From: Thermoproteus sp.
Lineage (GTDB): Archaea; Thermoproteota; Thermoprotei; Thermoproteales; Thermoproteaceae
DNA length: 64,000 nucleotides
Assembly (NCBI GenBank): GCA_038893495.1
Contig: JAWARJ010000001.1
Location: 1,787,824-1,851,823, forward strand
Direction of reading: 5' to 3'
Shown in pieces: positions 1 to 64,000 of this stretch; position 1 is the first letter of the stretch, and each line of letters starts with the position of its first letter. The translations under genes were made by a program, and so were the position numbers. The notes beneath the pieces are model-generated. The model ran no database searches. It was not told where the DNA came from and saw nothing but the letters and a program-made list of their open reading frames with translations.

Positions 1-11
1 AGGAGAAGGAG

Positions 12-629
12 TTGCCCAAAATAGGGGGCAAGCCCGTGTATATAGCGAACGTCTTATTCTTAGGCACGGCGGAGAGAGGGGAGTTCGACGTGAGGCGCCA
101 CAAGCTCGTGGCTCTGTATGTAAAGGACGGCTCGGGCCAGCAGTACAGACTAGATACCAGCAACATCAAGGTCAAAATAAGCAGAGAGGGCATAGACCTA
201 GACGTGTCGGCCGTGCCTAAATTTTTTGAGATAAAGATGAGAGAACTAAACGCGTTGGTGAAGCGCCTCGACGAGGAGAGAAAAAACATAGAGGAGTCCT
301 ACAGGAAGCTCGAAGAGGCCCTGATAAGGGGGAACATCAGCCTGCAGATATATGAGGACTCGAAGAAGCGGATAGCAGAAAAGGAGAAGAGGCTCGCCGC
401 TTCTTGCATCGAGGCCGAGAAGAGCTTCATGGGCGTAAGCGACGCGTTGAAGAGGCTCCTGAACGATGTTGAGTCCAAGAGGGAAGCTCTGGAGGCCAAG
501 AGGCTTCTCGACAAAATCGACAAAAACGAAGAGGAGATGTTGGCGAACCTCATAGCGCTTAGATCTAGCATTATGTCTATAGACCAAATGTTGAACACCC
601 TATTGTTGCAATTGAGACTTGTCTGCTAG
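12..629 (+). CDS. CdvA-like beta-barrel plus coiled-coil protein (tentative)
   Basis: 205 aa from a TTG start that follows a GGAG motif six bases upstream; no earlier start is visible before the window edge, so a longer N-terminus cannot be excluded. Residues 1-65 are beta-rich with a PRC-barrel-like look (IGGKPVYIANVLFLG). Residues 70-190 are a long charged helical region rich in Glu, Lys and Leu heptads, typical of a coiled coil, and the C-terminus is hydrophobic. This order resembles CdvA, the membrane-associated partner of ESCRT-III, and CdvA-like proteins annotated in crenarchaea. Thermoproteales generally lack the full Cdv system, so the role is unclear. The family call rests on architecture alone; a different coiled-coil protein is possible. 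It converges on the next gene with a 4-nt overlap. Confidence 0.7.
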   Translation: MPKIGGKPVYIANVLFLGTAERGEFDVRRHKLVALYVKDGSGQQYRLDTSNIKVKISREGIDLDVSAVPKFFEIKMRELNALVKRLDEERKNIEESYRKLEEALIRGNISLQIYEDSKKRIAEKEKRLAASCIEAEKSFMGVSDALKRLLNDVESKREALEAKRLLDKIDKNEEEMLANLIALRSSIMSIDQMLNTLLLQLRLVC

Positions 630-832
630 TCCGCTATATCGACTCCTGCGAAGTCGACAGGGGGCAAGAGCCGCCCCTCCTCGTCGTAGTAGCCCACTAT
701 TACGTGTTCTCTATTCGCTCTGCACCTCCTGCAATATATATAGAGCCTCCCCTTAAATACCGTCAAGTTGAACCCCACATCGAGCACTCTCTCGTTGCCG
801 CAAGAAGTACATCTAAGGAGCCACTTGGTCAT
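626..832 (-). CDS. Small zinc-ribbon protein
   Basis: 68 aa. Two Cys pairs, CTSC at residues 8-11 and CRRC near residue 36, sit on short beta strands, giving a four-Cys zinc ribbon of the kind found in archaeal RNA- or DNA-binding small proteins. The acidic C-terminus (YYDEEGRLLPP) has no recognised motif. Its ATG overlaps the stop of the upstream ATP-grasp gene as ATGA, so the two are almost certainly co-transcribed and translationally coupled. Function unknown; a protein-modification partner of the ATP-grasp ligase is only a guess from the operon. Confidence 0.75.
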   Translation of the reverse strand: MTKWLLRCTSCGNERVLDVGFNLTVFKGRLYIYCRRCRANREHVIVGYYDEEGRLLPPVDFAGVDIAD

Positions 833-1704
833 TTCCTCAACGACTCTATGTAGTCTACTATATATTGCGCCGGATTTATGCCCGTGCTGGATTTAAATCC
901 CCTCCAGTCCGGCGATGCGTTTACCTCAAACACTACATAGCCGTTTTTACCTTCGCCTATATCTACGCCGGAGTATATAAGCCCCAAGGCCTTAGTGGCC
1001 CTTACTGCGAGCTCTTCGAGTTCTGCGCTGAGGCTACAAGGCTCGGCCCTCGCGCCCTGCGCTATATTCGTCTTCCACATGTTCGATATCCTATACATAC
1101 ACCCTATGGCCCTCCCGTCGACCACAATAACTCTAATGTCTCTGTTGGGCTTCTCGATGTATTTCTGTATGTAAAGCGGGTTGTGCGATATCAAAAGAGT
1201 CCTCATTACTTGAAACGCAGAGTCGGGATCTGTGAACAACATAGCGCCGAATCCCCGACTCCCCTGTATGGGCTTCACGACGACCGCCTCGAGGGCCTTG
1301 GCGGCGTTGTAGGCGTAGAACAGATCTTCTGTAACTACAGTGGGGGGAATCGGTATCTTTGCCCTCCTCAAGATATATAGGCTCATCAATTTGTCTCTAG
1401 ACGCCATCAGCCCCCTTATGGGGTTTATCGCTATGGTCCCCTCTTGTTCCAAAATCTCTAGGGTCGTCACCCGTCTGATCATGGTATTGGAGTCTAAAAG
1501 GAACCCTATACCTCTAATAACCACGACGTCGGGCTTAAGCGGCCCCCGTCTGGTCTCGACAAAAACGCCGTCTTGGCTCATCCTCACTGAAAGCCTCTGG
1601 ATGGGCACATATCGGTACTTAATCCCCCTCTTCTTCAACTCGAACACTATGTCTCGAGTCGGCTCGTCGGGGATCGACGACTCAGCTACTACTACCACCT
1701 CCAC
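829..1704 (-). CDS. RimK-family ATP-grasp ligase
   Basis: About 291 aa from a GTG at 1704. The frame stays open to 1875, but that extension would run through the divergent gene, and a TATA element (TTATATAA, about 1727-1736) lies the right distance before 1704 for a leaderless start. ATP-grasp hallmarks are present: VVVKPIQGSRGFGAML (lysine and glycine-rich loop), the YIQKYIEKPNRDIRVIVVDG strand, and VFEVNASPDWRGF, whose Glu and Asn bind Mg. Family members (RimK, LysX, MptN, CofF) join an amino acid to a protein or cofactor carboxylate. The substrate here cannot be told from sequence; the linked zinc-ribbon gene recalls LysX/LysW pairs, but that small protein lacks the LysW C-terminal Glu. 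Expected to be cytosolic. Confidence 0.85.
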   Translation of the reverse strand: MEVVVVAESSIPDEPTRDIVFELKKRGIKYRYVPIQRLSVRMSQDGVFVETRRGPLKPDVVVIRGIGFLLDSNTMIRRVTTLEILEQEGTIAINPIRGLMASRDKLMSLYILRRAKIPIPPTVVTEDLFYAYNAAKALEAVVVKPIQGSRGFGAMLFTDPDSAFQVMRTLLISHNPLYIQKYIEKPNRDIRVIVVDGRAIGCMYRISNMWKTNIAQGARAEPCSLSAELEELAVRATKALGLIYSGVDIGEGKNGYVVFEVNASPDWRGFKSSTGINPAQYIVDYIESLRK

Positions 1705-1726
1705 GGGAGGGGCCTCACATCTGTTT

Positions 1727-1736
1727 ATATAAGGAT
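1727..1736. promoter_or_regulatory. Shared palindromic TATA element for a divergent gene pair
   Basis: The motif TTATATAA reads the same on both strands and lies about 26 bp from the GTG at 1704 (minus) and about 20-50 bp from the candidate starts of the plus-strand gene (GTG 1753, ATG 1783). One TBP site could serve both genes. The same arrangement recurs in this window, for example near 5090, 7400, 9144, 13355, 18398 and 32862. Confidence 0.55.
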
Positions 1737-1752
1737 AGACGACGTAAAGTAA

Positions 1753-2319
1753 GTGCGCCTGCGGGCCTCGAGCGGAGTTGCCATGTGTCCGTCGTGCGGC
1801 TTCGCCATGCCGGGTCTCGACATATGCGAACTGGCAGGCACCTGCGTCGAGTGCGCCCGGAAGAAGCTGGGTCATATTTGTGACGACTGCCCCGAAAGGA
1901 GGCGGTGCGACGCCGCGCTTGAAGGCTTGAGATTCATAAAATCGCTGGAGCCAAAACTAGACGTATTTGTAGATACGTCTAGACGTGTGGTACAAAAGGC
2001 CGAGAAATATGGGAGAGTCGACATAGCGGTGGCGTTCATGAAGTCTGTAGTGGGCCTAATAAAGGCGCTAGAGGGCGGAGAGCCTCAGGCAGTGTTTCCC
2101 CTATGGGTCAACACAATCTTAAAGCGAGATGTAGTTGCTAGGCTCTTGAAGACGCCGTATGTGCTCCAAGAGGACTTCTACGACGAGTTTAGATGGCTAT
2201 GTGCAGAGTTTAAATGTAGGGGGCTGGAGGCCCCCCTATCTAATCTACTCACCTTAGTGTTGAGCCTCTCTTTAATTGAAGGCGTAGCGGACCCCTCCCG
2301 CTATTTCAACCTCGTCTAG
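1753..2319 (+). CDS. Cys-rich N-terminal protein of unknown function
   Basis: 188 aa from GTG 1753; an ATG at 1783 (starting MCPSCGFAMPG) is an equally good start and would make the first Cys pair the N-terminus. Cysteines occur as CPSC, a lone Cys, CVEC, and CDDCPERRRC within the first 60 residues, enough for two zinc sites or a small cluster-binding domain. The remaining 120 residues are helical without motifs. It is divergent from the ATP-grasp gene, sharing its TATA element, and its 3' end overlaps the convergent membrane-protein gene by 14 nt. I do not recognise the family. Confidence 0.7.
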   Translation: MRLRASSGVAMCPSCGFAMPGLDICELAGTCVECARKKLGHICDDCPERRRCDAALEGLRFIKSLEPKLDVFVDTSRRVVQKAEKYGRVDIAVAFMKSVVGLIKALEGGEPQAVFPLWVNTILKRDVVARLLKTPYVLQEDFYDEFRWLCAEFKCRGLEAPLSNLLTLVLSLSLIEGVADPSRYFNLV

Positions 2320-2848
2320 CCGGCCTGTAGTATGCAAACAAGGCGTCGAGGGCTCTCTTAGATGTTAAATACATAATTATAGCTATTATATTTATAGCTA
2401 AATATATACTAAAACTTATATATAAATCTAATTTGAAATTAGATATACATATAGGTATATTTGAAGTTGCCGCCACTTTAGTCTGGCAGATTTCCAAGAC
2501 TATGTCGTCCATCAATGGGGTGAACACGACTATGGACAGCGCTATAGATACGGCCGATAGCGCTATGGCCGCCGCGAGTAGCCTATAGGCCGAAGGATAC
2601 TCGCCCCTCAAGACTCCGGATTTGGACAAATACCCAGTTATAGCTGATAGTATCGCCAATATGTACGAGGTGATGACCATCGCGTTGGGAATCTCGCCGA
2701 ATAGGAAATAACTGGGGAGCCCCAACGCTATATATATCGAAATGCCCACAATAGAGGCCGCCATCGACAAAACTACCGCCGTCCATATATATCTACTGTA
2801 CTGGGCCCGTCGCTCCTCTATTTCTTTTAACGTCCTCGCCCTACTCAT
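2306..2848 (-). CDS. Four-helix integral membrane protein, unknown
   Basis: 180 aa with four hydrophobic stretches (about residues 22-46, 54-72, 87-110 and 146-163), a short charged N-terminus and a basic C-terminus, so an inner membrane protein with both ends probably cytosolic. The segment between helices 3 and 4 carries two cysteines. The stretch coding for the last helix (about 2350-2470) is strikingly AT-rich compared with its neighbours, mostly because of Ile, Tyr, Asn and Lys codons. Its ATG overlaps the stop of the upstream 57-aa zinc-ribbon gene as ATGA, so the two form an operon. No family recognised. Confidence 0.75.
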   Translation of the reverse strand: MSRARTLKEIEERRAQYSRYIWTAVVLSMAASIVGISIYIALGLPSYFLFGEIPNAMVITSYILAILSAITGYLSKSGVLRGEYPSAYRLLAAAIALSAVSIALSIVVFTPLMDDIVLEICQTKVAATSNIPICISNFKLDLYISFSIYLAINIIAIIMYLTSKRALDALFAYYRPARRG

Positions 2849-3018
2849 CTCGTCAGGTAAACCATCTCGCGGATTTTGACCTTACAGTTGGGGCATATGA
2901 GTAGCCGCTCTAATATCCTATGGCCCGTCAGATGTTCTACCCTCATAATCTTACTGTCTTCATTCATAGGCCTCCCGCAGGAGGGGCATATCGTTAAGTA
3001 GTCTAGATCCACCGCCAC
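2845..3018 (-). CDS. 57-aa double CPxC zinc-ribbon protein
   Basis: A short gene that is easily missed. It reads from GTG 3018 to a TGA that overlaps the ATG of the membrane-protein gene (ATGA at 2845-2848). The product carries TICPSCGRPMN near the N-terminus and LLICPNCKVKI near the C-terminus, giving a four-Cys zinc ribbon. A TATA element (TTTTTAATA on the minus strand, centred near 3044) lies 26 bp upstream of the GTG, which supports a leaderless start, and in-frame stops lie just before it. The operon with a four-helix membrane protein suggests a common role, which I cannot name. Confidence 0.7.
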   Translation of the reverse strand: MAVDLDYLTICPSCGRPMNEDSKIMRVEHLTGHRILERLLICPNCKVKIREMVYLTR

Positions 3019-3087
3019 ATCGACACCTTTTAGGTCCTATTAAAAAGTTAAGTCTGTAGCTTAAAATAACGTCATTTCGGAGAATCC

Positions 3088-3504
3088 ATGGAGAAGATCG
3101 ACGTATCTACGCTGGTGGAGAGGATAAAGTCTGGAGAGAATTTAGAGGTGGGCGGATACGAAGGCGACTACGTCCTTGTGGATAAAGTGAAGGGGATAGT
3201 TAAGGGCGAGATCTCAGGCGAGGAGCTATCGGATCTAAAGAAGAGGCGTCCCCGCGGCGGTCCCACCAAGAAGCAATTAGAGACGGCGGGCGAAATCGCG
3301 AGGAGGTTGGCGGAAAACAAAATCACGTTTAAGGTGATATTCGGGCCTAAGGAGGCGACCATTAGGGTTGGGAGAGGCTTTGTGAGGCTCGTCGAGGACG
3401 TAAGGATTGCGGGCTTTTCGTCTCTGGACGAGCAGCCCCTACCTTTAATATTAGATGTGCTGAAAAAATACGGCGAGGTCAAACTGTTGAAGCCTCTGAA
3501 GTGA
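3088..3504 (+). CDS. Conserved hypothetical protein
   Basis: 138 aa. ATG 3088 lies about 25 bp after a TATA element (GCTTAAAATAAC), so translation is probably leaderless. The N-terminal half resembles a small beta domain (residues 18-45), then a basic linker KKRRPRGGPTKKQ around residues 51-63, then a helix and an alpha/beta C-terminal half (FKVIFGPKEATIRVGRGFVRLVEDVRI). The basic linker suggests nucleic-acid contact, but no recognised family motif is visible. It stands alone, with its own promoter. Confidence 0.65.
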   Translation: MEKIDVSTLVERIKSGENLEVGGYEGDYVLVDKVKGIVKGEISGEELSDLKKRRPRGGPTKKQLETAGEIARRLAENKITFKVIFGPKEATIRVGRGFVRLVEDVRIAGFSSLDEQPLPLILDVLKKYGEVKLLKPLK

Positions 3505-3591
3505 CGCCGTAGGGGTAGCGTCCTCTTGAACCGCGCCGCCTTTGAGTTATTTCGTCCAAGACCCTTAAAATGAAGGGAGGACTTGGTTTAG

Positions 3592-4305
3592 ATGTTGCCG
3601 TCCTACTTGATCTCTGAGGCGCATCGGCACCTCTTGGTCGGAGAGCTCTGTATATCGTACGGGAGGGAAGGCCCGACGGTGGGGGGTAAGTGCGAGCCCG
3701 ACTATTTAATTGTGGAGCCGTACAGGGGGACGTTCCTGTCGAGAAGCCAGGCCGACTTCTTCAAGGCGCCGGGCGGAATCGAGTTCGTAGACTTCTATGT
3801 CGTGGATAGATTCGGGCTGAAGAGATATAGGCTGCTTAGGCGGAGGGACAGAGCCTCTTTGAGGCATATACATGAAATAGATCTATTCACGGGCTTCATC
3901 AAGTCGGGCGTATATAGAGACGTGGAGAGGGCCTTTGAGAACTACGTCAGGGAGTATACATCAACCTGTATATTTGGTTGCCTCGCCTCTCTAGCTCTGG
4001 CCGGCATCTCCAAAATCGACGAGATAACCGACGGCCTTGAGAGTAGGGGCAAGATCTACCACACGTCGGGGCTGGCGCTATATGTCGACCTTAAGGCTAG
4101 GTCCAACGCGATTGTTGAGGTTGTGGCGTCGGCGCCTAAAGTCGATGCGTTTAGACGTATAGTATTTCGGCTCTTCGAGGAGGCCTCCGGCGTCCACTGG
4201 GCCTATATGGGCAGGCTGACCGTGTTGTCGCCGTCGTTGTTACTTGATATATTCATGTCTAGACGCCCCCGCTCGCAACTTCTTCCTTCAAGCTCACCAC
4301 GTTGA
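3592..4305 (+). CDS. Hypothetical protein
   Basis: 237 aa. ATG 3592 follows a TATA element (CCCTTAAAATG near 3567) at leaderless spacing. The N-terminal half is rich in beta strands and contains four cysteines spread over the chain; residues 120-140 include a short hydrophobic stretch (CIFGCLASLALAGI). The C-terminal tail overlaps the convergent winged-helix gene by 47 nt, so the last 15 residues are read antisense to it; a terminal extension gained by stop loss is possible. No family recognised. Confidence 0.65.
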   Translation: MLPSYLISEAHRHLLVGELCISYGREGPTVGGKCEPDYLIVEPYRGTFLSRSQADFFKAPGGIEFVDFYVVDRFGLKRYRLLRRRDRASLRHIHEIDLFTGFIKSGVYRDVERAFENYVREYTSTCIFGCLASLALAGISKIDEITDGLESRGKIYHTSGLALYVDLKARSNAIVEVVASAPKVDAFRRIVFRLFEEASGVHWAYMGRLTVLSPSLLLDIFMSRRPRSQLLPSSSPR

Positions 4306-4591
4306 TCCTGCCTTGTCTCTTTATCTCCACAAGTCCGCGTTCCGCCAGCCTTCTGACTGCCTTATGGACTGTGCTCTTGGGGAGCTCTAGATCTCTCACT
4401 ATGTCGCCCTGATAGGCGAAACCCCCGCGGCTTTTTAGGTATTTAAGTATCTGCGCGTCTATATCTCCTACATCCTCGTCATCTTTGTGGGCGTTGGAGC
4501 TGTTGAGCGCTTTTATTATACGTTTACGTCCAGTATATGCCGCAAATATCAATACGGCAAGCTCTAGAGCCAGGAGTATGTAGCTCAACAT
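4259..4591 (-). CDS. Membrane-anchored winged-helix regulator
   Basis: 110 aa. Residues 1-20 are a single hydrophobic helix (SYILLALELAVLIFAAYTG), followed by a basic then acidic linker, then a winged helix-turn-helix at residues 44-95: DIDAQILKYLKSRGGFAYQ, recognition helix around LPKSTVHKAVRRLAERG, and wing VEIKRQGRINVV. This is the MarR/DUF7343-like fold seen in archaeal regulators that sit in the membrane. ATG 4591 overlaps the stop of the upstream gene by 7 nt, so both are in one operon. Targets unknown; the upstream gene may be its partner or sensor. Confidence 0.8.
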   Translation of the reverse strand: MLSYILLALELAVLIFAAYTGRKRIIKALNSSNAHKDDEDVGDIDAQILKYLKSRGGFAYQGDIVRDLELPKSTVHKAVRRLAERGLVEIKRQGRINVVSLKEEVASGGV

Positions 4592-5070
4592 GTCTTCAGC
4601 TCCTGTACTGCTAAATCGGATATCATGAGCGCGTCTACTATCGTCTTGACGCGTCTCTCCGCCTCGACGCCGGCCTTAAGCCTATTGACCTTAAAGCCCA
4701 TACGCTCCAATTTGTCCGGACAGACGGCAGTCGAGAAGAGCCTAAGAGTCCTGTCGCCACAATTACACTCAAAAATCGCAACGCGGCCGCCTAGGGGGAC
4801 GGACTTCCGGATTGCAGATAGGTCCATGTCCGATACCCACCCCTCGCCGAGTAGCGCCTCCAGTAGGTCCAGTTTTAGGTCGCTGGGCATAGATGAACAT
4901 AAAGACCTCAAGGAGTCCTCTATGCCTTCGACGTACGGGACGACCCTCAAACGTCCGTTGACGTCCTCTATATGTTCCGCTAGGCTTTTAAGCGAGAGGT
5001 AGGCCAGCGCCCTCTCCACGTCTGGCGCCTCGAAGACTAAGGAGTCGCCGTCTCTATACACTAGGCACAC
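4585..5070 (-). CDS. Hypothetical protein upstream of a membrane winged-helix gene
   Basis: 161 aa from GTG 5070, which sits about 23 bp after a palindromic TATA element near 5093 shared with the divergent ASCH-domain gene. The chain has alpha/beta character and two Cys clusters (SLCSSM; FECNCGDRTLRLFSTAVCPDK). The C-terminal half ends in a helix that abuts the downstream regulator gene. Cys pairs hint at metal binding. Function not recognised; the translational coupling to the membrane regulator is the only clue. Confidence 0.65.
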   Translation of the reverse strand: MCLVYRDGDSLVFEAPDVERALAYLSLKSLAEHIEDVNGRLRVVPYVEGIEDSLRSLCSSMPSDLKLDLLEALLGEGWVSDMDLSAIRKSVPLGGRVAIFECNCGDRTLRLFSTAVCPDKLERMGFKVNRLKAGVEAERRVKTIVDALMISDLAVQELKTC

Positions 5071-5112
5071 GTAGGGGCTCCACCGTATTTATATAAAGGT
5101 TAATAGTATTAC

Positions 5113-5478
5113 GTGGCGGAGACCATAGGCCCGCTGTTGAGCTTCAAGGAGAAGTATCTCGAGAGGGTTCTAAGCGGAGCTAAGCGCGTAACCATAAGGC
5201 TGGGCGTCTTGAGGCCTAGGTTCCAGCTGGTCTACATAGCGTGTTGCGGCATGCTCTTCGGCGAGGCCGTAATCACCAAGGTGGAATACTTGAGGCTGAA
5301 GGACTTGACCCCCGACATATTGAGGGAGGAGGGCTTTAGGGACCTCGACGAGGCTCTGGCGGAGCTCAAGGCGCTGTACCCCAAAATAGAGCTGGACGAC
5401 TTGGTCTCTGTGGTGAGGTTCTCGTTGATTAGACGGTACGACAAACCTATATCAATATCTACAATCAAGAGGCCATGA
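5113..5478 (+). CDS. ASCH/PUA-like domain protein
   Basis: 121 aa from GTG 5113. The sequence LLSFKEKYLERVLSGAKRVTIRL matches the start of ASCH domains, where a Lys/Arg-rich strand follows a helix, and the later FGEAVITKVEYLRLKDLT strand-turn completes the small barrel. ASCH domains belong to the PUA superfamily and are thought to bind RNA or modified bases; some archaeal members are linked to translation or to N4-acetylcytidine turnover. The stop overlaps the ATG of the downstream peptidase (ATGA), so the two are co-transcribed, although no functional link is obvious. Confidence 0.8.
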   Translation: MAETIGPLLSFKEKYLERVLSGAKRVTIRLGVLRPRFQLVYIACCGMLFGEAVITKVEYLRLKDLTPDILREEGFRDLDEALAELKALYPKIELDDLVSVVRFSLIRRYDKPISISTIKRP

Positions 5479-6500
5479 GGAAGCTGTTGGACGCGTTTAG
5501 GGAGTACGACTACGTCGTGTTGACGAAACCGAGCAATTTGGCTTACGCCGTGGGCTTTCCGGATGGACTAGCTCTGACCATCGACGTAAAGACTGGAGGG
5601 GCTACGCTCTACGTCTCACGTCTAGACTACAGGAGGGCGCTCGCGTTGGCGGGCTCGGTCGAGGTTGTGGGCTTCGCCACAGCCGAAGTGCCGCCGAGAA
5701 GTCCCGACGAGAAGTTAGTCGTAACTAAAAATCTAATAGAGCACCTCAAGGAGAGCCTAAAGGGCCGCGTAGCCTCCGACAGCAAAGATATTGGCGAAGA
5801 CATAAGCAGTAAGATATTAGAGCTGAGGGCCGTGAAGGCGGAAGACGAGGTGGCCAGAATAAAAAAGGCGTTGGAAATAACCGAGGAGACCATGTCGAGT
5901 CTTAGAGATTTGAGGGGGCATAGCGAGCGGGAAATAGCGTCGACGATATATAAGCGTATGGTCGAATTGGGGTCCGACGGAGTTGCGTTCGAGCCTATAG
6001 TGGGCTCCGGCCCCCACTCCGCCTGGCCGCACTACAATTACGGCGATAGGGTCGTGTCCTATGGAGATTCTGTGGTGATCGACATAGGGGCTAGGTACAA
6101 GCTCTACTGCGCAGATATGACCAGGACGTTCCTTGTGGGCGAGCCGCCTAGCCAACTGAAAGACGCGCTTTATGCCGTCTATGAGGCCTCTAAGGCCGCC
6201 GAGAGGGCCGTAAAGGCCGGCGTCCCTGCGCGCGAAGTCGATCTGGCCGCCAGGAGGGTCGTGGAGGAGTACGGATTCGGACGTTATTTCATACATTCGA
6301 CAGGCCACGGTGTGGGGATAGAAGTGCACGAGCCCCCAAGAGTCTCCGCTACGTCTGAAGACGTGTTGAAGGAAGGCATGGTAATAACCATAGAGCCCGG
6401 CGTCTATATACCCGACATAGGCGGCGTAAGGATAGAAAACATGGTGTATATATCCCCCGGCGGCGTCTCAGTTATGAACAAGACGCCGTATATCATTTAA
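5475..6500 (+). CDS. pepQ: M24 Xaa-Pro dipeptidase/aminopeptidase
   Basis: 341 aa, normal length for archaeal prolidases. The N-terminal creatinase-like domain (1-115) precedes the pita-bread domain with all five metal ligands: VIDIGARYKLYCADMTRTF (two Asp), HSTGHGVGIEVHEPP (His), ITIEPGVYIPDIGG (Glu) and VRIENM (Glu). It should cleave Xaa-Pro bonds in peptides in the cytosol, using two divalent metals. It is translationally coupled to the ASCH gene before it and ends 8 nt inside the convergent methyltransferase gene. Prolidase and aminopeptidase P cannot be separated by sequence alone. Confidence 0.9.
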   Translation: MRKLLDAFREYDYVVLTKPSNLAYAVGFPDGLALTIDVKTGGATLYVSRLDYRRALALAGSVEVVGFATAEVPPRSPDEKLVVTKNLIEHLKESLKGRVASDSKDIGEDISSKILELRAVKAEDEVARIKKALEITEETMSSLRDLRGHSEREIASTIYKRMVELGSDGVAFEPIVGSGPHSAWPHYNYGDRVVSYGDSVVIDIGARYKLYCADMTRTFLVGEPPSQLKDALYAVYEASKAAERAVKAGVPAREVDLAARRVVEEYGFGRYFIHSTGHGVGIEVHEPPRVSATSEDVLKEGMVITIEPGVYIPDIGGVRIENMVYISPGGVSVMNKTPYII

Positions 6501-7368
6501 TTTCGGCATAAACGCCGAACCCCCTATCTATTCTCTTTATGGTGAAGCCCGAAGCCCTAAGCCTATTGGCGACGCCCCTCCAGACCGAAACGCCTCTATA
6601 TTTAGAGCCGGTAGCGCCCGTGTAGTGGAAAAGTCCCCCTCCCCTCCTCAATACCCTTGCATATTCCCTATAGAGGCCCTCTGAGTACAACACTTGGGTC
6701 GCGTGGCTCAGTCTCGGCGGGTCGTGAATCACGTAGTCGAACGCCCCTCCCCTCAGGGACGTCACGAAGTCGACTATATCTCCGAGCGCTATATCTATCC
6801 TCTCGGAGAGGAATAATTCCCGGCTATAGGGGTTATACGCGGCGAGCTCCAAGACGTTGCGGTCGACCTCAACTGTGACCACTTGTCGGATGCCCCTCCT
6901 GACAGCCTCGATTGCCGTATAGCCGAGCCCCGTGCAACACTCTAACACACTCCCCCTGGCCCAACGCACTTTACGTCTAGTTAAGGCGAGGGGGTCCTCC
7001 AACACGCTATGCATGGTTATTCCGTCTATCATCAAGGTGGGCGCCCAGCCTCTGTCGAACACACAGAGCTTGTAGAACCTATCTGCGGCTATAGAGAGCT
7101 CCCGCCATGCGTTGCCTATTAGGGCATAGACCTCACAGCTCTCCCTCTCTACTTCCGGCAACTCGTCGAGGGATATTTCGTATTCGCGTCCGCCGTACAT
7201 AAACGCGGCGCGCCGTCCGTCATAGACCGTTTTGGACTTACTCCTCTCTAAGTCGAAAGAGACCTCTCTTCTCCTCTCCATTAGTTCTAATATCTGCCAA
7301 CGCGAGACCACTGGAACTATTATGGGTCTCACGTCGCCCTTCCTGACAAAAATTTTTATCGTACTCAC
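6493..7368 (-). CDS. Class I SAM-dependent methyltransferase (COG2521-like)
   Basis: About 291 aa from GTG 7368; the frame is open to an ATG at 7437, but that start would overlap the divergent gene and has no promoter, while a TATA-like element near 7400 suits 7368. The C-terminal 170 residues form a Rossmann methyltransferase: motif I VLECCTGLGYTAIEA, an acidic ribose-binding strand VVTVEVD, and motif IV IHDPPRLSHA (DPP). A DPP motif fits methylation of a nitrogen on RNA or protein. The 130 N-terminal residues form a substrate domain without known motifs. Substrate unknown. Confidence 0.85.
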   Translation of the reverse strand: MSTIKIFVRKGDVRPIIVPVVSRWQILELMERRREVSFDLERSKSKTVYDGRRAAFMYGGREYEISLDELPEVERESCEVYALIGNAWRELSIAADRFYKLCVFDRGWAPTLMIDGITMHSVLEDPLALTRRKVRWARGSVLECCTGLGYTAIEAVRRGIRQVVTVEVDRNVLELAAYNPYSRELFLSERIDIALGDIVDFVTSLRGGAFDYVIHDPPRLSHATQVLYSEGLYREYARVLRRGGGLFHYTGATGSKYRGVSVWRGVANRLRASGFTIKRIDRGFGVYAEIK

Positions 7369-7425
7369 CCTCCCCTCCGGGATTTTAACTTTCAGCGATA
7401 AATACGCCGCAGAGCGATAACGTAC

Positions 7426-7722
7426 ATGTATGCGCAACAGATGCGTTATAGCCCTGTCGGCGAATACCTACGGCTCGTCATAATGAGGAGGCTTGCCAAG
7501 GGCCCCGCGCCGGTCGAAGAACTGGACGAGCTGGCGAGGAGGGCCGTGGAGGGGCTCGGCGTTAAGTACGACTGGAGGGTGTGGCCCCGCCTGTTGGCCC
7601 GCGAGGTGGCCATAAGGGACGGGACCGCCCAACTGACCGAAGAGGGCAAATGGCTATACGAACAGACGAAAGACGTAGTGGCGCATTATGTGGAGAGGGC
7701 CCTCAAGCTGAAATCCTCCTAA
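7426..7722 (+). CDS. Small helical protein, possibly winged-helix
   Basis: 98 aa from ATG 7426, about 26 bp after the TATA-like element shared with the divergent methyltransferase. The order helix-helix-strand (EYLRLVIMRRLAKGPAPVEELDELARRAVEG then RLLAREVAIRDGTAQLTEEGKWLYEQ) resembles a winged helix, with LTEEGKWL matching the wing-end motif common in archaeal HTH proteins. DNA or RNA binding is likely but not shown. The last 20 nt overlap the convergent HD phosphohydrolase gene. Confidence 0.65.
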   Translation: MYAQQMRYSPVGEYLRLVIMRRLAKGPAPVEELDELARRAVEGLGVKYDWRVWPRLLAREVAIRDGTAQLTEEGKWLYEQTKDVVAHYVERALKLKSS

Positions 7723-9121
7723 TCGCTAAATCCATAAGTGGCTCCAAGACGGCCTTTAGGTTGCCTAAGGTCTCGTTGCCGCACTTCTCCACGACATCTC
7801 TCCTTACATATAGAAAGATGTGAGGCGCCCTCCTCCAGGCCTCGTTGACCGCCTCCACTAGAGGCGAGATCTTCGATATGGCTACAGGCCCCATAGAGGT
7901 CGATATGTAGAGGTCTTCGGCGTAAGGGTCAAAGCTGACGTAAGACAACAACAAATCATCAGGAGACAACTTGCACCTATCGCCGAGCTCTACATTGAGC
8001 CGCTCGGCCAGCTTATCCTTCAACTTGTCCATTAGGGCCCAGTGGAGCGGCCCCAGCCTATCCACAGCCTCGTTTAAACGGGTAGGGTCCTTGAAGACCT
8101 CCAGGAAGTCCTTTTCCCTCTTCCACAAGGCCACATATTCAAGAGGTCTGCGGGACAACAGGCCCCTAAAGCGGGGATCTCTCGTAAACGCCGCAGTGAA
8201 GTGGTCATCGGTGGCCCTCCATAGAACCTCCTCGTCTATCTGTCCCGAGGCGAAGCGGGCCAAATCGCATAGGTACTCGCATATGGCCGGGTCGCCCGAG
8301 CCCTCGCTACATTTAGTTATATTGTCGGCGATTATCTTACGCGCCACCTCGGTAAACAAGACAGTCTTGTGGTGGAGATATACGTGCCTATAGAGGTTGT
8401 AGCGCGTTATGAGGTAGCCCTCTAAGTTCACACGCGCCTTCTCGTTAAACTGGAACTTGTCTCCCTCCACCTCTAGGTTTTCTATTATCCTCTCTAGATC
8501 TATATGGGTGAAGCTGGTGCCCACGGCGGCCCCCGTGAAGTACATATCCCGCATTATGTAGTCCAGCCTATCGGCGTCGAAGGCGCCGGAGAGCACGTTC
8601 CCCAACAGCTTATATTCGCCCTCTTTGCGCAACAACGCCTTTACGACGTCCGGATTGTACCCAAGCTCCGAGAGTTTTGGGGACAGCCTATCCACTAGGA
8701 GCATGGTGGTCACCTCGTGGGGCCTCCCGGCGTCGAAGGCGGCCAGATCCACGTCGACACAGCCCATACCGCTGGCCGCATGTAGCAACTCCCTCACCAG
8801 GGGCTCAAAGGAATGCGAGAAGGGCAGGTGGCCCAGATCGTGGAGCAAAGCGGCCACGCGTAGGTGCCTCAACGCGTCCTCGTCGACGTCACCCAACTGC
8901 CGCATTATCCGTTCGCCTATCAAGGCGGCCACGTGCATGACGCCGAGGCTGTGGTCGAAACGCGTATGGGTCGCCGTCGGGTAGACCAAATAGACGAAGC
9001 CCAACTGCTTCACGTATCTGAGCCTCTGTATCAACGGCTCTCCATCTATCAATCTTACCTCCTCTTCGGTGAGCTTTATGAAGCCGTGGACCGGATCCCT
9101 AATGGTCTTTCTAAACTGCAC
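7703..9121 (-). CDS. HD-domain dNTP triphosphohydrolase-like protein
   Basis: 472 aa from GTG 9121, about 24 bp from a TATA element at 9144. The HD signature is complete: HTRFDHSLGVMHVA (about 52-65), LLHDLGHLPFSHSFE (His-Asp pair, about 92-106) and FDADRLDYIMRD (about 175-186). This is the SAMHD1/dGTPase-like branch (COG1078), which removes triphosphate from dNTPs in bacteria and eukaryotes. Length and domain order fit that family. It shares a promoter zone with the divergent flavoprotein gene. Nucleotide preference cannot be inferred. Confidence 0.88.
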   Translation of the reverse strand: MQFRKTIRDPVHGFIKLTEEEVRLIDGEPLIQRLRYVKQLGFVYLVYPTATHTRFDHSLGVMHVAALIGERIMRQLGDVDEDALRHLRVAALLHDLGHLPFSHSFEPLVRELLHAASGMGCVDVDLAAFDAGRPHEVTTMLLVDRLSPKLSELGYNPDVVKALLRKEGEYKLLGNVLSGAFDADRLDYIMRDMYFTGAAVGTSFTHIDLERIIENLEVEGDKFQFNEKARVNLEGYLITRYNLYRHVYLHHKTVLFTEVARKIIADNITKCSEGSGDPAICEYLCDLARFASGQIDEEVLWRATDDHFTAAFTRDPRFRGLLSRRPLEYVALWKREKDFLEVFKDPTRLNEAVDRLGPLHWALMDKLKDKLAERLNVELGDRCKLSPDDLLLSYVSFDPYAEDLYISTSMGPVAISKISPLVEAVNEAWRRAPHIFLYVRRDVVEKCGNETLGNLKAVLEPLMDLAIRRISA

Positions 9122-9159
9122 GATGAGGAGTAGATTTGAATATATATCGTAGAGCCAAT

Positions 9160-10236
9160 ATGCGTATAGCCGTAATAGGGGCGGGGCCCGCCGGCCTCTC
9201 GCTGGCGTCTAGAATAGACGCGGAGGTCTTCGAGGAGCACCTAGAGGTCGGGCTCCCCCGCCACTGCACCAGCCTCGTCAGTGGAGTCTCGGCGGAGGGC
9301 CTCGGCATACCGAAAGGAATAGTTCTAAACAAATATGAAGACCTCCTGGTCACAGACCTAGAGGGCCGGGAGGTGTACTTTAGGGTCAAAGGCGGCGTAT
9401 ACCTCCTAGACAGGCCGGGGTTGGAGCAACGGCTTGCCGAGAGGGTAGGCGCGATAAAGCTCGGCGAGAGGGTCGAAGCCATACGGGGGCCCTACCTCTA
9501 TACTTCGAAGGGGCGGCACGGGCCCTACGACTATATAGTGGTGGCCGAAGGCGCCCTTAGGAGGTTCTCGAGGACATACGGCGAGGTGACGAGGCTACCG
9601 GGGCTACAAGTAGACGTGAAGAGCGGCGTGGGGCTACACGGCATAACGGTCATCTACAACCAGAAGCTGTCCAGCTCCTACTTCTCCTGGATCGTCGAAA
9701 TAGATAGAGGCATATATAGGGTAGGGCTCGCCGATTCTTGTTGTACAGTAGACAAATTGAGGAAGTTAGTGAGGCTAGTGCGGGGAGAGCCTATAGGCAA
9801 GCCCTTCGGCGGCGGGGTGCTCGCAGGCCCGCCAGTGGGCAGGCTGATCCACGGCCGCGTGGCGCTGGTGGGCGACGCAGCAGGCCTCACGAAGCCTTTA
9901 AGCGGCGGCGGCATAATACTAGCCATGAAGAGCGGCATCGCGCTCGGCGAGGCCCTACGGAGGGGAGACCCCACGCTGTACGAAAGCGAGATGAAGCCCA
10001 TAGCGTTGAGGCTTAGAGCCGCCCGCCTCGCATATGAGTTGTTGTACCAGAGGGGATTCGTCTACAGAGCCCTCGAAATATTTAACGGCTCCGAGTTCCT
10101 GGCCCTCGACTACGACGACCACGTAAAGACGCTGGCGCTAGCCCTGTTGACCACCCGAAAGGCCCCCTACGCCCTAGCGTCGGCGATAGAGTACCTGATT
10201 CGACGACCAGATGCGCCAGGGCGGCCCCCTCGCTAG
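9160..10236 (+). CDS. Geranylgeranyl-reductase-family FAD oxidoreductase
   Basis: 358 aa from ATG 9160. A TTG eight codons earlier lies inside the TATA element and cannot be translated from that promoter. The N-terminus is a Rossmann FAD fold (RIAVIGAGPAGLSLASR), with the second FAD motif GRVALVGDAAGLTKPLSGGG near residue 240 typical of geranylgeranyl reductases. In archaea these flavoproteins saturate the double bonds of isoprenoid lipid chains at the membrane surface. The CXXC-like GLPRHCTSLVSG segment also fits the family. An isoprenoid substrate is likely, the exact one unknown; other GGR paralogues probably exist in the genome. Confidence 0.85.
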   Translation: MRIAVIGAGPAGLSLASRIDAEVFEEHLEVGLPRHCTSLVSGVSAEGLGIPKGIVLNKYEDLLVTDLEGREVYFRVKGGVYLLDRPGLEQRLAERVGAIKLGERVEAIRGPYLYTSKGRHGPYDYIVVAEGALRRFSRTYGEVTRLPGLQVDVKSGVGLHGITVIYNQKLSSSYFSWIVEIDRGIYRVGLADSCCTVDKLRKLVRLVRGEPIGKPFGGGVLAGPPVGRLIHGRVALVGDAAGLTKPLSGGGIILAMKSGIALGEALRRGDPTLYESEMKPIALRLRAARLAYELLYQRGFVYRALEIFNGSEFLALDYDDHVKTLALALLTTRKAPYALASAIEYLIRRPDAPGRPPR

Positions 10237-10446
10237 AGACGTAAGCGCAGTAAGAGTATAGCCCCATTCCGCAGCTCAATATCCGTTCAAGGCCGCCCGC
10301 CACCGCGGACACCATTCCCCGGCTGTGACGAGCTTCCCTGAGGACCGCGCGCGGAGAGGACAAGCCCCGGACATTTTACTCATAGGGGCAGGCCCAGAGG
10401 AGCTACGGCATGAAAAAGATAAATAGCCCACGGCGAGGTTAGATAC

Positions 10447-10543
10447 GCCGGGGTGGCCGAGCGGCCCAAGGCGCGGGACTCGAGGCCTAGGCAAGACATC
10501 CCGTCCCCGTGAGGGGGCGTGGGTTCAAATCCCACCCCCGGCG
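10447..10543 (+). tRNA. tRNA-Ser(CGA) with a 13-nt intron
   Basis: Acceptor GCCGGGG pairs with CCCCGGC, the T-arm is GTGGG-TTCAAAT-CCCAC, and a long variable arm and discriminator G fit serine. The anticodon stem CGGGA/TCCCG encloses 20 nt, seven of them the loop CTCGAG..A with anticodon CGA at 10481-10483. The remaining 13 nt (about 10485-10497) are an intron at the canonical 37/38 site. CCA is not encoded. A TATA-like AAAAAGATAAATAG near 10409-10422 puts the transcription start at the 5' end of the tRNA. The 210 bp between the flavoprotein gene and this tRNA hold nothing else I can support. Confidence 0.93.
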
Positions 10544-10557
10544 CCTTCTTGGAACTT

Positions 10558-11085
10558 TCAACGCCCCACCCGTTTAAACGCTATATAGTAAGCCGCGACG
10601 AGCGCCACGAAGATCACCAGCCTCAGTAGCCACATCCCGGCGCCGAATGCGCTTTGCGGCCTGACTATTAGGGGAAAGACCCCTATATAGGGGATGACTA
10701 GCCCCAGCTTTCCGACTACATCGCCGAGGGTCACCGGCGGCTCGCCGTATTGTTGATCCGAGATGGGGTTTGTGAGCGAATTGTCTCCCTTCGTGGTGAA
10801 CTGGCACTGCGTCTTGGCTATGACCCTGTGGATTATCCACTCGCCTGGGGGGAACGGCGCGCTGGCTATATAGACGATGACGTCGCCCACGTTTATCTGG
10901 GAGCAACTGGTGGCGCCGACCAACAGGACGAAGTCGCCGACGCGGAGGTCGGGCATCATGGACCAAGACGACACAACCGCGAACGGCCACGAGACGTGGA
11001 GTACGTACTTGGATGCGAAGAATATCAGGAAGACTATTACGGCGAAGGCCAGCAGGTCTGTAGCCCATTTGCTCGTTTCGCTCAT
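10558..11085 (-). CDS. Archaeal signal peptidase I (S26B)
   Basis: About 175 aa from ATG 11085, which lies 25 bp after a TATA element (AAATATATTTT); an upstream in-frame extension to 11169 would run into the thermosome promoter. A membrane helix (residues about 9-30) is followed by the catalytic motif SSWSMMPDLRVGDFVLL with the nucleophilic Ser, WIIHRVIAK with the His that replaces Lys in archaeal and ER-type enzymes, and TKGDNSLTNP with the catalytic Asp. Two more hydrophobic segments lie at the C-terminus. It removes signal peptides on the outer face of the cytoplasmic membrane. Confidence 0.9.
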   Translation of the reverse strand: MSETSKWATDLLAFAVIVFLIFFASKYVLHVSWPFAVVSSWSMMPDLRVGDFVLLVGATSCSQINVGDVIVYIASAPFPPGEWIIHRVIAKTQCQFTTKGDNSLTNPISDQQYGEPPVTLGDVVGKLGLVIPYIGVFPLIVRPQSAFGAGMWLLRLVIFVALVAAYYIAFKRVGR

Positions 11086-11156
11086 GGCGTGGCCTAACGA
11101 GGCTCTAAAATATATTTGCGGGGAAAAATTTTTATAGACGTAATTTATGTCAAGCC

Positions 11157-12803
11157 ATGGCTCAAGCACCTAGAGCTGGCGGAGTGCCCGTAATGATCCT
11201 AAAAGAGGGCTCTCAGAGGACGACCGGCGAGGACGCTCGTAGAAGTAATATACAAGCCGCCAAGGTGATATCGGAGATACTATCGACGTCTCTCGGGCCG
11301 AGGGGCATGGACAAAATGCTAATTGACGCCTTCGGCGACGTGACTATTACAGGTGACGGCGCGGCGATCCTCAAAGAGATGGAGATACAGCACCCGGCGG
11401 CTAAACTGCTCATAGAGGTGGCCAAGGCGCAGGACGCCGAGGTCGGCGACGGCACCACTACAGTGGTGGTCCTGGCGGGCAAGTTGCTTACGGCGGCCGA
11501 GGAGTTGCTTGAAGAGGGCATACACCCGACGATCATAATCGACGGCTTCAAGAAGGCCGCCGACTACGCCGCCAAGGTGGCCGAAGAGATCGCGAGGCCC
11601 ATACAGCTCACCAAAGAGGACATGGTCAAAGTGGTGATAAATTCGCTGAGTAGCAAAATCGTTTCAGAGGCTAAGGACTACTTGGCGCAGATAGCTGTTG
11701 ACGCGGCCTTCCAGGCGGTGGAGCAGAGGAACGGCACGCCCTATCTGGACTTGGACTGGATCAAGATCGAGAAGAAGAAGGGCAAGTCGCTCTACGAGAC
11801 CCAGCTGGTGCAGGGCATAGTCCTCGACAAGGAAGTGGTACATCCCGGCATGCCGAAACGCGTGGAGAACGCCAAAATCGCCATACTCGATGCCCCGCTC
11901 GAGATAGAGAAGCCCGAGTGGACCACTAAGATAAGCGTCAGCAGTCCCGACCAGATAAAGGCGTTCCTGGACCAAGAGGCCGATATCCTGAAGAAATACG
12001 TTGACCACCTGGCCGAGATAGGGGCCAACGTAGTCATAACGCAGAAGGGCATAGACGAGGTGGCCCAGCACTTCCTGGCCAAGAGGGGCATATTGGCGGT
12101 GAGGCGTGTCAAGCGTAGCGACATAGAGAAGCTCGCCAGAGCCACCGGCGCCAGGATCATAACCAGCATCAAGGACGCGAGGGCCGAGGACCTCGGCACA
12201 GCCGGGCTTGTGGAGGAGAGGAAGGTCGGCGAGGAGAAAATGGTATTCGTCGAGAGGGTCCAGAACCCCAAGGCCGTCACTATACTGGTCAGAGGCGGTA
12301 GCGACAGGGTGCTGGACGAAGTGGAGCGCTCCATGCAAGACGCCCTACATGTGGCGAGGGACCTGTTCAGACTGCCCAAGATAGTGCCGGGCGGCGGCGC
12401 CTTCGAGGCCGAGCTCGCCAGACGCGTCCGCGAGTTCGCCAGGAAGATGCCCGGCAAGGAGCAACTAGCCGCCTTGAAGTTCGCAGACGCTCTGGAGAGC
12501 ATACCCATAATACTGTCGCTGACCGCCGGACTCGACCCCGTCGATGCGGTGGCCGAGCTTAGGCGCCGCCACGACAACGGGGAGATCACAGCTGGTGTTG
12601 ACGTGTTGAGCGGCAAGATAGCCGACATGGCCGCCCTGAACGTATGGGACCCGTTGCTAGTCAAACAGAATGTCATTAGGTCCGCCACGGAGGCCGCCAT
12701 AATGGTGTTGCGCATCGACGACATAATCGCCGCCGGCGCCCCGAAGAAGGAGGAGAAGAAGGGCGAGAAGAAAGAGGAGGAGGGCGAGAGCAAGAGCGAC
12801 TAA
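11157..12803 (+). CDS. Thermosome subunit (group II chaperonin)
   Basis: 548 aa, full length. ATG 11157 is 26 bp after a strong TATA element (AAATTTTTATAG), a leaderless start. Diagnostic features: [12 protein letters not shown], the ATPase loop [14 protein letters not shown] near residue 100, DIVRTG-type spacing absent as expected, [10 protein letters not shown], and a charged [14 protein letters not shown] tail. It forms the ATP-driven double ring that refolds proteins in the cytosol and is usually among the most abundant heat-induced proteins. A seven-T run just after the stop probably ends transcription. Which paralogue (alpha or beta) it is cannot be decided here. Confidence 0.97.
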
Positions 12804-12812
12804 AAAGAGTAA

Positions 12813-12819
12813 TTTTTTT
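12813..12819 (+). terminator. T-run terminator after the thermosome gene
   Basis: Seven consecutive T residues lie 10 nt after the thermosome stop codon and before the rpo6 start. Oligo-T tracts without a hairpin end transcription in archaea. It would separate the highly expressed thermosome mRNA from the RNA polymerase subunit gene downstream. Confidence 0.55.
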
Positions 12820-12842
12820 GTACCCATCCAAACCTTTGGGCA

Positions 12843-13181
12843 ATGGAAAGTAGGCTTTCAGCCCCCGAACTGGTTGAACGTATAGAGAAAATTATCGAGG
12901 CCCTCAAGTCCGCGCTTGTGGATAGAACCCTTTATCCCCCCAGGCTTACGAGGTTCGAAGTGGCGAGGGTGGTGGCTGCACGCGCGCTTCAGCTCGCCAT
13001 GGGGGCCCAGCCGTTGGTGGACGTGGAGTCCTTGGGGACTAGAGACCCCGTCTTGATAGCCCTAGAGGAGTTCAGACAGGGCAAGCTCAACTTCTCGATA
13101 ATTAGACAGCTCCCAGACGGAAAGACCATAAAGTTGCAACTCAAGGACTTGTTGGAGCTCGAGAGGCTCCTTCAGGCTTGA
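12843..13181 (+). CDS. rpoK: RNA polymerase subunit Rpo6 (RpoK)
   Basis: 112 aa, with about 30 extra N-terminal residues over the usual archaeal subunit. The core PPRLTRFEVARVVAARALQLAMGA and the C-terminal DPVLIALEEFRQGKLNFSI match the Rpb6/omega signature (LTKYEKARIIGARALQ / DPIxIAxxEL). The protein stabilises the clamp of RNA polymerase and helps assembly. It lies 39 bp after the thermosome gene, beyond the T-run, and its 3' end overlaps a convergent small gene by 41 nt. Confidence 0.9.
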   Translation: MESRLSAPELVERIEKIIEALKSALVDRTLYPPRLTRFEVARVVAARALQLAMGAQPLVDVESLGTRDPVLIALEEFRQGKLNFSIIRQLPDGKTIKLQLKDLLELERLLQA

Positions 13182-13338
13182 TTATAACGAGGTCTTTTAG
13201 GTACATAAAGAGGTGGCCGCCCGACCTCAAAGTCCTCTCGGGCTTCACATCGACGTCTCCACTGATCACGTAGACTATAGTCAGCCCGCCGACTTTATAC
13301 GTGTAGTATTTCGCCCCGCCTTTCTGTAATTGCTCCAT
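13141..13338 (-). CDS. Small conserved hypothetical protein
   Basis: 65 aa from ATG 13338; a longer open frame to 13446 would run through the promoter and start of the divergent aldo-keto reductase, while the TATA element (TATTTATTTTTTT, about 13345-13360) is correctly spaced for 13338. The product is mostly beta: KYYTYKVGGLTIVYVISGDVDV, then GGHLFMYLKDLVII, then a Pro/Ser-rich end. The C-terminal coding part is antisense to the end of rpoK. Function not recognised. Confidence 0.6.
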   Translation of the reverse strand: MEQLQKGGAKYYTYKVGGLTIVYVISGDVDVKPERTLRSGGHLFMYLKDLVIIKPEGASRAPTSP

Positions 13339-13384
13339 GGGCGTTTGTCCACAAAAAAATAAATAGTTGGAGGCCAGCGCAGTT

Positions 13385-14410
13385 ATGGAATACGTCCGTC
13401 TCGGATGGTCCGGCGTCAAGGTCTCAAAGATATGTTTGGGCACCATGTCCTTCGGAGATCCGAAGCTTCAATCCTACGGCAGCCCCAGCTGGGTGGTTGG
13501 GAGGGACGAGGCCCTTAAGGTCTTAAAGAGGGCTTGGGACCTCGGCATTAATTTCTTCGATACGGCCAACGTGTACTCGATGGGCAAAAGCGAGGAGATA
13601 TTGGGGGAGTTCATACAGGGCATTAGGGAGGAGGCAGTAGTGGCCACTAAGGTCTTCTTCCCCGTAGGCAACGGCCCCAACGACAGAGGCCTCTCGAGGA
13701 AACACATAATGTGGCAGATAAAGGAGTCGCTAAGGAGGCTTAAGACAGACTACGTAGATCTATACCAAATACATAGGTTTGATTACGACACGCCGATTGA
13801 GGAGACCCTATCGACGCTGACCGACCTAGTCCGCCAGGGCCTGGTTAGATATATCGGAGCCTCCAGCATGTGGACGTGGCAGTTCGCCAAGATGTACTTC
13901 ACGGCGGAGATGAAGGGCTATGAGAAGTTCGTAAGCACCCAGACGCCCTACAACCTCCTATATAGGGAGGAGGAGAGGGAGATGATACCGTTCTGTAAGG
14001 CCCACAACATAGCCTATATGGCCTACAGCCCCAACGCCGCCGGGGTGCTGTCGGGGAGGTACTTCAAGGACGGCAGGTTGGTCCCGCCAGAAGACAACCC
14101 GCGCCTACAGCCCAGTACCGGCTTCTACGCCGCGATTCTCTATATGGACACCAATAGGTTCCCCGAAAACAACGAGATCGTGAGGAGGGTCTTGGAGGTG
14201 GCCAAAAACAAGGGCGTGACGCCCACCCAAATCGCGCTGGCTTGGGTGCTCCGCAAAGGCGTAATACCCATCATAGGGACCAGCAAGGTGGAACACCTAG
14301 AGGAGGCCGTCGGGGCGCTTGACGTCAAGTTGACAGACGACGAGGTCAAATACCTAGAGGAGCCGTATAGGCCTAAGCCTGCGCTACATATACCGCCCCC
14401 GCCGCAATAG
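13385..14410 (+). CDS. Aldo-keto reductase
   Basis: 342 aa from ATG 13385, 26 bp after the shared TATA element; a TTG six codons earlier is disregarded. The (beta/alpha)8 barrel carries the AKR tetrad: FFDTANVYSMGKSEEIL (Asp and Tyr), VATKVFF (Lys) and DLYQIHRFDYDTPIEE (His). The NADP-binding end reads IIGTSKVEHLEEAV. This is the Tas/YajO-like branch that reduces aldehydes or ketones with NADPH in the cytosol. Substrate unknown. Transcribed alone. Confidence 0.92.
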   Translation: MEYVRLGWSGVKVSKICLGTMSFGDPKLQSYGSPSWVVGRDEALKVLKRAWDLGINFFDTANVYSMGKSEEILGEFIQGIREEAVVATKVFFPVGNGPNDRGLSRKHIMWQIKESLRRLKTDYVDLYQIHRFDYDTPIEETLSTLTDLVRQGLVRYIGASSMWTWQFAKMYFTAEMKGYEKFVSTQTPYNLLYREEEREMIPFCKAHNIAYMAYSPNAAGVLSGRYFKDGRLVPPEDNPRLQPSTGFYAAILYMDTNRFPENNEIVRRVLEVAKNKGVTPTQIALAWVLRKGVIPIIGTSKVEHLEEAVGALDVKLTDDEVKYLEEPYRPKPALHIPPPPQ

Positions 14411-14805
14411 CCCCTAAAGGCCGACGCCCGCCTTAAAGACGGCCCCTAGACGTTTTAATTGGCCTGAATTTTCAGGACGTGATGAATCGGTTCTATACGG
14501 ATAGATGAAGTATGCCGAGTTCGCTGATCGATTAAAGGACGCCGTACCTCCTGGCGATCTGCCTCGCAACCTCGATAAGCTCTCGGGCCCCAACGAGGCG
14601 TCCGCCACGTCGGGCGGAGTTTCGGCCAAGCTCGCGAGGCCTGCCCTCTCGGCAGTTCTCCGCCTAAGAATTATTCTTTAATGGAACTAGTCCTAGTAGA
14701 ATAGTTCGAAAAAGCGGAACATAGCGCTCCGAGCCGCCGCCAGCCCAAGCGCGAGGCCTGTGCGGCGTTCAAAACATATAAACCCTCATAACATGTTGAC
14801 ACCGA
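14411..14805 (+). other. Gene-poor region with an sRNA candidate and tRNA promoter
   Basis: This 395-bp stretch holds a TATA-like GTTTTAATT (14450-14458), a 14-bp palindrome CCTGAATTTTCAGG (14463-14476), the C/D sRNA candidate described separately, and the TATA element of tRNA-Leu(GAG) near 14775. A 58-codon frame (14506-14682, MKYAEFADRLKDAV...) overlaps the sRNA candidate; its start is 30 nt from the predicted transcription start, and it looks only weakly protein-like. Nothing else is recognisable. Confidence 0.5.
14475..14531 (+). ncRNA. C/D-box sRNA candidate
   Basis: The elements are in order: C box GTGATGA (14479-14485), 12-nt guide, D'-like CGGA (14498-14501), C'-like AGATGAA (14503-14509), 14-nt guide GTATGCCGAGTTCG, D box CTGA (14524-14527). 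The C-to-D distance of 49 nt is typical of crenarchaeal guide RNAs. A TATA-like element at 14450-14458 is 26 bp before the expected 5' end. By the N+5 rule the D guide would methylate the first C of CUCGG in a target reading CGAACUCGGCAUAC, most likely rRNA. The D' and C' boxes are degenerate, so this is a good candidate rather than certain. Confidence 0.6.
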
Positions 14806-14890
14806 GCGGGGGTGCCCGAGCCAGGTCAAAGGGGCAGGGTTGAGGTCCCTGTGGCGTAGGCCTGCGTGGGTTCAAATCCCACCCCCCGCA
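14806..14890 (+). tRNA. tRNA-Leu(GAG)
   Basis: 85 nt, no intron. Acceptor GCGGGGG/CCCCCGC, discriminator A, long variable arm and T-arm GTGGG-TTCAAAT-CCCAC fit leucine. The anticodon stem CAGGG/CCCTG encloses TTGAGGT, anticodon GAG. CCA is not encoded. TATA-like ACATATAAAC (about 14774-14783) lies 26-30 bp upstream. The body is almost identical to the tRNA-Leu genes at 17607 and 31658 apart from the anticodon. Confidence 0.95.
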
Positions 14891-14927
14891 TGATCTTTAT
14901 CTACCATATTGGGGACTTACGCCCGTA

Positions 14928-15659
14928 TTACTGCCTCCGCGCGGCGTCCTTGATGGATCGTACTATCTCGCCTAACTTCTCGGGCTGCTCTTCGGCGATA
15001 GTCCCCGTCACTATCACGTTGGGCCTCTCCTTCGCTATTTCCTCTGCAGTGCGGCCGGACCTAATGCCTCCGCCGACTATTAAGGCCCTGTCGAAATACT
15101 TCCTCACGGCCCTCACCATCCCGCTCGGCACTGGCTCAGGCGCCCCGCTCCCTGCCTCTAGATATACGGCCGAGAATCCCATATATCTGGCGGCTAGGGC
15201 GTAAGCCACCGCTATTTCGGGCCTTCTGATGGGCACAGGCCTGGCCGCGCTTATATAGCCAGCGGCGCCTCCGTCGCCTACGAGCAGATAGGCCGTAGAT
15301 ATGGCCTCGAGCTGGGGATAGTGCTTCGCGAGTATCACAGCGCCTTGTAGCTGGGCCCCCACGATGAAGTAGGGGTCTTGCGAGTTCAAGACGCTCAGGA
15401 ACAAAATGGCGTCGGCCCTAGGCGTGATCTGGCATATAGTCCCCGGAAACAAAACCACTGGCACATTCGAGATGGACTTCAAGTCCTTCACGACTTGGTC
15501 CAGCTCCTCTGAGGGTATGCCGAGAGAGCCGCCGACCAGAAGGCCGTCCGTGCCTACGTCCAAGGCGGTCTTGGCTATCTTTAAGTAGTCTACAGATTTA
15601 TCGGGATCTATTAGAGTGAAGTGCTTAACCCCCTCGGATATATATTCAAGCACCCTCAT
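14928..15659 (-). CDS. Geranylgeranylglyceryl phosphate synthase
   Basis: 243 aa. The TIM-barrel prenyltransferase signature is clear: [10 protein letters not shown] at the N-terminus, [22 protein letters not shown] and LIVGGGIRS (phosphate binding). The enzyme joins geranylgeranyl diphosphate to glycerol-1-phosphate, the first committed step of archaeal ether lipid synthesis, at the membrane-cytosol boundary. Length agrees with crenarchaeal members. ATG 15659 overlaps the end of the Elf1 gene by 14 nt, so the two share a transcript. Confidence 0.95.
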
Positions 15660-15981
15660 TCCCCTCTCCTCCCTCCACGCCCCCTCCCTCTACCTCCCCT
15701 CCTCCCTCAGATCCCTCCTCGGCGGCCGTCCCGCCTTCGGGCGGCTTTATTTTGCCCTCTAGGAAGTGGTCGACAAATAGGTTGTAGTAGTCGACGGAGC
15801 TCCAACGGGGATGTTCCTCGAACTCCTCCTTAAGGCCGCAGTTTCCGCATATCACTACGTATTTGTCGTCGATTTTCTTTACGTTGACGGTCTGGGCGCC
15901 GCAGTTGGGACACACAAATATTTTGGGTATAGTTTTCTTCGGCCTTACTATAATCTTCCTCTTCCTCCTCCGACCTCCCAC
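15646..15981 (-). CDS. Elf1-type transcription elongation factor
   Basis: 111 aa from GTG 15981, which gives the usual start [15 protein letters not shown] and lies about 24 bp after the TATA element TTTATATA; an ATG 12 nt upstream is less well placed. The zinc ribbon has CPNC and CGNC pairs ([26 protein letters not shown]). The basic N-terminus and zinc ribbon are the conserved Elf1 parts; the unusual Gly/Glu-rich tail ([14 protein letters not shown]) of about 30 residues is low complexity. It binds elongating RNA polymerase near downstream DNA. It is the first gene of a two-gene operon with GGGP synthase. Confidence 0.88.
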
Positions 15982-16126
15982 AAGGCTCCGCATTCCCCTA
16001 TATAAAACGTTTCGCCTCGGCGCTCACCTCCTATTCCTCACCGGTCGGCGCGTCGCTCCTCCTCATCGTCTATTTAAGTAGCGCCTATTTTTATTGTTGA
16101 TGATGTAGTCAGGGTTACGGGCATCG

Positions 16127-16945
16127 ATGGCCGGTGGCGCTTTGGCTGAATATTTATTATCACTACTGAATTCCGACGTGCTCGGGAGGCTTGAATCCAT
16201 AGCGGCGAAGGCCTCTTGGCTGTTGTGGAGCAAGTTCAAAGATGGGCGGGGCCTCGAGGTGGTTGGAAGACACGGCGACGACGTGACTAGAGCCATAGAC
16301 GCCGAGATTGAGGAGTATATATACTCGGCCTTGAGGGGCTCCTTCGAGGGCGGCGTCTTGATAGCCGAAGAGGGCGGCACTTACAGGTGGGGAGACGAGC
16401 GCTATGTCTTCGTCTTGGACCCCCTCGACGGATCTCTAAACTACGCCCTGGGCATACCCGTCTTTACTATTTCCCTAGCCGCGGGGACCTACCGTACGGG
16501 CACTCTTGACGACTTGACATATGCGGTCCTCGCGGTCCCGCCTAAAGGCGATATATATATCCTAGGTCCCGGCTCGGGGCCTTTGAGAAACGGCGTGCCG
16601 ATTAGAAGGCGCGACGTCGGAGCCAACGTGGCGTTTGTGGCCATAGGTGACTTTGTACCGCCTCAAGTTTTTTCCCGCATATCTTCAATGGGCCTCAAGG
16701 GCAGGAGCCTCGGCTGTTCCAGCTACGAGCTCCTCCTCACAGGCCTAGGCATGGCGGCCGGCTTCGCCGACTTGAGAGGCAAGTTGAGGATGCTCGACAT
16801 AGCCGCCTCCTTGCTTATAGGCAAGGCCCTCGGCATGAGTTACATCATATATGGAGATTACTCCCTAGACGCGAAGGGGATATCTTTATTGGCAGGCACG
16901 AAGGAGTTCATAGATGGGCTCAGAGGCGTTGGAGGAGGGAGCTAG
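16127..16945 (+). CDS. Inositol monophosphatase/FBPase family protein
   Basis: 272 aa from ATG 16127. Metal-site motifs: VLIAEEGG (Glu), VFVLDPLDGSLNYALG (the DPxDGS signature) and MLDIAAS near the C-terminus (WDxAA-type). The family hydrolyses inositol-1-phosphate, fructose-1,6-bisphosphate or NADP-type phosphates with Mg. A separate bifunctional FBP aldolase/phosphatase lies at 62.3 kb, so gluconeogenesis is covered, and this one may serve inositol-lipid synthesis. The last 32 nt overlap the next gene, showing an operon. Confidence 0.88.
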   Translation: MAGGALAEYLLSLLNSDVLGRLESIAAKASWLLWSKFKDGRGLEVVGRHGDDVTRAIDAEIEEYIYSALRGSFEGGVLIAEEGGTYRWGDERYVFVLDPLDGSLNYALGIPVFTISLAAGTYRTGTLDDLTYAVLAVPPKGDIYILGPGSGPLRNGVPIRRRDVGANVAFVAIGDFVPPQVFSRISSMGLKGRSLGCSSYELLLTGLGMAAGFADLRGKLRMLDIAASLLIGKALGMSYIIYGDYSLDAKGISLLAGTKEFIDGLRGVGGGS

Positions 16946-17306
16946 GCGCTTCCTGCTGGACCTCTCGGGAGCCCTCGGCGTTAGGCTCTCCAAGATACTC
17001 GACCTATACTTCTCCGTAGAGCCCAAGAGGGCGAGGATCTTGGAAATAGTGGAGGAGGGCGGTAAGGTTGTCGGAATCCGTATGGCCGTCCAGTCTAGCT
17101 CCAGGAAGGGAGTGTGGCACTATGTATCGGTGGGGCCCTACGGCGCCAAGTGCACCTGCGAGGCGAACACCATAAAGGGCCTTATATGCAGACATATAGT
17201 CATAGCGCTGATCACCTGGAACATGGTTTCCCTCATAAAGACCGGACAGAGCGTCGACGTGAATTCGCTAGGTTGGCTTAAAAAACGTCACGAAGACTCA
17301 GCATAG
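16914..17306 (+). CDS. SWIM zinc-finger protein
   Basis: 130 aa. The zinc motif is CTCEANTIKGLICRH (CxC...CxH), defining a SWIM domain at about residues 79-95, preceded by the usual beta strands WHYVSVGPYGAKC. SWIM domains bind DNA or protein partners; in archaea they occur in stand-alone small proteins of unknown role. ATG 16914 overlaps the phosphatase gene by 32 nt; a TTG at 16929 is an alternative start. No catalytic domain is fused to it. Confidence 0.85.
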   Translation: MGSEALEEGARRFLLDLSGALGVRLSKILDLYFSVEPKRARILEIVEEGGKVVGIRMAVQSSSRKGVWHYVSVGPYGAKCTCEANTIKGLICRHIVIALITWNMVSLIKTGQSVDVNSLGWLKKRHEDSA

Positions 17307-17606
17307 GCCTACCCTTTAGCGCCTATCTGCAGGTTCGAAGAGGTACGGAATATCCCTTATCGCCGCGGACTGCGCGGAGTCTCGCGCCTGTAGCCAGCCA
17401 TTCAGCTATATTTAAGGCCATTGGCCCGATATAGCTACATCCCACACCTATATACCTCATACCTACATTGAGGCTCTGTTTGGTCTTGCGGCTCACCAAA
17501 TAAGTAAACCTCAAAATATATAGAATAGGATATAATCTCTGTATATGTCCAGCTATATATTTCTCCCTACCCAGATAGCGCATGAAGATGCGATAGGAGG
17601 TTTTGG
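17307..17606. other. 300-bp gene-less region
   Basis: No protein-like frame is seen. On the minus strand a TATA-like GCCTTAAATATAGC (about 17407-17420) stands alone, and a GC-rich segment that could fold follows at leaderless distance (about 17370-17395, arms GCGCG and CGCGC). The hairpin CGCAT-CTTC-ATGCG (minus strand, 17578-17591) lies in the 3' trailer of tRNA-Leu(TAG). I cannot assign a gene. Confidence 0.4.
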
Positions 17607-17691
17607 TGCGGGGGGTGGGATTTGAACCCACGCAGGCCTACGCCACAGGGACCTAAACCCTGCCCCTTTGACCTGGCTCGGGCACCCCCGC
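17607..17691 (-). tRNA. tRNA-Leu(TAG)
   Basis: 85 nt, no intron. Acceptor GCGGGGG/CCCCCGC, discriminator A and the same D-, variable and T-arms as the other leucine tRNAs. The anticodon loop is TTTAGGT, anticodon TAG. CCA is not encoded. The 5' flank, including its promoter, and the 3' trailer resemble those of tRNA-Leu(CAG) at 31658, which suggests duplication of a whole transcription unit. Confidence 0.95.
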
Positions 17692-17712
17692 CCGTCACCA
17701 CATACCTATTCG

Positions 17713-17724
17713 CTTAAAAGCTTT
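17713..17724 (-). promoter_or_regulatory. BRE/TATA of tRNA-Leu(TAG)
   Basis: On the minus strand the element reads AAAGCTTTTAAG and is centred about 26 bp before the mature 5' end at 17691. The same AAAGCTTTTA core precedes tRNA-Leu(CAG), and AAAGCTTAAAAAT precedes the tRNA-Gly 3' half. Confidence 0.6.
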
Positions 17725-17763
17725 ACTTGCGGCTACTCGATGCCGTATAAGCAACCGGCGGAG

Positions 17764-18204
17764 CTATTGAGGCCTCTCGAGCCGTAGGTTTAGTTTCTTC
17801 AGGTGGGACAGCACTAGGTCTATATAGCGTTCGACTTCCTCCTCTGAGATGCCCTTCTCCCTAAGCTCGGCCTTAATGATCTGCATGACGACCTCGTATT
17901 TCTTGTACTCTTCGTTTAGTTTACGCCAAGGTATTCCTCTCAATGCCTCGCCGAGTTTCTGGTCTACGGGCAGGAGCCCTCGTGCCATTAAGAACGACAA
18001 TATGGGGTACCCCACGTATCCTCTATACATAGTGCCGTTGTCGTCGCTGTAGGCTGTACGTCTGCCGACGTCCACGTGCACTCTATATATTCTGCTCCCG
18101 TCGGAGGAGACGACTTCAGCGTCTTTATCGCTCAAGAGTTTCACCCTGCCGTCTGCCAGAGCCGATAGGGCCTCCAGCACCTTTATCCTTGGGGGTAGCC
18201 GCAT
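17764..18204 (-). CDS. Conserved hypothetical protein downstream of Sec61 beta
   Basis: 146 aa. A helical N-terminus, a beta region around residues 20-60 (SSDGSRIYRVHVDVGRRTAYS) and two long helices at the C-terminus (KLNEEYKKYEVVMQIIKAELREKG, VERYIDLVLSHLKKLNLRLERP); no catalytic or metal motif. Its ATG overlaps the stop of the Sec61 beta gene by one base, so it is translated from the same mRNA. Function unknown. Confidence 0.7.
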   Translation of the reverse strand: MRLPPRIKVLEALSALADGRVKLLSDKDAEVVSSDGSRIYRVHVDVGRRTAYSDDNGTMYRGYVGYPILSFLMARGLLPVDQKLGEALRGIPWRKLNEEYKKYEVVMQIIKAELREKGISEEEVERYIDLVLSHLKKLNLRLERPQ

Positions 18205-18374
18205 TAAACTCTCAAGAGGGTGAGGACGATGACTATCCCCATTATGACGAAAGAGGCTATCACGACGGCCTTAGGGCTGAGCTTTATCTTCTCGATTTCG
18301 CCCTCCCTGCTGAAATTCAACAAGCCGGCGGCCGTGAACAAATTGAGGTTCTCGCCCCTCCTCCTTCTAGCCAT
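18204..18374 (-). CDS. Preprotein translocase subunit Sec61 beta (SecG)
   Basis: 56 aa from ATG 18374, 26 bp after a TATA element (GTTTAAATATC); a longer open frame upstream includes that promoter and is not translated. The sequence starts MARRRRGENLNLFTAAGLLNF and ends in one transmembrane helix (VVIASFVIMGIVIVLTLL), exactly the archaeal Sec61 beta plan. It is the small tail-anchored subunit of the SecYE translocon in the cytoplasmic membrane. The upstream in-frame extension should be disregarded. Confidence 0.92.
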   Translation of the reverse strand: MARRRRGENLNLFTAAGLLNFSREGEIEKIKLSPKAVVIASFVIMGIVIVLTLLRV

Positions 18375-18422
18375 AAGAGCAGTAGGGCCTTGATATTTAA
18401 ACCTGTTCCCCCTCCAAGGCCT

Positions 18423-19280
18423 GTGAGGATATTCGACAACCACGCCCACGCCAACGAGAAGACAGGCCTAGGCGTGGAGGAAGTGGTCAAACGGTTCAAG
18501 AGGGCTGGAGGTTCCGGCATAATCTTCGTGGCGCTCCTCACGTGGTCCATAGGGGGCGCTCCCGGCGACAAGGACTGGGTAGTGAGACTCTATGAGCACA
18601 CAGTCAGAAACGCCGAGGTTGCCAGGGCGTTAGGCCTCATCTCGGGCGCCGTTGTCGGAGTCCATCCGGCGGAATGTATGTCGTTGTTGGACGCCGGCTG
18701 GAGCGAGGCGGAGGTCCTACGCTTTATGGAGTGGACCGTCGACCTAGCTGCCCGCTATGTGGTGGAGGGCAAGGCGGTGGGGTTTGGCGAGTACGGCAGG
18801 CCGCATTGGGACGTAGACCCCGCCAAGGTCGAGCTCTGTAATAGGGTGATAGAATACGTAATGGCTAGAGCCCGCGACGTAGGGGCCGTGGTCCATCTAC
18901 ACCTAGAGCGTAGGGGGGAGGCTACGGTGAGGAGTATAGCCGAAATCGCCCGCAGGGCCAACGCGAGGCCCGGCTCTGTGGTGATGCATCACATAGAGCC
19001 CCGCGCGGCCGCCTTGGCGAGAGAACTAGGCCTCATGCCGTCTATACCTATAGGCCGCAAGGGCGAGTTCGAAGAGGCCCTCGCCCTCAAGCCCATATAC
19101 CTAATAGAGAGCGACTATATTGACGACAGCAAGAGGCCCGGCGCCGTGATACCCCCGTGGACTTTAGCCAATAAGGTGAAGAGGGCCGTCGAGTCCGGTC
19201 TTATCTCAGAGGCCTATGTGGACGCGCTCTTTAAGAACGCAGAGGCCACATACGTGGCGCTATTTCATAAATTTGTGTAA
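18423..19280 (+). CDS. TatD-related metal-dependent hydrolase
   Basis: 285 aa from GTG 18423, placed about 26 bp after the palindromic element GATATTTAAAC shared with the divergent Sec61 beta gene. Motifs: VRIFDNHAHANEK (HxH metal site at the N-terminus), GVHPAECM, FGEYGRPHW (Glu ligand), VVHLHLER (His), MHHIEP and LIESDYIDD (Asp). This is the archaeal TatD-like branch of the amidohydrolase superfamily (COG1099), possibly a nuclease or amidohydrolase. The upstream open frame through the Sec61 beta gene is not coding. Confidence 0.85.
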   Translation: MRIFDNHAHANEKTGLGVEEVVKRFKRAGGSGIIFVALLTWSIGGAPGDKDWVVRLYEHTVRNAEVARALGLISGAVVGVHPAECMSLLDAGWSEAEVLRFMEWTVDLAARYVVEGKAVGFGEYGRPHWDVDPAKVELCNRVIEYVMARARDVGAVVHLHLERRGEATVRSIAEIARRANARPGSVVMHHIEPRAAALARELGLMPSIPIGRKGEFEEALALKPIYLIESDYIDDSKRPGAVIPPWTLANKVKRAVESGLISEAYVDALFKNAEATYVALFHKFV

Positions 19281-19312
19281 TAACGTCCATTTAGCATTAC
19301 ATATAATTATAC

Positions 19313-19906
19313 ATGAGCAGGAGGGATAGGGTAAACATAGCGGTGTCTATAGAAGTGGCCCAGAGGTTAGCAAAGGCGTCGGAGTCCACCGGCATGACTC
19401 AATACGCTCTCGCCAACGACATTATGTCGTTAGGTCTAGACCTATTGGAGGAGGGCTATAACCTACAGCAAATGCGGAATCTAGCCAGGTTCTGGAGGGT
19501 ATGTCTAGACATAGAGGCCGTGCCTGTCCCTGCATCTCTGCTGGACAAATTGATAACTAGGCTTTATTCGGAACATAGCGATTTGTTTAAAGAACTGTGG
19601 TGCGAGGCTGGGAGGACCCTCGCCGCGTACTTCAAGGCCACATCTACGTCTGGAGTGAAGGAGGCAGTACAGTTGATGCAATACCTAGGCAAGATACTGC
19701 CAGCCAAGAGGTTCGAGGCCAGACAGGAAGACGGCGTAGTGACGTTCAGCGTGGTCGGAGTGGGCTACAGTAGGGAAACCATAGAGGTAAACGCCGCGGC
19801 CGTGCGTTGTTTCTTCGAGTCGCTGGGGTACAAGGTAGCCGAGGTCGATATAGAGTCGGGCGTCCTATACGTAAGGGCGGCCCCCTCAACGTCTCAACTC
19901 GCGTAG
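19313..19906 (+). CDS. Ribbon-helix-helix-like protein, unknown
   Basis: 197 aa. Residues 1-45 (RDRVNIAVSIEVAQRLAKA...TGMTQYALANDIMSLGLDLLEEG) have the strand-helix-helix order of ribbon-helix-helix DNA-binding domains. The middle is helical, and the last 65 residues (VVTFSVVGVGYSRETIEVNAAAVRCFFESLGYKV) look like a small alpha/beta sensor or dimerisation domain. It may be a transcription regulator. Upstream bases ATATAATTAT provide an AT-rich promoter. It overlaps the convergent aminotransferase gene by 21 nt. Confidence 0.7.
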   Translation: MSRRDRVNIAVSIEVAQRLAKASESTGMTQYALANDIMSLGLDLLEEGYNLQQMRNLARFWRVCLDIEAVPVPASLLDKLITRLYSEHSDLFKELWCEAGRTLAAYFKATSTSGVKEAVQLMQYLGKILPAKRFEARQEDGVVTFSVVGVGYSRETIEVNAAAVRCFFESLGYKVAEVDIESGVLYVRAAPSTSQLA

Positions 19907-21103
19907 CACCTTTATGAACGCCTTGGCGGTATCCACGGCGTCTTCCACGGCCAGATTGGGCAGGACCAATAGGGATACTACCCTCTCGGCGGCCCACTCG
20001 GCGTTAGGCAACGGGGAATATTGAACCTTCTTGCCGTAGAAGGGACAGGCCCAGGGACAGCCACGCCCATGCCCCTCCATTTTTTGGAACAATGGAGTTC
20101 TGTATAGAGGGACCGGATATGCCACCGACACATTGCCTATGCCCTCCTTCCTCAACGCCTCTATGACGAAGTCCCGCGGTTTGCTCAACCTCTCCGTCGA
20201 GAGGAGGATCTGTACTAGGTGCCAGCTGTGTTTAACGTGGGACCTTGGCCTCACTACAGACAAAAGCCCCTCGCCCTCCAGAGGCGCCAGCCCATCTAAA
20301 AGAGCCTTTACATATTCCTCTCTGGCTCTCTGAAACTCATCGAACCTTTTAAGCTCATAGTACAACAAGAGGCCTTGTAGCTCCGTCATCCTGTAGTTGT
20401 AACCCAACAGTTCGTACCAATATTTGTCGGTCTCTCCGTGGGCTCTAATCAGCCGTGCCCTCTCTGCATACGCGGCCACGTTTGTGGCTACGGCGCCGCC
20501 CTCCCCGCCGGTTATGTGTTTAGTAGCGTAGAAGCTAAACGCCGATATATGGCCCAAAGAGCCGACTTTCCTGCCTCTATATTCGGCCCCTAGGGCCTGG
20601 GCCACGTCCTCGATTACATATAGGCCGTGCCGCTCGGCGAGCTTCATAAAGGCGTCCATCTCGGCGGGGTAGCCGGCTAGGTGGACCACTAATACCGCCT
20701 TGGTCCTATCGGTGATCTTCTCCTCGACCGAGGCGGGATCTAGATTGAGGGACTCTCTATCTATGTCGGCGAATATGGGCACGGCGTTTGCGTGGAGGAC
20801 CGCCGTGGCGCTAGCGGCGAACGTGAAGGGAGTAGTTATTACCTCATCGCCGGGGCCGACTCCTACCGCCTTTAACGCGGTGTGGAGCGCCGTCGTGCCA
20901 CTAGTGACGGCGTAGGCGTACTTCACGCCGAGGAAGGCGGCCAGCTCCGCCTCGAACGCTTTGACCCACTTGCCGTGAGTAGACACAAGAGCGCCAGACT
21001 TGAGGACCTCCTCTATCTCCTTGAGAAGCTCGGGCGAGTAGACGACGGGCTTCGCGACGATGGGCTTCTCCCGGACTGGCTTGCCGCCATATATCGCAAG
21101 CAT
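19886..21103 (-). CDS. DegT/DnrJ/EryC1 family PLP aminotransferase
   Basis: 405 aa from ATG 21103, 25 bp after the TATA element AGTTATAAAG. Family motifs: TSGTTALHTALKAVGVGPGDEV (PLP phosphate), IEDVAQALGAEYRGRKVGSLG (Asp), SFYATKHITGGEGGAV (catalytic Lys) and YNYRMTELQG. Such enzymes aminate keto-sugars or, as in AHBA synthases, other ketones. Without sugar genes nearby the substrate is unclear; nucleotide-sugar amination for surface glycans is the usual role. Monocistronic. Confidence 0.92.
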   Translation of the reverse strand: MLAIYGGKPVREKPIVAKPVVYSPELLKEIEEVLKSGALVSTHGKWVKAFEAELAAFLGVKYAYAVTSGTTALHTALKAVGVGPGDEVITTPFTFAASATAVLHANAVPIFADIDRESLNLDPASVEEKITDRTKAVLVVHLAGYPAEMDAFMKLAERHGLYVIEDVAQALGAEYRGRKVGSLGHISAFSFYATKHITGGEGGAVATNVAAYAERARLIRAHGETDKYWYELLGYNYRMTELQGLLLYYELKRFDEFQRAREEYVKALLDGLAPLEGEGLLSVVRPRSHVKHSWHLVQILLSTERLSKPRDFVIEALRKEGIGNVSVAYPVPLYRTPLFQKMEGHGRGCPWACPFYGKKVQYSPLPNAEWAAERVVSLLVLPNLAVEDAVDTAKAFIKVLRELRR

Positions 21104-21215
21104 AATCGGAAATCCGACCGTCTTTATAACTGTCGGCCTCTATGCGGCGCCACAACCCTCCTGCCCACGTTCGCCCTAAGGCAGATCCGTAAGGCAGAAA
21201 GGCGTGCCTCCAGCC

Positions 21216-21620
21216 CTACTGTTGTTGGGCTAACTGTTGTTCTATATATTGCTGTACTATGTCGTAGCCATATATGGCCTTAAACATCTCACGTCCCTCT
21301 GGCGTCATCTGCGTGGGGTCCCACGGCCTCTCGAAGTCTACGTCCACCTCGACCTCCTTTGCCTCGGGGACTACCGACTGGACCGCAAGGCCCACCTCGT
21401 TGGCCAGACTGCCGGAGACGGGGCAGCCGACCGCCGTCAGCGTCATGACGATCTTCAAGACGCCGTCCTCGCCGAGAGTGATCTCTCTAATTAGGCCCAA
21501 ATCGTATACGTTAATCGGGATCTCCGGATCGTATATATTGCGAAGTACTTCCACCAGCTGTTTGACTTTGTCCGGAGGCAAATTGGTCTTAAAGGCCACG
21601 CCGTTTTCGCCGAGCTCCAT
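21216..21620 (-). CDS. MIP18-family (DUF59) Fe-S assembly factor
   Basis: 134 aa. The core DPEIPINVYDLGLIREI, the TLTAVGCPVSGSLANEV segment with the conserved Cys, and DFERPWDPTQMTPEGREMF match PaaD/SufT/Fam96-type proteins. They help load Fe-S clusters onto target enzymes in the cytosol. The Gln-rich C-terminus (QQYIEQQLAQQQ) is unusual. Its start region is close to that of the divergent flavin reductase, with a TATA element between them. Confidence 0.88.
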   Translation of the reverse strand: MELGENGVAFKTNLPPDKVKQLVEVLRNIYDPEIPINVYDLGLIREITLGEDGVLKIVMTLTAVGCPVSGSLANEVGLAVQSVVPEAKEVEVDVDFERPWDPTQMTPEGREMFKAIYGYDIVQQYIEQQLAQQQ

Positions 21621-21668
21621 GGCACAATATTCGTTTCATCTTTATTTAGTTGTGCCCCCTAAAGCCGC

Positions 21669-22223
21669 ATGTACGTCGAGTACCGCGGGACGTTCTACAG
21701 GCCCCTACACCCGAGGCCCACCGTCATAGTGGTCTCGCGGTGTCCTGACGGGAAGATCAACGCGATGCCCGCCAGTTGGAACACGCCGGCGTCCGAAGAG
21801 CCGCCGACGATAGTGGTGGCGGTGGATAGGTCCTCCTATACCTACCAATGCCTAGAGCATTCGGGCGAGGCGACGATTAACGTGGCGCCTATAGACATGG
21901 CCGACCTGGCCTACGCCTTGGGGTCCGTCAGCGGGAGGGACGTGGACAAAGCCAAGGCCTTCGGCCTTAAGTTTGTCGACAGCGACCTAATCGGCACGCC
22001 GGGCCTAGAGGGGTCTATAGCCATCTACGAGACCAAGGTTAAGGGGAAGCTAGACGTAGGCGAGGTGAGACTCTACGTCTTCGAGGTGTTGAAGGTCAAA
22101 GTGAGGGAGGGCCTTGTGGACGAATGGGGCCCACTCCTGGATCAGACCAACTTATTGTTGCATGGGGCGGGCCGGGCCTTCTATAGAGTGGACCCGAAAA
22201 AGATATGGGCCAAAAAGCGCTGA
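21669..22223 (+). CDS. Flavin reductase-like FMN-binding protein
   Basis: 184 aa from ATG 21669, 26 bp after TATTTAG. The split-barrel flavin reductase family shows PTVIVVSRCPDGKINAMPASWNTPASEEPP, then SYTYQCLEHSGEATINV. These proteins bind FMN and reduce it, or act as flavoredoxins. The partner is unknown. It is followed by a short inverted repeat and the tRNA-Val locus. Confidence 0.88.
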   Translation: MYVEYRGTFYRPLHPRPTVIVVSRCPDGKINAMPASWNTPASEEPPTIVVAVDRSSYTYQCLEHSGEATINVAPIDMADLAYALGSVSGRDVDKAKAFGLKFVDSDLIGTPGLEGSIAIYETKVKGKLDVGEVRLYVFEVLKVKVREGLVDEWGPLLDQTNLLLHGAGRAFYRVDPKKIWAKKR

Positions 22224-22397
22224 CGGCCCCTTGGAGACAAACGCCTTTTAGGGCCCGCGCGTCAACGCTTTTAGGCGACTCATAGAGGTCCTGTTGAGGC
22301 GATCTAAGTCAAGAGCCTCGTTGTCCTCAACAGAAGGCCGAATGGGCCCGCCGGGATTTGAACCCGGGATCTCCCGCGCGTCAGGCGGGCCTTCGGG

Positions 22398-22523
22398 AAG
22401 CCGTGGCGCCCCGTTTGTGCTCCGAACGGCCGCTATTTAAGTCTTTCCGCCTTGATAGGAAACGCGACGGATCGCCACAGATAACAGGAAGATCAAGGGG
22501 ACGGGCCCGGGGCGCCACGGCTT
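22398..22523. repeat. 15-bp inverted repeat flanking the insert of tRNA-Val
   Basis: AAGCCGTGGCGCCCC at 22398-22412 is exactly complementary to 22509-22523. It brings the two tRNA halves together. A second, weaker pair CCTTGAT/ATCAAGG lies inside. Similar GC-rich complementary arms join the halves of split tRNAs in Nanoarchaeum. Confidence 0.85.
22433..22443 (-). promoter_or_regulatory. TATA element inside the tRNA-Val insert
   Basis: The minus-strand sequence GACTTAAATAG lies in an otherwise GC-rich insert. Spacing of 26 bp to 22411 would start a transcript exactly at the 15-nt arm that pairs with the trailer of the 5' half, and 21 bases before exon 2. Confidence 0.5.
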
Positions 22524-22589
22524 TCTATCCTACCGCTAGACTACGGGCCCCTCTTATGCTAGAAAGGCTTTCCCTTAAAAATTTTCTCT

Positions 22590-23276
22590 CTACGGCTGGT
22601 ATTGATAGCAGACGTGGCCGTCGCAGTTCACCTGTTTGATCACGCCGTTTTTCTTCAACCGCTCCAGGGCCTCTCTGAAGTAGAGGAACCTCTCCTCCAG
22701 GAGCTCGTTGCCGTACCACTCGACGAACTTCTCGACTATTTTGTCGAGAGTCCAGAGGGCCTCTTTCTCCTCTCGCATCATCCTGACTATAAAGCTCGAC
22801 ATGTCCTCGAGGGCCGTCCAGGGGTATTGGTACCAATACCAGTCCTTGACCTCTATGGCGTAATAGTCCGGTATGTACTTAGTTGTGCTGGTAATCACTT
22901 GCAAAGCGGCGGTCTTGACCGACTTCGGCTTGCAACACTTCTCCACGACCTCTTTGGCCAGTAAGACGCTGTCGCCGGTGTCCACTATGTCGTCCATAAC
23001 CAACACGTTCTTGCCCGATAGGTCTACGGAGAGCCCGTACTTCACATACGCCTTTTCGGCCACCTGAGCCGCGCCGGGCCAATGGACCACCTGCACGCTG
23101 AGGAGGTCTTGTACCCCCAAGAAGTCGCAGAGGAGCCTGGCCGGCACGTAGCCGCCTCTAGCTATCGCGACGACTACGTCGGGCGTCCACCCACTTGACT
23201 TTATGTTGTCGGCCAGCCTCCTGGCCCAAGCCACTATCTCCTCCCATTTGACCACCTTTACCGGTACCTTCGGCAC
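22590..23276 (-). CDS. Purine-type phosphoribosyltransferase
   Basis: 228 aa from GTG 23276, about 24 bp after a TATA element (TATATAAAAGG). The PRPP loop is VLVMDDIVDTGDSVLLAKEV near residue 90; the N-terminal part has VVVAIARGGYVPARLLCDFLG, as in xanthine-guanine and hypoxanthine phosphoribosyltransferases. The extended C-terminal 80 residues are predicted helical and end in a Cys-containing YxCDGHVCYQYQP tail not needed for the reaction. It should salvage purine bases in the cytosol; base preference unclear. Confidence 0.88.
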   Translation of the reverse strand: MPKVPVKVVKWEEIVAWARRLADNIKSSGWTPDVVVAIARGGYVPARLLCDFLGVQDLLSVQVVHWPGAAQVAEKAYVKYGLSVDLSGKNVLVMDDIVDTGDSVLLAKEVVEKCCKPKSVKTAALQVITSTTKYIPDYYAIEVKDWYWYQYPWTALEDMSSFIVRMMREEKEALWTLDKIVEKFVEWYGNELLEERFLYFREALERLKKNGVIKQVNCDGHVCYQYQP

Positions 23277-23317
23277 TTAGCTTTTAGACACCCCGGCCTT
23301 TTATATATTGTCTCGAC

Positions 23318-24352
23318 TTATTTGCAGGGGCGGATCGCGATGAATGTATAAAGGTCCGTACAGATGGGGACCCCCCTATATTCGAAGTCCCAAGTTCTCA
23401 CTATGGCGCAGTCAAATTCTTTACATATATTGAAGTACAAATCGCCGACCACGCAGGAGGGCCCTCCACAAGCCGCGTAGAGCCCTCTTATTCTGCCTCC
23501 GGAGGCCATTACGTTGAGGTTCGCCGCCACGAAGGGGTGGCCGCCCGACGAGAACAAGACGGCCCAGCCCCCCAATATCTTCACGACCAGATATGGGAGG
23601 GCCCTCAATATGCCGACGTCGAGAGCCACCCCGCCCGGCACGACGTGGGGGTCCAGCGCCGAGTAGACGCCTAGCAGCAACATCCAGGAGTTTCGGTCTA
23701 GGGGGAGGTCCCACCTCAAGGCCGAATATAGGCCGTACCTCATGGCTACGACGAAGCCCCTCCAGCTCCTATCGGCGAGCTTTAAGGCCTCCGAGAATTT
23801 GATCAGGCCGAGCGCCGCCTTAGTCCAGAGGTCCAAGGCGGAAAAGCGCGACGGATCGTGGGGCCTCAACTCCCTCAAGCCTCTAGACAGGAAGTAGTCG
23901 TAGATATAACGGCAGGGCCTCCGCCATTCGCGCGGAGCCCTCCGGCGATATATATCCCACAACGCGCCGTCGCCCTTAATCAACATATATAGGTATTGGG
24001 CGAGGCAGTCGCCTCTATTCAAGGCGTCCGTCGCATATAGCTCTGCGACCCGAAAGGCGTCCGAGAGGCCGGGGGCATAGGCCGACTTGAATATATATCG
24101 AGGCCTCCTGTAGGCCTGACCGCACAGCTCGGCGTTGCCCACCCTCACGGGGCACTTGACGGCCTGTCTGAACTCCAGCGACTTTCCGCCCACTAGCAAC
24201 TCGCCGCCTTTTACTTCCACTTCGCCGAAGGCAGTCGAGGCGCCCAACTTGACGTAGTTTCGCCTCAACTCCAAGGTCAGGCCGTTGCCTAGATCTACAG
24301 AGATCTCATCGTCGATATACACGGGCGTGTCTTGGAGGGCCATTAAAACCAT
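23318..24352 (-). CDS. Large Cys-rich hypothetical protein
   Basis: 344 aa if started at ATG 24352; a second ATG at 24343 is equally good. No TATA element lies at leaderless distance, but a C/D-box sRNA ends one base before the first ATG, so the mRNA may begin at the sRNA promoter near 24428. The protein has nine or more cysteines (VKCPVRVGNAELCG, YAACGGPSCVVGDLYFNICKEFDC) and a hydrophobic stretch LPYLVVKILGGWAVLF, but no motif I recognise. Codon use looks native. Confidence 0.7.
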   Translation of the reverse strand: MVLMALQDTPVYIDDEISVDLGNGLTLELRRNYVKLGASTAFGEVEVKGGELLVGGKSLEFRQAVKCPVRVGNAELCGQAYRRPRYIFKSAYAPGLSDAFRVAELYATDALNRGDCLAQYLYMLIKGDGALWDIYRRRAPREWRRPCRYIYDYFLSRGLRELRPHDPSRFSALDLWTKAALGLIKFSEALKLADRSWRGFVVAMRYGLYSALRWDLPLDRNSWMLLLGVYSALDPHVVPGGVALDVGILRALPYLVVKILGGWAVLFSSGGHPFVAANLNVMASGGRIRGLYAACGGPSCVVGDLYFNICKEFDCAIVRTWDFEYRGVPICTDLYTFIAIRPCK

Positions 24353-24405
24353 TCAGCGTTCAAATCCCTCGTCATGGATTCAGCCCTCGCCTCTCTTCAC
24401 CGACA
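24349..24405 (-). ncRNA. C/D-box sRNA predicted to guide tRNA C56 methylation
   Basis: All boxes are canonical or nearly so: C box GTGAAGA (24400-24394), guide GAGGCGAGGG, D' box CTGA (24383-24380), spacer ATCC, C' box ATGACGA (24375-24369), guide GGGATTTGAACG (24368-24357), D box CTGA (24356-24353). The C-D span is 48 nt. The D guide is complementary to CGUUCAAAUCCC, the T-arm of many tRNAs; the leucine, serine and valine tRNAs here share the GUUCAAAUCCC part. By the N+5 rule the methylated residue is C56. Pyrobaculum lacks the Trm56 enzyme and uses such a guide, so this is likely its orthologue. TATA-like AAGATTAAAAGC lies at about 24422-24433. The D' target is unknown. Confidence 0.85.
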
Positions 24406-24499
24406 CATAACGGCCCGGAGCTTTTAATCTTTACCTCGGGCCGCCGCGAACAAGCCAGCGGCGATAAAGCTTAAAAATAAGGGAAGAAGATATAGACGC

Positions 24500-24561
24500 C
24501 CCGGCGCCTCTCTATAGGCCTCCCAAGCCGCTGATCCCGGGTTCGAATCCCGGCCGCCGCA
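24500..24561 (+). tRNA. 3' half of tRNA-Gly(CCC), solitary
   Basis: From 24517 the sequence gives GGC-CTCCCAA-GCCGC (part of the anticodon stem, anticodon CCC), variable TGATC, T-arm CCGGG-TTCGAAT-CCCGG, acceptor CCGCCGC and discriminator A at 24561. The partner acceptor GCGGCGG with a D-arm is absent upstream, downstream and, as far as I could read, from both strands of the window. A tRNA-type promoter AAAGCTTAAAAATA (24466-24479) puts the transcript start near 24500, leaving a 16-nt GC-rich leader before the tRNA part, as in trans-spliced split tRNAs. The other reading is a 45-bp attachment-site remnant of an integrated element. Confidence 0.75.
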
Positions 24562-24823
24562 CTCCCGCCTCTTTTGGACAAGACCCTACGCCCGTAGCCG
24601 AGCTGGCGTCCCGCCCATTCACTCCGCCGCAACGGCCAGCAGACCCATATGCCGTCCCGCATAGTCCTAACGCGGTCGGGCGCCAGTTTCGCGGTCCCAA
24701 GCGTCTTTAAGGTCGGCCGAGGCGGCCCCCGTTCCGCCAGCCCCAAGGGCGTCTCATGCCTCCGCCCTTTCGCATACGCCGCCATGGAGGATCCTTCCAC
24801 GGCCCTCGGCGCATCCCCAACGC

Positions 24824-25357
24824 CTAACTCTCGAAGGCCCCGAGGGCGAGGCGGTACACGTAGAGGCGGTAGACCCTTCCGGACTTGCCGACCTCGCCCA
24901 CCCCTCCCTCCACGCCCATCCGCCTAAGCCTCTCGGCGAATATGGCGCGTAGCGATCCAAGCACTTCGCGGTCGGCGTGTTGGAGTACGACCCTCCGATT
25001 CCCCTCGTCGTATCTGCCCTCTACGGTCCTCCAAAGCCCTTCGTGCTTGAAGACAAAGCGGTAGTAGGCGGCGCCCCCCTCAGCCCGCTTGTAGACGCGC
25101 AAGTCGGCATCCGCATATAGCCGTCGGTAACCCTCGGGCTGGGTGCCTACAGCCATCAGAAGGCCCCAGTAGGACTCCTCGTCTAGCCTCACCTCCCTCC
25201 CTACGGTCTCCGCGTATATGCCAGTTGCCTTCAGCCCTCGGTAGAATTGAGCCGCCTCCCCCTCCGAGCCGAATTGCAGTGCGGCGTAGGGCTGTTGCCA
25301 GACGCCGCGTTGTTGAACGCCGAACTCCACAACGCGGCCGCCCACCTCGAAACGCAT
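24824..25357 (-). CDS. PaREP2b C-terminal part (frameshifted gene)
   Basis: 178 codons from ATG 25357 in a different frame from the upstream part. The frame stays open upstream of this ATG (encoding AEPVSVRHLGG) and overlaps the end of the preceding piece, so the two look like one protein broken by a 1-nt indel near 25390-25400. The product MRFEVGGRVVEFGVQQRG... has the alpha/beta look of the PaREP2b C-terminus. PaREP2 families are multicopy in Pyrobaculum and Thermoproteus; function unknown. Whether this piece is translated alone is uncertain. The 262 bp downstream, up to the tRNA-Gly fragment, hold no supported gene. Confidence 0.6.
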   Translation of the reverse strand: MRFEVGGRVVEFGVQQRGVWQQPYAALQFGSEGEAAQFYRGLKATGIYAETVGREVRLDEESYWGLLMAVGTQPEGYRRLYADADLRVYKRAEGGAAYYRFVFKHEGLWRTVEGRYDEGNRRVVLQHADREVLGSLRAIFAERLRRMGVEGGVGEVGKSGRVYRLYVYRLALGAFES

Positions 25358-25370
25358 GCCGCCGAGGTGC

Positions 25371-26273
25371 CTAACGGAGACTGGCTCGGCCGACGGCGCG
25401 CTCCGGCCTGTAGCCGACGCGCCTCAACAACTCCTCGCGGAACCCGCCGGTGAAGTCTATCCTCACGGCGCGCCCTCCCCTCTTCTTGAGAGTCACATAT
25501 AGCCCCTCTGCATCGAGCATCTTGGATATCTCCTCCAAATGTTCGGCGTGTATGCCCTCCGCCTCGTTTTTGGTAAGCCAGCCGTAGAAGCCTTGCATGT
25601 ACTCTTTGTATTCCATCACCACGTCCACATAGGGCTGATGGGGCCTAGTGTCGAGCCACTTGTAATACCAGATCCTAAACCTGACGTCGCCGTTGTCCCT
25701 GACCTCCAGTAACTCTATACGGAGCGGTGCCTTTAGCCACTTCTTGATGCCCTCGGGCCATCGGCCGACCTCCAGAGAGCCTTCGAGGCGCCTTAAGGCA
25801 GTATATATGACGGCCCTACCGAGCGTCGAGTCCAGTCTGTTATCCTCCCTAACGCCGAGGGCCTTCTTCGCCTTGTCGCAGTGGGCGTCGGAGCAAGACG
25901 CCAAGTAATCATGCCAGTTCGTCCTCACCTCCACCCTCTGCCACCTCACGCCTTCTGCCGTCTCCACGGGGACCATAAGCTCCGCCGAGGCGCCCTCCTC
26001 GCCTAGTTCGGCGGAGAGGACGTAAGACCTATCGATCAGCGACATGGCTTGGCCGTGCCTTTCCCACGCCTTTTCGACGTCCAGTTTGAACTCCCCATCC
26101 AAGTACTCCATCCTAAGCTCGAAGGCCGTTGTGGGCAAAATCTTTTCCCTCATGACGGCGTACCGCCCTCCTCCCTCAAGGCCTCCTCCACAGTCACCGT
26201 CGATATACTTTACGGAGGCGGAAGCCCCCGAGGCCCGCGCCGGCCGAGTAGAAATCCTATATCTTAAGCCCAC
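25371..26273 (-). CDS. PaREP2b N-terminal part (frameshifted gene)
   Basis: 300 codons at most; ATG 26168 (starting MREKILPTTAFELRMEY) is a likelier start. The body (YGWLTKNEAEGIHAEHLEEI; LKKRGGRAVRIDFTGGFREE; LLRRVGYRPERA) resembles the multicopy PaREP2b family. It runs out of frame at a TAG at 25371-25373, where the second frame already reads on with matching sequence. It is probably a decayed gene or a sequencing indel. It sits next to the solitary tRNA-Gly half, which could mark an old integration. No transposase or integrase is visible. Confidence 0.6.
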   Translation of the reverse strand: MGLRYRISTRPARASGASASVKYIDGDCGGGLEGGGRYAVMREKILPTTAFELRMEYLDGEFKLDVEKAWERHGQAMSLIDRSYVLSAELGEEGASAELMVPVETAEGVRWQRVEVRTNWHDYLASCSDAHCDKAKKALGVREDNRLDSTLGRAVIYTALRRLEGSLEVGRWPEGIKKWLKAPLRIELLEVRDNGDVRFRIWYYKWLDTRPHQPYVDVVMEYKEYMQGFYGWLTKNEAEGIHAEHLEEISKMLDAEGLYVTLKKRGGRAVRIDFTGGFREELLRRVGYRPERAVGRASLR

Positions 26274-26359
26274 CCCTACGCCGTTTCTTATCTGCGTCTG
26301 GGCCGTGATTTCACAAAAGCGCAGACCCCCACTTATGGCAGGCCACTGGCCGGGAGGTA

Positions 26360-26421
26360 GCCGTCAGTCCTCCAGGTGTTCTTCACCTCTCGGCTGTCCC
26401 GAATGGCCGTCATCACACCAC
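26360..26421 (-). ncRNA. C/D-box sRNA candidate overlapping a stop codon
   Basis: C box GTGATGA (26416-26410) contains the TGA stop of the upstream regulator gene. Then come a 16-nt guide CGGCCATTCGGGACAG, D'-like CCGA (26393-26390), spacer GAG, C'-like GTGAAGA (26386-26380), guide ACACCTGGAGGA and D box CTGA (26367-26364). The C-D span is 53 nt. sRNAs that overlap the 3' ends of protein genes in this way are known in Pyrobaculum. No separate TATA element is seen just upstream, so it is probably processed from the mRNA. Targets by the N+5 rule: the fifth C of CUGUCCCGAA and the fifth C of UCCUCCAGGUGU. Confidence 0.7.
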
Positions 26422-27105
26422 CAGTGCGATGTCCACCGGGAATTCAAATTTTTCCGTAAATCCTCTAAAGGCCAGTAGGGCCGCTGCGGCGACCACGTTG
26501 CTACCCGCCGATGCGGCCAGGTCGGCCAGCGCCCTGATGGTTTTCCCCGTCCTGACTATATCGTCGATTATCAAGACGTTCTCTCCTTTGGCCAGGAGGC
26601 CTTGAGGGACGTAGAGCGATACGACCCTATTTCCCTTTATGTAGGAGACCTCCAGTATTTTGTAGCCAGGCTCTTTGTACTGCTTAGCGACTACCAGCGG
26701 GACGCCGAACCTCTGCGCAATGACTACGGCGAGGGGTATACCGTCGACGGCCGCCGTGAGGACTTTGTCGACCTTCAAGCCCTCAAACCTCCGCGATATG
26801 TAGATAGAGTAGAGCGTCCACAAGTCCGGGTTGTACGTCGCTGTGAGGTCTACATACGTCTCATATATCCTTAAGACCTTCTGAAGTATCTTGTCTAGGG
26901 GGTATTCCCTAAATAGTTTTTCTACTATCTCGCTTGCGGTCTCTACAGAGGGTAGCATGTCGCCTGTGTAGTAACGCGACAGGACGCTTTCGGGAAGGCC
27001 CAATAGGCTTGATAGTTCCTTGTAGGTGAGGCCCAGCAACCTCTTTACGGACCTCAGGGCGTTGACTCCGTCCAGCTGTATCCTGACTTTCTCCAACCGC
27101 TCCAC
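26413..27105 (-). CDS. GfcR-like HTH-phosphoribosyltransferase regulator
   Basis: 230 aa from GTG 27105; a TTG four codons earlier lies too close to the TATA-like CAAATTTAAC near 27126. An N-terminal helix-turn-helix (TYKELSSLLGLPESVLSRYYTG, about residues 25-46) is fused to a type I phosphoribosyltransferase domain with PRPP motif VLIIDDIVRTGKTIRALADL near residue 180. This is the PyrE-like archaeal regulator family; the halophile member GfcR controls sugar and glycolysis genes. PRPP or a nucleotide is the likely ligand. It is divergent from the next gene, and its stop codon supplies the C box of an sRNA. Confidence 0.85.
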   Translation of the reverse strand: MERLEKVRIQLDGVNALRSVKRLLGLTYKELSSLLGLPESVLSRYYTGDMLPSVETASEIVEKLFREYPLDKILQKVLRIYETYVDLTATYNPDLWTLYSIYISRRFEGLKVDKVLTAAVDGIPLAVVIAQRFGVPLVVAKQYKEPGYKILEVSYIKGNRVVSLYVPQGLLAKGENVLIIDDIVRTGKTIRALADLAASAGSNVVAAAALLAFRGFTEKFEFPVDIALVV

Positions 27106-27147
27106 GAGATTAAACAAATAGTTAAATTTGAACGCGTCGCGTATTTA

Positions 27148-27726
27148 GTGGAGCTGGTCGTAGAGCTGTCTCGTCTGGTCCTCAAGGACGGCCCGCGGAG
27201 GATAATCGGAATTCCTCTTCATTTAAACATGGCGGGGTCCGTCAAGGCGTCGCCTGTCTTGTACCTATTGGGCCGCTTCCGGAGGCTCTACTTTGAAGAT
27301 CCGCGATTTGGGGAGGTCGCTGCGGTTTTCTGTCGGGACTGCGTGGCGGAGAACAGAGGCGACGCCATCGTTGTGGACAGAAGGCTTGTCGTAGAGGCCT
27401 ATTACAACACGGTGGCCCAAGACGTGTTGGCTCTAGCCCCGGGGATAGACTCGGTAGTTGTGCCTTGTTATACCGGCGCCCTCGGCGAAGCCGTCGCAAA
27501 GAGGGTGCGAGAGGTCGAACCGGGCATATTCATAATCGCCGTGAGGTTAGGCGGAGGCGATTGCAGTTGGGCCGATGCGGCCTACGAGCCCCCTCCGCCT
27601 CCCTCCCTCCCGAAGGCTTTAAATCTGGGCGGCGCCTCTGTTGCGGCCCTATCGGTTGCGTTGAAGGCCTCGGAGGAGCGTGGCCTCTACTCCACGTTGG
27701 CGCTTCTGACCGACGGGAAGACATGA
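27148..27726 (+). CDS. Hypothetical protein in operon with prephenate dehydrogenase
   Basis: 192 aa from GTG 27148, 26 bp after GTTAAATTTG. It has alpha/beta character with FCRDC, a VVVPCYTGALGEAVAKRV segment, and a proline-rich YEPPPPPSLP linker before a short C-terminal helix. The stop overlaps the ATG of tyrA as ATGA, so the two proteins are made from one mRNA. A role in aromatic amino acid or phosphoribosyl metabolism is possible by context only. Confidence 0.7.
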   Translation: MELVVELSRLVLKDGPRRIIGIPLHLNMAGSVKASPVLYLLGRFRRLYFEDPRFGEVAAVFCRDCVAENRGDAIVVDRRLVVEAYYNTVAQDVLALAPGIDSVVVPCYTGALGEAVAKRVREVEPGIFIIAVRLGGGDCSWADAAYEPPPPPSLPKALNLGGASVAALSVALKASEERGLYSTLALLTDGKT

Positions 27727-28475
27727 TGGTCGGAATAATCGGCGGCGGCCGGATGGGCCGTTGGCTCAAGAGGGAGATCTCCAAGAGGCACGAAGCCGCC
27801 ATATACGACGTGGACCCCTCTAGGAGCGAAATGCCGCTTGAGCGCCTAGTCGAGGCAAGCGACGTATTGATAGTGGCGGTGGGCTTTAGAGACGCTGGGC
27901 GCGTGTTGGGGGACCTCTCCCGCTTCGACCTCTGCGGGAAGCTCGTGATGGACATAGCCACCTTCAAGAGGTATGTATTGGGCGCATATGCCTCTATTCC
28001 CGACTGCGCCTACACCGCGACGGTACATCCCATGTTCGGGCCCGGCGCTAAGTCCATAGAAGGGGGGCGGGTGGTCGTCATGGAGGTCCCGGGCAGGCGC
28101 GGGGCCGATAAGGCCGAGGAGTTCTTTAGGGATCTAGGCGCAACTGTAATACGCGGAGACGTCGAGGAGCACGAACGTTTCGTCAAGTACACCATAGGGC
28201 TTAGTTACGCCGTTGGGTTGGCCCTAGCGAGGGTCTATTCGCGTTATTGGCCCCTCTTAGAGAAATACGGCGGCACCTCCTTTAAGTATCTCTCCACATA
28301 CGCCGCATCGCTCCTAGGAGACCCCTCAGCCGTGGCCTACGCGGAGGAGGCAGGCGAGGCTCTAGATGAATTCATAAAGGCCTTGGCGGAAAAAGGGATG
28401 CCGACGCTTCCGCTGGACCCCGAGGAGGCCTATCGCCTCTTCTACGAGGCGCTCTCAAGACTTTATTCTAGCTAG
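27723..28475 (+). CDS. tyrA: Prephenate dehydrogenase
   Basis: 250 aa from ATG 27723; a second ATG follows directly. The N-terminal Rossmann motif MVGIIGGGRMGRWLKRE binds NAD(P). The substrate segment DCAYTATVHPMFGPGAKS with the HPMFGP signature is diagnostic of prephenate dehydrogenases, and the C-terminal helical domain is present. It oxidatively decarboxylates prephenate to 4-hydroxyphenylpyruvate, a branch to tyrosine downstream of the chorismate genes at 41-55 kb. The frame is open upstream to 27465, but that part overlaps the preceding gene in another frame. It overlaps proC by 21 nt at the 3' end. Confidence 0.9.
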   Translation: MMVGIIGGGRMGRWLKREISKRHEAAIYDVDPSRSEMPLERLVEASDVLIVAVGFRDAGRVLGDLSRFDLCGKLVMDIATFKRYVLGAYASIPDCAYTATVHPMFGPGAKSIEGGRVVVMEVPGRRGADKAEEFFRDLGATVIRGDVEEHERFVKYTIGLSYAVGLALARVYSRYWPLLEKYGGTSFKYLSTYAASLLGDPSAVAYAEEAGEALDEFIKALAEKGMPTLPLDPEEAYRLFYEALSRLYSS

Positions 28476-29159
28476 GGCCCCCTCAAGGGCGGTTGCCAAG
28501 ACGTCGTCTATCTCGGACATTTTTGTGAGCGCCTTTATGGTCGTGCCGCCGGGCGTAGCGACGGCTTCGACCACCCCCTCGTACCCCATACGCTCTACGA
28601 GTTGGGGCGTCAAGCCGAAGAGGCTGGCCGCCACGCTTTTAGCTAAATCCCAAGGGATCCCTATATTCACGGCGGCCTCGACGTAGCTCCTAAAGAGCCT
28701 AGCCACCAGCGCGGGCCCGCTCCCGAGCACTACTGTCAGAGGGTCTATCAACTTCTCTTCGACCCAAATCACGATGGGGGAAATAGATCTAAGGAGGCGG
28801 TCTATTCCCTCCTCGTATTCGCCGGCTACAGCCACTGCGGTGAGGCCTATATTGGTCATGGCCCTGTACGGTCTTGTAGACATTTGGGACAGCCTCGCCA
28901 GGGGGATGCCCGCCACGAAGGAGACGAGCGGTTTCTCTGTCTTTATGGAGATCTCCGAGACGTTGTAGGGCTTTACGGAGAGGAACACCACATCGCTTTT
29001 ATCTACAACTACGTTGTTGTCCAAATAGGCCTCTAGACCCATTTTAGAGACCCTCTCCAGAGACCTGGCGGTCTTAACCGAGCCTACGACCCTATACCCG
29101 CTTTCCTTAAGCCTTAGGCCCAACGCAGACCCCAACTTCCCCAGCCCTATAATTCCCAC
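28455..29159 (-). CDS. proC: Pyrroline-5-carboxylate reductase
   Basis: 234 aa from GTG 29159, shorter than the usual 265-270. The NADP fold is GIIGLGKLGSALGLRLKESG, and the C-terminal signature GVVEAVATPGGTTIKALTKM contains the family TPGGTT motif. The middle VLGSGPALVARLFRSYVEA is also typical. It makes proline in the cytosol. The missing residues are in the central loops, not the ends. It converges on tyrA. Confidence 0.88.
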   Translation of the reverse strand: MGIIGLGKLGSALGLRLKESGYRVVGSVKTARSLERVSKMGLEAYLDNNVVVDKSDVVFLSVKPYNVSEISIKTEKPLVSFVAGIPLARLSQMSTRPYRAMTNIGLTAVAVAGEYEEGIDRLLRSISPIVIWVEEKLIDPLTVVLGSGPALVARLFRSYVEAAVNIGIPWDLAKSVAASLFGLTPQLVERMGYEGVVEAVATPGGTTIKALTKMSEIDDVLATALEGALARIKS

Positions 29160-29228
29160 AGTCTGGGGGACTGCTCTCCATATTCGAGGAGACGGCCAAC
29201 CTATATAAATTCTAAGCTCCGCAGATCC

Positions 29229-29315
29229 GTGGGGCTCGACACGCTGGTGGTCGTGGCGATATACGTCGTAGTAGTTTTAATCACGCTCTTCAGGCTGAGG
29301 GGGGTCCGCTGTTAA
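29229..29315 (+). CDS. 28-aa single-span membrane peptide (candidate)
   Basis: A GTG at 29229 sits 25 bp after the TATA element CTATATAAAT (29201-29210), fitting a leaderless mRNA. The peptide has a short acidic start, about 17 hydrophobic residues (LVVVAIYVVVVLITLF) and a basic end RLRGVRC, the positive-inside pattern of a bitopic membrane peptide. The stop TAA overlaps the end of the convergent alcohol dehydrogenase gene by a few bases. No homology is known to me; conservation would decide. Confidence 0.5.
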   Translation: MGLDTLVVVAIYVVVVLITLFRLRGVRC

Positions 29316-30298
29316 ATTTCGACTACCTGTCTGCCTATATGTCTCGCCTTAGGCATCTCTGCGACTAGTCTAGGCAACTCGTCGAATTTATGTAAAGTAT
29401 ATACCGGCTTGATTTTACCGTCGGCGATAAGCCTCAAAGCTTCCGCCAAATCGGCCCTAGTGCCTTGTAGCACCGGCAGTACGTCGATTTCCTTGAGTAT
29501 ATAGAGGCCCAGTTGGACTTGATGGGGGTTGGGGTCCACATTGCCTATAAGGGCTATCTTGCCGCCGGGCTTTAACGCCCTTGCGGACTGGCCTATAGTG
29601 GGCCCTCCGACCGTCTCTATCACGACATCCGCATATCCCATTTTCTTTACCTCGTCGGCGAATTCGCGCGTGGTCACGACGTGGTCCGCGTATTTGGAGA
29701 CCTGTTCGGCTTTTTCGGGTTTGGTCACGCCGACGACCCTCGCCCCATAGGCCTTGGCCACTTGAAGCGCATGTATCCCGACGCCGCCGGAGGCCCCCGT
29801 GACCACCACCAACTGTCCCGGCGCTATTCCCGTCTTTTTGGCGGCCCTCACCAATGTGGACAACACGCAGGCCGCAAAAGACGCTGCGGCGAAATCAACC
29901 CCATCGGGTATCCTCACCAACGACTTAGAATCGGCGACTATATATTCCGCGAAGGCGCCCCATATGTCCTCGCCATATACCTTCCTGTTTCTACATAGAT
30001 ATTCCCTCCCCGACCTACAGTATTCGCACTCGCCGCAATATTCGTACATCATGCCGGCCACTCTATCGCCGGGCCTTACAGAAGAGCCTTCGCCAACCTC
30101 CTCCACAATGCCGGCGAACTCATGACCCGGGACTGTGGGGAATTTTACTCTCTGCCATCCGGTCCACGCCAAATAGTCGCGATAACACACGCCAGCGGCT
30201 TTGATCCTCACCAGAGCCCTCCCGGGGCCGGGCCTGGGCTTCTCGACTTCAACTAGCTTGAACTCCGAGTTTGTCTCCTGGACCAAATAGGCCTTCAT
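29312..30298 (-). CDS. Zinc-dependent alcohol dehydrogenase (MDR family)
   Basis: 328 aa. Catalytic zinc site: AAGVCYRDYLAWTG (Cys), PGHEFAGIVEEVG (His-Glu). The structural zinc lobe has four Cys: YEYCGECEYCRSGREYLC. The NAD fold is VVTGASGGVGIHALQVAKAYG. It should oxidise alcohols or reduce aldehydes. The promoter region contains a perfect 21-bp palindrome over its TATA element, facing the TFB gene, so it is probably repressible. Confidence 0.92.
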   Translation of the reverse strand: MKAYLVQETNSEFKLVEVEKPRPGPGRALVRIKAAGVCYRDYLAWTGWQRVKFPTVPGHEFAGIVEEVGEGSSVRPGDRVAGMMYEYCGECEYCRSGREYLCRNRKVYGEDIWGAFAEYIVADSKSLVRIPDGVDFAAASFAACVLSTLVRAAKKTGIAPGQLVVVTGASGGVGIHALQVAKAYGARVVGVTKPEKAEQVSKYADHVVTTREFADEVKKMGYADVVIETVGGPTIGQSARALKPGGKIALIGNVDPNPHQVQLGLYILKEIDVLPVLQGTRADLAEALRLIADGKIKPVYTLHKFDELPRLVAEMPKARHIGRQVVEI

Positions 30299-30309
30299 GA
30301 TATGAAATA

Positions 30310-30330
30310 CTGTCGTTTTTAAAACGACAG
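30310..30330. promoter_or_regulatory. Perfect 21-bp palindrome between adh and TFB genes
   Basis: Half-site CTGTCGTTTT is followed by one central T and then its exact reverse complement AAAACGACAG. The centre (TTTTTAAAA) lies about 22-26 bp before the adh start at 30298 and so overlaps its TATA element. The plus-strand TFB gene starts 27 bp beyond the palindrome. This looks like an operator bound by a dimeric regulator. Confidence 0.7.
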
Positions 30331-30356
30331 GTGCTTATAGCGCCCCTTAACCGTAT

Positions 30357-31157
30357 GTGAGCTTGCTGTTGGAGTTCGATAGGTGTCCCGTCTGCGGTAG
30401 CCGCGGCATCTCGTTGAACCAAGAGGGCCTTCTGGTCTGTAGGTCCTGCGGGACTGTTGTGGGCGTCGCCGTGGCAACGGGGTTTTTAGCGAACAAGAGG
30501 GAGGAGGAGTACTACCCTCTAGGATCTACTGACTACTACTGGCGAGACGTAAGGGGGATCGTGACGCCTAAGTACAAACTCTACGAAGCTCTGGCCAGGA
30601 GAGGCAAGAAGGCGCTCGAGGCCGAGGTGGAGAGGGTGGCCTCGTTGCTCGGCCTCCCTAGGGCTTGTAGAGAAACTGCGAGACATATAGCGGCCCGTAT
30701 AGGCAGAGCCAGCGATTTGGAATACGCGGCGGCCGCCGTGTTGTTCCTATCTTGTAGGCTCGCACATATATATAGCGACCATTTGTTCAAAAACTACGAT
30801 TTGCGCCGCCTCGGCAGGAAGGTAGTATGGGTCCAGAGGAGGGCCGATATAGGCATGCCCCCTCCCCCTCCGAAACAGTTTATGTACAGACTCGCCGGTG
30901 AATTGGGGTTGGGGCTGGCCGAAATAAAAGATGCCCTCTACGTGCTTGACGTCATAACGCCTGTGGTGGGCCGAGGCAAGATAGCACAGACCGCCGCACT
31001 GCTCCTCTCGGCAAGGGCGCACGGCCATAAGATAAGCCCCACGCAAATAGCCGAAGTTGCTGGCATATCTGGCGAGCAACTAATCGAGGTGATAGAGGAG
31101 ATAGATAAGGCGTTTAGGCCGTCAAGTCGAAACTCTCGCCGTCCAAAACGATCTTGA
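30357..31157 (+). CDS. Transcription initiation factor TFB paralogue
   Basis: 266 aa from GTG 30357, shorter than typical TFB (300 or more). The zinc ribbon DRCPVCGSRGISLNQEGLLVCRSCGTVV lies at residues 7-36. Two cyclin-like repeats follow (about 85-160 and 175-250: YAAAAVLFLSCRLAHIYSD, IAQTAALLLSARAHG). The B-reader/linker is short and reads ANKREEEYYPLGSTDYYW. It recruits RNA polymerase to TBP-bound promoters. The basic C-terminus SSRNSRRPKRS is unusual. Several TFBs are common in crenarchaea; this one is probably specialised. Confidence 0.85.
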   Translation: MSLLLEFDRCPVCGSRGISLNQEGLLVCRSCGTVVGVAVATGFLANKREEEYYPLGSTDYYWRDVRGIVTPKYKLYEALARRGKKALEAEVERVASLLGLPRACRETARHIAARIGRASDLEYAAAAVLFLSCRLAHIYSDHLFKNYDLRRLGRKVVWVQRRADIGMPPPPPKQFMYRLAGELGLGLAEIKDALYVLDVITPVVGRGKIAQTAALLLSARAHGHKISPTQIAEVAGISGEQLIEVIEEIDKAFRPSSRNSRRPKRS

Positions 31158-31437
31158 TGTGCCTAACGGTCCTGCCGGCCAGCCGTCTAGGCTTGAATTC
31201 CACTAGGTACTCCCCGCCGTCCAGCTGTTGATAGCTGGCGACAATCCACTCCTCGCCCGACTCATCGCTCAAAATGTAGGCGAAGTCCTCGAAGTAGTCG
31301 TAAGTGCCGCACGTATAACACATATTCCCGCCGAACCTTGCCCTGACCAGCTCAGGCCCGACTTCGAGGAGCTCCACTTCAGCCTCGGCTCCGAAGAGCT
31401 CGCGGAATTTAGAGAGCGCCCTCTTTGCGAAGTCCAT
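31114..31437 (-). CDS. Hypothetical protein with CxxC
   Basis: 107 aa from ATG 31437, about 25 bp after the TATA-like CATTAATAGT; the longer open frame to 31533 runs through the sRNA candidate. The N-terminal helix is DFAKRALSKFRELFG; then mostly beta strands with MCYTCGTYDYF around residue 40 and a C-terminal hairpin (VRHIKIVLDGESF). A small metal- or nucleic-acid-binding protein is possible. It overlaps the end of the TFB gene by 44 nt on the opposite strand. Confidence 0.65.
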   Translation of the reverse strand: MDFAKRALSKFRELFGAEAEVELLEVGPELVRARFGGNMCYTCGTYDYFEDFAYILSDESGEEWIVASYQQLDGGEYLVEFKPRRLAGRTVRHIKIVLDGESFDLTA

Positions 31438-31458
31438 AAAACGACCTCCGAATGTACT

Positions 31459-31515
31459 ATTAATGATGAGACCCCGATAGTACGACTTATGACGTAAATC
31501 GCATGGGCTGAAAAT
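31459..31515 (+). ncRNA. C/D-box sRNA candidate
   Basis: C box ATGATGA (31463-31469), 13-nt guide, D'-like CGAC (31483-31486), C'-like ATGACGT (31489-31495), guide AAATCGCATGGG and D box CTGA (31508-31511); span 49 nt. A plus-strand TATA-like CATAAAAC (about 31435-31442) is 26 bp upstream, and a T-rich stretch (ATATTTTTACC) follows. The D guide would mark the U of CCCAUGCGAUUU. The D' box is poor. It lies divergently from the 107-aa gene. Confidence 0.6.
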
Positions 31516-31657
31516 ATTTTTACCTAGGCCCACTAAACATCAACCCCCGGTTCCCCGCCCGCCGATATCCCCGCGTGTCGGGGACATATGAAGGCGGAGC
31601 CGGATGGACGCCCGCCCATTGTATTATACTATTCCATGAAGACGCGTAAGAGGTTGG

Positions 31658-31742
31658 TGCGGGGGGTGGGATTTGAACCCACGCAGGCCTACGCCACAGG
31701 GACCTGAACCCTGCCCCTTTGACCTGGCTCGGGCACCCCCGC
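31658..31742 (-). tRNA. tRNA-Leu(CAG)
   Basis: 85 nt, no intron, same acceptor and arms as the other two leucine tRNAs; anticodon loop TTCAGGT, anticodon CAG. CCA is not encoded. The 5' flank ATATGGTGACGG, the promoter, and the 3' flank with TCTTCATG closely match those of tRNA-Leu(TAG). The gene follows a 120-bp stretch with a strong CCCCG-CGTGT-CGGGG hairpin (31569-31583) of unknown role. Confidence 0.95.
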
Positions 31743-31763
31743 CCGTCACCATATACCCACCCG

Positions 31764-31776
31764 CTATAAAAGCTTT
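31764..31776 (-). promoter_or_regulatory. BRE/TATA of tRNA-Leu(CAG)
   Basis: On the minus strand AAAGCTTTTATAG precedes the mature 5' end (31742) by about 26 bp. It is nearly identical to the element at 17713-17724. Confidence 0.6.
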
Positions 31777-31808
31777 CACGCTATTTAAAGCCCTCGCACC
31801 TTACCTCT

Positions 31809-32474
31809 GTGATTTTAGTGCTCGCCGAGTCGTCGTTGGAGCTTATACCTCCTGAAATCCGACGTCATCCAGTCGTTGTGAGGGACGCAAAGAGGCGGCA
31901 CAAGCGTCCGGAGGAAATCCTTCTGGATAGGTCGAGACACCACGGGGCCATGTCGTCGCTAGCTCGCGCCGAAAAGAGGGGGAGGCCGGATATAGTCCAT
32001 ATGTGCCTACTGGCGTTTCAGTATAGTCTACTCAATATGGCCGGCCGCGGCTCCATGTACATCCACACTATAAACGACTTGGTGATAAGACTGAAGCCGG
32101 ACGTAAGGCCTCCTAAGAACTACAACAACTTCGTGGGGCTTATGGAACAGTTGTTAGTCAACGGCAGGGTGCCTCCAAGCGGGGAGCCCCTAATGACCGT
32201 AGAGAAAATGGGCCTAAAGGCCTTAGTGGAAAGTCTAGGCAGCAGGTGGGTCGTCCTCCACGAACGCGGAGCGCGAAAAGACCCCCTCGAATTGGGCAGC
32301 CTACTAGCCGACTCGGTGGTGGTAGTCGGCGGATTTCCCCACGGCGACTTCGACAACAAGTGGCTCCTCGAAGGGGCCGACGCGGTATATAGGCTGGGGG
32401 ACAGGGCGCTAGACGCTTGGCAGGTAGTGGCGAGGGCTGTGGCCTTGGCGGAGCTGGCGTTAGGACTTATTTAA
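31809..32474 (+). CDS. nep1: Ribosome biogenesis methyltransferase Nep1
   Basis: 221 aa from GTG 31809, 26 bp after CTATTTAAAGC. SPOUT-fold signs: LLDRSRHHGAM near residue 42, PDIVHMCLLAFQYSLLNM, and the C-terminal knot VVVVGGFPHGDF. Nep1/Emg1 methylates the N1 of a pseudouridine in helix 35 of 16S rRNA and helps small-subunit assembly. Length and order agree with archaeal members. The end overlaps the convergent 126-aa gene by 15 nt. Confidence 0.9.
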   Translation: MILVLAESSLELIPPEIRRHPVVVRDAKRRHKRPEEILLDRSRHHGAMSSLARAEKRGRPDIVHMCLLAFQYSLLNMAGRGSMYIHTINDLVIRLKPDVRPPKNYNNFVGLMEQLLVNGRVPPSGEPLMTVEKMGLKALVESLGSRWVVLHERGARKDPLELGSLLADSVVVVGGFPHGDFDNKWLLEGADAVYRLGDRALDAWQVVARAVALAELALGLI

Positions 32475-32840
32475 CGCCCTGAGAGCTCTAAGCCATGTCG
32501 CTATGGACTCGCCGCCGGCCACGAGCTTGTTCCTAATCAAAAAGTATTGACTGACGGCGCCCTTTTCTACTAACCACGCCGCAAACATGTTGACCAGAAC
32601 CCGCTCGCCTCCTCGTTTCAACATGCCCATGGCGTAGTCCACTATGTAGTCTCTAGCCACCGGGTTCCCCTTACTGGCGGCATCTCTCGCCCTGGCCATT
32701 AGGAGCTTGGGGCCCATCTCTTCGAGCCACTTCCTAAATTGAGGCAACTCGCCTTGGAATCTCTGCGCTATGGGCGTCTGTGAGAACTTCTCCCAGTACC
32801 TATTGAGCTCATCGATAATCATTCTATCCTCTTCGGCCAT
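32460..32840 (-). CDS. Helical hypothetical protein
   Basis: 126 aa. Entirely helical, with FRKWLEEMGPKLLMARARDAA and DYIVDYAMGMLKRGGERV; no Cys and no motif. ATG 32840 is about 22 bp from the palindromic ATTTAAAT shared with the divergent methyltransferase. It converges on nep1. Unknown; the setting among translation and rRNA genes is weak evidence for a similar role. Confidence 0.65.
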   Translation of the reverse strand: MAEEDRMIIDELNRYWEKFSQTPIAQRFQGELPQFRKWLEEMGPKLLMARARDAASKGNPVARDYIVDYAMGMLKRGGERVLVNMFAAWLVEKGAVSQYFLIRNKLVAGGESIATWLRALRALNKS

Positions 32841-32879
32841 GGGATGCGCGACTTATTATCATTTAAACATTTCATGGTG

Positions 32880-33485
32880 ATGGACAAACGGCGGCTCGCG
32901 GCGATCATAGACGGATTGCCAAAGTTCACAACACCCAAATTGCGCCTAGAGCAGTACATCACGCCCGGCGACATAGCGGCGACGATAGCTTGGACTATGT
33001 ACATGAGGGGGGAGTTAGACTCGGGGTGGGTCCTAGATCTCGGATGTGGCACTGGGCGTCTCGCCTATGCGGTATCCCTATTAGGCGGCAGGGCTCTCTG
33101 CGTCGACATAGACATAGATGCCTTAATTACATCTAAGGCCTTGGGTCTGGACGTGGCGCTTTGCGACGCCAAGATGCCTTGCGCTAAAAGGGGTATAAAA
33201 GTTGTGATGAACCCCCCATTTGGCGTATGGAGGCGCCACGCTGACGTGGAGTTCCTAAAGGGCGCGGCTTATGTGGGCGATGTAATATACACGATACACA
33301 AATACGCTACATACAATTACATCATAGGCGTGGCTGAGTCGTTGGGCTATAGGCACGACCTAATCGACGTCGCCGCGATCCACATACCCCCGACCTATAG
33401 ACACCACAGGAAGAAGTCCCACAAGGTCCAAGTCGCAATATTTAGGCTAGAAGCGACTTCTCGAGGGCCTCAAGGTCGCCGATAA
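32880..33485 (+). CDS. METTL5-like N6-adenine RNA methyltransferase
   Basis: About 201 aa from ATG 32880 (MDKRRLAAIIDGLPKF), which matches the family start; other ATGs 6 and 36 nt upstream are less likely. The segment LRLEQYITPGDIAA is a family hallmark, followed by SAM motif VLDLGCGTGRLAYA, an acidic strand CVDIDIDA, and catalytic VVMNPPFG. METTL5 relatives methylate an adenine in small-subunit rRNA. It lies between nep1 and RNA polymerase genes and overlaps rpo11 by 44 nt. Confidence 0.88.
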   Translation: MDKRRLAAIIDGLPKFTTPKLRLEQYITPGDIAATIAWTMYMRGELDSGWVLDLGCGTGRLAYAVSLLGGRALCVDIDIDALITSKALGLDVALCDAKMPCAKRGIKVVMNPPFGVWRRHADVEFLKGAAYVGDVIYTIHKYATYNYIIGVAESLGYRHDLIDVAAIHIPPTYRHHRKKSHKVQVAIFRLEATSRGPQGRR

Positions 33486-33711
33486 TGGCCTGAACTGCAC
33501 GCCTCAAGGCGTCTAGAGGGCTCCCGTTCCTAGTCTTAAGCCTAAACGTGACGTCCTCAAGGAGCGGATGGCCTACGTCAAAGGTTACGTACTCCACGTC
33601 GGGGTCCTCCGATAGGTACTCCACAAGAGGCGAGAAGAGCGTATAGGTCTCCCCCTTAGTCTTCAGCTCTAAATAATGGTCGTCGGCCTTAACTATCTCT
33701 ATCGACATCAT
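33442..33711 (-). CDS. rpoL: RNA polymerase subunit Rpo11 (RpoL)
   Basis: 89 aa, standard length. SIEIVKADDHYLELKTKGETYTL and FDVGHPLLEDVTFRLKTRNGSPLDALRRAV match the Rpb11/RpoL alpha-like subunit (the VGHPL signature). It dimerises with Rpo3 to nucleate RNA polymerase assembly. Last gene of the csl4 group; its 3' end overlaps the convergent methyltransferase gene. Confidence 0.93.
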   Translation of the reverse strand: MMSIEIVKADDHYLELKTKGETYTLFSPLVEYLSEDPDVEYVTFDVGHPLLEDVTFRLKTRNGSPLDALRRAVQAIIGDLEALEKSLLA

Positions 33712-33734
33712 GGCTCCCTAAAACTCGCGCCTTT

Positions 33735-34331
33735 TTAACTCTTACCCAATAGGGCCTTTAGCCTCTTCTTGGCCGTGCGGAGGTCTGTCGCCAAACTGAA
33801 AACAGAGCCCTTATTCAACAAACCGGCGGCGACTAGGCGCTCTAACGCCTCCTTAGGCCCGGTCTTTGCCGCGGCCATATATACCGCCACCACCCGCTTC
33901 GCCTGGGGGCTTACGGGCAGGTCCTCGAGGGCCTTGTAGGCGCTAGAGAGTTCCGACACCGCCTTTTTGACCTGCTCTAAAGGTGCGTCTGTCTGTATGC
34001 CGAGCCCTTTGAGCCTCGCCTTGAAGCCTCTAGCCGATAGATAGTCAGCCAACGTGTCTGGAGGTATTGGGGAGGCCACGTCGGCCTCCTTAAAGAGGGC
34101 ATCAAGGGGATAGGATTTAATAGGTCGCAATTTAGACCTCACCAAACCTACTGCAGTCTTGATGGACGCAAGAGCCCTCTTTATCTCTATGGGCGAGCCG
34201 CTTAATTGTATATACACATTAGATCCTCTAACTATTGCATAATAGTCTATATTCACATATTTAGGGAGAATCTCCAAAAAGTATTGAGTTTCTTCGCTAT
34301 TAGAAAATTTTATTGAAATAGTTCTATACAT
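33735..34331 (-). CDS. DUF2067-like archaeal protein
   Basis: 198 aa. Alpha/beta N-terminal half (YRTISIKFSNSEETQYFLEILPKYV) and helical C-terminus (AKRVVAVYMAAAKTGPKEALERLVAAGLL). Length and context between Csl4 and Rpo11 fit the archaeal family DUF2067, which is often linked to exosome genes. Its ATG overlaps the Csl4 stop by 8 nt. Biochemical role unknown. The N-terminal coding region is AT-rich. Confidence 0.75.
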   Translation of the reverse strand: MYRTISIKFSNSEETQYFLEILPKYVNIDYYAIVRGSNVYIQLSGSPIEIKRALASIKTAVGLVRSKLRPIKSYPLDALFKEADVASPIPPDTLADYLSARGFKARLKGLGIQTDAPLEQVKKAVSELSSAYKALEDLPVSPQAKRVVAVYMAAAKTGPKEALERLVAAGLLNKGSVFSLATDLRTAKKRLKALLGKS

Positions 34332-34860
34332 AAAAGCCTTGGGCTATTTTACGGACGTCCGTCGTGCCGCAGACAGGGCATACCAACTGGCCGCCGCGCC
34401 TCCTCATGGCGTTGCCGCATTTGGGACATATGGCTCTGACGACTCCAAAAGTAGGCCCCTTTATTGACAGCAGGAAGGGCGGGCCTAAATTTGAAACAAC
34501 GCGGGCCCTTATGTAGTCGCCGACGCCGACCTTCCCGTCTATTAGTTGCGGCGGTATGAATGCAGTAACAGAATATTTCAGCTCCTCAGGCCCGTTCTTG
34601 CCCTCTTTAGCCACACACCTAGCGCTCAAGGCCCTCACGCCTTTAGAAGTGACCACGCAGTACAGCACATCTCCCTGTTTTGGATACCCATAAGTCTTGA
34701 TGGGCCTTACCACCGCCGCATGGCTCTTTCTATCGTATACGGCTACGCCTAGAGCCGATGCTCTAAATACGCCGTCCAGATACGCATAGCCGTCGACTAG
34801 ATATTCTTCAGGTATGGCCACCTCCTCGCCTGGCACTACTATTTTGCGCGCTATGTCCAC
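34324..34860 (-). CDS. Exosome subunit Csl4
   Basis: 178 aa from GTG 34860, about 25 bp after AATTTTTAATTG. N-terminal domain KIVVPGEEVAIPEEYLVDGYAY, central S1-like barrel (VGDYIRARVVSNLGPPFLLSI) and C-terminal zinc ribbon AICPKCGNAM ... LVCPVCGTTDVRKIAQ. Csl4 caps the archaeal exosome and tethers DnaG, feeding RNA to the Rrp41/42 ring. It starts a three-gene operon with the DUF2067 gene and rpoL. Confidence 0.92.
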   Translation of the reverse strand: MDIARKIVVPGEEVAIPEEYLVDGYAYLDGVFRASALGVAVYDRKSHAAVVRPIKTYGYPKQGDVLYCVVTSKGVRALSARCVAKEGKNGPEELKYSVTAFIPPQLIDGKVGVGDYIRARVVSNLGPPFLLSIKGPTFGVVRAICPKCGNAMRRRGGQLVCPVCGTTDVRKIAQGFYV

Positions 34861-34896
34861 GTAAAGGCTATAATACCAATTAAAAATTGTTATCGA

Positions 34897-34957
34897 GCCC
34901 AGTGAAGACGGTCTTTAGTGGCGAATAGAATGAACGCGAACCCACGATCTGAGGGCT
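34897..34957 (+). ncRNA. Possible C/D-box sRNA between csl4 and rpl23
   Basis: C-like GTGAAGA (34902-34908), 13-nt guide, D'-like CGAA (34922-34925), C'-like ATGAACG, guide ending AACCCACGAT, and D box CTGA (34949-34952); span 51 nt. A plus-strand TATA-like CTATAATACC (34868-34877) is well spaced. Boxes C, C' and D' each differ from consensus, so it could be chance. Part of the D guide (GAACCCACG) is complementary to the T-arm of the leucine and serine tRNAs. Confidence 0.35.
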
Positions 34958-35211
34958 TACAACAGCCCTAGTCTCGAAAGCAGGTCGAAGGCGTTGCTCT
35001 CAGGCCCCAACTTTACGATGGCCTTCTTTTCGCCCCTAGGAGTTATCATAACATTGACGTAGTCTACCTTGACTCCATATAGTCTCTCGACCTCGTCCCT
35101 TATGGCCTTCTTAGTCGCCGATCGGTCTACTATCAATGTGATTTTATTTTCCCTCTCCGCTAACATCAGCGCCTTTTCCGTCAAGACGAACCTTCTAATC
35201 GGCGAGCTCAT
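34957..35211 (-). CDS. rpl23: Ribosomal protein uL23
   Basis: 84 aa. FVLTEKALMLAERENKITLIVDRSATKKAIRDEVERLYGVKVDYVNVMIT is the typical L23 core, and the ending KAIVKLGPESNAFDLLSRLGLL matches archaeal members. It binds domain III of 23S rRNA at the exit tunnel. ATG overlaps the rpl4 stop, giving the usual L3-L4-L23 order. The usual next genes (L2, S19) do not follow. Confidence 0.95.
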   Translation of the reverse strand: MSSPIRRFVLTEKALMLAERENKITLIVDRSATKKAIRDEVERLYGVKVDYVNVMITPRGEKKAIVKLGPESNAFDLLSRLGLL

Positions 35212-36071
35212 AGGAATAAGCCCCTAAGCGCTTCTACCGCCGGTTGCGTCCATAAGGTCAATCTACCCGGAACCCCGCCAGGCGCGAGATGCAATACGCT
35301 TAACCCGCCCACGTAGACCACATCGACGCCGGGCAGATTTCTGGCGGCTCTAATCACTGGGGCCGTCGGGGACGACGCGACGAGCAGTAGGCTCTTCGGC
35401 TCTTTATATCTCCTCCCGCGCATCTTGCCTATCCCAGCTCTGATCCTAGTCCCTCTGGCCGCTCTCTCTACGTCTTGCCACACTTTGAGTGCTTGCAGTA
35501 CGGCTCTCAGCTTCTCGGTCTTATCTACTTGTTCCAACTCGCCAGATACAACTAGCGGGAGTTGCTCGACGCCCTCGACGACATGTCCGCGGGCTCTGAC
35601 CAGCTGTAAATAGGCTGTGGCGGCTATGGCGGACCTTATAGCTAGCCTCTTTTCCTTCTTGTTTATCTCCTCGTGGAGCTTCTTCTCGACTTTAGGCGGA
35701 TGCGCCCTCCTTCCGCCTACAGTATTGGGCGCGAAACAGCCTCTAGGCCACAAATGGCCCTTGTACCTAGGTATTCTGGCAATTCCGAGGCCTACACCGA
35801 AGGATTGACAGCTATGGCTCCTGCCGGCCTCGGGGCTGACTCCTTTAGGCTGAAATCGCGCCGAGAGAGCACTGAGGAAAGCCCTCCTTATTAGGTCGGG
35901 CCTGACGGGCTCGAAGAAATGCGGCGGCAACGCTATTTCGCCTACCTTAGAGCCGTCTAGGCCATATACGGCTACCCTCTCGGGCACCTGTCCAAATAGC
36001 GGATTGATATACGGAGCTAGATCTACACGTTTCAGCCTCAAGAGCACTTCGTGGACGGACACGGCCTCCAT
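35208..36071 (-). CDS. rpl4: Ribosomal protein uL4
   Basis: 287 aa from ATG 36071; a TTG just before it is not preferred. The sequence QPKGVSPEAGRSHSCQSFGVGLGIARIPR and FAPNTVGGRRAHPPK are typical archaeal/eukaryotic L4 segments, with GTRIRAGIGKMRGRRYKEPKSLL further on. It reaches into the exit tunnel. A TATA element GATTTAAATACC near 36092 overlaps the end of rpl3, so it can be transcribed apart from rpl3. Confidence 0.95.
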   Translation of the reverse strand: MEAVSVHEVLLRLKRVDLAPYINPLFGQVPERVAVYGLDGSKVGEIALPPHFFEPVRPDLIRRAFLSALSARFQPKGVSPEAGRSHSCQSFGVGLGIARIPRYKGHLWPRGCFAPNTVGGRRAHPPKVEKKLHEEINKKEKRLAIRSAIAATAYLQLVRARGHVVEGVEQLPLVVSGELEQVDKTEKLRAVLQALKVWQDVERAARGTRIRAGIGKMRGRRYKEPKSLLLVASSPTAPVIRAARNLPGVDVVYVGGLSVLHLAPGGVPGRLTLWTQPAVEALRGLFL

Positions 36072-36096
36072 CAAGAGTCGGTATTTAAATCTTAAA

Positions 36097-37113
36097 TCAC
36101 TCGGCCTGTAGGGAGAGCCAGACTAGTTGCGGCGCGGCTGTAGGCGCCTTGGGAGGCGGCCTCACCGGATGGCGGAGCACCACCAGCCGCTTCTGCACCC
36201 CCGGCACGCTACCCGACAGCAATATGAAACTGCTCTTGACGAGCCCGTAGTGGGGCCACCCGCCTTTCGGGTTCACCTCGGCGGGATTGTCGCCTATCTT
36301 CAAAACCCTCTTATTGTATTCGGTGCGCTGGTGGAAGCCCATCTGGCCCGGCCTGGGTTGGGTGAACATCAAGGCGGGGCTCTGAGGTCCTATGGTGCCA
36401 GTACGCCTATGGCCCTTCCTGTGTTTATGCCAACGCGGAAGTATGGTAACGCCAAACCTCTTAATGACGCCTTGCCAGCCCTTGCCCTTAGTGATAGCTA
36501 TGACGTCTACCAGCTGTCCCACCGAAAATACGTCTGATATCTTCACCTCCTTGCCGAGTACGTCCAGGGCGAATTTAAGTCGGTCCTCAATAGAGGGAAC
36601 GCCGCCGATTGGTATCTCTAGCACCTCAGGCGTCTTTTTGCCTATTCCGGAAAGCCTGGGCTGTGTGGCCACTAGGACTCTAACATCTACCGCAAGCCCC
36701 TTAATTGATTCGAGCCTTTTCAATTCGGCCTCCAGATCGAATTTTTCCGGTAGCGTCTTGACCGCCCTATATACGTCCTTGGGCACTTCGGGGGCCCACG
36801 CCTCGCTGAGCGACTTCTTGTAGCCTGTAGTCGGATCGAGGCCGTAAAGCCTCACGGCTAATACCCTCAAAGGCGGGGCCTCGAGGACCGTGGCGGCCCT
36901 CACTACCTCCTTGCCGTATAGCGGGCTTGTCTGTTTGTCTTCGATCACAACGGCGTGCAACATGCCAACCTTATAAGCGGCGAAGCCCAAAAGGGCCGGC
37001 TTGCCCAAATTGGGGTCCGGCCAAGTGCGAACTCTCGGCACTATATCTTCGGCTCTCTTACGTGGGTATACCCCCATTGAGCCGCGACGCGGCCTATGGA
37101 TCTTAAGACCCAT
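36097..37113 (-). CDS. rpl3: Ribosomal protein uL3
   Basis: 338 aa, full length for archaea. IHRPRRGSMGVYPRKRAEDIVPRVRTW is the diagnostic N-terminus, and GKGWQGVIKRFGVTILPRWHKHRKGHRRTGTIGPQ contains the peptidyl-transferase-facing loop. ATG 37113 is about 25 bp after TATTTATAAC. First gene of the rpl3-rpl4-rpl23 cluster. Both flanks have clear promoters. Confidence 0.96.
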   Translation of the reverse strand: MGLKIHRPRRGSMGVYPRKRAEDIVPRVRTWPDPNLGKPALLGFAAYKVGMLHAVVIEDKQTSPLYGKEVVRAATVLEAPPLRVLAVRLYGLDPTTGYKKSLSEAWAPEVPKDVYRAVKTLPEKFDLEAELKRLESIKGLAVDVRVLVATQPRLSGIGKKTPEVLEIPIGGVPSIEDRLKFALDVLGKEVKISDVFSVGQLVDVIAITKGKGWQGVIKRFGVTILPRWHKHRKGHRRTGTIGPQSPALMFTQPRPGQMGFHQRTEYNKRVLKIGDNPAEVNPKGGWPHYGLVKSSFILLSGSVPGVQKRLVVLRHPVRPPPKAPTAAPQLVWLSLQAE

Positions 37114-37201
37114 AAGCGCGTCAAATGGTACCTGTTATAAATATTATAGGGCGATAGGTCTGGAGCGGGCATAACTTAAAAGCGGAAAACGAAGGACCGC
37201 C

Positions 37202-37513
37202 ATGAAGCGGTGGACCTGCTACATCTGCGGTAAGGACGTGGTGGAGGGCCAGCTGTTTACGTTTACGAGCAAGGGCGCGGTCCATATGAGCTGTCTCCAT
37301 AAGTCGTGGGCGCCAAAGCTATACAAAAACAACACAGATGCGGCTCTATTCGAGCTGGTGTCGTTCGCCAACGAGGGCATCGTCCGCGTAAAGAACCTAG
37401 AGGAGCTGATAGAAGACGAAGAGGTCAAGAAGCTAGCCTTGGAGTTTAGGAAGAGCCTAGAGGGCTTTGCTGCGAGACTGACCAATAAACTAGTAGAAAG
37501 GATAGGGGCCTAA
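37202..37513 (+). CDS. DUF2175-like zinc protein
   Basis: 103 aa. The zinc site is WTCYICGKDVVEGQLFTF ... GAVHMSCL (two Cys, His, Cys), the hallmark of DUF2175, a family restricted to Crenarchaeota. The C-terminal two-thirds are helical and charged. ATG 37202 lies about 25 bp after ATAACTTAAAAGC. It is divergent from rpl3 and its end overlaps the GH13 gene by 4 nt. Role unknown. Confidence 0.85.
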   Translation: MKRWTCYICGKDVVEGQLFTFTSKGAVHMSCLHKSWAPKLYKNNTDAALFELVSFANEGIVRVKNLEELIEDEEVKKLALEFRKSLEGFAARLTNKLVERIGA

Positions 37514-39225
37514 AGCTCGATATAACCGTCGGGCGTTTTAATTTCTACATACCCTGTCTTTCTGTCTAGGGATAGAGCTATCGATGTATTTACCAACGTG
37601 AGGTACTCGCCCCGACCGGAGATATGTCTAACAGGCCCTTCGGCAATCTCGGGATATTTCCTCCTTATGAGGTACAAAGTCCTTAAGGCCGACGCCAGCT
37701 CTAAATCGGGCTTGTAGGAGTCGAGCGGTCTCCTGTTGGTGTGATCCGAAGCGAGCCCCTCGGCGCAGTTCTCGCCGCCGGCATATACGGCCGGCGTGCC
37801 GGGCATCATGTATATGAAGGCATAGGCCAACACAGCTCTCCTCTTCCTCCTACCTGCAACCGAACAGAACCTATCCGTGTCGTGATTTTCTATAAACGTA
37901 TACATGTACCTCAACTGGTTCGGACCTACCCTCGCCATATATAGCTTCACCCTCCTGACGAACTCCTCGGCCTCTATTTTGTCTAAGGCGAAGAAGTCTA
38001 AAACCGCCCCGTAGAGCTCGTATGCGGTAAAGCCGTGATGTACGCCTAGATAGGCGGTGGGATCTCCTGTATGTTCGGCGAGTAGATAATGCGTCTCTGA
38101 ATACTTCCCAACTAACGTCCTCCACGCGGCAAGCGGAATTCCGTGGGCCACATCGAACCTAAAGCCGTCGACTTTATCGGCCCAAAAGGCGAGGACCGAC
38201 TCGGCGTAGGCCATGGCCTCCGCCTTGCTGTAGTCTATCTTGGGCATAGTCCATACTGCCATGAAAGTCTCATATGGGGGATCGCCGTGGAAGAAACGAG
38301 GCCATAACTCTCGAGGGAAGTTATAGGCCACTTGAAGCGTCCACTCGGCCCTTTCGGGGTCCTTCAGGTGGAATAGGTCTCTACGTTCGGAGAAGACACG
38401 CGACTTGAGCCCGACGTGGTGTAAAACCACGTCGAGCACTACGCCCAGCCCCCTCCTCTTGGCCTCGCCTAGGAGCTCCTCGAAGGCCTTGAGCCCGCCT
38501 AGGATGTCGTCGACAGACTTGTGGTCCAATACGTCGTATCTATGATAGCTCATAGCCCTATATATTGGATGTAAATATACGGCGTCTCCTATCTGTGATA
38601 TGTAGTCCAATAGCTCCTCGACGTCCTTCAGAGAGCCCCCGCAGAAATCCCGCCTCAAATTCCTACATCCAAATCTGTTTTTGACTCTATCGGGCAGAAT
38701 TTCGTACATGACCAACGGGGCCCATTTCGGCCTCCGGAAACGTACGAACTTCTCCACGCGTATTTTTACCCCACAACAATCGACGACATAAGGAAGGCTC
38801 CTCACAAAGGCCCTATATAGGCCGTAGCCGTCCATTGCGGCGAGTTCTTCCCCGAACGTACAAGTCGCCTTGTCGCAAATCTTAGGAGGTTTGACTGCAT
38901 ACGCCCTTACTTCAATCCCATCTTTAAACTCGCCGACGAAATAAGGCGAAGGCGCGTGGAGTAAAGGCGCGGGGGGCCTTATGGTGCACTCGCCCCTCTC
39001 TGCCTCGTTGTAATCTACTACGAGCTTATAGGAATAGCGTCCAGGCGGTAGGCGAAGAGTAGTGCACATAAGCCTTCCGCGCATCGTGAGGGGAAACGCG
39101 CCTATAAGCTCTCCGCTCAGGCTGGAGACTAGATAGCCCCTAGCTCCGACCCTCTTAGTACACATCTCTACCTCCGCCGCTATGCCGAAATAATCGTGGC
39201 CGGACCAACGCTCTATGCGGCAGGT
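37510..39225 (-). CDS. GH13 cyclomaltodextrinase/neopullulanase-type amylase
   Basis: 571 aa from GTG 39225, about 26 bp after GGTAAAATAGG; a TTG 45 nt upstream precedes that promoter position. An N-terminal beta domain (1-130) like that of neopullulanases comes before the barrel. Catalytic residues: nucleophile Asp in VDGFRFDVAHG (about 353), acid Glu in YLLAEHTGDP (about 384), Asp in FIENHDTDR (about 449). It hydrolyses alpha-1,4 and perhaps 1,6 links of maltodextrins. No signal peptide, so intracellular. It faces the GH31 alpha-glucosidase gene. Confidence 0.9.
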   Translation of the reverse strand, partial: TCRIERWSGHDYFGIAAEVEMCTKRVGARGYLVSSLSGELIGAFPLTMRGRLMCTTLRLPPGRYSYKLVVDYNEAERGECTIRPPAPLLHAPSPYFVGEFKDGIEVRAYAVKPPKICDKATCTFGEELAAMDGYGLYRAFVRSLPYVVDCCGVKIRVEKFVRFRRPKWAPLVMYEILPDRVKNRFGCRNLRRDFCGGSLKDVEELLDYISQIGDAVYLHPIYRAMSYHRYDVLDHKSVDDILGGLKAFEELLGEAKRRGLGVVLDVVLHHVGLKSRVFSERRDLFHLKDPERAEWTLQVAYNFPRELWPRFFHGDPPYETFMAVWTMPKIDYSKAEAMAYAESVLAFWADKVDGFRFDVAHGIPLAAWRTLVGKYSETHYLLAEHTGDPTAYLGVHHGFTAYELYGAVLDFFALDKIEAEEFVRRVKLYMARVGPNQLRYMYTFIENHDTDRFCSVAGRRKRRAVLAYAFIYMMPGTPAVYAGGENCAEGLASDHTNRRPLDSYKPDLELASALRTLYLIRRKYPEIAEGPVRHISGRGEYLTLVNTSIALSLDRKTGYVEIKTPDGYIEL

Positions 39226-39530
39226 CACGCAAGATGAAAGCAGTCCTATTTTACCAGTATCTGCCTTCAATCACCTTGAGACCCTTCGGCCCGAAGGTGT
39301 TCGAGCTGAGTTAAAGAGCACGGCGGACATCTTTGCGTCTTCAATGAGGTAAGGCGACGGCCAAGGAGGCCAGGCGAGCTGAGGGCTATGCCCCTCGGCG
39401 AGGAGAGTGTATCGCACATTAAAGGGGTCGCGTGAAGATTGAAAGTTCGCGATGGGCCTATACCCGAGAGTCGGCGTAAAGGCGAGCTGACGGAAGCGAG
39501 ATCTACTTAAAGGGCTTCAGGAAATTCCAT
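39226..39530 (+). other. Intergenic region with folded RNA-like segments
   Basis: 305 bp between two divergent glucan genes. It holds both promoters (minus near 39253; plus CTACTTAAAGG near 39509). Between them the octamer CGAGCTGA occurs three times (near 39311, 39378 and 39488), and several hairpins are possible (GGCC-AAGGA-GGCC; CTGAGGG against CCCCTCGG). A TATA-like GAGTTAAAGAGC at about 39309-39320 could start an RNA near 39340. No known RNA family is recognisable. Confidence 0.4.
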
Positions 39531-41651
39531 ATGCAATACGAGCTGGGCCGTAAGGCCGTTAGGCTACGCCTAGACGAAAAGCCAATAGTCGAGTTCGACC
39601 TGCCTAAGGGGACGCCTACGCCTCAAGTGGAGGTGTCCGGGGAGTTCGTCAAGGCCTTCTGTTGCGACGTGGAGGTGTCCCTTAGGGTCATGGTGGAGGG
39701 CGGAGTCACGAGGATCTGGAAGGAATTAGGCCCGGAGGAGCACGTCTTGGGCCTCGGCGAGAGGGCTACGCCTATAGATAGGAGGAGGACTATCGCCGTT
39801 ATGTTTAATTTCGACGCATATGCCTATCTGCCCTTCATGGACCCTCTTTACGTCTCCATACCTCTTGCTATATTTGTAAAGAACGGCAAAGCCTTCGGCT
39901 TGTTGGTGAACTCGCCGGCTTACTCTGTCTTTGATATAGGCATTAGGGAGTACGACGCCGTGACGATAGAAGTAGAGGACAGACCGGAGCTCTACATAAT
40001 CTTCGGGCCGACGCCCATGGAGGTCCTAGAGGTCTATTCCGACATTACAGGAAAGCCGTTCCTGCCCCCCAAGTGGGCTTTGGGGTATCAAATATCCAGA
40101 TTCACCTACGAGCCCCAGACGTCTTTACTGAAGGTCGCCGATATGGTATCGGCCGAGGTGCCTTTAGACGCCGTCTATTTAGATATAGACCACATGGACG
40201 GCTACAAGATATTCACTTGGGACCGCCGTAAGTTCCCCGATCCTCACGGCTTGATCTCAGAACTACACGAGAAGGGAGTCAAGGTAGTGACTATAGTGGA
40301 TCCCTATGTCAAGGCGGAGCCCGGCTATAAGGTGTTCGAGGAAGGCCTTCAATACTTCCTCATCACAAAGAACAACGAGCTCTATCTAGTTAGGGGGTGG
40401 CCCGGCGCGTCGGCCCTGCCGGACTTCCTCAACAGAAGGGCCAGGGAGTGGTGGGCCAAATTGGTGGAGCAATATGTGAGGGAGTACGACGTAGACGGGC
40501 TGTGGATAGACATGAACGAACCGACCAATATGGACGGCGACATCTTGTTCACAGGCGGGTGGGCCGAGTTGAGGAAGGCTGTGGCCTTAGGCCTCAAGCC
40601 CGGCCCCCTCCGTAGAGAGGACCTACTTAGGAGGACCGCCGCGGGGGCTCTACATAAGCTCGACGACGGGCGTTTGATACCTCACGAGAAGGTCCACAAC
40701 GCATATGCCTATTTCGAGGCGATGGCGACATACGACGGCATTTTGAGGGCCGGCAAGAGGCCATTTATATTGTCTCGCGCTGGATATGCAGGAATACAAC
40801 GTTATGCGGCCTTGTGGACTGGCGACGTGATAGCATCGTGGGAGGGCTTAAGGGCGGCCTTAATGGCGGTCTTGGGCCTTTCGGCCTCCGGCGTCCATAT
40901 GGTCGGCGCAGATATAGGCGGCTTTGCGGGCCATAGCGACCCCGAGTTGGTAGTGCGTTGGTATCAAGCGTCGGCGTTCTTCCCGTTATTTAGGGCGCAT
41001 AAAGGCAAGGAGGGCAACGACACCGAGGTCTTCGCGTTGCCGGCGAAATATAGAGAGGCCGTTGTGGAGGCCATAAAGCTACGCTATAGGTTCCTGCCTT
41101 ACTTGTGGCATCTAGCCTGGGAAGCCCATCTCACAGGGCGGCCAATAATAAGGCCTTTGCCGTTGGAGTTCCCCGACGACGAAGATGCGTATAAGGTCGA
41201 CGACGAGTACTTAGTAGGCCCCTACATGCTGGTGGCGCCCCACCTATCGCCGACTCCGAGGAGAGCCGTCTACGTGCCCAGCGGCGTGTGGGTAGACTAT
41301 TGGACTGGGGTGGTCCAACTGGGCCCCTCTTGGATAGAGGCGACAGCCGAATTGCCTATTTACATAAGGAGGGGATCCGCCATATTGGGCGACGGGTTCC
41401 TCATGGTATATGGAGAAGGCGCGTGGTCCATATATCACGGTGAGGGCGAGGAGCCTCTACGTATGAACGTAAGGGCCTCTGGAGGCGTCGTGGAGCTCTC
41501 AGGCGACATGGTGGAGCTAAGCGAAATTATCGTAGTAGGTGCGCAGTACAGCAGGGCGGAGATCGATGGCGTCGAGAAGCCGGTAGTCCGCGACGTTTTG
41601 GGGAGTAGAGTTGAGGTGGGCGGCGTGGCTAGAAGGATCGCGTTCAGGTGA
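39531..41651 (+). CDS. malA: GH31 alpha-glucosidase
   Basis: 706 aa from ATG 39531, 22-26 bp after CTACTTAAAGG. The nucleophile is the Asp in DGLWIDMNEPTNMDG (about 326); the acid/base Asp lies in LWTGDVIASWEGL (about 432). An N-terminal beta-sandwich and a C-terminal beta region flank the barrel, and length fits Sulfolobus MalA. It releases glucose from maltose and short maltodextrins, completing the GH13 amylase step. No signal peptide is visible. It overlaps shikimate kinase by 8 nt. Confidence 0.94.
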   Translation: MQYELGRKAVRLRLDEKPIVEFDLPKGTPTPQVEVSGEFVKAFCCDVEVSLRVMVEGGVTRIWKELGPEEHVLGLGERATPIDRRRTIAVMFNFDAYAYLPFMDPLYVSIPLAIFVKNGKAFGLLVNSPAYSVFDIGIREYDAVTIEVEDRPELYIIFGPTPMEVLEVYSDITGKPFLPPKWALGYQISRFTYEPQTSLLKVADMVSAEVPLDAVYLDIDHMDGYKIFTWDRRKFPDPHGLISELHEKGVKVVTIVDPYVKAEPGYKVFEEGLQYFLITKNNELYLVRGWPGASALPDFLNRRAREWWAKLVEQYVREYDVDGLWIDMNEPTNMDGDILFTGGWAELRKAVALGLKPGPLRREDLLRRTAAGALHKLDDGRLIPHEKVHNAYAYFEAMATYDGILRAGKRPFILSRAGYAGIQRYAALWTGDVIASWEGLRAALMAVLGLSASGVHMVGADIGGFAGHSDPELVVRWYQASAFFPLFRAHKGKEGNDTEVFALPAKYREAVVEAIKLRYRFLPYLWHLAWEAHLTGRPIIRPLPLEFPDDEDAYKVDDEYLVGPYMLVAPHLSPTPRRAVYVPSGVWVDYWTGVVQLGPSWIEATAELPIYIRRGSAILGDGFLMVYGEGAWSIYHGEGEEPLRMNVRASGGVVELSGDMVELSEIIVVGAQYSRAEIDGVEKPVVRDVLGSRVEVGGVARRIAFR

Positions 41652-42462
41652 CTTCGCAGGGCCCTCTGGGCACTTCCGCCTTTATCAAATCGCCGAAACG
41701 GACAAGCGCCTCGGACAGCTTGGCCTGATTGCCTCCAACAAACACGTGCGAAGGCCCCGTGCCCGACACGCCGCCGACGGCTCCCAGCTTTAAAGCTTCG
41801 AGAGTAGGCGTTGGGTCGTAGCCAAGCGCGAAGCCGTAAGCCACCGCGTTTATCGTCATGGCGGTCTTCCAATCTCCGCGGAGCGCATAAAGCACAGCCG
41901 CCCTCACGACGGGCGCTATCGCCTTCATCTCCTCTATCTTCCCCCTGCCCTTGCCCCATTTGGGCACGAGCACCAAGACGTCGCCCGATACGTCCAATCT
42001 CCTCAGCAGTGAGTTTGTGTTATTGTCCGTAACCCAGGACTCGCCTAGTGCTGAAGCCACAGCGTCGTCGAACGCGCCGGTGACACTAATGCCGACCTCT
42101 TTGCTTATTTCGGCATTCAACCTAGCCGCGTCCACTCTGTCGAGACCAAGCCCGAAGAGCTCGTCTAAAGCGAATATTAAGGCGTTGAGGGCCGCGCTGC
42201 TGGACTTAAGCCCGCCAGCCGTAGGCAGATCGCCCCAAAATCTAACCGAGACAGCCCCAAACCCAAACCTATCCCTCAGGGCAGTCAGGGCCTTGTGTAT
42301 AGGCGCCAAGTCAACTTCGCTGTACGACGAGACTATATCCCTATCGCTCTCGCAGACATCAACGCCTATCCTCAACGATATGGGGAATGAGGCGCCTATG
42401 CCTAAAGCAATTGCGTTTATGACGCTACCGCCGCCCCACGCACACGACTTGACGCACCTCAT
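41644..42462 (-). CDS. aroK: Archaeal (GHMP) shikimate kinase
   Basis: 272 aa. The GHMP motif GDLPTAGGLKSSSAALNALIFAL replaces the P-loop of bacterial AroK, and the C-terminal GAVGGVSGTGPSHVFVG binds ATP. It phosphorylates shikimate, step five of the chorismate pathway. Its ATG overlaps the aroC stop by one base (TGATG), so the two are coupled. Archaeal shikimate kinases of this unrelated fold are standard. Confidence 0.94.
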   Translation of the reverse strand: MRCVKSCAWGGGSVINAIALGIGASFPISLRIGVDVCESDRDIVSSYSEVDLAPIHKALTALRDRFGFGAVSVRFWGDLPTAGGLKSSSAALNALIFALDELFGLGLDRVDAARLNAEISKEVGISVTGAFDDAVASALGESWVTDNNTNSLLRRLDVSGDVLVLVPKWGKGRGKIEEMKAIAPVVRAAVLYALRGDWKTAMTINAVAYGFALGYDPTPTLEALKLGAVGGVSGTGPSHVFVGGNQAKLSEALVRFGDLIKAEVPRGPCEVT

Positions 42463-43556
42463 CAGCCCAAAGGCCTATCCCGCCTGATAAGCCCGGCCCT
42501 AAGGGCGTGGTCAGCCAGTACCATCGCGGTCATGGCCTCGAGCGCCACGAGGGCCTTGGGCACGGTCGTCACGTCGTATCTGCCCTTGAACTCCAAGAGG
42601 TAGGGCTCCATTTTGGACAGATCAACAGTCCTCTGAGGCTTTCTAACCGACGGCGTGGGCTTGAAGTAGACGCGGAACCAGACAGGCTCGCCCACTGTTA
42701 TCCCGCCTAGAGTCCCGCCGACCTTATTGGTGGCCAGCCCCACCCTGCCCTCTTTGAGCGTTATGGAGTCGTTGGCCTCGCTCCCCCTCATCCTCGCGAG
42801 TTTTATACCCTCGCCCATCTCGAAGGCGACCGCGCTGGGTATCGACAAAGCGGCCTTGGCCAAGTCGGCCTTTATCTTGTCGAAGACGGGCTCGCCGAGG
42901 CCCGGCGGCACGTTGACGGCCCACACCTCGACCACGCCGCCGATCGAGTCGCCCTCCTTAACCGCCTTGACTATTTCGTCCAACATGGCCTTAAGCGCGT
43001 TGTCGTCCACGACGGGTATGGGCTTGCTCCAAGACGCCTTTATGTCGTTTATGTCATATCTGCTTGATATCTGCACGCCGCCTAGCTCTACGATATGGCC
43101 TACGACCTCTATCCCCAATACGGAAAGGAGCTTCTTGGCTATCGCGCCCGCCACTACTAAGGCGGCCGTAGTCCTGCCCGACGCCCTGCCTCCCCCTCTG
43201 TGGTCGTAATTATCGCCGTACTTCAAATAATAGGCCAGGTCGGCGTGGCCGGGCCTCGGCCGTTTCCACAAGTCGTCGTAATAGCTGGAGATAACTCTTT
43301 TGTTCCATATAACAACGGCTATGGGAGTCCCCTGCGTCTTTCCGTTCTTCACGCCGGAGAGGATCTCGAACTCCTCGGGCTCGCAACGGGGGTTCAAGAC
43401 GGGTATATTGCAGAACATCCTCCTATCGAGCTCCCGCCTTATGTCCTCTTCGGATAGCGGAAGTCCCGCCGGCAGTCCATCCACGACGACTCCTATGGCC
43501 CTCCCGTGGCTTTCGCCGAACGTCGCTATCCTGAATTCGCGGCCGAAGAACGACAT
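42462..43556 (-). CDS. aroC: Chorismate synthase
   Basis: 364 aa. Signatures: [27 protein letters not shown] at the N-terminus, [26 protein letters not shown], and SNDSI-type segment [16 protein letters not shown]. It converts EPSP to chorismate with reduced FMN. First gene of aroC-aroK, divergent from aroE. ATG 43556 is preceded by an AT-rich stretch (TTAATAAACAC). Confidence 0.96.
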
Positions 43557-43622
43557 AGAGTTAAGGATCTATTGTGTTTATTAAGTCTCGATAAGCTCAT
43601 AAAGAGGCTGTTGACGGCCTAC

Positions 43623-44414
43623 ATGAAGTTGTTTGCAGTTATAGGCCAGCACGTAAGGAGCTCTTCGGCGTCGCCAGCTATGCACAACGCGGCATTCAAG
43701 GCCTTGGGGGTAGATGCCCTCTATATAGCCATAGACGTGCCCAGACCGTCGTTGCCGTGCTTCGTGGAGCTAGCCCGTTTCAACCTCTCCGGCTTTAATG
43801 TGACCATACCGCTTAAGGAGGAGATAATGCAGTACCTAGACGGCGTGGTCATGGAGGCTAGAGCCATAGGCGCCGTCAATACGGTCAAGGTAGAAAGGAA
43901 CCTGTTGGTAGGCTACAACACCGACTATATCGCAGTTTATAGACTGGCGGGCAGATATATGGAGGGGAGCAAGGTGTTGGTTCTAGGCGCTGGCGGAGCG
44001 GCGAGGGCCGCCGTCTACGCCGCAGTTAAGGCGGGCGCCAACGAGATCGTAGTGGCCAATAGAACTAAGGAGAGGGCCGTCGCCTTGGCCAAAGAATTTT
44101 CGGAGAGGTTCGGCGTCAAGACGGTTGGGGTGGGGCTGGACGAGGCGCCTAAGGCGGACGTAGTGGTAAACGCCACGCCGGTACACAACGAGGTGCTGGC
44201 CCCCCTAGAGGGGGCTAAGGCCTATGTCGAGTTTGTCTACAATCCTCTGAGGACCGCCATGTTGGCAACCGCGTCGAGTCTCGGCATAAAGGTCGTGGAC
44301 GGCGTCGATATATTGGTCGAGCAGGGGGCGGCGGCCGAGGAGATATGGCTCGGCGTGAGGCCAGATCGAGAGGTCATGAGGAAGGCCGTTTTGCGCTTTT
44401 TAGGGGTCAGCTAG
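43623..44414 (+). CDS. aroE: Shikimate dehydrogenase
   Basis: 263 aa from ATG 43623, about 25 bp after CTCATAAAG; a longer frame upstream overlaps aroC. Substrate site: GQHVRSSSASPAMHNAAFKALG and NVTIPLKEEIMQYLD (catalytic Lys), AIGAVNTV. NADP site: VLVLGAGGAARAAVYAAVKAG. It reduces 3-dehydroshikimate. It converges on the aroD-chorismate mutase gene with an 8-nt overlap. Confidence 0.95.
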   Translation: MKLFAVIGQHVRSSSASPAMHNAAFKALGVDALYIAIDVPRPSLPCFVELARFNLSGFNVTIPLKEEIMQYLDGVVMEARAIGAVNTVKVERNLLVGYNTDYIAVYRLAGRYMEGSKVLVLGAGGAARAAVYAAVKAGANEIVVANRTKERAVALAKEFSERFGVKTVGVGLDEAPKADVVVNATPVHNEVLAPLEGAKAYVEFVYNPLRTAMLATASSLGIKVVDGVDILVEQGAAAEEIWLGVRPDREVMRKAVLRFLGVS

Positions 44415-45306
44415 GCGGTACTACTATCTGCACCGCTTTACACATCTGCACTATTAGGTCGAAGAGCTGTTTGAAGTCGCCAGCGCGCCTCAACACCTCG
44501 GCCTCCCTACTGTCGTCATATACGGAGAGCCCCATGGCCTTTTTGATCCTGCCGATATCTCTACATATTTCCAGTCTTAACTTCAATAGGTACATGAGGG
44601 CCGAATCCACGGCGTCCAGCGCAGTCCTCATATCGGACAGCGAGGTTAAATTGCTATATATTCCAAGAGAGGAATATATAGCCTCCATCGCCCCGTAGCT
44701 CAACTGCCCCGGCGCAGCGGGGGCGTCTAAAGCCGCGTAGGTGAAGGGCGCCCCCACCAACGGCGCGAATATCCTCGACATTAGGCCCAAGTTGCCCATG
44801 GCGAAAGCCACCACAGGCCGTCGGCATGTGCCTATGAGGGACAAGACCTTGAAGTTGTCGTCCCAGCTCCTCGCAGTCGTCGCTATCTTAACTACATCCG
44901 CCCCGCCGGCCACGGCCTCTGAGGCCCAAGACTTCAACACTTCCACCTCGGGGGTCTCCTTGAAGTCGTGTCTGCTCAGAATTACTTGGGTCTTCCCCTT
45001 CGCGCCTATAATATCTCCTTTTATCTTAGAGGAGAGCTCCACGTCCACGTAGCTAGGCGTCAAGTCCAGCGCCTTTAAGTAAGCTGAGAGCCTTTCCTCT
45101 TCCGAACCCCTGAAGAGTCCGCCCTCCTCCGCAGACCTTATGGTGACTATTACGGTTTTAGACCTTATGAGGTCCTCCAAGAGCCTCCATATACCGCCCA
45201 GATCCCCCCGATAGGGGTCCAGACGCACCTCGACGCATCTAGCGGGCGAGGACAACGCCCTCTCGAGGTCTTTAGGCTTCTCGACTAAGGCTGTGGCGCA
45301 TATCAA
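44407..45306 (-). CDS. aroD: Fused 3-dehydroquinate dehydratase - chorismate mutase
   Basis: 299 aa from TTG 45306, 26 bp after CCTTAAAACTAGG. Residues 1-210 are type I dehydroquinase: RCVEVRLDPY, ILSRHDFKETP (His), VVKIATTARSW (Schiff-base Lys). Residues 225-299 are an AroQ chorismate mutase: ALDAVDSALMYLLKLRLEICRDIGRIKKAMGL then DDSREAEVLRRA. The fusion joins step three of the pathway to the first step after chorismate toward Phe and Tyr. It has its own promoter inside the larger aro gene group. Confidence 0.93.
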   Translation of the reverse strand: MICATALVEKPKDLERALSSPARCVEVRLDPYRGDLGGIWRLLEDLIRSKTVIVTIRSAEEGGLFRGSEEERLSAYLKALDLTPSYVDVELSSKIKGDIIGAKGKTQVILSRHDFKETPEVEVLKSWASEAVAGGADVVKIATTARSWDDNFKVLSLIGTCRRPVVAFAMGNLGLMSRIFAPLVGAPFTYAALDAPAAPGQLSYGAMEAIYSSLGIYSNLTSLSDMRTALDAVDSALMYLLKLRLEICRDIGRIKKAMGLSVYDDSREAEVLRRAGDFKQLFDLIVQMCKAVQIVVPPS

Positions 45307-45336
45307 TACCCCATGAGGTCTCTCTGAGGCCTAGTT

Positions 45337-47241
45337 TTAAGGCTTTCCGCCTAAATGCTCTCGGAGCCACTCGAGCTTCTGCCTTAAGTCCTCCACTCTA
45401 TGTTTAGGCTTCCCCTTCCTAGTCAGCTCGTGGGACTCTCCTGGAAACAACACGAGTTTCGCTTTAACCCCGTTTACCCTCAATGCTGTGTAGAAAGCAA
45501 CGCCCTGGTCTAACCAAGTCCTGTAGTCCTCAATTGAGTGTATTATCAATGTGGGCGTCTTCGCGCTCTTAACGTAAAATAATGGGCTTTTCTCTAAACA
45601 TCTATCCCTATTGTCCCAAGGGGTACAACATATTTGGTCCTCCACGAAGTACCACCCTATATCCGTAGTGCCGAACATAGAGATCCAGTCGCATATGGAC
45701 CTCTGCGTTATCGCCGCCGAGAATCTGTCTGTATGTGTAATTATCCAATTCACCATAAATCCCCCGTAGGAGCCGCCGGCAACCGCCATCTTGCCACCGT
45801 CAACGATCTCTGCGAAGTTGGCTAAGACGTAATCCACGGCCTCCATTAAGTCTTGATAGTCCCTCTCGCCATAGTGACATCTAATGTCGGCGAACTCCTC
45901 GGAGTACCCGTCGGAGCCTCTTGGGTTTGTGTAGACCACCGCGTATCCATTAGAGGCGAGCAGTTGAAATTCGAACATGAAGCTCCAGCCATATGCGGTT
46001 TTGGGGCCCCCATGTATATAGAGCACCATCGGCCTCCTCCCGCCTTGAGGCGACATGATCCAGCCCTCTATCTCAACGCCATCGCTGGCCTTGAACGCGA
46101 AGCGCTTAGGTTTGATGAAGCCAAGTCTACTCTTCGCGAAGTCGTTGAACCCCGTGAGCTTGACGGTTTCGCCGTCTTTATACAAGAAGAGCTCCTTGGG
46201 GGAGTCCGCCGTCATGTATGTATACAACACCTCGCCCCTCTGCCCCACGTAGAATTCGTCCACTACGCCCTCCCCTCCAATTACGCGCTCAACATTGCCC
46301 TCTAGGTCTACCCTATAGAGCTCCGACGCACCGCCCACAGTGGCCAGGAAGTAGATATGTTCTCCGCGCCACTGGACAGCCGGAGAGTAACTGAGTCCCC
46401 TCACGTCGCTATTGAGTGTGTTCACGGCATTTCTGTCAAAACCACATGTGAGGCAAGTCTCCGAGCCGTCCAGCCAGTACACATATACCCTGTTGTGCGA
46501 CGAAAATCCTCTCTGCATTTTGTGGCCTATTAGCGCCACGGCGTCCGACTTGGGGCTCCACGCCAAGTGGTACGCAGAATTTATGCCGCTGGCCAGCGTC
46601 CTGCCCTCTCCCGTACTTACGTCGTACACCACTAGATCCACGAGGTAGGGCCTCAATTGATCTCTGCTTACAGTATATGCGATGTACCTGCCGTCTGGAC
46701 TCCAAGCGGCGTGTCTCACCAGAGCCCACCCTTTTGTGATCCTAGCCTTATTTCCGCCTTCGGCGTCTACGACATATAGGTGCGACTTGACGCTGTAGGC
46801 GTAACCGAAATCGTTCACCCAGAGCGGGATGCCCTCTGCGTGTTTTACGTCGGGCTCGACGACGCCCTTATAGGCGACGACGGCTAGCTTCGAGCCGTCT
46901 GGAGACCAAGAGAGGTCCAGCACGCCCAGAGGGAAGTAGGCCAGCCTCCTCGGCGCCCCGTCCCCCTCTAGGACCCAAAGGCCCGCCCCCTTAGACTTCC
47001 TGCTCAGCCCACGTCTAGACAGAAACGCTATCTTATCGCCCTTAGGGGTAGGCGCGATGTCCGTAGGGCCTTGGAGCAGTACTCTCCTCTTCAAGTTAGA
47101 CGTATCGACCTCCCATATCGACGACTCATATCTATTCCTCCGCAGATTTATTTTAGTAGCCACGAAGTAGCCCTTATCGCCTTCTAGCACCGGGTTCGAT
47201 ACTAACGTGAGTTTGGCCAGATCTGTGGGCCTTATGGGCAT
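45337..47241 (-). CDS. S9 family acylaminoacyl-peptidase/prolyl oligopeptidase
   Basis: 634 aa. An N-terminal beta-propeller (repeats such as DLSWSPDGSKLAVVAY, HAAWSPDGRYIAYTV) is followed by an alpha/beta hydrolase with GGSYGGFMVNW (Ser nucleophile near residue 490), an Asp in IIHSIEDYRTW and the His in FPGESHELTRKG. It cleaves short peptides in the cytosol, removing acylated N-terminal residues or dipeptides. It overlaps the aminotransferase gene by 10 nt. No link to aromatic synthesis is obvious. Confidence 0.92.
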   Translation of the reverse strand: MPIRPTDLAKLTLVSNPVLEGDKGYFVATKINLRRNRYESSIWEVDTSNLKRRVLLQGPTDIAPTPKGDKIAFLSRRGLSRKSKGAGLWVLEGDGAPRRLAYFPLGVLDLSWSPDGSKLAVVAYKGVVEPDVKHAEGIPLWVNDFGYAYSVKSHLYVVDAEGGNKARITKGWALVRHAAWSPDGRYIAYTVSRDQLRPYLVDLVVYDVSTGEGRTLASGINSAYHLAWSPKSDAVALIGHKMQRGFSSHNRVYVYWLDGSETCLTCGFDRNAVNTLNSDVRGLSYSPAVQWRGEHIYFLATVGGASELYRVDLEGNVERVIGGEGVVDEFYVGQRGEVLYTYMTADSPKELFLYKDGETVKLTGFNDFAKSRLGFIKPKRFAFKASDGVEIEGWIMSPQGGRRPMVLYIHGGPKTAYGWSFMFEFQLLASNGYAVVYTNPRGSDGYSEEFADIRCHYGERDYQDLMEAVDYVLANFAEIVDGGKMAVAGGSYGGFMVNWIITHTDRFSAAITQRSICDWISMFGTTDIGWYFVEDQICCTPWDNRDRCLEKSPLFYVKSAKTPTLIIHSIEDYRTWLDQGVAFYTALRVNGVKAKLVLFPGESHELTRKGKPKHRVEDLRQKLEWLREHLGGKP

Positions 47242-48230
47242 ATGTCGTTCAACGTGGGAAGGGCCGCTTCGAGTTTTTCTTTCGGCAACACCAGAGCGAT
47301 CCTTATATGGTTCGGAGAGCCGAAGGCCTCTCCAGGCAACACGGACACCCCTCTGGACAGCGCGCCCCTCATGAAGTTGACGCCGCTACAGCCGACCTTG
47401 GGGAAGAGATAGAACGCGCCTTTAGGCTCGACGTATTTAAGCCTTAAAGTCCTCCTCGCCAGCTCGGCCCTCTCCCTATAGATCTCAGATAGGCGCCTAG
47501 ACAGCTTGGGGATCTCGCCGACGATGGACGCCACAGCTTTTTGCAATATAGAGGGGGCGGCGTTTATCGTGGCTCTATTGTACTTAACGACTTGTCTCGC
47601 CACGTCTCTAGGCGCTATGACCGCGCCCAGCCTGAAGCCTGGCACCGACAGCACCTTGCTGAAGCTGTAAACTACCGCCACGTTCTGGGAGAGCTCTAGA
47701 GGCGATGTGAATTCGGCGAAGACTATGTCCCTATACACCTCATCGCTTATTACAAACTCGGCGGATTCTACAAGCTCTTTCACTTTGTCTTTAGGCAGGA
47801 CTGCGCCAGTGGGGTTGTTAGGGTAATTCACCAAATATATCCCCCTTTGGGAGAAGGTGGGGGCCCAGCCCCTATCTTCGTCCAACTCGACGAAATCCAA
47901 CCTCACGTCGAAGGCCGACGCTATCTCCATGTAGCCGGGATAGTAGGGCCTTGTGGTGATTATACGTCTCTTCCTGAAGGCCCACATGAGCGCCGATATG
48001 CCGTGACGCCCGCCGGCCACAATAACCACCTCTTCCTTATCCACCTTAAAGAGATCCGCAACTGCCTCCCTCAGCTCCGGAAGGCCCTCCGAGGGCCCGT
48101 AGGGCGCCTCCCGCACGGAGCGTAGAGCATCCAGGAGCTCTTCGGGCGGCTCCACGTCGGGCTCGCCCACATCGAGCCTATAGCTGGGCCTTGCCCTATT
48201 TATCTCGGCCAGGGCCTCTGTTATCTCCAT
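47232..48230 (-). CDS. Class I/II aminotransferase (likely aromatic/aspartate)
   Basis: 332 aa, somewhat shorter than average AspC. GRHGISALMWAFRKRRIITT (PLP), YLVNYPNNPTGAVLPKD, FVISDEVYRDIVF (Asp and Tyr) and VVYSFSKVLSVPGFRLG (Schiff-base Lys). Placement between aroA and an S9 peptidase in the aromatic cluster suggests it transaminates phenylpyruvate or hydroxyphenylpyruvate. It has its own TATA (CTTAAAAAGC) overlapping the aroA stop. Confidence 0.88.
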   Translation of the reverse strand: MEITEALAEINRARPSYRLDVGEPDVEPPEELLDALRSVREAPYGPSEGLPELREAVADLFKVDKEEVVIVAGGRHGISALMWAFRKRRIITTRPYYPGYMEIASAFDVRLDFVELDEDRGWAPTFSQRGIYLVNYPNNPTGAVLPKDKVKELVESAEFVISDEVYRDIVFAEFTSPLELSQNVAVVYSFSKVLSVPGFRLGAVIAPRDVARQVVKYNRATINAAPSILQKAVASIVGEIPKLSRRLSEIYRERAELARRTLRLKYVEPKGAFYLFPKVGCSGVNFMRGALSRGVSVLPGEAFGSPNHIRIALVLPKEKLEAALPTLNDICP

Positions 48231-48259
48231 CCCCCTACGGGGGACTCGTGCTTTTTAAG

Positions 48260-49468
48260 TTAACGGGCCGAGAAGTACAATAGGGCCGAAGGCCAGGTCT
48301 TGGCCAGAGACGACACATCGTTGACACACCCGCCTACAGATCTGGCCGCCGTGAGGGCCATCAGGCAGATCCTGTGGTCTCTATGGCATTTAAACTCGAC
48401 GTTTTTAGCTCTAGGCGGGCCCTCTACGGACAGAACGCCGTCTTTGTAATCGACATATGCCCCCAGTCTGGACACTACGTCGCTTATGGTCTCTATCCTA
48501 TTGGACTCCTTATAGGCTAAATGCTCCACGCCTTTCAGTCTACTTCTGCCCGGTATGAACGATGCGAGCAACGCGGCGGGCGGGGCTAGATCTGGGGCGT
48601 TTGAGAGGTCTACCTCAAATGGCCTCGACGCGGTCCCCTCCACAACTACCCTATCTTCGTGCTCCTTCACGTAGACTCCCGCCTCCCTCAATATGTCCAA
48701 TATGGCTCTATCCACCTCCCCGCCGAGGCCGGTAACCTCTACACGTCCGCCAGTTATCGCGGCCCCTACCATTAGGAAAGACGACAGAGCGTAGTCGCCC
48801 GGAACTTCGGCGCGCCCCGGCGACTTCAAGGGGCCCTCCACATATATATCGCCGTCCTCCATCTTTACGCGTCCGCCGAACTTCTTTATCACCTCAGCCG
48901 TAGCTACGACGTATTGCCACGATTTAGTCCCGCCGAGGACTCTTATGCGGCCGCCCCCCTCCACGGCCGCGGATAGGTACATAAGGCCGCTTATATATTG
49001 CGAAGTCACGTCTCCACGTATGGAAACCTCGATGCGTCTCGCGCCGGGACTCTCTATACGGATCACGCCGGGGCTCCACGAGATGTCGGCATATATGCGT
49101 AGGGCCTCCACGAGGTCCTCCAGAGGCCTTCTGCTCAGTTGCTCTGATGTATATATCACAGTGACGCCCTTTATCCCCGCGTAAAGCGCTGTGGAGACGC
49201 GTAGGGTAAAGCCGGAGTCCCCCACGTTGAAGGCCCTAACGCGATCCGGGTCCCTCCTGGCCATCTTGGCGAAGTCCCCCTCGAGCTCTATACGCGATAG
49301 CGGCAACACGGCCCGTAACGCCGCCGTGACGTCGTCGCTCAGCTCCAACGGCCCCACCGTAGTGACGCCCTCGGCGATAGCTGCGGCGAAGATATAACGT
49401 TGAGATAGCGGCTTGGACGGCGGAGCCTTGAAGGTCCCGACTACTGGCGTGGGGCTTATGCAGAACAT
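48260..49468 (-). CDS. aroA: EPSP synthase (3-phosphoshikimate 1-carboxyvinyltransferase)
   Basis: 402 aa from ATG 49468; the long upstream frame overlaps aro[25 protein letters not shown] (Lys-Ser), [44 protein letters not shown] and [18 protein letters not shown] are all family segments. It transfers enolpyruvate from PEP to shikimate-3-phosphate. The ATG overlaps the aroB stop region by 13 nt, so the two are coupled. Confidence 0.96.
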
Positions 49469-50481
49469 CTCAATTGACGTAGCGCGTTCTTCACGGCGTC
49501 TACTGGCACTTTCTCCAAGACCCACTTGCCCAGACCTACGGGCATCGGCATGAGCAACACATCGCCTCTCCGTTTCTTGTCGTGAAGCACCAGCCGCTCG
49601 GCCTTCTCCATCAAGTCGGCGTTGAGACAAGCCCTAGTGGGCAGGTCGAACTGACGCAACAGGCCCAACATCTCCTCTAGCTGGGACTCTCTCATGTAGC
49701 CCATCTCGACGGCCATGGCGCCCTCCACGGCCATGCCCACCGCGACGGCCTCGCCGTGAGGCACGTCGAGAAGCCTCTCTATGGCGTGGCCCACCGTATG
49801 GCCGAAATTCAACACCTGCCTCACCCCCCTGAGCTCGAACTCGTCGAGTTCCACCACCGAAGCCTTGATTTTGCCGCTCCTGTATACCGCCTCCTCTAAC
49901 GCCTCCAGGTCCCTCCTCTTAAGCCTCTCGGAGTTCTGTCGGAGCCAATTGAAGAAGTCCTCGTCGAGGACTACGCCATATTTCACGGCCTCGGCGAAAG
50001 CCGCCCTGTAGGTCCTTTCAGGAAGTCTCTCTAAAAACTTCAAGTCGGATATAATCACGTCTGGTTGGTAGAAGACGCCTATAAGGTTCTTCACGGGCCC
50101 CCAATCCACGGCGCCCTTGCCGCCTATCGCGGCGTCTATCATGGCCAACAACGTAGTGGGGACCAAGACGAGCCCGATCCCCCTCATATAAGTACCGGCC
50201 GCAAACGTCGCGAGGTCTAACAACGCTCCGCCTCCTATAGCCACCAAGCGCGTAGACCTGTCGGCGCCATTGGACGCCAGAAATTCATATACCTTAGTCA
50301 ACACGGATAGGTCTTTGACTTCCTCGCCCCCCTTCAGCTCAAGCGCGCCCTTGGCCTTGATGCCGACGCTCGAGTCGATTAGATATAGCGCCTTGTCGCC
50401 TACTATCTGCCTTAAATCTAAATCGACGCCTATCAACACCTTGGTGACGCCCCTGCTGTGTCTATACCAGAACTCCCTCAT
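49456..50481 (-). CDS. aroB: 3-Dehydroquinate synthase
   Basis: 341 aa. [22 protein letters not shown] binds [22 protein letters not shown] lines the active site, and [27 protein letters not shown] carries metal-binding His. It cyclises DAHP to 3-dehydroquinate with Zn. Its presence shows the classical rather than the ADH-based archaeal route. The ATG overlaps the transketolase stop by 4 nt. Confidence 0.96.
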
Positions 50482-51422
50482 CTCAACGCGACCAACTCTT
50501 CGGCCCTCGCGGCTATATTCTCCGGCGTAAGACCGAAGTACTGATAAAGCTCGGTCGGGCTCTTGGCGGTCCTGCCGTAGCCCTTAAGGCCCATTATGGC
50601 CATTTTGACCGGCCTTGTCTGGACTAAATACTCGGCTATAGCAGAGCCGAAGCCCCCGTGGACTGTATGTTCTTCCACGGTGAGGACTGCGCCAGTCTTC
50701 TGCGCATACTTCTCGGCGGTTTGATAGTCCAGGGGCTTCACCGTGGGGAAGTGCACCACCGACGCGGATATGCCCCGGTCCCTCAATATCTGGGCCGCCT
50801 CGACGGCGAAGGGTAGCACAACGCCTGTAGTGAATATAGCCACGTCCCCGCCGTCCATAACCACATAGGCCCTCCCCACCTCCAGCCTATCGTAGAGCTC
50901 GCAGGTAGTCGGTATGTGGAAGTCCCTACCGACTCTGATGTAGACCGGCCCCTTGACTGCAGCCGAGGCCGTAACCGCCCTGTACGTCTCGCAGGAGTCT
51001 GCCGGCGCTAACACCGTAAAGTTGGGGAGCACCCTAAATAGGGCCAAGTCCTCCAACGCCTGGTGGGAGGGACCGTCGTAGGCGTCAGCGAAGCCAGCGT
51101 GGGTGCCCACCAGCCTCACCGGCAAGGCCATCCTGTCCACAGAATTCCTGGCTTGTTCCCACGCCCTAGCCATAAAGGCCGCGAAGGTCAGGGCATACGG
51201 CATGAAGCCAGCGAGTGCCAGACCGGCGGCTATGCCCACCATGGACTGCTCCGCTATGCCTACGTTGAAGAATCTCTCCGGGTGCCTCTCGGCGAACAGC
51301 TTGGCCCTAGTGGTCTCGCCGGTGTCGGCCACCAATACCACTACGTCGCTCCGCATGTCGCCTAGATCAGCGAGCGCCCTGCCCAAAGCCTCCCTAGGGG
51401 TCAAGCCTTGGATGTCTAACAT
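50478..51422 (-). CDS. Transketolase, C-terminal subunit
   Basis: 314 aa. Pyrimidine-binding part: [24 protein letters not shown] (catalytic Glu) and [28 protein letters not shown]. The C-terminal domain [21 protein letters not shown] follows. It pairs with the N-terminal subunit gene directly upstream (7-nt overlap). Together they make or use erythrose-4-phosphate, a substrate of DAHP synthase, which explains their place at the head of aroB-aroA. Confidence 0.94.
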
Positions 51423-52219
51423 GAGTTACTTGCATACCTCAAAGCTTCTTCTCGAGAGAGGCGTTGTTTGGCGGTGTCCTCTATGGCGGCAACGCCCCTG
51501 CCTCTGACAGTCCTCGCTATTATCACGACAGGCTTTTGGCTCTTCTCGGCTCTCTCTAACGCCGCTACTATCTCCTCCACGTTGTGGCCGTCAACCTGCA
51601 AGACCTCGAAGCCCAACGCCTTAAATCTGCCGGCCAGATCTCCCTTCCTAAGCACCTCCTCGCTGTGGCCGTCTAACTGTACGTCGTTGCGATCAACTAT
51701 GGTAATCAAGTTGGTTAGACCGTAGTGGGCGGCTACGGCGAAAGACTCCCAACTCTGCCCCTCGTCCAGTTCCCCGTCACCTACCACCAGGTACACCCTG
51801 CCCGATTGGCCTCTCAGCCTGAGGCCCAAGGCGATGCCCACCGCCAGGCTGATCCCCTGCCCCAACGAGCCCGAATTGGGCACGTCGACAAACGGCGTAT
51901 CCACCTCAGGGTGGTTCTGCAGGCGGCTACCCAGACTGCCTGTCTCCCGTAGCTCGTCGATAGTGAGGTAGCCCATTGCTGCGGCTAAGGCATAAACCGC
52001 GTGGACCGCATGGCCCTTAGACAGGACGAAGTAGTTCCTATCACCAACCCCGTTGGCTAGGTTCATCTTGACGCGCCCAGTGCCATATAAGGCCGTAACT
52101 ATCTCCAACACGGAGATAGACGACCCCAGATGGATGCCGGGGTCATATGCGGCCATCAGGAGTACATAACGCCTCGCCTTACATACCAGGGAGTCTAATA
52201 TGGAAACCCCTCGCTCCAC
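51416..52219 (-). CDS. Transketolase, N-terminal subunit
   Basis: 267 aa from GTG 52219 (MERGVSILDSLVCKARRYVL), which aligns with the usual start; a TTATATA element near 52275 would place transcription just inside an earlier GTG at 52264. TPP site: LVVGDGELDEGQSWESFAVAAHYGLTNLITIVDRNDVQLDG. The usual GHIGSS motif reads IHLGSS here, a mild change next to the diphosphate site. First gene of the tkt-aroB-aroA operon. Confidence 0.93.
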   Translation of the reverse strand: MERGVSILDSLVCKARRYVLLMAAYDPGIHLGSSISVLEIVTALYGTGRVKMNLANGVGDRNYFVLSKGHAVHAVYALAAAMGYLTIDELRETGSLGSRLQNHPEVDTPFVDVPNSGSLGQGISLAVGIALGLRLRGQSGRVYLVVGDGELDEGQSWESFAVAAHYGLTNLITIVDRNDVQLDGHSEEVLRKGDLAGRFKALGFEVLQVDGHNVEEIVAALERAEKSQKPVVIIARTVRGRGVAAIEDTAKQRLSREEALRYASNSC

Positions 52220-52278
52220 CCCGACAGCACGTACCCCTCTGAAGACATGCCATACCCAAAACACCCGGTATATAACTA

Positions 52279-52755
52279 TTATGTCTCAGGCCTAGGCGTC
52301 TTTACCTTATCGCGAACCAGCCCCCTAAACTCGGCGGCGGCCTCTACCAGCTTCTCCACATCCTCACGCTCGAGATGTCCCTCGTAGAAGTTCACGTGTA
52401 GTTGCTCCACAGCCGCAAACAGTAGTATCGACCGCGGCTCCTCTCTCGACAGCCGCCTCACAGCAGCCCAAATCAGCCTATGGCTGTCGTGAGGAAGGCC
52501 GTGAGACTCGGCGTAGGCCTTCACCATCTGAACCACGGCGTTCCAAATCTTCTCGCCACCCTGGCGGACGTCGCCCCTCTCCACAAGTTGCAATCCTTCA
52601 CGCCAGAACTCCTCAGAAGCCTCAAGATAGGCCTCTACACGCGCCGGCGGGTCCAAGACCTGTGCCACTAGTTCTAGCAATAACGCCTCAAAATCTTTCC
52701 CCCTCTCCTCGGCATACGTCTTGAGCAGTTTTAACGCAGACTCCACATCTTGCAA
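52279..52755 (-). CDS. PaREP1 family protein
   Basis: 158 aa from TTG 52755, about 21-24 bp after AAGTATATAAC. All-helical: EAYLEASEEFWREGLQLVERGDVRQGGEKIWNAVVQMVKAYAESHGLPHDSHRLI is characteristic of PaREP1, a multicopy family of Thermoproteaceae. The fold looks HEPN-like, a group that includes toxin RNases, but the RxxxxH motif is not evident. A decayed nucleotidyltransferase gene lies just upstream, so the two may be a remnant of a HEPN-MNT type pair. Confidence 0.82.
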   Translation of the reverse strand: MQDVESALKLLKTYAEERGKDFEALLLELVAQVLDPPARVEAYLEASEEFWREGLQLVERGDVRQGGEKIWNAVVQMVKAYAESHGLPHDSHRLIWAAVRRLSREEPRSILLFAAVEQLHVNFYEGHLEREDVEKLVEAAAEFRGLVRDKVKTPRPET

Positions 52756-52864
52756 CGAGATGTTGGGTTATATACTTAGTATCCTTTTGAAACAAGATAG
52801 AGGTCCCTCCTGTGGTCGCCTCGTGTCTTTACGTGTAATACGGCATCTCCTACCTTCGCTACGC

Positions 52865-53168
52865 CTAAGCCGCACCTCTGGGCTGAGGAGTAAGGGTAAG
52901 ATGCGCGTAGTTCACGTCCACATGGACGCCTCCGCAGTCGACGTAAAACTCCACTCCCTCCATTGCACAGCCCGAGACCCTAAGCGCGGAAGTAATCCTC
53001 TCTCCCACCTCGGGCGTATATGGGACGTCGACCATAGAGTCCAGCCCCTCGTTTCTCTAAGCACGCCGTAGAGACACAAAGCGCGGGCTCCTATAAGCAT
53101 GACCTTAAAGCCCAGGCCTGTCAAGACACCAACAACTTTTTAACTTCCTCCGGTATGAGGAGCTCCAC
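52865..53168 (-). pseudogene. Decayed nucleotidyltransferase-like gene with two frameshifts
   Basis: Three reading frames must be joined to read one protein. From GTG 53168, MELLIPEEVKKLL shifts after TTGTTG into GVLTGLGFKVMLIGARALCLYGVLRETRG, then shifts again in a G run near 53045 into LDSMVDVPYTPEVGERIT...HVDVNYAHLTLTPQPRGAA and a stop at 52865. Each junction lacks one base. The IGARALCLYG...RETR.LDSM part resembles the nucleotidyltransferase fold of AbiEii/MNT-type antitoxins. The tail is probably truncated. Confidence 0.65.
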
Positions 53169-53212
53169 GTCTGAGTAGGATAATTTTATTAAACTGTGTT
53201 AAAGGTCGCGCC

Positions 53213-54160
53213 ATGGAGCTGTTGAGGGGGGTAGAGGAGGTTGTGACCAAGGAGGAGTTCCTATCGCTTAGAGGGGGTCTTGCGTATCTCGGCTTCGAGC
53301 CGCTTTGGCCCATTCACGTCGGGTGGCTCGTCTGGGCCTATAAGCTCAAGGAACTCAAAGAGGCCGGATTCGACGTGGTCTTGTTAGTCGCCACTTGGCA
53401 CGCGTGGATTAACGACAAGGGCTCCCTACAGGAATTGAGGAGCTACGGAGAAAAGGTGAAGGAAGTCCTCGACAAGGTGGCGCAGTTTAAGTACATATAC
53501 GGCGACGAGGTGGCGAGAGACCCCAGGTACTGGGAGCTGGTGGTGAGAGTGGCCAAAGAGGCGTCGCTAGCGAGGATCAGAAGGGCGATCCCCGTTATGG
53601 GGAGGAGGACCGAGGAGGTAGAGCTGGACTTCTCCAAGTTATTATATCCAGTGATGCAGGTGGCCGACATCTTCTACTTAGGCGTGGACGTGGCGGTGGG
53701 CGGCATGGACCAACGCAGAGCCCACATGTTGGCGAGAGACGTGGCCGAGAAGCTAGGCTTCAGGAAGCCGGTGGCCCTCCACACGCCGATAATCACCTCG
53801 CTGTCTGGTGCCGGCAGGATGGAGGGAAGCCACAAAGAGGTGGACGAGATATACGCCATGTACAAGATGTCTAAGTCCAAGCCCCAGAGCGCCATCTTCC
53901 TCACGGACAGCCCCGAGGAGGTGGAGAAGAAGGTCTGGGCCGCCTACTGTCCGCCCCGCGAGACTAAGTTCAACCCGGTGTTCGAGCTGGCCGCGTATCT
54001 CCTAATCCCATATCACGGCCCCCTCGAAGTCGGCGGGAAGAAATACGAAGACCCGGAGGCGCTTGCGAGGGACTATAGGGAGGGCTCGGTGACCCCTCAG
54101 GCCTTGAAGGAGGCAGTCTCGAAGGCGTTAGGCGAGCTCGTCCGTAAGCTCCAAAGTTAA
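53213..54160 (+). CDS. tyrS: Tyrosyl-tRNA synthetase
   Basis: 315 aa, archaeal size. HIGH-like EPLWPIHVGW, VGGMDQRRAHMLARD (tyrosine/ATP pocket) and MYKMSKSKPQSAIFLTD (KMSKS loop) identify TyrRS rather than TrpRS. ATG 53213 follows AATTTTATTAAAC at leaderless distance. It charges tRNA-Tyr in the cytosol. It lies 23 bp before DAHP synthase; both may share a transcript, pairing aromatic supply with tyrosine use. Confidence 0.94.
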   Translation: MELLRGVEEVVTKEEFLSLRGGLAYLGFEPLWPIHVGWLVWAYKLKELKEAGFDVVLLVATWHAWINDKGSLQELRSYGEKVKEVLDKVAQFKYIYGDEVARDPRYWELVVRVAKEASLARIRRAIPVMGRRTEEVELDFSKLLYPVMQVADIFYLGVDVAVGGMDQRRAHMLARDVAEKLGFRKPVALHTPIITSLSGAGRMEGSHKEVDEIYAMYKMSKSKPQSAIFLTDSPEEVEKKVWAAYCPPRETKFNPVFELAAYLLIPYHGPLEVGGKKYEDPEALARDYREGSVTPQALKEAVSKALGELVRKLQS

Positions 54161-54183
54161 TAACTCGGAGCGGTCTCGGCTGT

Positions 54184-55170
54184 ATGCTCTACATAGTGGA
54201 TAGACCGGAATATGGGAGGGCCCTTAAGGAAGAAATAGAGGCAAAAGGCGTCCCGGCTTGGTATGTAGAGCTCTGGGGCCACTATATAGTTGCCACCCCT
54301 CCGGGGGCCAAAGTTGGCGAGTTGAAGACGCCGATTAGAGCAGTCATAGACCTCAAGACTGACTACCAGTTGGTGTCCAGAGAATGGAAGAGAGAGCCCA
54401 CCCCCATAAGGATTGGAGATAGAGAAGTCCGTGAAGGCAAAATCTTCGTGATTGCAGGCCCTTGTTCTGTCGAGACGGAGGAACAGATAATCTCGGCGGC
54501 GCTCGCCGTCAAGAAGGCTGGAGCCGATGCCCTGAGGGGTGGGGCGTTTAAGCCGAGGACGAGCCCCTATACGTTCCAAGGCTTGGGCGAGGAGGGCCTT
54601 AGGTTGTTGCTAAAAGCCAAGGAGGCCACCGGGCTTCCGGTCACGACGGAGCTCATGGACCCGGAGGATCTCCCCCTCGTGGCCAAATACGCAGATGCCA
54701 TTCAGGTGGGCGCAAGGAACATGCAGAACTTCACCCTATTGAAGAAACTGGGCAGGGCGGGCAAGCCGGTCCTTCTGAAGAGAGGCTTCGGCAACACAGT
54801 GGAGGAATGGCTACTGGCGGGCGAATACGTGGCGCTTCACGGTAATGGGGATATAATATTTGTGGAGAGGGGAATAAGGACTTTCGATAAGACCCTGAGG
54901 TTTACCCTAGATGTGGGCGCCATAGCCTACATAAAGCAACATACCCATCTGCCGGTGATAGGAGACCCCTCCCATCCCGCAGGCGATAGACGCTACGTCG
55001 TGCCTCTAGCTCTCGCCATCCTCGCCGCTGGGGCCGACGGGCTGATAGTAGAGGTACACCCCGACCCCGACAGGGCGTGGAGCGACGCAAAACAGCAATT
55101 GACATTTCAGCAATTCGAAGAGCTGATGGAGAAGGCGAGGGGTCTCGCTAGGGCGCTAGGGAAATCATAA
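54184..55170 (+). CDS. aroF: DAHP synthase (type I beta)
   Basis: 328 aa. An N-terminal ferredoxin-like regulatory domain (1-75) precedes the barrel, as in feedback-controlled enzymes. Motifs: IAGPCSVETEEQI, RGGAFKPRTSPYTFQG (KPRTS), VLLKRGFGNTVEEW, VIGDPSHPAGDR and VEVHPDPDRAWSDAKQQL. It condenses PEP with erythrose-4-phosphate, the first step of aromatic synthesis, and uses a divalent metal. ATG 54184 is 23 bp after tyrS. A T- and A-rich 82-bp gap with no gene separates it from the convergent POR genes. Confidence 0.95.
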   Translation: MLYIVDRPEYGRALKEEIEAKGVPAWYVELWGHYIVATPPGAKVGELKTPIRAVIDLKTDYQLVSREWKREPTPIRIGDREVREGKIFVIAGPCSVETEEQIISAALAVKKAGADALRGGAFKPRTSPYTFQGLGEEGLRLLLKAKEATGLPVTTELMDPEDLPLVAKYADAIQVGARNMQNFTLLKKLGRAGKPVLLKRGFGNTVEEWLLAGEYVALHGNGDIIFVERGIRTFDKTLRFTLDVGAIAYIKQHTHLPVIGDPSHPAGDRRYVVPLALAILAAGADGLIVEVHPDPDRAWSDAKQQLTFQQFEELMEKARGLARALGKS

Positions 55171-55252
55171 TAGCTGAAAGTCGAAATATAAACAGAGGAT
55201 TCTAATGTAAGCCGTCTTACCCGTTAAGTGGATGAGAAAAGGGGATTAGGTT

Positions 55253-56197
55253 TTACAAAAGCCTGTCCGCCATCAGCTTGTAGAAGTCCACCACCGACTT
55301 ACCGTCCTTCTCCACTATCTGTAAGGCGGGCGGCATCTTGAGGTAGTTGGGGTCGTACATGGAGACGTACCTCTCCTCGAAGGTCGGCACGAGCTCGTTC
55401 TTGTAGAGCACGCCGAGGGCGAACCTATCGGGCTCTAGGATCTTCTCTATGGCCTTCTTCTTCTTCTCGTAGTCCTCCTTCTCGTCGTGGACGACGGGGT
55501 CCCAGCCCGGCTCATTGTCGAGCTTGTACACCCTCTTTTCGTACCACTCCCTCGTCATTATGTTGTTGTAGGTGACGCAGGGGCTGAATATCTGCACTAT
55601 AGCGGAGCCCTTATGGAGTATCGCCTCCTTTATGATCTTCGCGGTGTACTTTATGTCGTAGCTGTAGGCCCTAGCTATGAAGGTGAAGCCGGACGCCAGG
55701 GCCACCAACAGGGGGTTGAGGTCGGCCTGTGGGTTTGGCTTGTTCAACGCTTTGGGTTGCATGCCTAGAGGCAACGTGGGTCCGGCTTGGCCTCTAGTCA
55801 GGCCGTAGACCGCGTTGTCCATTAAGATCACCGTGAAGTCTACGTTCCTGCGACCGGCGCCTAGTATGTGGTTGCCGCCTATGGCGAATAGATCTCCATC
55901 TCCCCCTACGACTATGACTTCGAGGTTGGGGTTGGCCAGCTTAAGGCCTATGGCGAAAGGTATCGCGCGCCCGTGTATAGTGTGGGCGGAGACCGTCCTC
56001 ACGTAATGCGGAAGTCTGCTGCTACATCCTATCCCCGACACCAAGACCGTACGTGATGGATCCATATCGAGCTCGGCGAATACTTGTAACAACGCCTGTA
56101 ATATGCCGAAGTGGCCGCAACCCGGACACCATTCAGGCGGCTTAGTCCACTTGTAGTCTTGTGGGGTCCTTTTTAGGGATACCTTTATGGTGCTCAT
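55253..56197 (-). CDS. 2-Oxoacid:ferredoxin oxidoreductase, beta subunit
   Basis: 314 aa from ATG 56197, which overlaps the alpha-subunit stop as ATGA; a GTG 9 nt upstream is less likely. TPP motif VVGGDGDLFAIGGNHILGAGRRNVDFTVILMDN and Fe-S ligands WCPGCGHFG, GIGCSSR and FSPCVTYN. It works with the alpha subunit to convert 2-oxoacid plus CoA to acyl-CoA with ferredoxin, reversibly. Substrate may be pyruvate or 2-oxoglutarate. Confidence 0.94.
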   Translation of the reverse strand: MSTIKVSLKRTPQDYKWTKPPEWCPGCGHFGILQALLQVFAELDMDPSRTVLVSGIGCSSRLPHYVRTVSAHTIHGRAIPFAIGLKLANPNLEVIVVGGDGDLFAIGGNHILGAGRRNVDFTVILMDNAVYGLTRGQAGPTLPLGMQPKALNKPNPQADLNPLLVALASGFTFIARAYSYDIKYTAKIIKEAILHKGSAIVQIFSPCVTYNNIMTREWYEKRVYKLDNEPGWDPVVHDEKEDYEKKKKAIEKILEPDRFALGVLYKNELVPTFEERYVSMYDPNYLKMPPALQIVEKDGKSVVDFYKLMADRLL

Positions 56198-58101
56198 AGG
56201 TCCCACTCAAGTTCTATTCTCGTTTCGCCTTTTTTGAACCTCTCATACGCTTCTACAACCTCGTCGGCGGTTATAGGCCTCCCGTTGTATTTGACCGCAA
56301 CGCCGTCGGCCGAGATCCCCGTATACATCCTGACCAGCAGAGAGCTCTGAGCCGTATAGTTGCCCTCTATGAAGAACGTCTTCCTGCCTTGTAGGTACTT
56401 CCTCACGAGGTCAGCTGGGAACGGATAGAGGAGCCTCAACTGTAGGAACCCAACGCCAGGGAGTCTCTCCAGCGCCGAGAGTATTTGCTGTTTGGTGGTG
56501 CCCCAGGAGACTATGACAGTATCCGCATCTGCGGGGCCGTAGTAGTGGAGTTTGTCCTCGTCGGGGATTTCCCTCAGTATTGTAGCCATCTTCTTCATGC
56601 GCTTTTCGTACATCTTCTTTACCATTTCGGCGTCTTCGTCAGGATCGCCTTCGGGGTCGTGCTCCAGACTCACTATGTGATAAACGGCTTTAGATACGCC
56701 GGGTAGATACCTAACGGGCATGCCGTCCTCGGTTATTTCATACCTATTGGCATTTCTCTCCTCGGGGAACACCACAGGTTGTGGCCTCTCTATCCTGACC
56801 GAATAGGGGTCAGGCGCTGGCATCACTGCAAACGTGTTTGAGAGGTCTTTATCGACCAGATGGATCACGGGCACTTGATACTTATCGGCCCAATTCACGA
56901 CCTTAATTGCGTCGTAGAAGGCCTCCTCGAGGTCGCCGCTAGCCAGCACTATTTTGGGGAACTCGCCGTGGCCTATGAAGAGGGAATAGAACAAGTCGTG
57001 TTGTCCCGTCCTAGTCGCGAGCCCCGTGCTGGGGCCTGCCCTAGACCAAAGCGTAATGACTACGCCTAGCTCGGCCATGCCCAACATGGATATGGTCTCG
57101 GCCATGAGGCTCATGCCCGGCCCCGAAGTCGCCGTAGCCGCCCTAGCGCCGGCCATCGCAGCTCCAGCTGCCGCCGCTATAGCGGCCAGCTCGTCTTCTG
57201 TTTGTAACACAACGGCGCCTATCCTCTCCGCCGCCTTGAGCTCCTCGGTGGCAGGTAACACGGGATACGGTAATTTCCTCTCGGCGAACATGGGGTCGTC
57301 TGTAGATGGAGTGATGGGATAGAACGATATGAATCTAGCTCCTCCCATTATCTTGCCGACGCTCACCGCCTCGTTGCCGTTCCAATAAATACGCTTACCC
57401 TCTATAGTCCTGGGGGCCAGGACGGCTATGCGCTCAGTGACTAGTTTGCTCACCTCGGCTGCTACTGCCTTATTCTGCTCTATCACCTCTTTCTTTCTGC
57501 CCAAGGCGAATCCCACTCCCTTTTCTACATACTCCACAGGGAGGCCTAGAAGCGAGGCGCCTACGGCCACGACTAGAGTATTAACAAAACGCGACAGCAT
57601 CACGGGCGACGTAACGCCTATCTTACGCCCTATATCTAGTAAGATCTTATTGAAGGGCAGACCGATGACCTTCACCCCCTGCGATTTCATATACTCAACG
57701 GCGTTTTTGACGGTGGGCTCCATCCCCAGCCCTTTAAAGAAGGTCGATAGCCTCTCGGCCGCCGTCCTCGACATCATTATAAATGAGTCGAGCGTCTTGC
57801 TGTCCTCTTCGGTGTTGTATACAGCAATGCCGCCGGACTCAACATGGAATATATGTTCAAAGACCGAATGGCCGTCCATCAAGAGGGCCAGTTGGACCTT
57901 CTTACTGATCCCGCCGGGAGGCCATCGGTCTTTTATCTTACCCACAAAATAGCTGTGTCGACCGCCCGCTATATTGGACCAAAATTCCCTTCGCCCATAT
58001 ACGTAGTAGCCGGCCGAGCCCACCGCATATATTAACATAATGGAGGCAGTCTCTACGCCCTTGCCCTGAGGCCCGCCGACCAAAAAGCTTATCTCCACCA
58101 T
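56194..58101 (-). CDS. 2-Oxoacid:ferredoxin oxidoreductase, fused gamma-alpha subunit
   Basis: 635 aa. Residues 1-195 are the gamma domain (VGGPQGKGVETASIMLIYAVGSAGYYVYGRREF). The rest is alpha: GARFISFYPITPSTDDPMFAE with the YPITPS motif, ATATSGPGMSLMAETISM, and WGTTKQQIL. This two-subunit plan is typical of Sulfolobus-type enzymes of broad 2-oxoacid range. A TATAAATA element near 58127 gives a leaderless start at ATG 58101. The 110-bp AT-rich region before it is promoter. Confidence 0.94.
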   Translation of the reverse strand: MVEISFLVGGPQGKGVETASIMLIYAVGSAGYYVYGRREFWSNIAGGRHSYFVGKIKDRWPPGGISKKVQLALLMDGHSVFEHIFHVESGGIAVYNTEEDSKTLDSFIMMSRTAAERLSTFFKGLGMEPTVKNAVEYMKSQGVKVIGLPFNKILLDIGRKIGVTSPVMLSRFVNTLVVAVGASLLGLPVEYVEKGVGFALGRKKEVIEQNKAVAAEVSKLVTERIAVLAPRTIEGKRIYWNGNEAVSVGKIMGGARFISFYPITPSTDDPMFAERKLPYPVLPATEELKAAERIGAVVLQTEDELAAIAAAAGAAMAGARAATATSGPGMSLMAETISMLGMAELGVVITLWSRAGPSTGLATRTGQHDLFYSLFIGHGEFPKIVLASGDLEEAFYDAIKVVNWADKYQVPVIHLVDKDLSNTFAVMPAPDPYSVRIERPQPVVFPEERNANRYEITEDGMPVRYLPGVSKAVYHIVSLEHDPEGDPDEDAEMVKKMYEKRMKKMATILREIPDEDKLHYYGPADADTVIVSWGTTKQQILSALERLPGVGFLQLRLLYPFPADLVRKYLQGRKTFFIEGNYTAQSSLLVRMYTGISADGVAVKYNGRPITADEVVEAYERFKKGETRIELEWDL

Positions 58102-58212
58102 TAATAACTCTATAATTATGTATATTTATATTTTCGCATTAATCTAAATCCAAAGAATACTTAGATCATGCATATATATGTATTTATTAAATATAACATA
58201 TTTTTCTATAAG

Positions 58213-58650
58213 TTATAGATATCTTCTCTTTATATGTGTATCAAGATGGGTAGGCACTAATGTGTAATAGATTTCGCCGTGCCCCTCGTGTTTGACGAAA
58301 TGGAGATCCGTCCTCGCCAAGACCTCATCGACAGGTCCCCCTCTAAACAATACGTAGATACTGCCTAGATCGCTTGGGGTGAGCCCTAGAAGCAAGAAGA
58401 TCTCCTCGACGCCGATGACCTCAACTATCGTCGTCTCAAAGCCGAGGACGTCTGGCGCAAAACGGAGGCCGAACTTCACCGCCTCGACGAGCTCCTCGAG
58501 GCCTGGATCCCTCTTCACTAAGACCCATTCTGTCTTGTATTGAAGAAGAGGCTCCTCTAGGTATATATACAAAACTCTATTTAGATTTAAGGTAGAAGAT
58601 CTAAGGTGGTCTACATTATCGTAAACTCTAAATTCGTAACTGCGAGACAT
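58213..58650 (-). CDS. Hypothetical protein coupled to MarC
   Basis: 145 aa. Alpha/beta with no motif: YEFRVYDNVDHLR, LEELVEAVKFGLRFAPDVLG, GLTPSDLGSIYVLFRGG. The ATG overlaps the end of the MarC gene by 23 nt, so it depends on that transcript. The 3' end borders the AT-rich POR promoter region. Family not recognised. Confidence 0.65.
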   Translation of the reverse strand: MSRSYEFRVYDNVDHLRSSTLNLNRVLYIYLEEPLLQYKTEWVLVKRDPGLEELVEAVKFGLRFAPDVLGFETTIVEVIGVEEIFLLLGLTPSDLGSIYVLFRGGPVDEVLARTDLHFVKHEGHGEIYYTLVPTHLDTHIKRRYL

Positions 58651-59236
58651 ATTGCGATATGCCTGAAAGTATGAGCTCCGTTCCGGTCGTCGCTATTATT
58701 AGTGACATGAATCTGCCCAGCGCTCTAGCCGGCATGGGGCCGAAGGTCTTTACGAGCCTCGCGCCGAAATATAAAGTCGTTATCGATAGGGCGGAGGCCG
58801 TCAGGGCACCCAGTAGTGTAACCATCGGGCCGTACATACCCGAATACAATATTAATGTAGTCATTGTGCCGGGACCTACTATAAGGGGCGTCGCGAGGGG
58901 CACCACGGCGGCTTCTTCGAGCCTGCCGCCCAACGTGGTCGTGCTTCCATGCACCAAAGTTACTATTGAAGTAGAAAGCACGATTATGCCCCCAGCTATT
59001 TTGAAGCCAACTATATCTACATTTAAGATCGATAGAAGTGGGCCTCCAATTAAGGAAAATATAACAGACAACGCAATGACGGCAACAGACATAGCCCTAA
59101 TAGCTTTTTTGAACTCTTGAGGCCTGTCCAGCGCCATCTCTCCCACTATGCCCAACTTACCTATGGGGTTCTCTATCGCGTATATCTGGCCCACCATCTC
59201 GATGAATTCTATGGGGCCCATGGCGAGGCTTGTCAT
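58628..59236 (-). CDS. MarC family integral membrane protein
   Basis: 202 aa with six hydrophobic segments. PIEFIEMVGQIYAIENPIGKLGIVGEM and VPLATPLIVGPGTMTTLIL fit the MarC/UPF0056 family, and the last helix has GTELILSGI. These membrane proteins are of unknown transport function; an older link to multiple antibiotic resistance is not supported. Coupled to the downstream 145-aa gene. Confidence 0.88.
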   Translation of the reverse strand: MTSLAMGPIEFIEMVGQIYAIENPIGKLGIVGEMALDRPQEFKKAIRAMSVAVIALSVIFSLIGGPLLSILNVDIVGFKIAGGIIVLSTSIVTLVHGSTTTLGGRLEEAAVVPLATPLIVGPGTMTTLILYSGMYGPMVTLLGALTASALSITTLYFGARLVKTFGPMPARALGRFMSLIIATTGTELILSGISQYVSQLRI

Positions 59237-59440
59237 CTAAAAACTTAACATTACGTATAACGGAATTGCGGCAGGCCAGACACGACCCCTGGTCGCCACC
59301 AAAGCTCCTGCCGTCAAGCTACATTTTATTGGCGCTTAGTGAAGGCTAAAAACTCAAAAAGTTAAAAAGGAGCTTTTGAGGTAACGCTTATAGCGAAGGT
59401 AAATACATGAAGAGACCTAAAAACGCTGGGGGAAAAGGGG

Positions 59441-59989
59441 TTATTTTTTCTTGACTATGGGGGGACCTAAGAACGCGCCAGCTGGCTTGCCCCACATCTC
59501 TGCTAGCACCTGGGCAAATGCTGTGTACCAAGCAGCCAGAGCCGTCAGGATGCCGACATATCCGCCAGCCGTAGTGGCGCCCGCCGCCAATAGGAAGAAG
59601 GTTATCCACAAGAGGAGGAATACCACAAACAGCGCCGCGTTGGCTCTAAACGTGCCTATCCACATTATGAAGGTGAATATGCCGAAGGCCCAGAGCACTA
59701 TCGAGACATACGGCAACGCCTGAGGGAAGAACGTCACGGTCATGTAGAACCATTCCCAGAACGCGCCATAGGTGAAAAAGGCTACGTAGCCGAAGGTATT
59801 GGCCTTGAAGTACTCCAAAATCCCCGCCACCAACTGGGCGAGCCCGCCGTAGAAAGCCGCAAGGCCCAAGACCACGGGGACGCCTTGCCCGCTAAGCAGA
59901 CCCGCGTTGAAGCTACTCAACACCAATGTCGTCAACGCGAAGCCAGAGAGGCCGAGAGGCGCCGGATTTGCGGTATTTCCGTTGGCCAT
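59441..59989 (-). CDS. GPR1/FUN34/YaaH (SatP) acetate transporter
   Basis: 182 aa with six membrane helices. The family motif [15 protein letters not shown] is at residues 7-21, then [37 protein letters not shown]. The fold forms a channel-like uptake route for acetate and succinate. It lies just downstream of acetyl-CoA synthetase on the same strand, with its own TATA (ATTTAAAAATATG near 60020), so acetate uptake and activation are probably linked. The C-terminus ends in three Lys. Confidence 0.9.
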
Positions 59990-60077
59990 GATAATTAAGA
60001 TACGCCATATTTTTAAATATTGATACTGAAAAAAATTCTTTAATAATGTAAAAATAGCTATTCTTTACAAAATTTTA

Positions 60078-62078
60078 TTATGATTGAGAAATTTCTCTCT
60101 TTAGCTCTTCGTAAGCCCTCTTTGCCTCCTCTACAGAGGTCTCGTCTTCTAGAGTCGTCGTATCGCCCAGCGGCGTACCGGTAGCCACGTTCTTCAATAG
60201 GCGGCGCATTATCTTGCCCGAGCGAGTCTTGGGTAACTTAGTGACGAAGAATATCTGCGCCGGCTCCGCTATGGGGCCTACGGTGTTGCGGACGTGTTGT
60301 CTTAACTCCTTCCTCAACTCGTCAGTGCCTTGCACTCCCTGCTTCAACACCACGAAGGCTATAGGCACCTCGCCCTTTATGGGGTCGGGCACTCCGATCA
60401 CCGCGGCCTCGGCCACCGCAGGGTGCGATATCAACGCCGACTCCAACTCGTAGGTGCCGAGGCGGTGTCCGGCCACCTTAATGACCTCGTCCGCCCTACC
60501 CAAGACCCATATGTAGCCGTCTTTGTCCTTTATGGCATAATCGCCTGCGTAGAACATGCCGGGGAACCTCGACCAGTAGGTCTTTATGTAGCGCTCGGGG
60601 TCTCCCCATATGGTCTGCAACATGCCGGGCCACGGCCTCTTGATCACTAAATATCCCTTGACGCCAGGCGGGACGGGTTTCCCGTTGTCGTCCACAACAT
60701 CAACTTCGAAGCCAGGGAGCGGCGGCCCGTTGGTGCCGGGCTTCATGGGGACCAAGTAGAGGCCAGGGGCGTGACTTATGACTATGCCGCCGGTCTCGGT
60801 CATCCACCAAGTGGAGCCGAAGGCCACGTTCTTATAGCCCAAGTTCTCGTAGGCCCACCTCCAAGCTTCGGGGTTTATGGGCTCGCCTACCGAGTGGATG
60901 ATCCTAAGCGTCGAGAGGTCGTGCTTCCTCGGCCACTCCTCGCCGAACCTCATGAAGGTCCTTATGGCAGTGGGCGAGGTGTAGAGGACGGTGACGCCGT
61001 ACCTCTCAATTATGGCCCACCAACGGTCAGGCTGTGGGAAGTCGGGCGCGCCTTCGTACATGACCTCTGTGGCGCCCATGAGCAGGGGGCCCAGCACTAT
61101 GTAGCTGTGGCCGGTCACCCAGCCGATGTCGGCGGTGCACCAATAGATATCCTCGTCCTTTAGGTCAAAGACCCACTTCATGGTTGCATAGACATGTACG
61201 GCCCATCCGCCAGTGTCATGGACTATGCCCTTGGGCTTGCCGGTAGTGCCCGAAGTGTAGAGTATATAGGACGGATGGGTGCTCTCTAGGCGTTCAGGCT
61301 CCACGTAGGCGTTATGGGGCACTCCGGCTAGGGCCTTGTCCCAGAACCAATCTCTGCCTTCAGTCATGGGCACATCCTGCAGGCCGAGTCTCCTATAGAC
61401 TACTACGTTCTCTACGGAGGGAGCCTTCTCAAGGGCCTTGTCTACGATCTCCTTAAGCCTAACCACCTTCCCCCTACGCCAGAAGCCGTCGGCGGTTATG
61501 AGCAATTTAGACTGCGAGTCGTTTATACGATCGGCCAACGCGTCGGCGGAGAAGCCGGAGAACACCACGTTGGTCACAGCGCCTATCCTCCAGAGCGCAT
61601 ACATAGTTATAGGCAACTCAGGTATCATGGGTAGGTAAAGCGTCACGCGGTCGCCCTTCTTCACGCCGAAGTTGTTCTTAAGCATGTAGGCCACCCTGTT
61701 GACCTCGCGCCATAGGTCGTAGTATGTGAACTTCCTTCTGTCTACCGGATAGCCGCTTTCATCTAGGGGCTCTCCCTCCCAGATGAGAGCCAGCTTGTTC
61801 TTACGCCAAGTCTTTACGTGTCTGTCTATAGCCAGATAGCTTAAATTCAATTCCCCTCCGACGAACCACTTATAGAACGGCGGGTTCGACGCGTCGAGCA
61901 CCTTCTCGAAGGGCTTAAACCATTCGAGCTCTTTCGCTACGGAGGCCCAGAACGACTCGAACTCGTCAAGGCTCCTCTTGTGTATATCCCAGTAGGTCTT
62001 TATGTCGATAGTTCTAGAACGCCATTTGTCGTTGTAGACATATTCATCGAACGGTAGGTTTTTCTCTTCAAGGGACAT
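60078..62078 (-). CDS. acs: Acetyl-CoA synthetase (AMP-forming)
   Basis: 666 aa. YILYTSGTTGKPKGIVHDTGGW is the AMP-binding loop, AFGSTWWMTETGG binds acetate, FYAGDYAIKDKDGYIWVLGRADEVIKVAGHRLG is the hinge, and KTRSGKIMRRLLKN holds the catalytic Lys near the C-terminus. It activates acetate to acetyl-CoA. Length and motifs are standard. Preceded by a 200-bp AT-rich promoter region. Confidence 0.96.
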   Translation of the reverse strand: MSLEEKNLPFDEYVYNDKWRSRTIDIKTYWDIHKRSLDEFESFWASVAKELEWFKPFEKVLDASNPPFYKWFVGGELNLSYLAIDRHVKTWRKNKLALIWEGEPLDESGYPVDRRKFTYYDLWREVNRVAYMLKNNFGVKKGDRVTLYLPMIPELPITMYALWRIGAVTNVVFSGFSADALADRINDSQSKLLITADGFWRRGKVVRLKEIVDKALEKAPSVENVVVYRRLGLQDVPMTEGRDWFWDKALAGVPHNAYVEPERLESTHPSYILYTSGTTGKPKGIVHDTGGWAVHVYATMKWVFDLKDEDIYWCTADIGWVTGHSYIVLGPLLMGATEVMYEGAPDFPQPDRWWAIIERYGVTVLYTSPTAIRTFMRFGEEWPRKHDLSTLRIIHSVGEPINPEAWRWAYENLGYKNVAFGSTWWMTETGGIVISHAPGLYLVPMKPGTNGPPLPGFEVDVVDDNGKPVPPGVKGYLVIKRPWPGMLQTIWGDPERYIKTYWSRFPGMFYAGDYAIKDKDGYIWVLGRADEVIKVAGHRLGTYELESALISHPAVAEAAVIGVPDPIKGEVPIAFVVLKQGVQGTDELRKELRQHVRNTVGPIAEPAQIFFVTKLPKTRSGKIMRRLLKNVATGTPLGDTTTLEDETSVEEAKRAYEELKREISQS

Positions 62079-62281
62079 AAAAATGCAAATGTTTTATGAC
62101 TTATAAGTATTTCTTCAAATATTTATCTAAAGAAGTAATATTTCAATTTAAGCAAATTCTAGATAATTATACGAGAGCTCTTTTAGATCCATATGGGAAT
62201 AGATACATAAATATACCAATATCTCTCTATAAAGTTCTCTTTAAAATCTTAATTTTATATAATTATAAATACGTCAGTTAT
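62079..62281 (-). promoter_or_regulatory. AT-rich promoter region of acs
   Basis: About 200 bp with very high AT content in a GC-rich genome, lying between acs and the FBP aldolase/phosphatase stop. Repeated TTTATAT- and AAATATTTA-like stretches occur, and half-sites TTTCTTC and GAAG with similar flanks lie around 62110-62135. A 76-codon plus-strand frame runs across it but is biased only by base composition. Confidence 0.45.
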
Positions 62282-63484
62282 TTAATCGTGAGATGGCGCA
62301 ATCTGGGTGGGCTTAGCGCCTAGCGACTCCCTAATGTATTTATCTCTATTCTTCTCGTAGTCGTCTGCATTATAGGCGGCTACTTTCGCCAATATCTTCG
62401 GCAAGGTGGTATACTCCATCTCTTCGGGCGGGAGACGGTGAGGCTGGAATGGGCCCATCCTGCGGATATAGTCTGTTATTTGTGCTGCGAGCTGGCGGCT
62501 GTAGTCGAAGGCGGGGTCGTCGAAGAGGTCCACAGGGCCTTCTAGATATCCATCATGTAGTTGCCAGCCCAACGCGCCGACTTTAGGCGGCCCATCGAAG
62601 CGGGTCATACGGGCGCCTACCGCCACTCTCTTCTCGACGTCTATCTGGTAGAAGCGCATTGGCATCAACGGCCCCGCGTGGCTTCCTCTCATCCAGCCGT
62701 GGACCAAGTGGGGGTATGCGAAGGCCTCTAGGACCTCGCCGACGGCCGGCATGCCATGTTGAGCTCTAACTATCGCGACGGGGTCGTCTTTACCCACGTA
62801 ACGGCCGGCGATTAGGTTGAGCCTCTCCACGCTCACGGCGGCGGCTGGCGCCCCGTCGGATTTCCTATAGACCCTCCTGACTATATAGCGGCCTGTAGTC
62901 CCTATTAGGCCCAACAACGAATATATATCCTCAGGGGACTTCAATAAATAGACCTTATGCTCGTAGACGTCTAGCACCTCGAAGAGAAAGCCTTCATGCA
63001 TCGCCGGGTCTATTACGAGACCCGCCGTATTGAACGGATCTGCAAATATCTTATACATGGGCAGGTTGAAGGCGCCGGGCTCGGTCTTGTCGGCTGCAAA
63101 TGTAATTACAGGCTCGGACGGCCTCTCGTCTATCTCCATCTCGGCCACCTGGGGGCCCATGCCCCTCACGTTGCCCGAAAATGTGTCTTTGAGCAGATCC
63201 TGCCCGGCGCCGTATAGCCTATAGTGTTTTGCCACCTTCTCGGTGACCTCTTTAAATATCTCCCAAGCAAGCCCGTGTATATCGGGGCTGTTTTCGCCCC
63301 TGGTATGAGTCATCAGCAACGATATGTCGTCTCCGACGTTATACACGAAGTAGTCTATCAATAAACCTCGTTTTTGCGCCTCTTTTAACCTCTCGGCGGC
63401 AAATTCCAACATTTTTGGGTGGACCCAAGCGTGGCCAGGCCACCCGCCGACATCCGCCTTGATTATACTTATGGTAACCCGCAT
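62282..63484 (-). CDS. Bifunctional FBP aldolase/phosphatase (type V FBPase)
   Basis: 400 aa. ISIIKADVGGWPGHAWVHP (metal and substrate site), YFVYNVGDDISLLMTHTRG, FAADKTEPGAFNLPMYKIFADPFNTAGLVIDP (Schiff-base Lys region) and GWMRGSHAGPLMP are diagnostic. The enzyme both condenses triose phosphates and dephosphorylates FBP, committing carbon to gluconeogenesis in autotrophic and acetate-using archaea. TATA TTTTTATAAGG is 22-26 bp before ATG 63484. Confidence 0.96.
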   Translation of the reverse strand: MRVTISIIKADVGGWPGHAWVHPKMLEFAAERLKEAQKRGLLIDYFVYNVGDDISLLMTHTRGENSPDIHGLAWEIFKEVTEKVAKHYRLYGAGQDLLKDTFSGNVRGMGPQVAEMEIDERPSEPVITFAADKTEPGAFNLPMYKIFADPFNTAGLVIDPAMHEGFLFEVLDVYEHKVYLLKSPEDIYSLLGLIGTTGRYIVRRVYRKSDGAPAAAVSVERLNLIAGRYVGKDDPVAIVRAQHGMPAVGEVLEAFAYPHLVHGWMRGSHAGPLMPMRFYQIDVEKRVAVGARMTRFDGPPKVGALGWQLHDGYLEGPVDLFDDPAFDYSRQLAAQITDYIRRMGPFQPHRLPPEEMEYTTLPKILAKVAAYNADDYEKNRDKYIRESLGAKPTQIAPSHD

Positions 63485-63804
63485 GGGACCCCTTGCTCGA
63501 TGCCTTATAAAAATTTTGGTAGTATTATTATAGTTAACTCATATTAGTTCACCTATTTTGAAATTACACCTATTAAGTTATAAGGGCCTTGAAATATACT
63601 CGAATATAAAGATAACGCACATGGAGCACCCTAGGTCTGCTGGGACTTCTATTTCTATAAAATACGACATTTCTCTATATGTTTATGGAGAATTCCCTTG
63701 GTCTTTATGATTTATAATTATCGTTCAATAACTTTTTCTCTTGATAATCTTCAATAAATCTTTTCGAGTAATAAAATTTTTAAAAGAAGAACGTAAAGAG
63801 ATAC
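63485..63804. other. AT-rich gene-less region
   Basis: 320 bp containing the promoter of the FBP aldolase/phosphatase (near 63506) and that of the next gene (AAATTTTTAAAAG near 63779). No protein-like frame; a 29-codon frame at 63620 lacks a well-spaced promoter. No RNA gene recognised. Confidence 0.45.
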
Positions 63805-64000
63805 GTGAATCTCGACTACTACGAAATAACGGGCCTCTACAACGAGGTCGCTCGTTTTTATGCCATGGTAGGCGACGAGAGCAGATATCTGCGCTTCCTC
63901 TCGATAGTGAGGGACCCGGCGGCCGTATATGAGCGTATATGGTCCTGCGGCGGCAGGACCTTTCTAGTCGTAGAGAAGAAGCGGCCTGTGGCCCTAGTGG
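63805..64000 (+). CDS. Start of an unidentified protein, cut by the window end
   Basis: GTG 63805 lies exactly 26 bp after the TATA element AAATTTTTAAAAG, so leaderless. The 65 residues visible (MNLDYYEITGLYNEVARFYAMVGD ... RRYLRFLSIV-like helix ... TFLVVEKKRPVALV) look like the start of an acetyltransferase-like alpha/beta domain, but the family cannot be fixed from a fragment. A competing frame from 63741 is not supported by a promoter. Confidence 0.6.
   Translation, partial: MNLDYYEITGLYNEVARFYAMVGDESRYLRFLSIVRDPAAVYERIWSCGGRTFLVVEKKRPVALV

Follow-up and report, generated by a model that had tools for sequence, protein, structure and literature searches.

The question raised by this locus of a Thermoproteus genome is whether a tRNA-Val(GAC) interrupted by a large insert represents a single intron-containing gene or two half genes that lie side by side, are transcribed separately, and are joined in trans. 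The locus is situated in a 64-kb stretch of DNA, referred to here as the window, which corresponds to bases 1,787,824-1,851,823 of a closed, single-contig genome (G000; 1,995,394 bp; completeness 99.99). Coordinates marked C1 are those of the G000 contig, while unmarked coordinates are those of the window. The protein adjoining the tRNA-Val locus shows an 89% match to Thermoproteus sp. UBA157, and five relatives of the same genus (G001-G005; G002 with 1,841,542 bp, G004 with 1,936,063 bp) formed the comparison set. Summed over all loci, with the split ones counted in, G000 has 46 tRNAs, and the same count of 46 has been reported for Thermoproteus tenax (PMC3189178).

The tRNA-Val(GAC) gene is missed by ARAGORN and Rfam at default thresholds. 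On the minus strand, its 5' exon (G1 to T25; 22527..22550) is separated from its 3' exon (position 26 to the discriminator A73; 22343..22390) by an insert of exactly 136 nt (22526-22391), and joining of the two at 25/26 leads ARAGORN to call tRNA-Val(gac). These coordinates bear out the preliminary description, in which a D-arm half and an anticodon-T half were placed 136 nt apart at about position 25/26. The insert carries a 16-nt 5' arm (22508..22523, minus strand) and a 3' arm (22398..22413, minus strand) that are exact reverse complements over 16 bp (22508-22523 with 22398-22413); the exact complementarity of 15 nt described earlier (22509-22523 with 22398-22412) is confirmed, with pairing that reaches one position further. 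This arm pair is the sole perfect inverted repeat of at least 13 nt in the 64-kb window whose copies lie less than 250 nt apart. Immediately 3' of the 5' arm, a CGGGCCC motif (22503..22509, minus strand) is the complement of the acceptor strand GGGCCCG; it is present in both valine 5' halves of the genome and pairs with the acceptor strand when the lone 5' half is folded, a prediction according to which it can give this half an acceptor-like stem of its own.

The locus was scored with a promoter model built from the promoters of 37 intact tRNA genes in G000. A BRE/TATA element (GAAAATTTTTAAGGG; 22572..22586, minus strand) scoring 15.0 bits starts 36 nt before G1 of the 5' half, and a second one, internal to the insert (AAAGACTTAAATAGC; 22432..22446, minus strand) and scoring 17.2 bits, starts 34 nt before the 3' arm. 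In 36 of the 37 genes the real tRNA promoters start 32-36 nt before G1; the arm thus occupies the place of a tRNA 5' end, and transcription is predicted to start at or just before it, at about 22405-22418. The internal score falls in the middle of the range of real tRNA promoters and is attained at a fraction of only 3e-5 of window positions. The earlier observation of a TATA-like element inside the insert, alongside a TATA belonging to the 5' half, therefore stands, both elements being located at tRNA spacing.

Further copies of the valine halves are dispersed in G000. A Val(CAC) 3' half (C1:455705-455793, minus strand; 94% over 89 nt) and a Val(TAC) 3' half (C1:1044611-1044728, minus strand; with an apparent intron at 37/38) each possess a promoter, an arm, and a leader, the internal promoter being conserved in both, and a second Val 5' half (C1:458907-458957, minus strand) repeats the 5' exon with an unchanged arm and a different promoter. 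The conserved 5'-half block extends from G1 through CGGGCCCRTCCC, and the conserved 3'-half block from TCAAGGCGGAAAG to about 10 nt beyond the discriminator base, while the intervening stretch of roughly 40 nt in the window, comprising the spacer between the two cassettes (22460..22498, minus strand), is not conserved in the other copies. The joined CAC and TAC exons are likewise called tRNA-Val by ARAGORN, with the anticodons CAC and TAC. The second 5' half and the CAC 3' half share a strand, the former being located some 3.1 kb upstream of the latter, and the ORFs between them resemble, by inspection, regulators and an ABC transporter. No D-arm is found in front of the 3' half at either the CAC or the TAC locus. 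A 5' exon beside a 3' exon on one strand is thus a feature of GAC and of neither CAC nor TAC, and an ordinary single-transcript intron gene cannot apply to the latter two. Searches with Rfam, DNA, the D-arm, and the T-arm found no intact tRNA-Val in G000, including no second complete tRNA-Val(GAC), a gene that the preliminary description had regarded as contrary to its proposal. The tRNA-Val set of the genome comprises three 3' halves but only two 5' halves, which means that for CAC and TAC, if not for GAC, the pieces must be joined in trans. As the two 5' halves have identical exons and arms, they should be interchangeable.

For GAC alone, an alternative is a cis-spliced tRNA with a large, structured intron of 136 nt, with an internal promoter that is either vestigial or present by chance, whereas CAC and TAC are trans-spliced from the second 5' locus. 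The GAC exons are found on one strand and in the right order, so that the insert could splice in cis, and relatives carry a cis intron at 25/26; in addition, no clear terminator was found downstream of the Val 5' half, which makes read-through of the GAC pair possible. This alternative is nevertheless improbable, because the internal promoter has the strength and spacing of real tRNA promoters and is conserved in copies that must be separate genes, while the spacer next to it is not conserved, and because a tRNA-Asp of the same layout in Aeropyrum pernix gives two transcripts by northern blot (PMC3218864). The tandem split gene put forward in the preliminary description gains support from the orphan CAC and TAC 3' halves and the orphan 5' half, whose own promoters and conserved arms show that G000 encodes these parts as separate genes. 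It is very probable that tRNA-Val(GAC) is a tandem split gene, one of seven split tRNAs in this genome, trans-spliced with shared 5' halves; from the arrangement of exons, arms, and promoters, we infer separate transcription and trans-splicing of the valine halves.

The pairing of the arms and the structure of the junctions are consistent with the split gene reading. The Val 5' arm pairs with the 3' arms of the GAC, CAC, and TAC halves over 16, 13, and 14 bp, respectively, compared with 9-13 bp in the other split tRNAs, and the best partner of each 5' tail is its own 3' leader. Among 3000 shuffled arm pairs, none reached 12 bp and 16 reached at least 9 bp. At the Val(TAC) junction a bulge-helix-bulge is formed with a central helix of TAGG/CCTA (4/4 pairs), whereas the GAC and CAC junctions form a relaxed version, TAGG/CCGA, with 3/4 pairs and one A.G mismatch. 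The minimum-energy fold of the GAC pair recovers the long arm and leaves the junction as an open loop, so that cleavage there would have to tolerate a relaxed motif. In crenarchaea, the tRNA splicing endonuclease normally has two subunits; a search with PF01974 gave one match (C1:1700599-1700835), which, like the A.G mismatch, counts against the split reading, although a diverged second subunit could escape such a search.

In addition to the three valine tRNAs, Gly(CCC), Arg(TCG), Ser(GCT), and Met/Ile2(CAT) are found in G000 as halves only, and the split tRNAs amount to 7 of the 46. The Gly(CCC) 3' half also lies in the window (24496-24561, plus strand), with a promoter (TAAAGCTTAAAAATA; 24465..24479, plus strand; 16.9 bits, 33 nt before the arm), an arm (24496..24511, plus strand) that is exactly complementary over 13 bp to the 5' half at C1:554601 (plus strand), and an exon from position 30 to A73 (24518..24561, plus strand). 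The halves of Arg(TCG) are located at C1:486294 and C1:487879 and those of Met/Ile2(CAT) at C1:460297 and C1:461594, all on the plus strand, and those of Ser(GCT) at C1:1365489 (plus strand) and C1:1409492 (minus strand). The 5' tail pairs with the 3' leader over 13 bp in Gly, 9 bp in Arg, 11 bp in CAT, and 10 bp in Ser, and all four junctions form a bulge-helix-bulge with 4/4 central pairs, although the Ser(GCT) junction was picked from several registers and its exact place is less certain. The 9- and 10-bp matches would be weaker indications if taken alone; both are accompanied by 4/4 junction pairs. Every half of the split tRNAs in G000 has a promoter motif 30-36 nt ahead of it, the lowest scores being those of the Ser 5' half (8.4 bits) and the CAT 5' half (11.4 bits).

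Since tRNA genes are common integration sites, the scattered halves might alternatively be nonfunctional remnants of integrated elements or of rearrangement, and G000 does hold tRNA fragments, namely a tRNA-Gln 3' piece (C1:1477744) and, at C1:119472, a 5' piece similar to Arg(TCT). Such an origin is very improbable, as the halves retain promoters at tRNA spacing together with matched arms, and no intact gene was found for these isoacceptors. Moreover, no integrase or transposase is apparent by inspection in the ORFs between linked halves. Viral contigs contain no match to the promoter block of the cassette, and their three matches to the arm all sit in unrelated sequence; a viral source of the cassette was accordingly rejected.

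Several other pieces of tRNA were encountered in the genome. The tRNA-Gln gene (C1:1468045-1468101) and the tRNA-Gln 3' fragment (C1:1477744-1477766) are about 9.6 kb apart, as expected for an integrated element. The tRNA-Arg(TCT) gene has its promoter and beginning duplicated at a distance of 38 kb (C1:119472 and 81264), the duplicate lacking the remainder of the gene. An extra Arg-like 5' piece with a TATA-like sequence is present at C1:1094936 (plus strand), for which a partner 3' half was not identified, and tRNA-Arg(CCG) (C1:1098802, minus strand) is in one piece with an apparent T-loop intron that hides it from a T-arm search. An arm-like 13-mer at about C1:1142270 has no tRNA nearby and was set aside, and a low-scoring Rfam alignment across the Val 3' half was discarded because the leader had been aligned as a D-arm.

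The proposed maturation of the valine tRNAs can be outlined as follows. Each half would be transcribed from its own promoter, and the half transcripts would pair through the GC-rich arm over up to 16 bp, aligning the exons as a bulge-helix-bulge at 25/26 that is exact for TAC and contains one A.G mismatch for GAC and CAC. By analogy with the known split-tRNA pathway (PMC3218864), the tRNA splicing endonuclease would then cut both strands and a ligase would join the exons. The two 5' halves, which share the same exon and arm, could serve the GAC, CAC, and TAC 3' halves alike.

Comparison with relatives of the same genus provides indications of how this arrangement arose. In G002, the GAC, CAC, and TAC genes all lack an intron at 25/26, and in G001, G004, and G005 the GAC and/or CAC genes contain an intron of 18-20 nt at this site in cis. 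The ends of these introns resemble those of the G000 insert (GAAAGCCG... in G004) and form a bulge-helix-bulge, with exon-intron pairing of TAGG/CCTA or CCTG, and they have neither a promoter nor a long arm. The suggestion in the preliminary description of an intermediate between an intron-containing and a split tRNA is strengthened by this short cis intron with matching ends at the same site. Given that tRNA-Val is in one piece in these genomes, with no 25/26 intron or a short one, the split looks recent and intron-derived. One-piece genes were also seen for the other four tRNAs: for Gly(CCC) in G001-G004, adjoining Val(GAC) in G002 and G004 as in G000; for Arg(TCG) in G001 and G003; for Ser(GCT) in G002, G003, and G004, where the split site has no intron; and for CAT in G001, G002, and G004. 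In G005 the CAT tRNA is split (L284, G005:C13; about 1448 and about 2211, plus strand), and its 15-bp arm, GCCGTCGGCGAATCC, is unlike that of G000, which suggests that this split may be independent. On the basis of these genomic comparisons, splitting in Thermoproteus looks recent and has probably occurred repeatedly.

The surroundings of the valine genes differ among these genomes as well. The genes flanking tRNA-Val(GAC) (22343-22550) are shared with G002 (C1:1503893 region), and its orientation relative to them is opposite, which indicates an inversion of the tRNA segment; in relatives found by a contig search with the adjacent protein, tRNA-Val does not lie beside that protein. In G001 and G004, the CAC gene directly adjoins a transporter-like ORF; in G000 this ORF is found beside the 5' half, and the CAC halves flank what is, judged from gene order, rearranged ground. 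In the TAC 3' half, the 37/38 intron resembles that of the intact TAC genes of G001 and G002, while the promoter and arm are of the GAC/CAC type, a combination that suggests exchange among the valine genes by recombination and not a change of anticodon by mutation. The split probably arose within a pre-existing short 25/26 intron, after which the 3'-half cassette of promoter, arm, and leader probably replaced the fronts of other valine genes by recombination. The more general proposal that tRNA splitting spreads as a cassette, in which a promoter- and arm-bearing 3' half converted the other valine genes through recombination across the conserved body of the tRNA and left the whole isoacceptor family dependent on trans-splicing with pooled, interchangeable 5' halves, is one for which we consider the chances evenly balanced.

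Known split tRNAs offer partial parallels. The tRNA-Asp(GUC) of A. pernix, proven to be split by RT-PCR and northern blot, resembles Val(GAC) in its adjacent same-strand halves and bulge-helix-bulge junction, and in a strong promoter within an apparent 121-nt intron and a 14-bp GC-rich stem; its read-through, cis-spliced product was detected by RT-PCR only (PMC3218864). It differs in being joined at 37/38, in being the one split tRNA of its genome, and in having halves without second copies. Caldivirga maquilingensis (Fujishima 2009, as reviewed in PMC4390854 and PMC4033280) also belongs to the Thermoproteales and has dispersed halves and a split Gly(CCC), and two of its tRNA-Ala isoacceptors use one 5' half, comparable to the shared Val 5' half. 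Its six split and tri-split tRNAs are for Gly, Glu, and Ala, whereas the seven of G000 are Val, Gly, Arg, Ser, and CAT, and G000 differs in having a shared 5' half in two copies and a tandem pair. In Nanoarchaeum equitans, too, the 5' and 3' parts are encoded by separate genes with GC-rich arms, and halves are shared (PMC4033280, PMC3218864); its genome, however, is the reduced one of a parasite, the shared half is a 3' half rather than a 5' half, and the tRNAs that are split are different ones. The highest number of split tRNAs stated in the sources consulted is six, in Caldivirga and Nanoarchaeum (PMC3218864). Within Thermoproteus, the SRP RNA gene of T. tenax and T. uzoniensis has been described as permuted, with maturation by way of a bulge-helix-bulge (PMC4731332), so rearranged RNA genes have been noted in this genus before.

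The open-licence literature searched yielded no earlier report of split tRNAs, either in Thermoproteus or for valine in any organism, nor any precedent for split Val, Arg, or Ser tRNAs, for the splitting of all isoacceptors of one amino acid, for a duplicated shared 5' half, or for seven split tRNAs. A long-running debate concerns the age of split tRNAs, which may be ancient relics or may have arisen recently from genes with introns. Within one genus and one tRNA family, the genomes compared here present no 25/26 intron (G002), a short intron (G001, G004, and G005), and tandem and dispersed halves (G000), and this Thermoproteus valine series comes close to a stepwise record of a recent, intron-derived origin. 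Seven split tRNAs that include those for every valine codon would exceed the previous six, and would open the cause of splitting, and the way in which it spreads, to direct tests. If the split reading is true, each valine placed in a protein of this organism depends on the joining of two separate RNAs.
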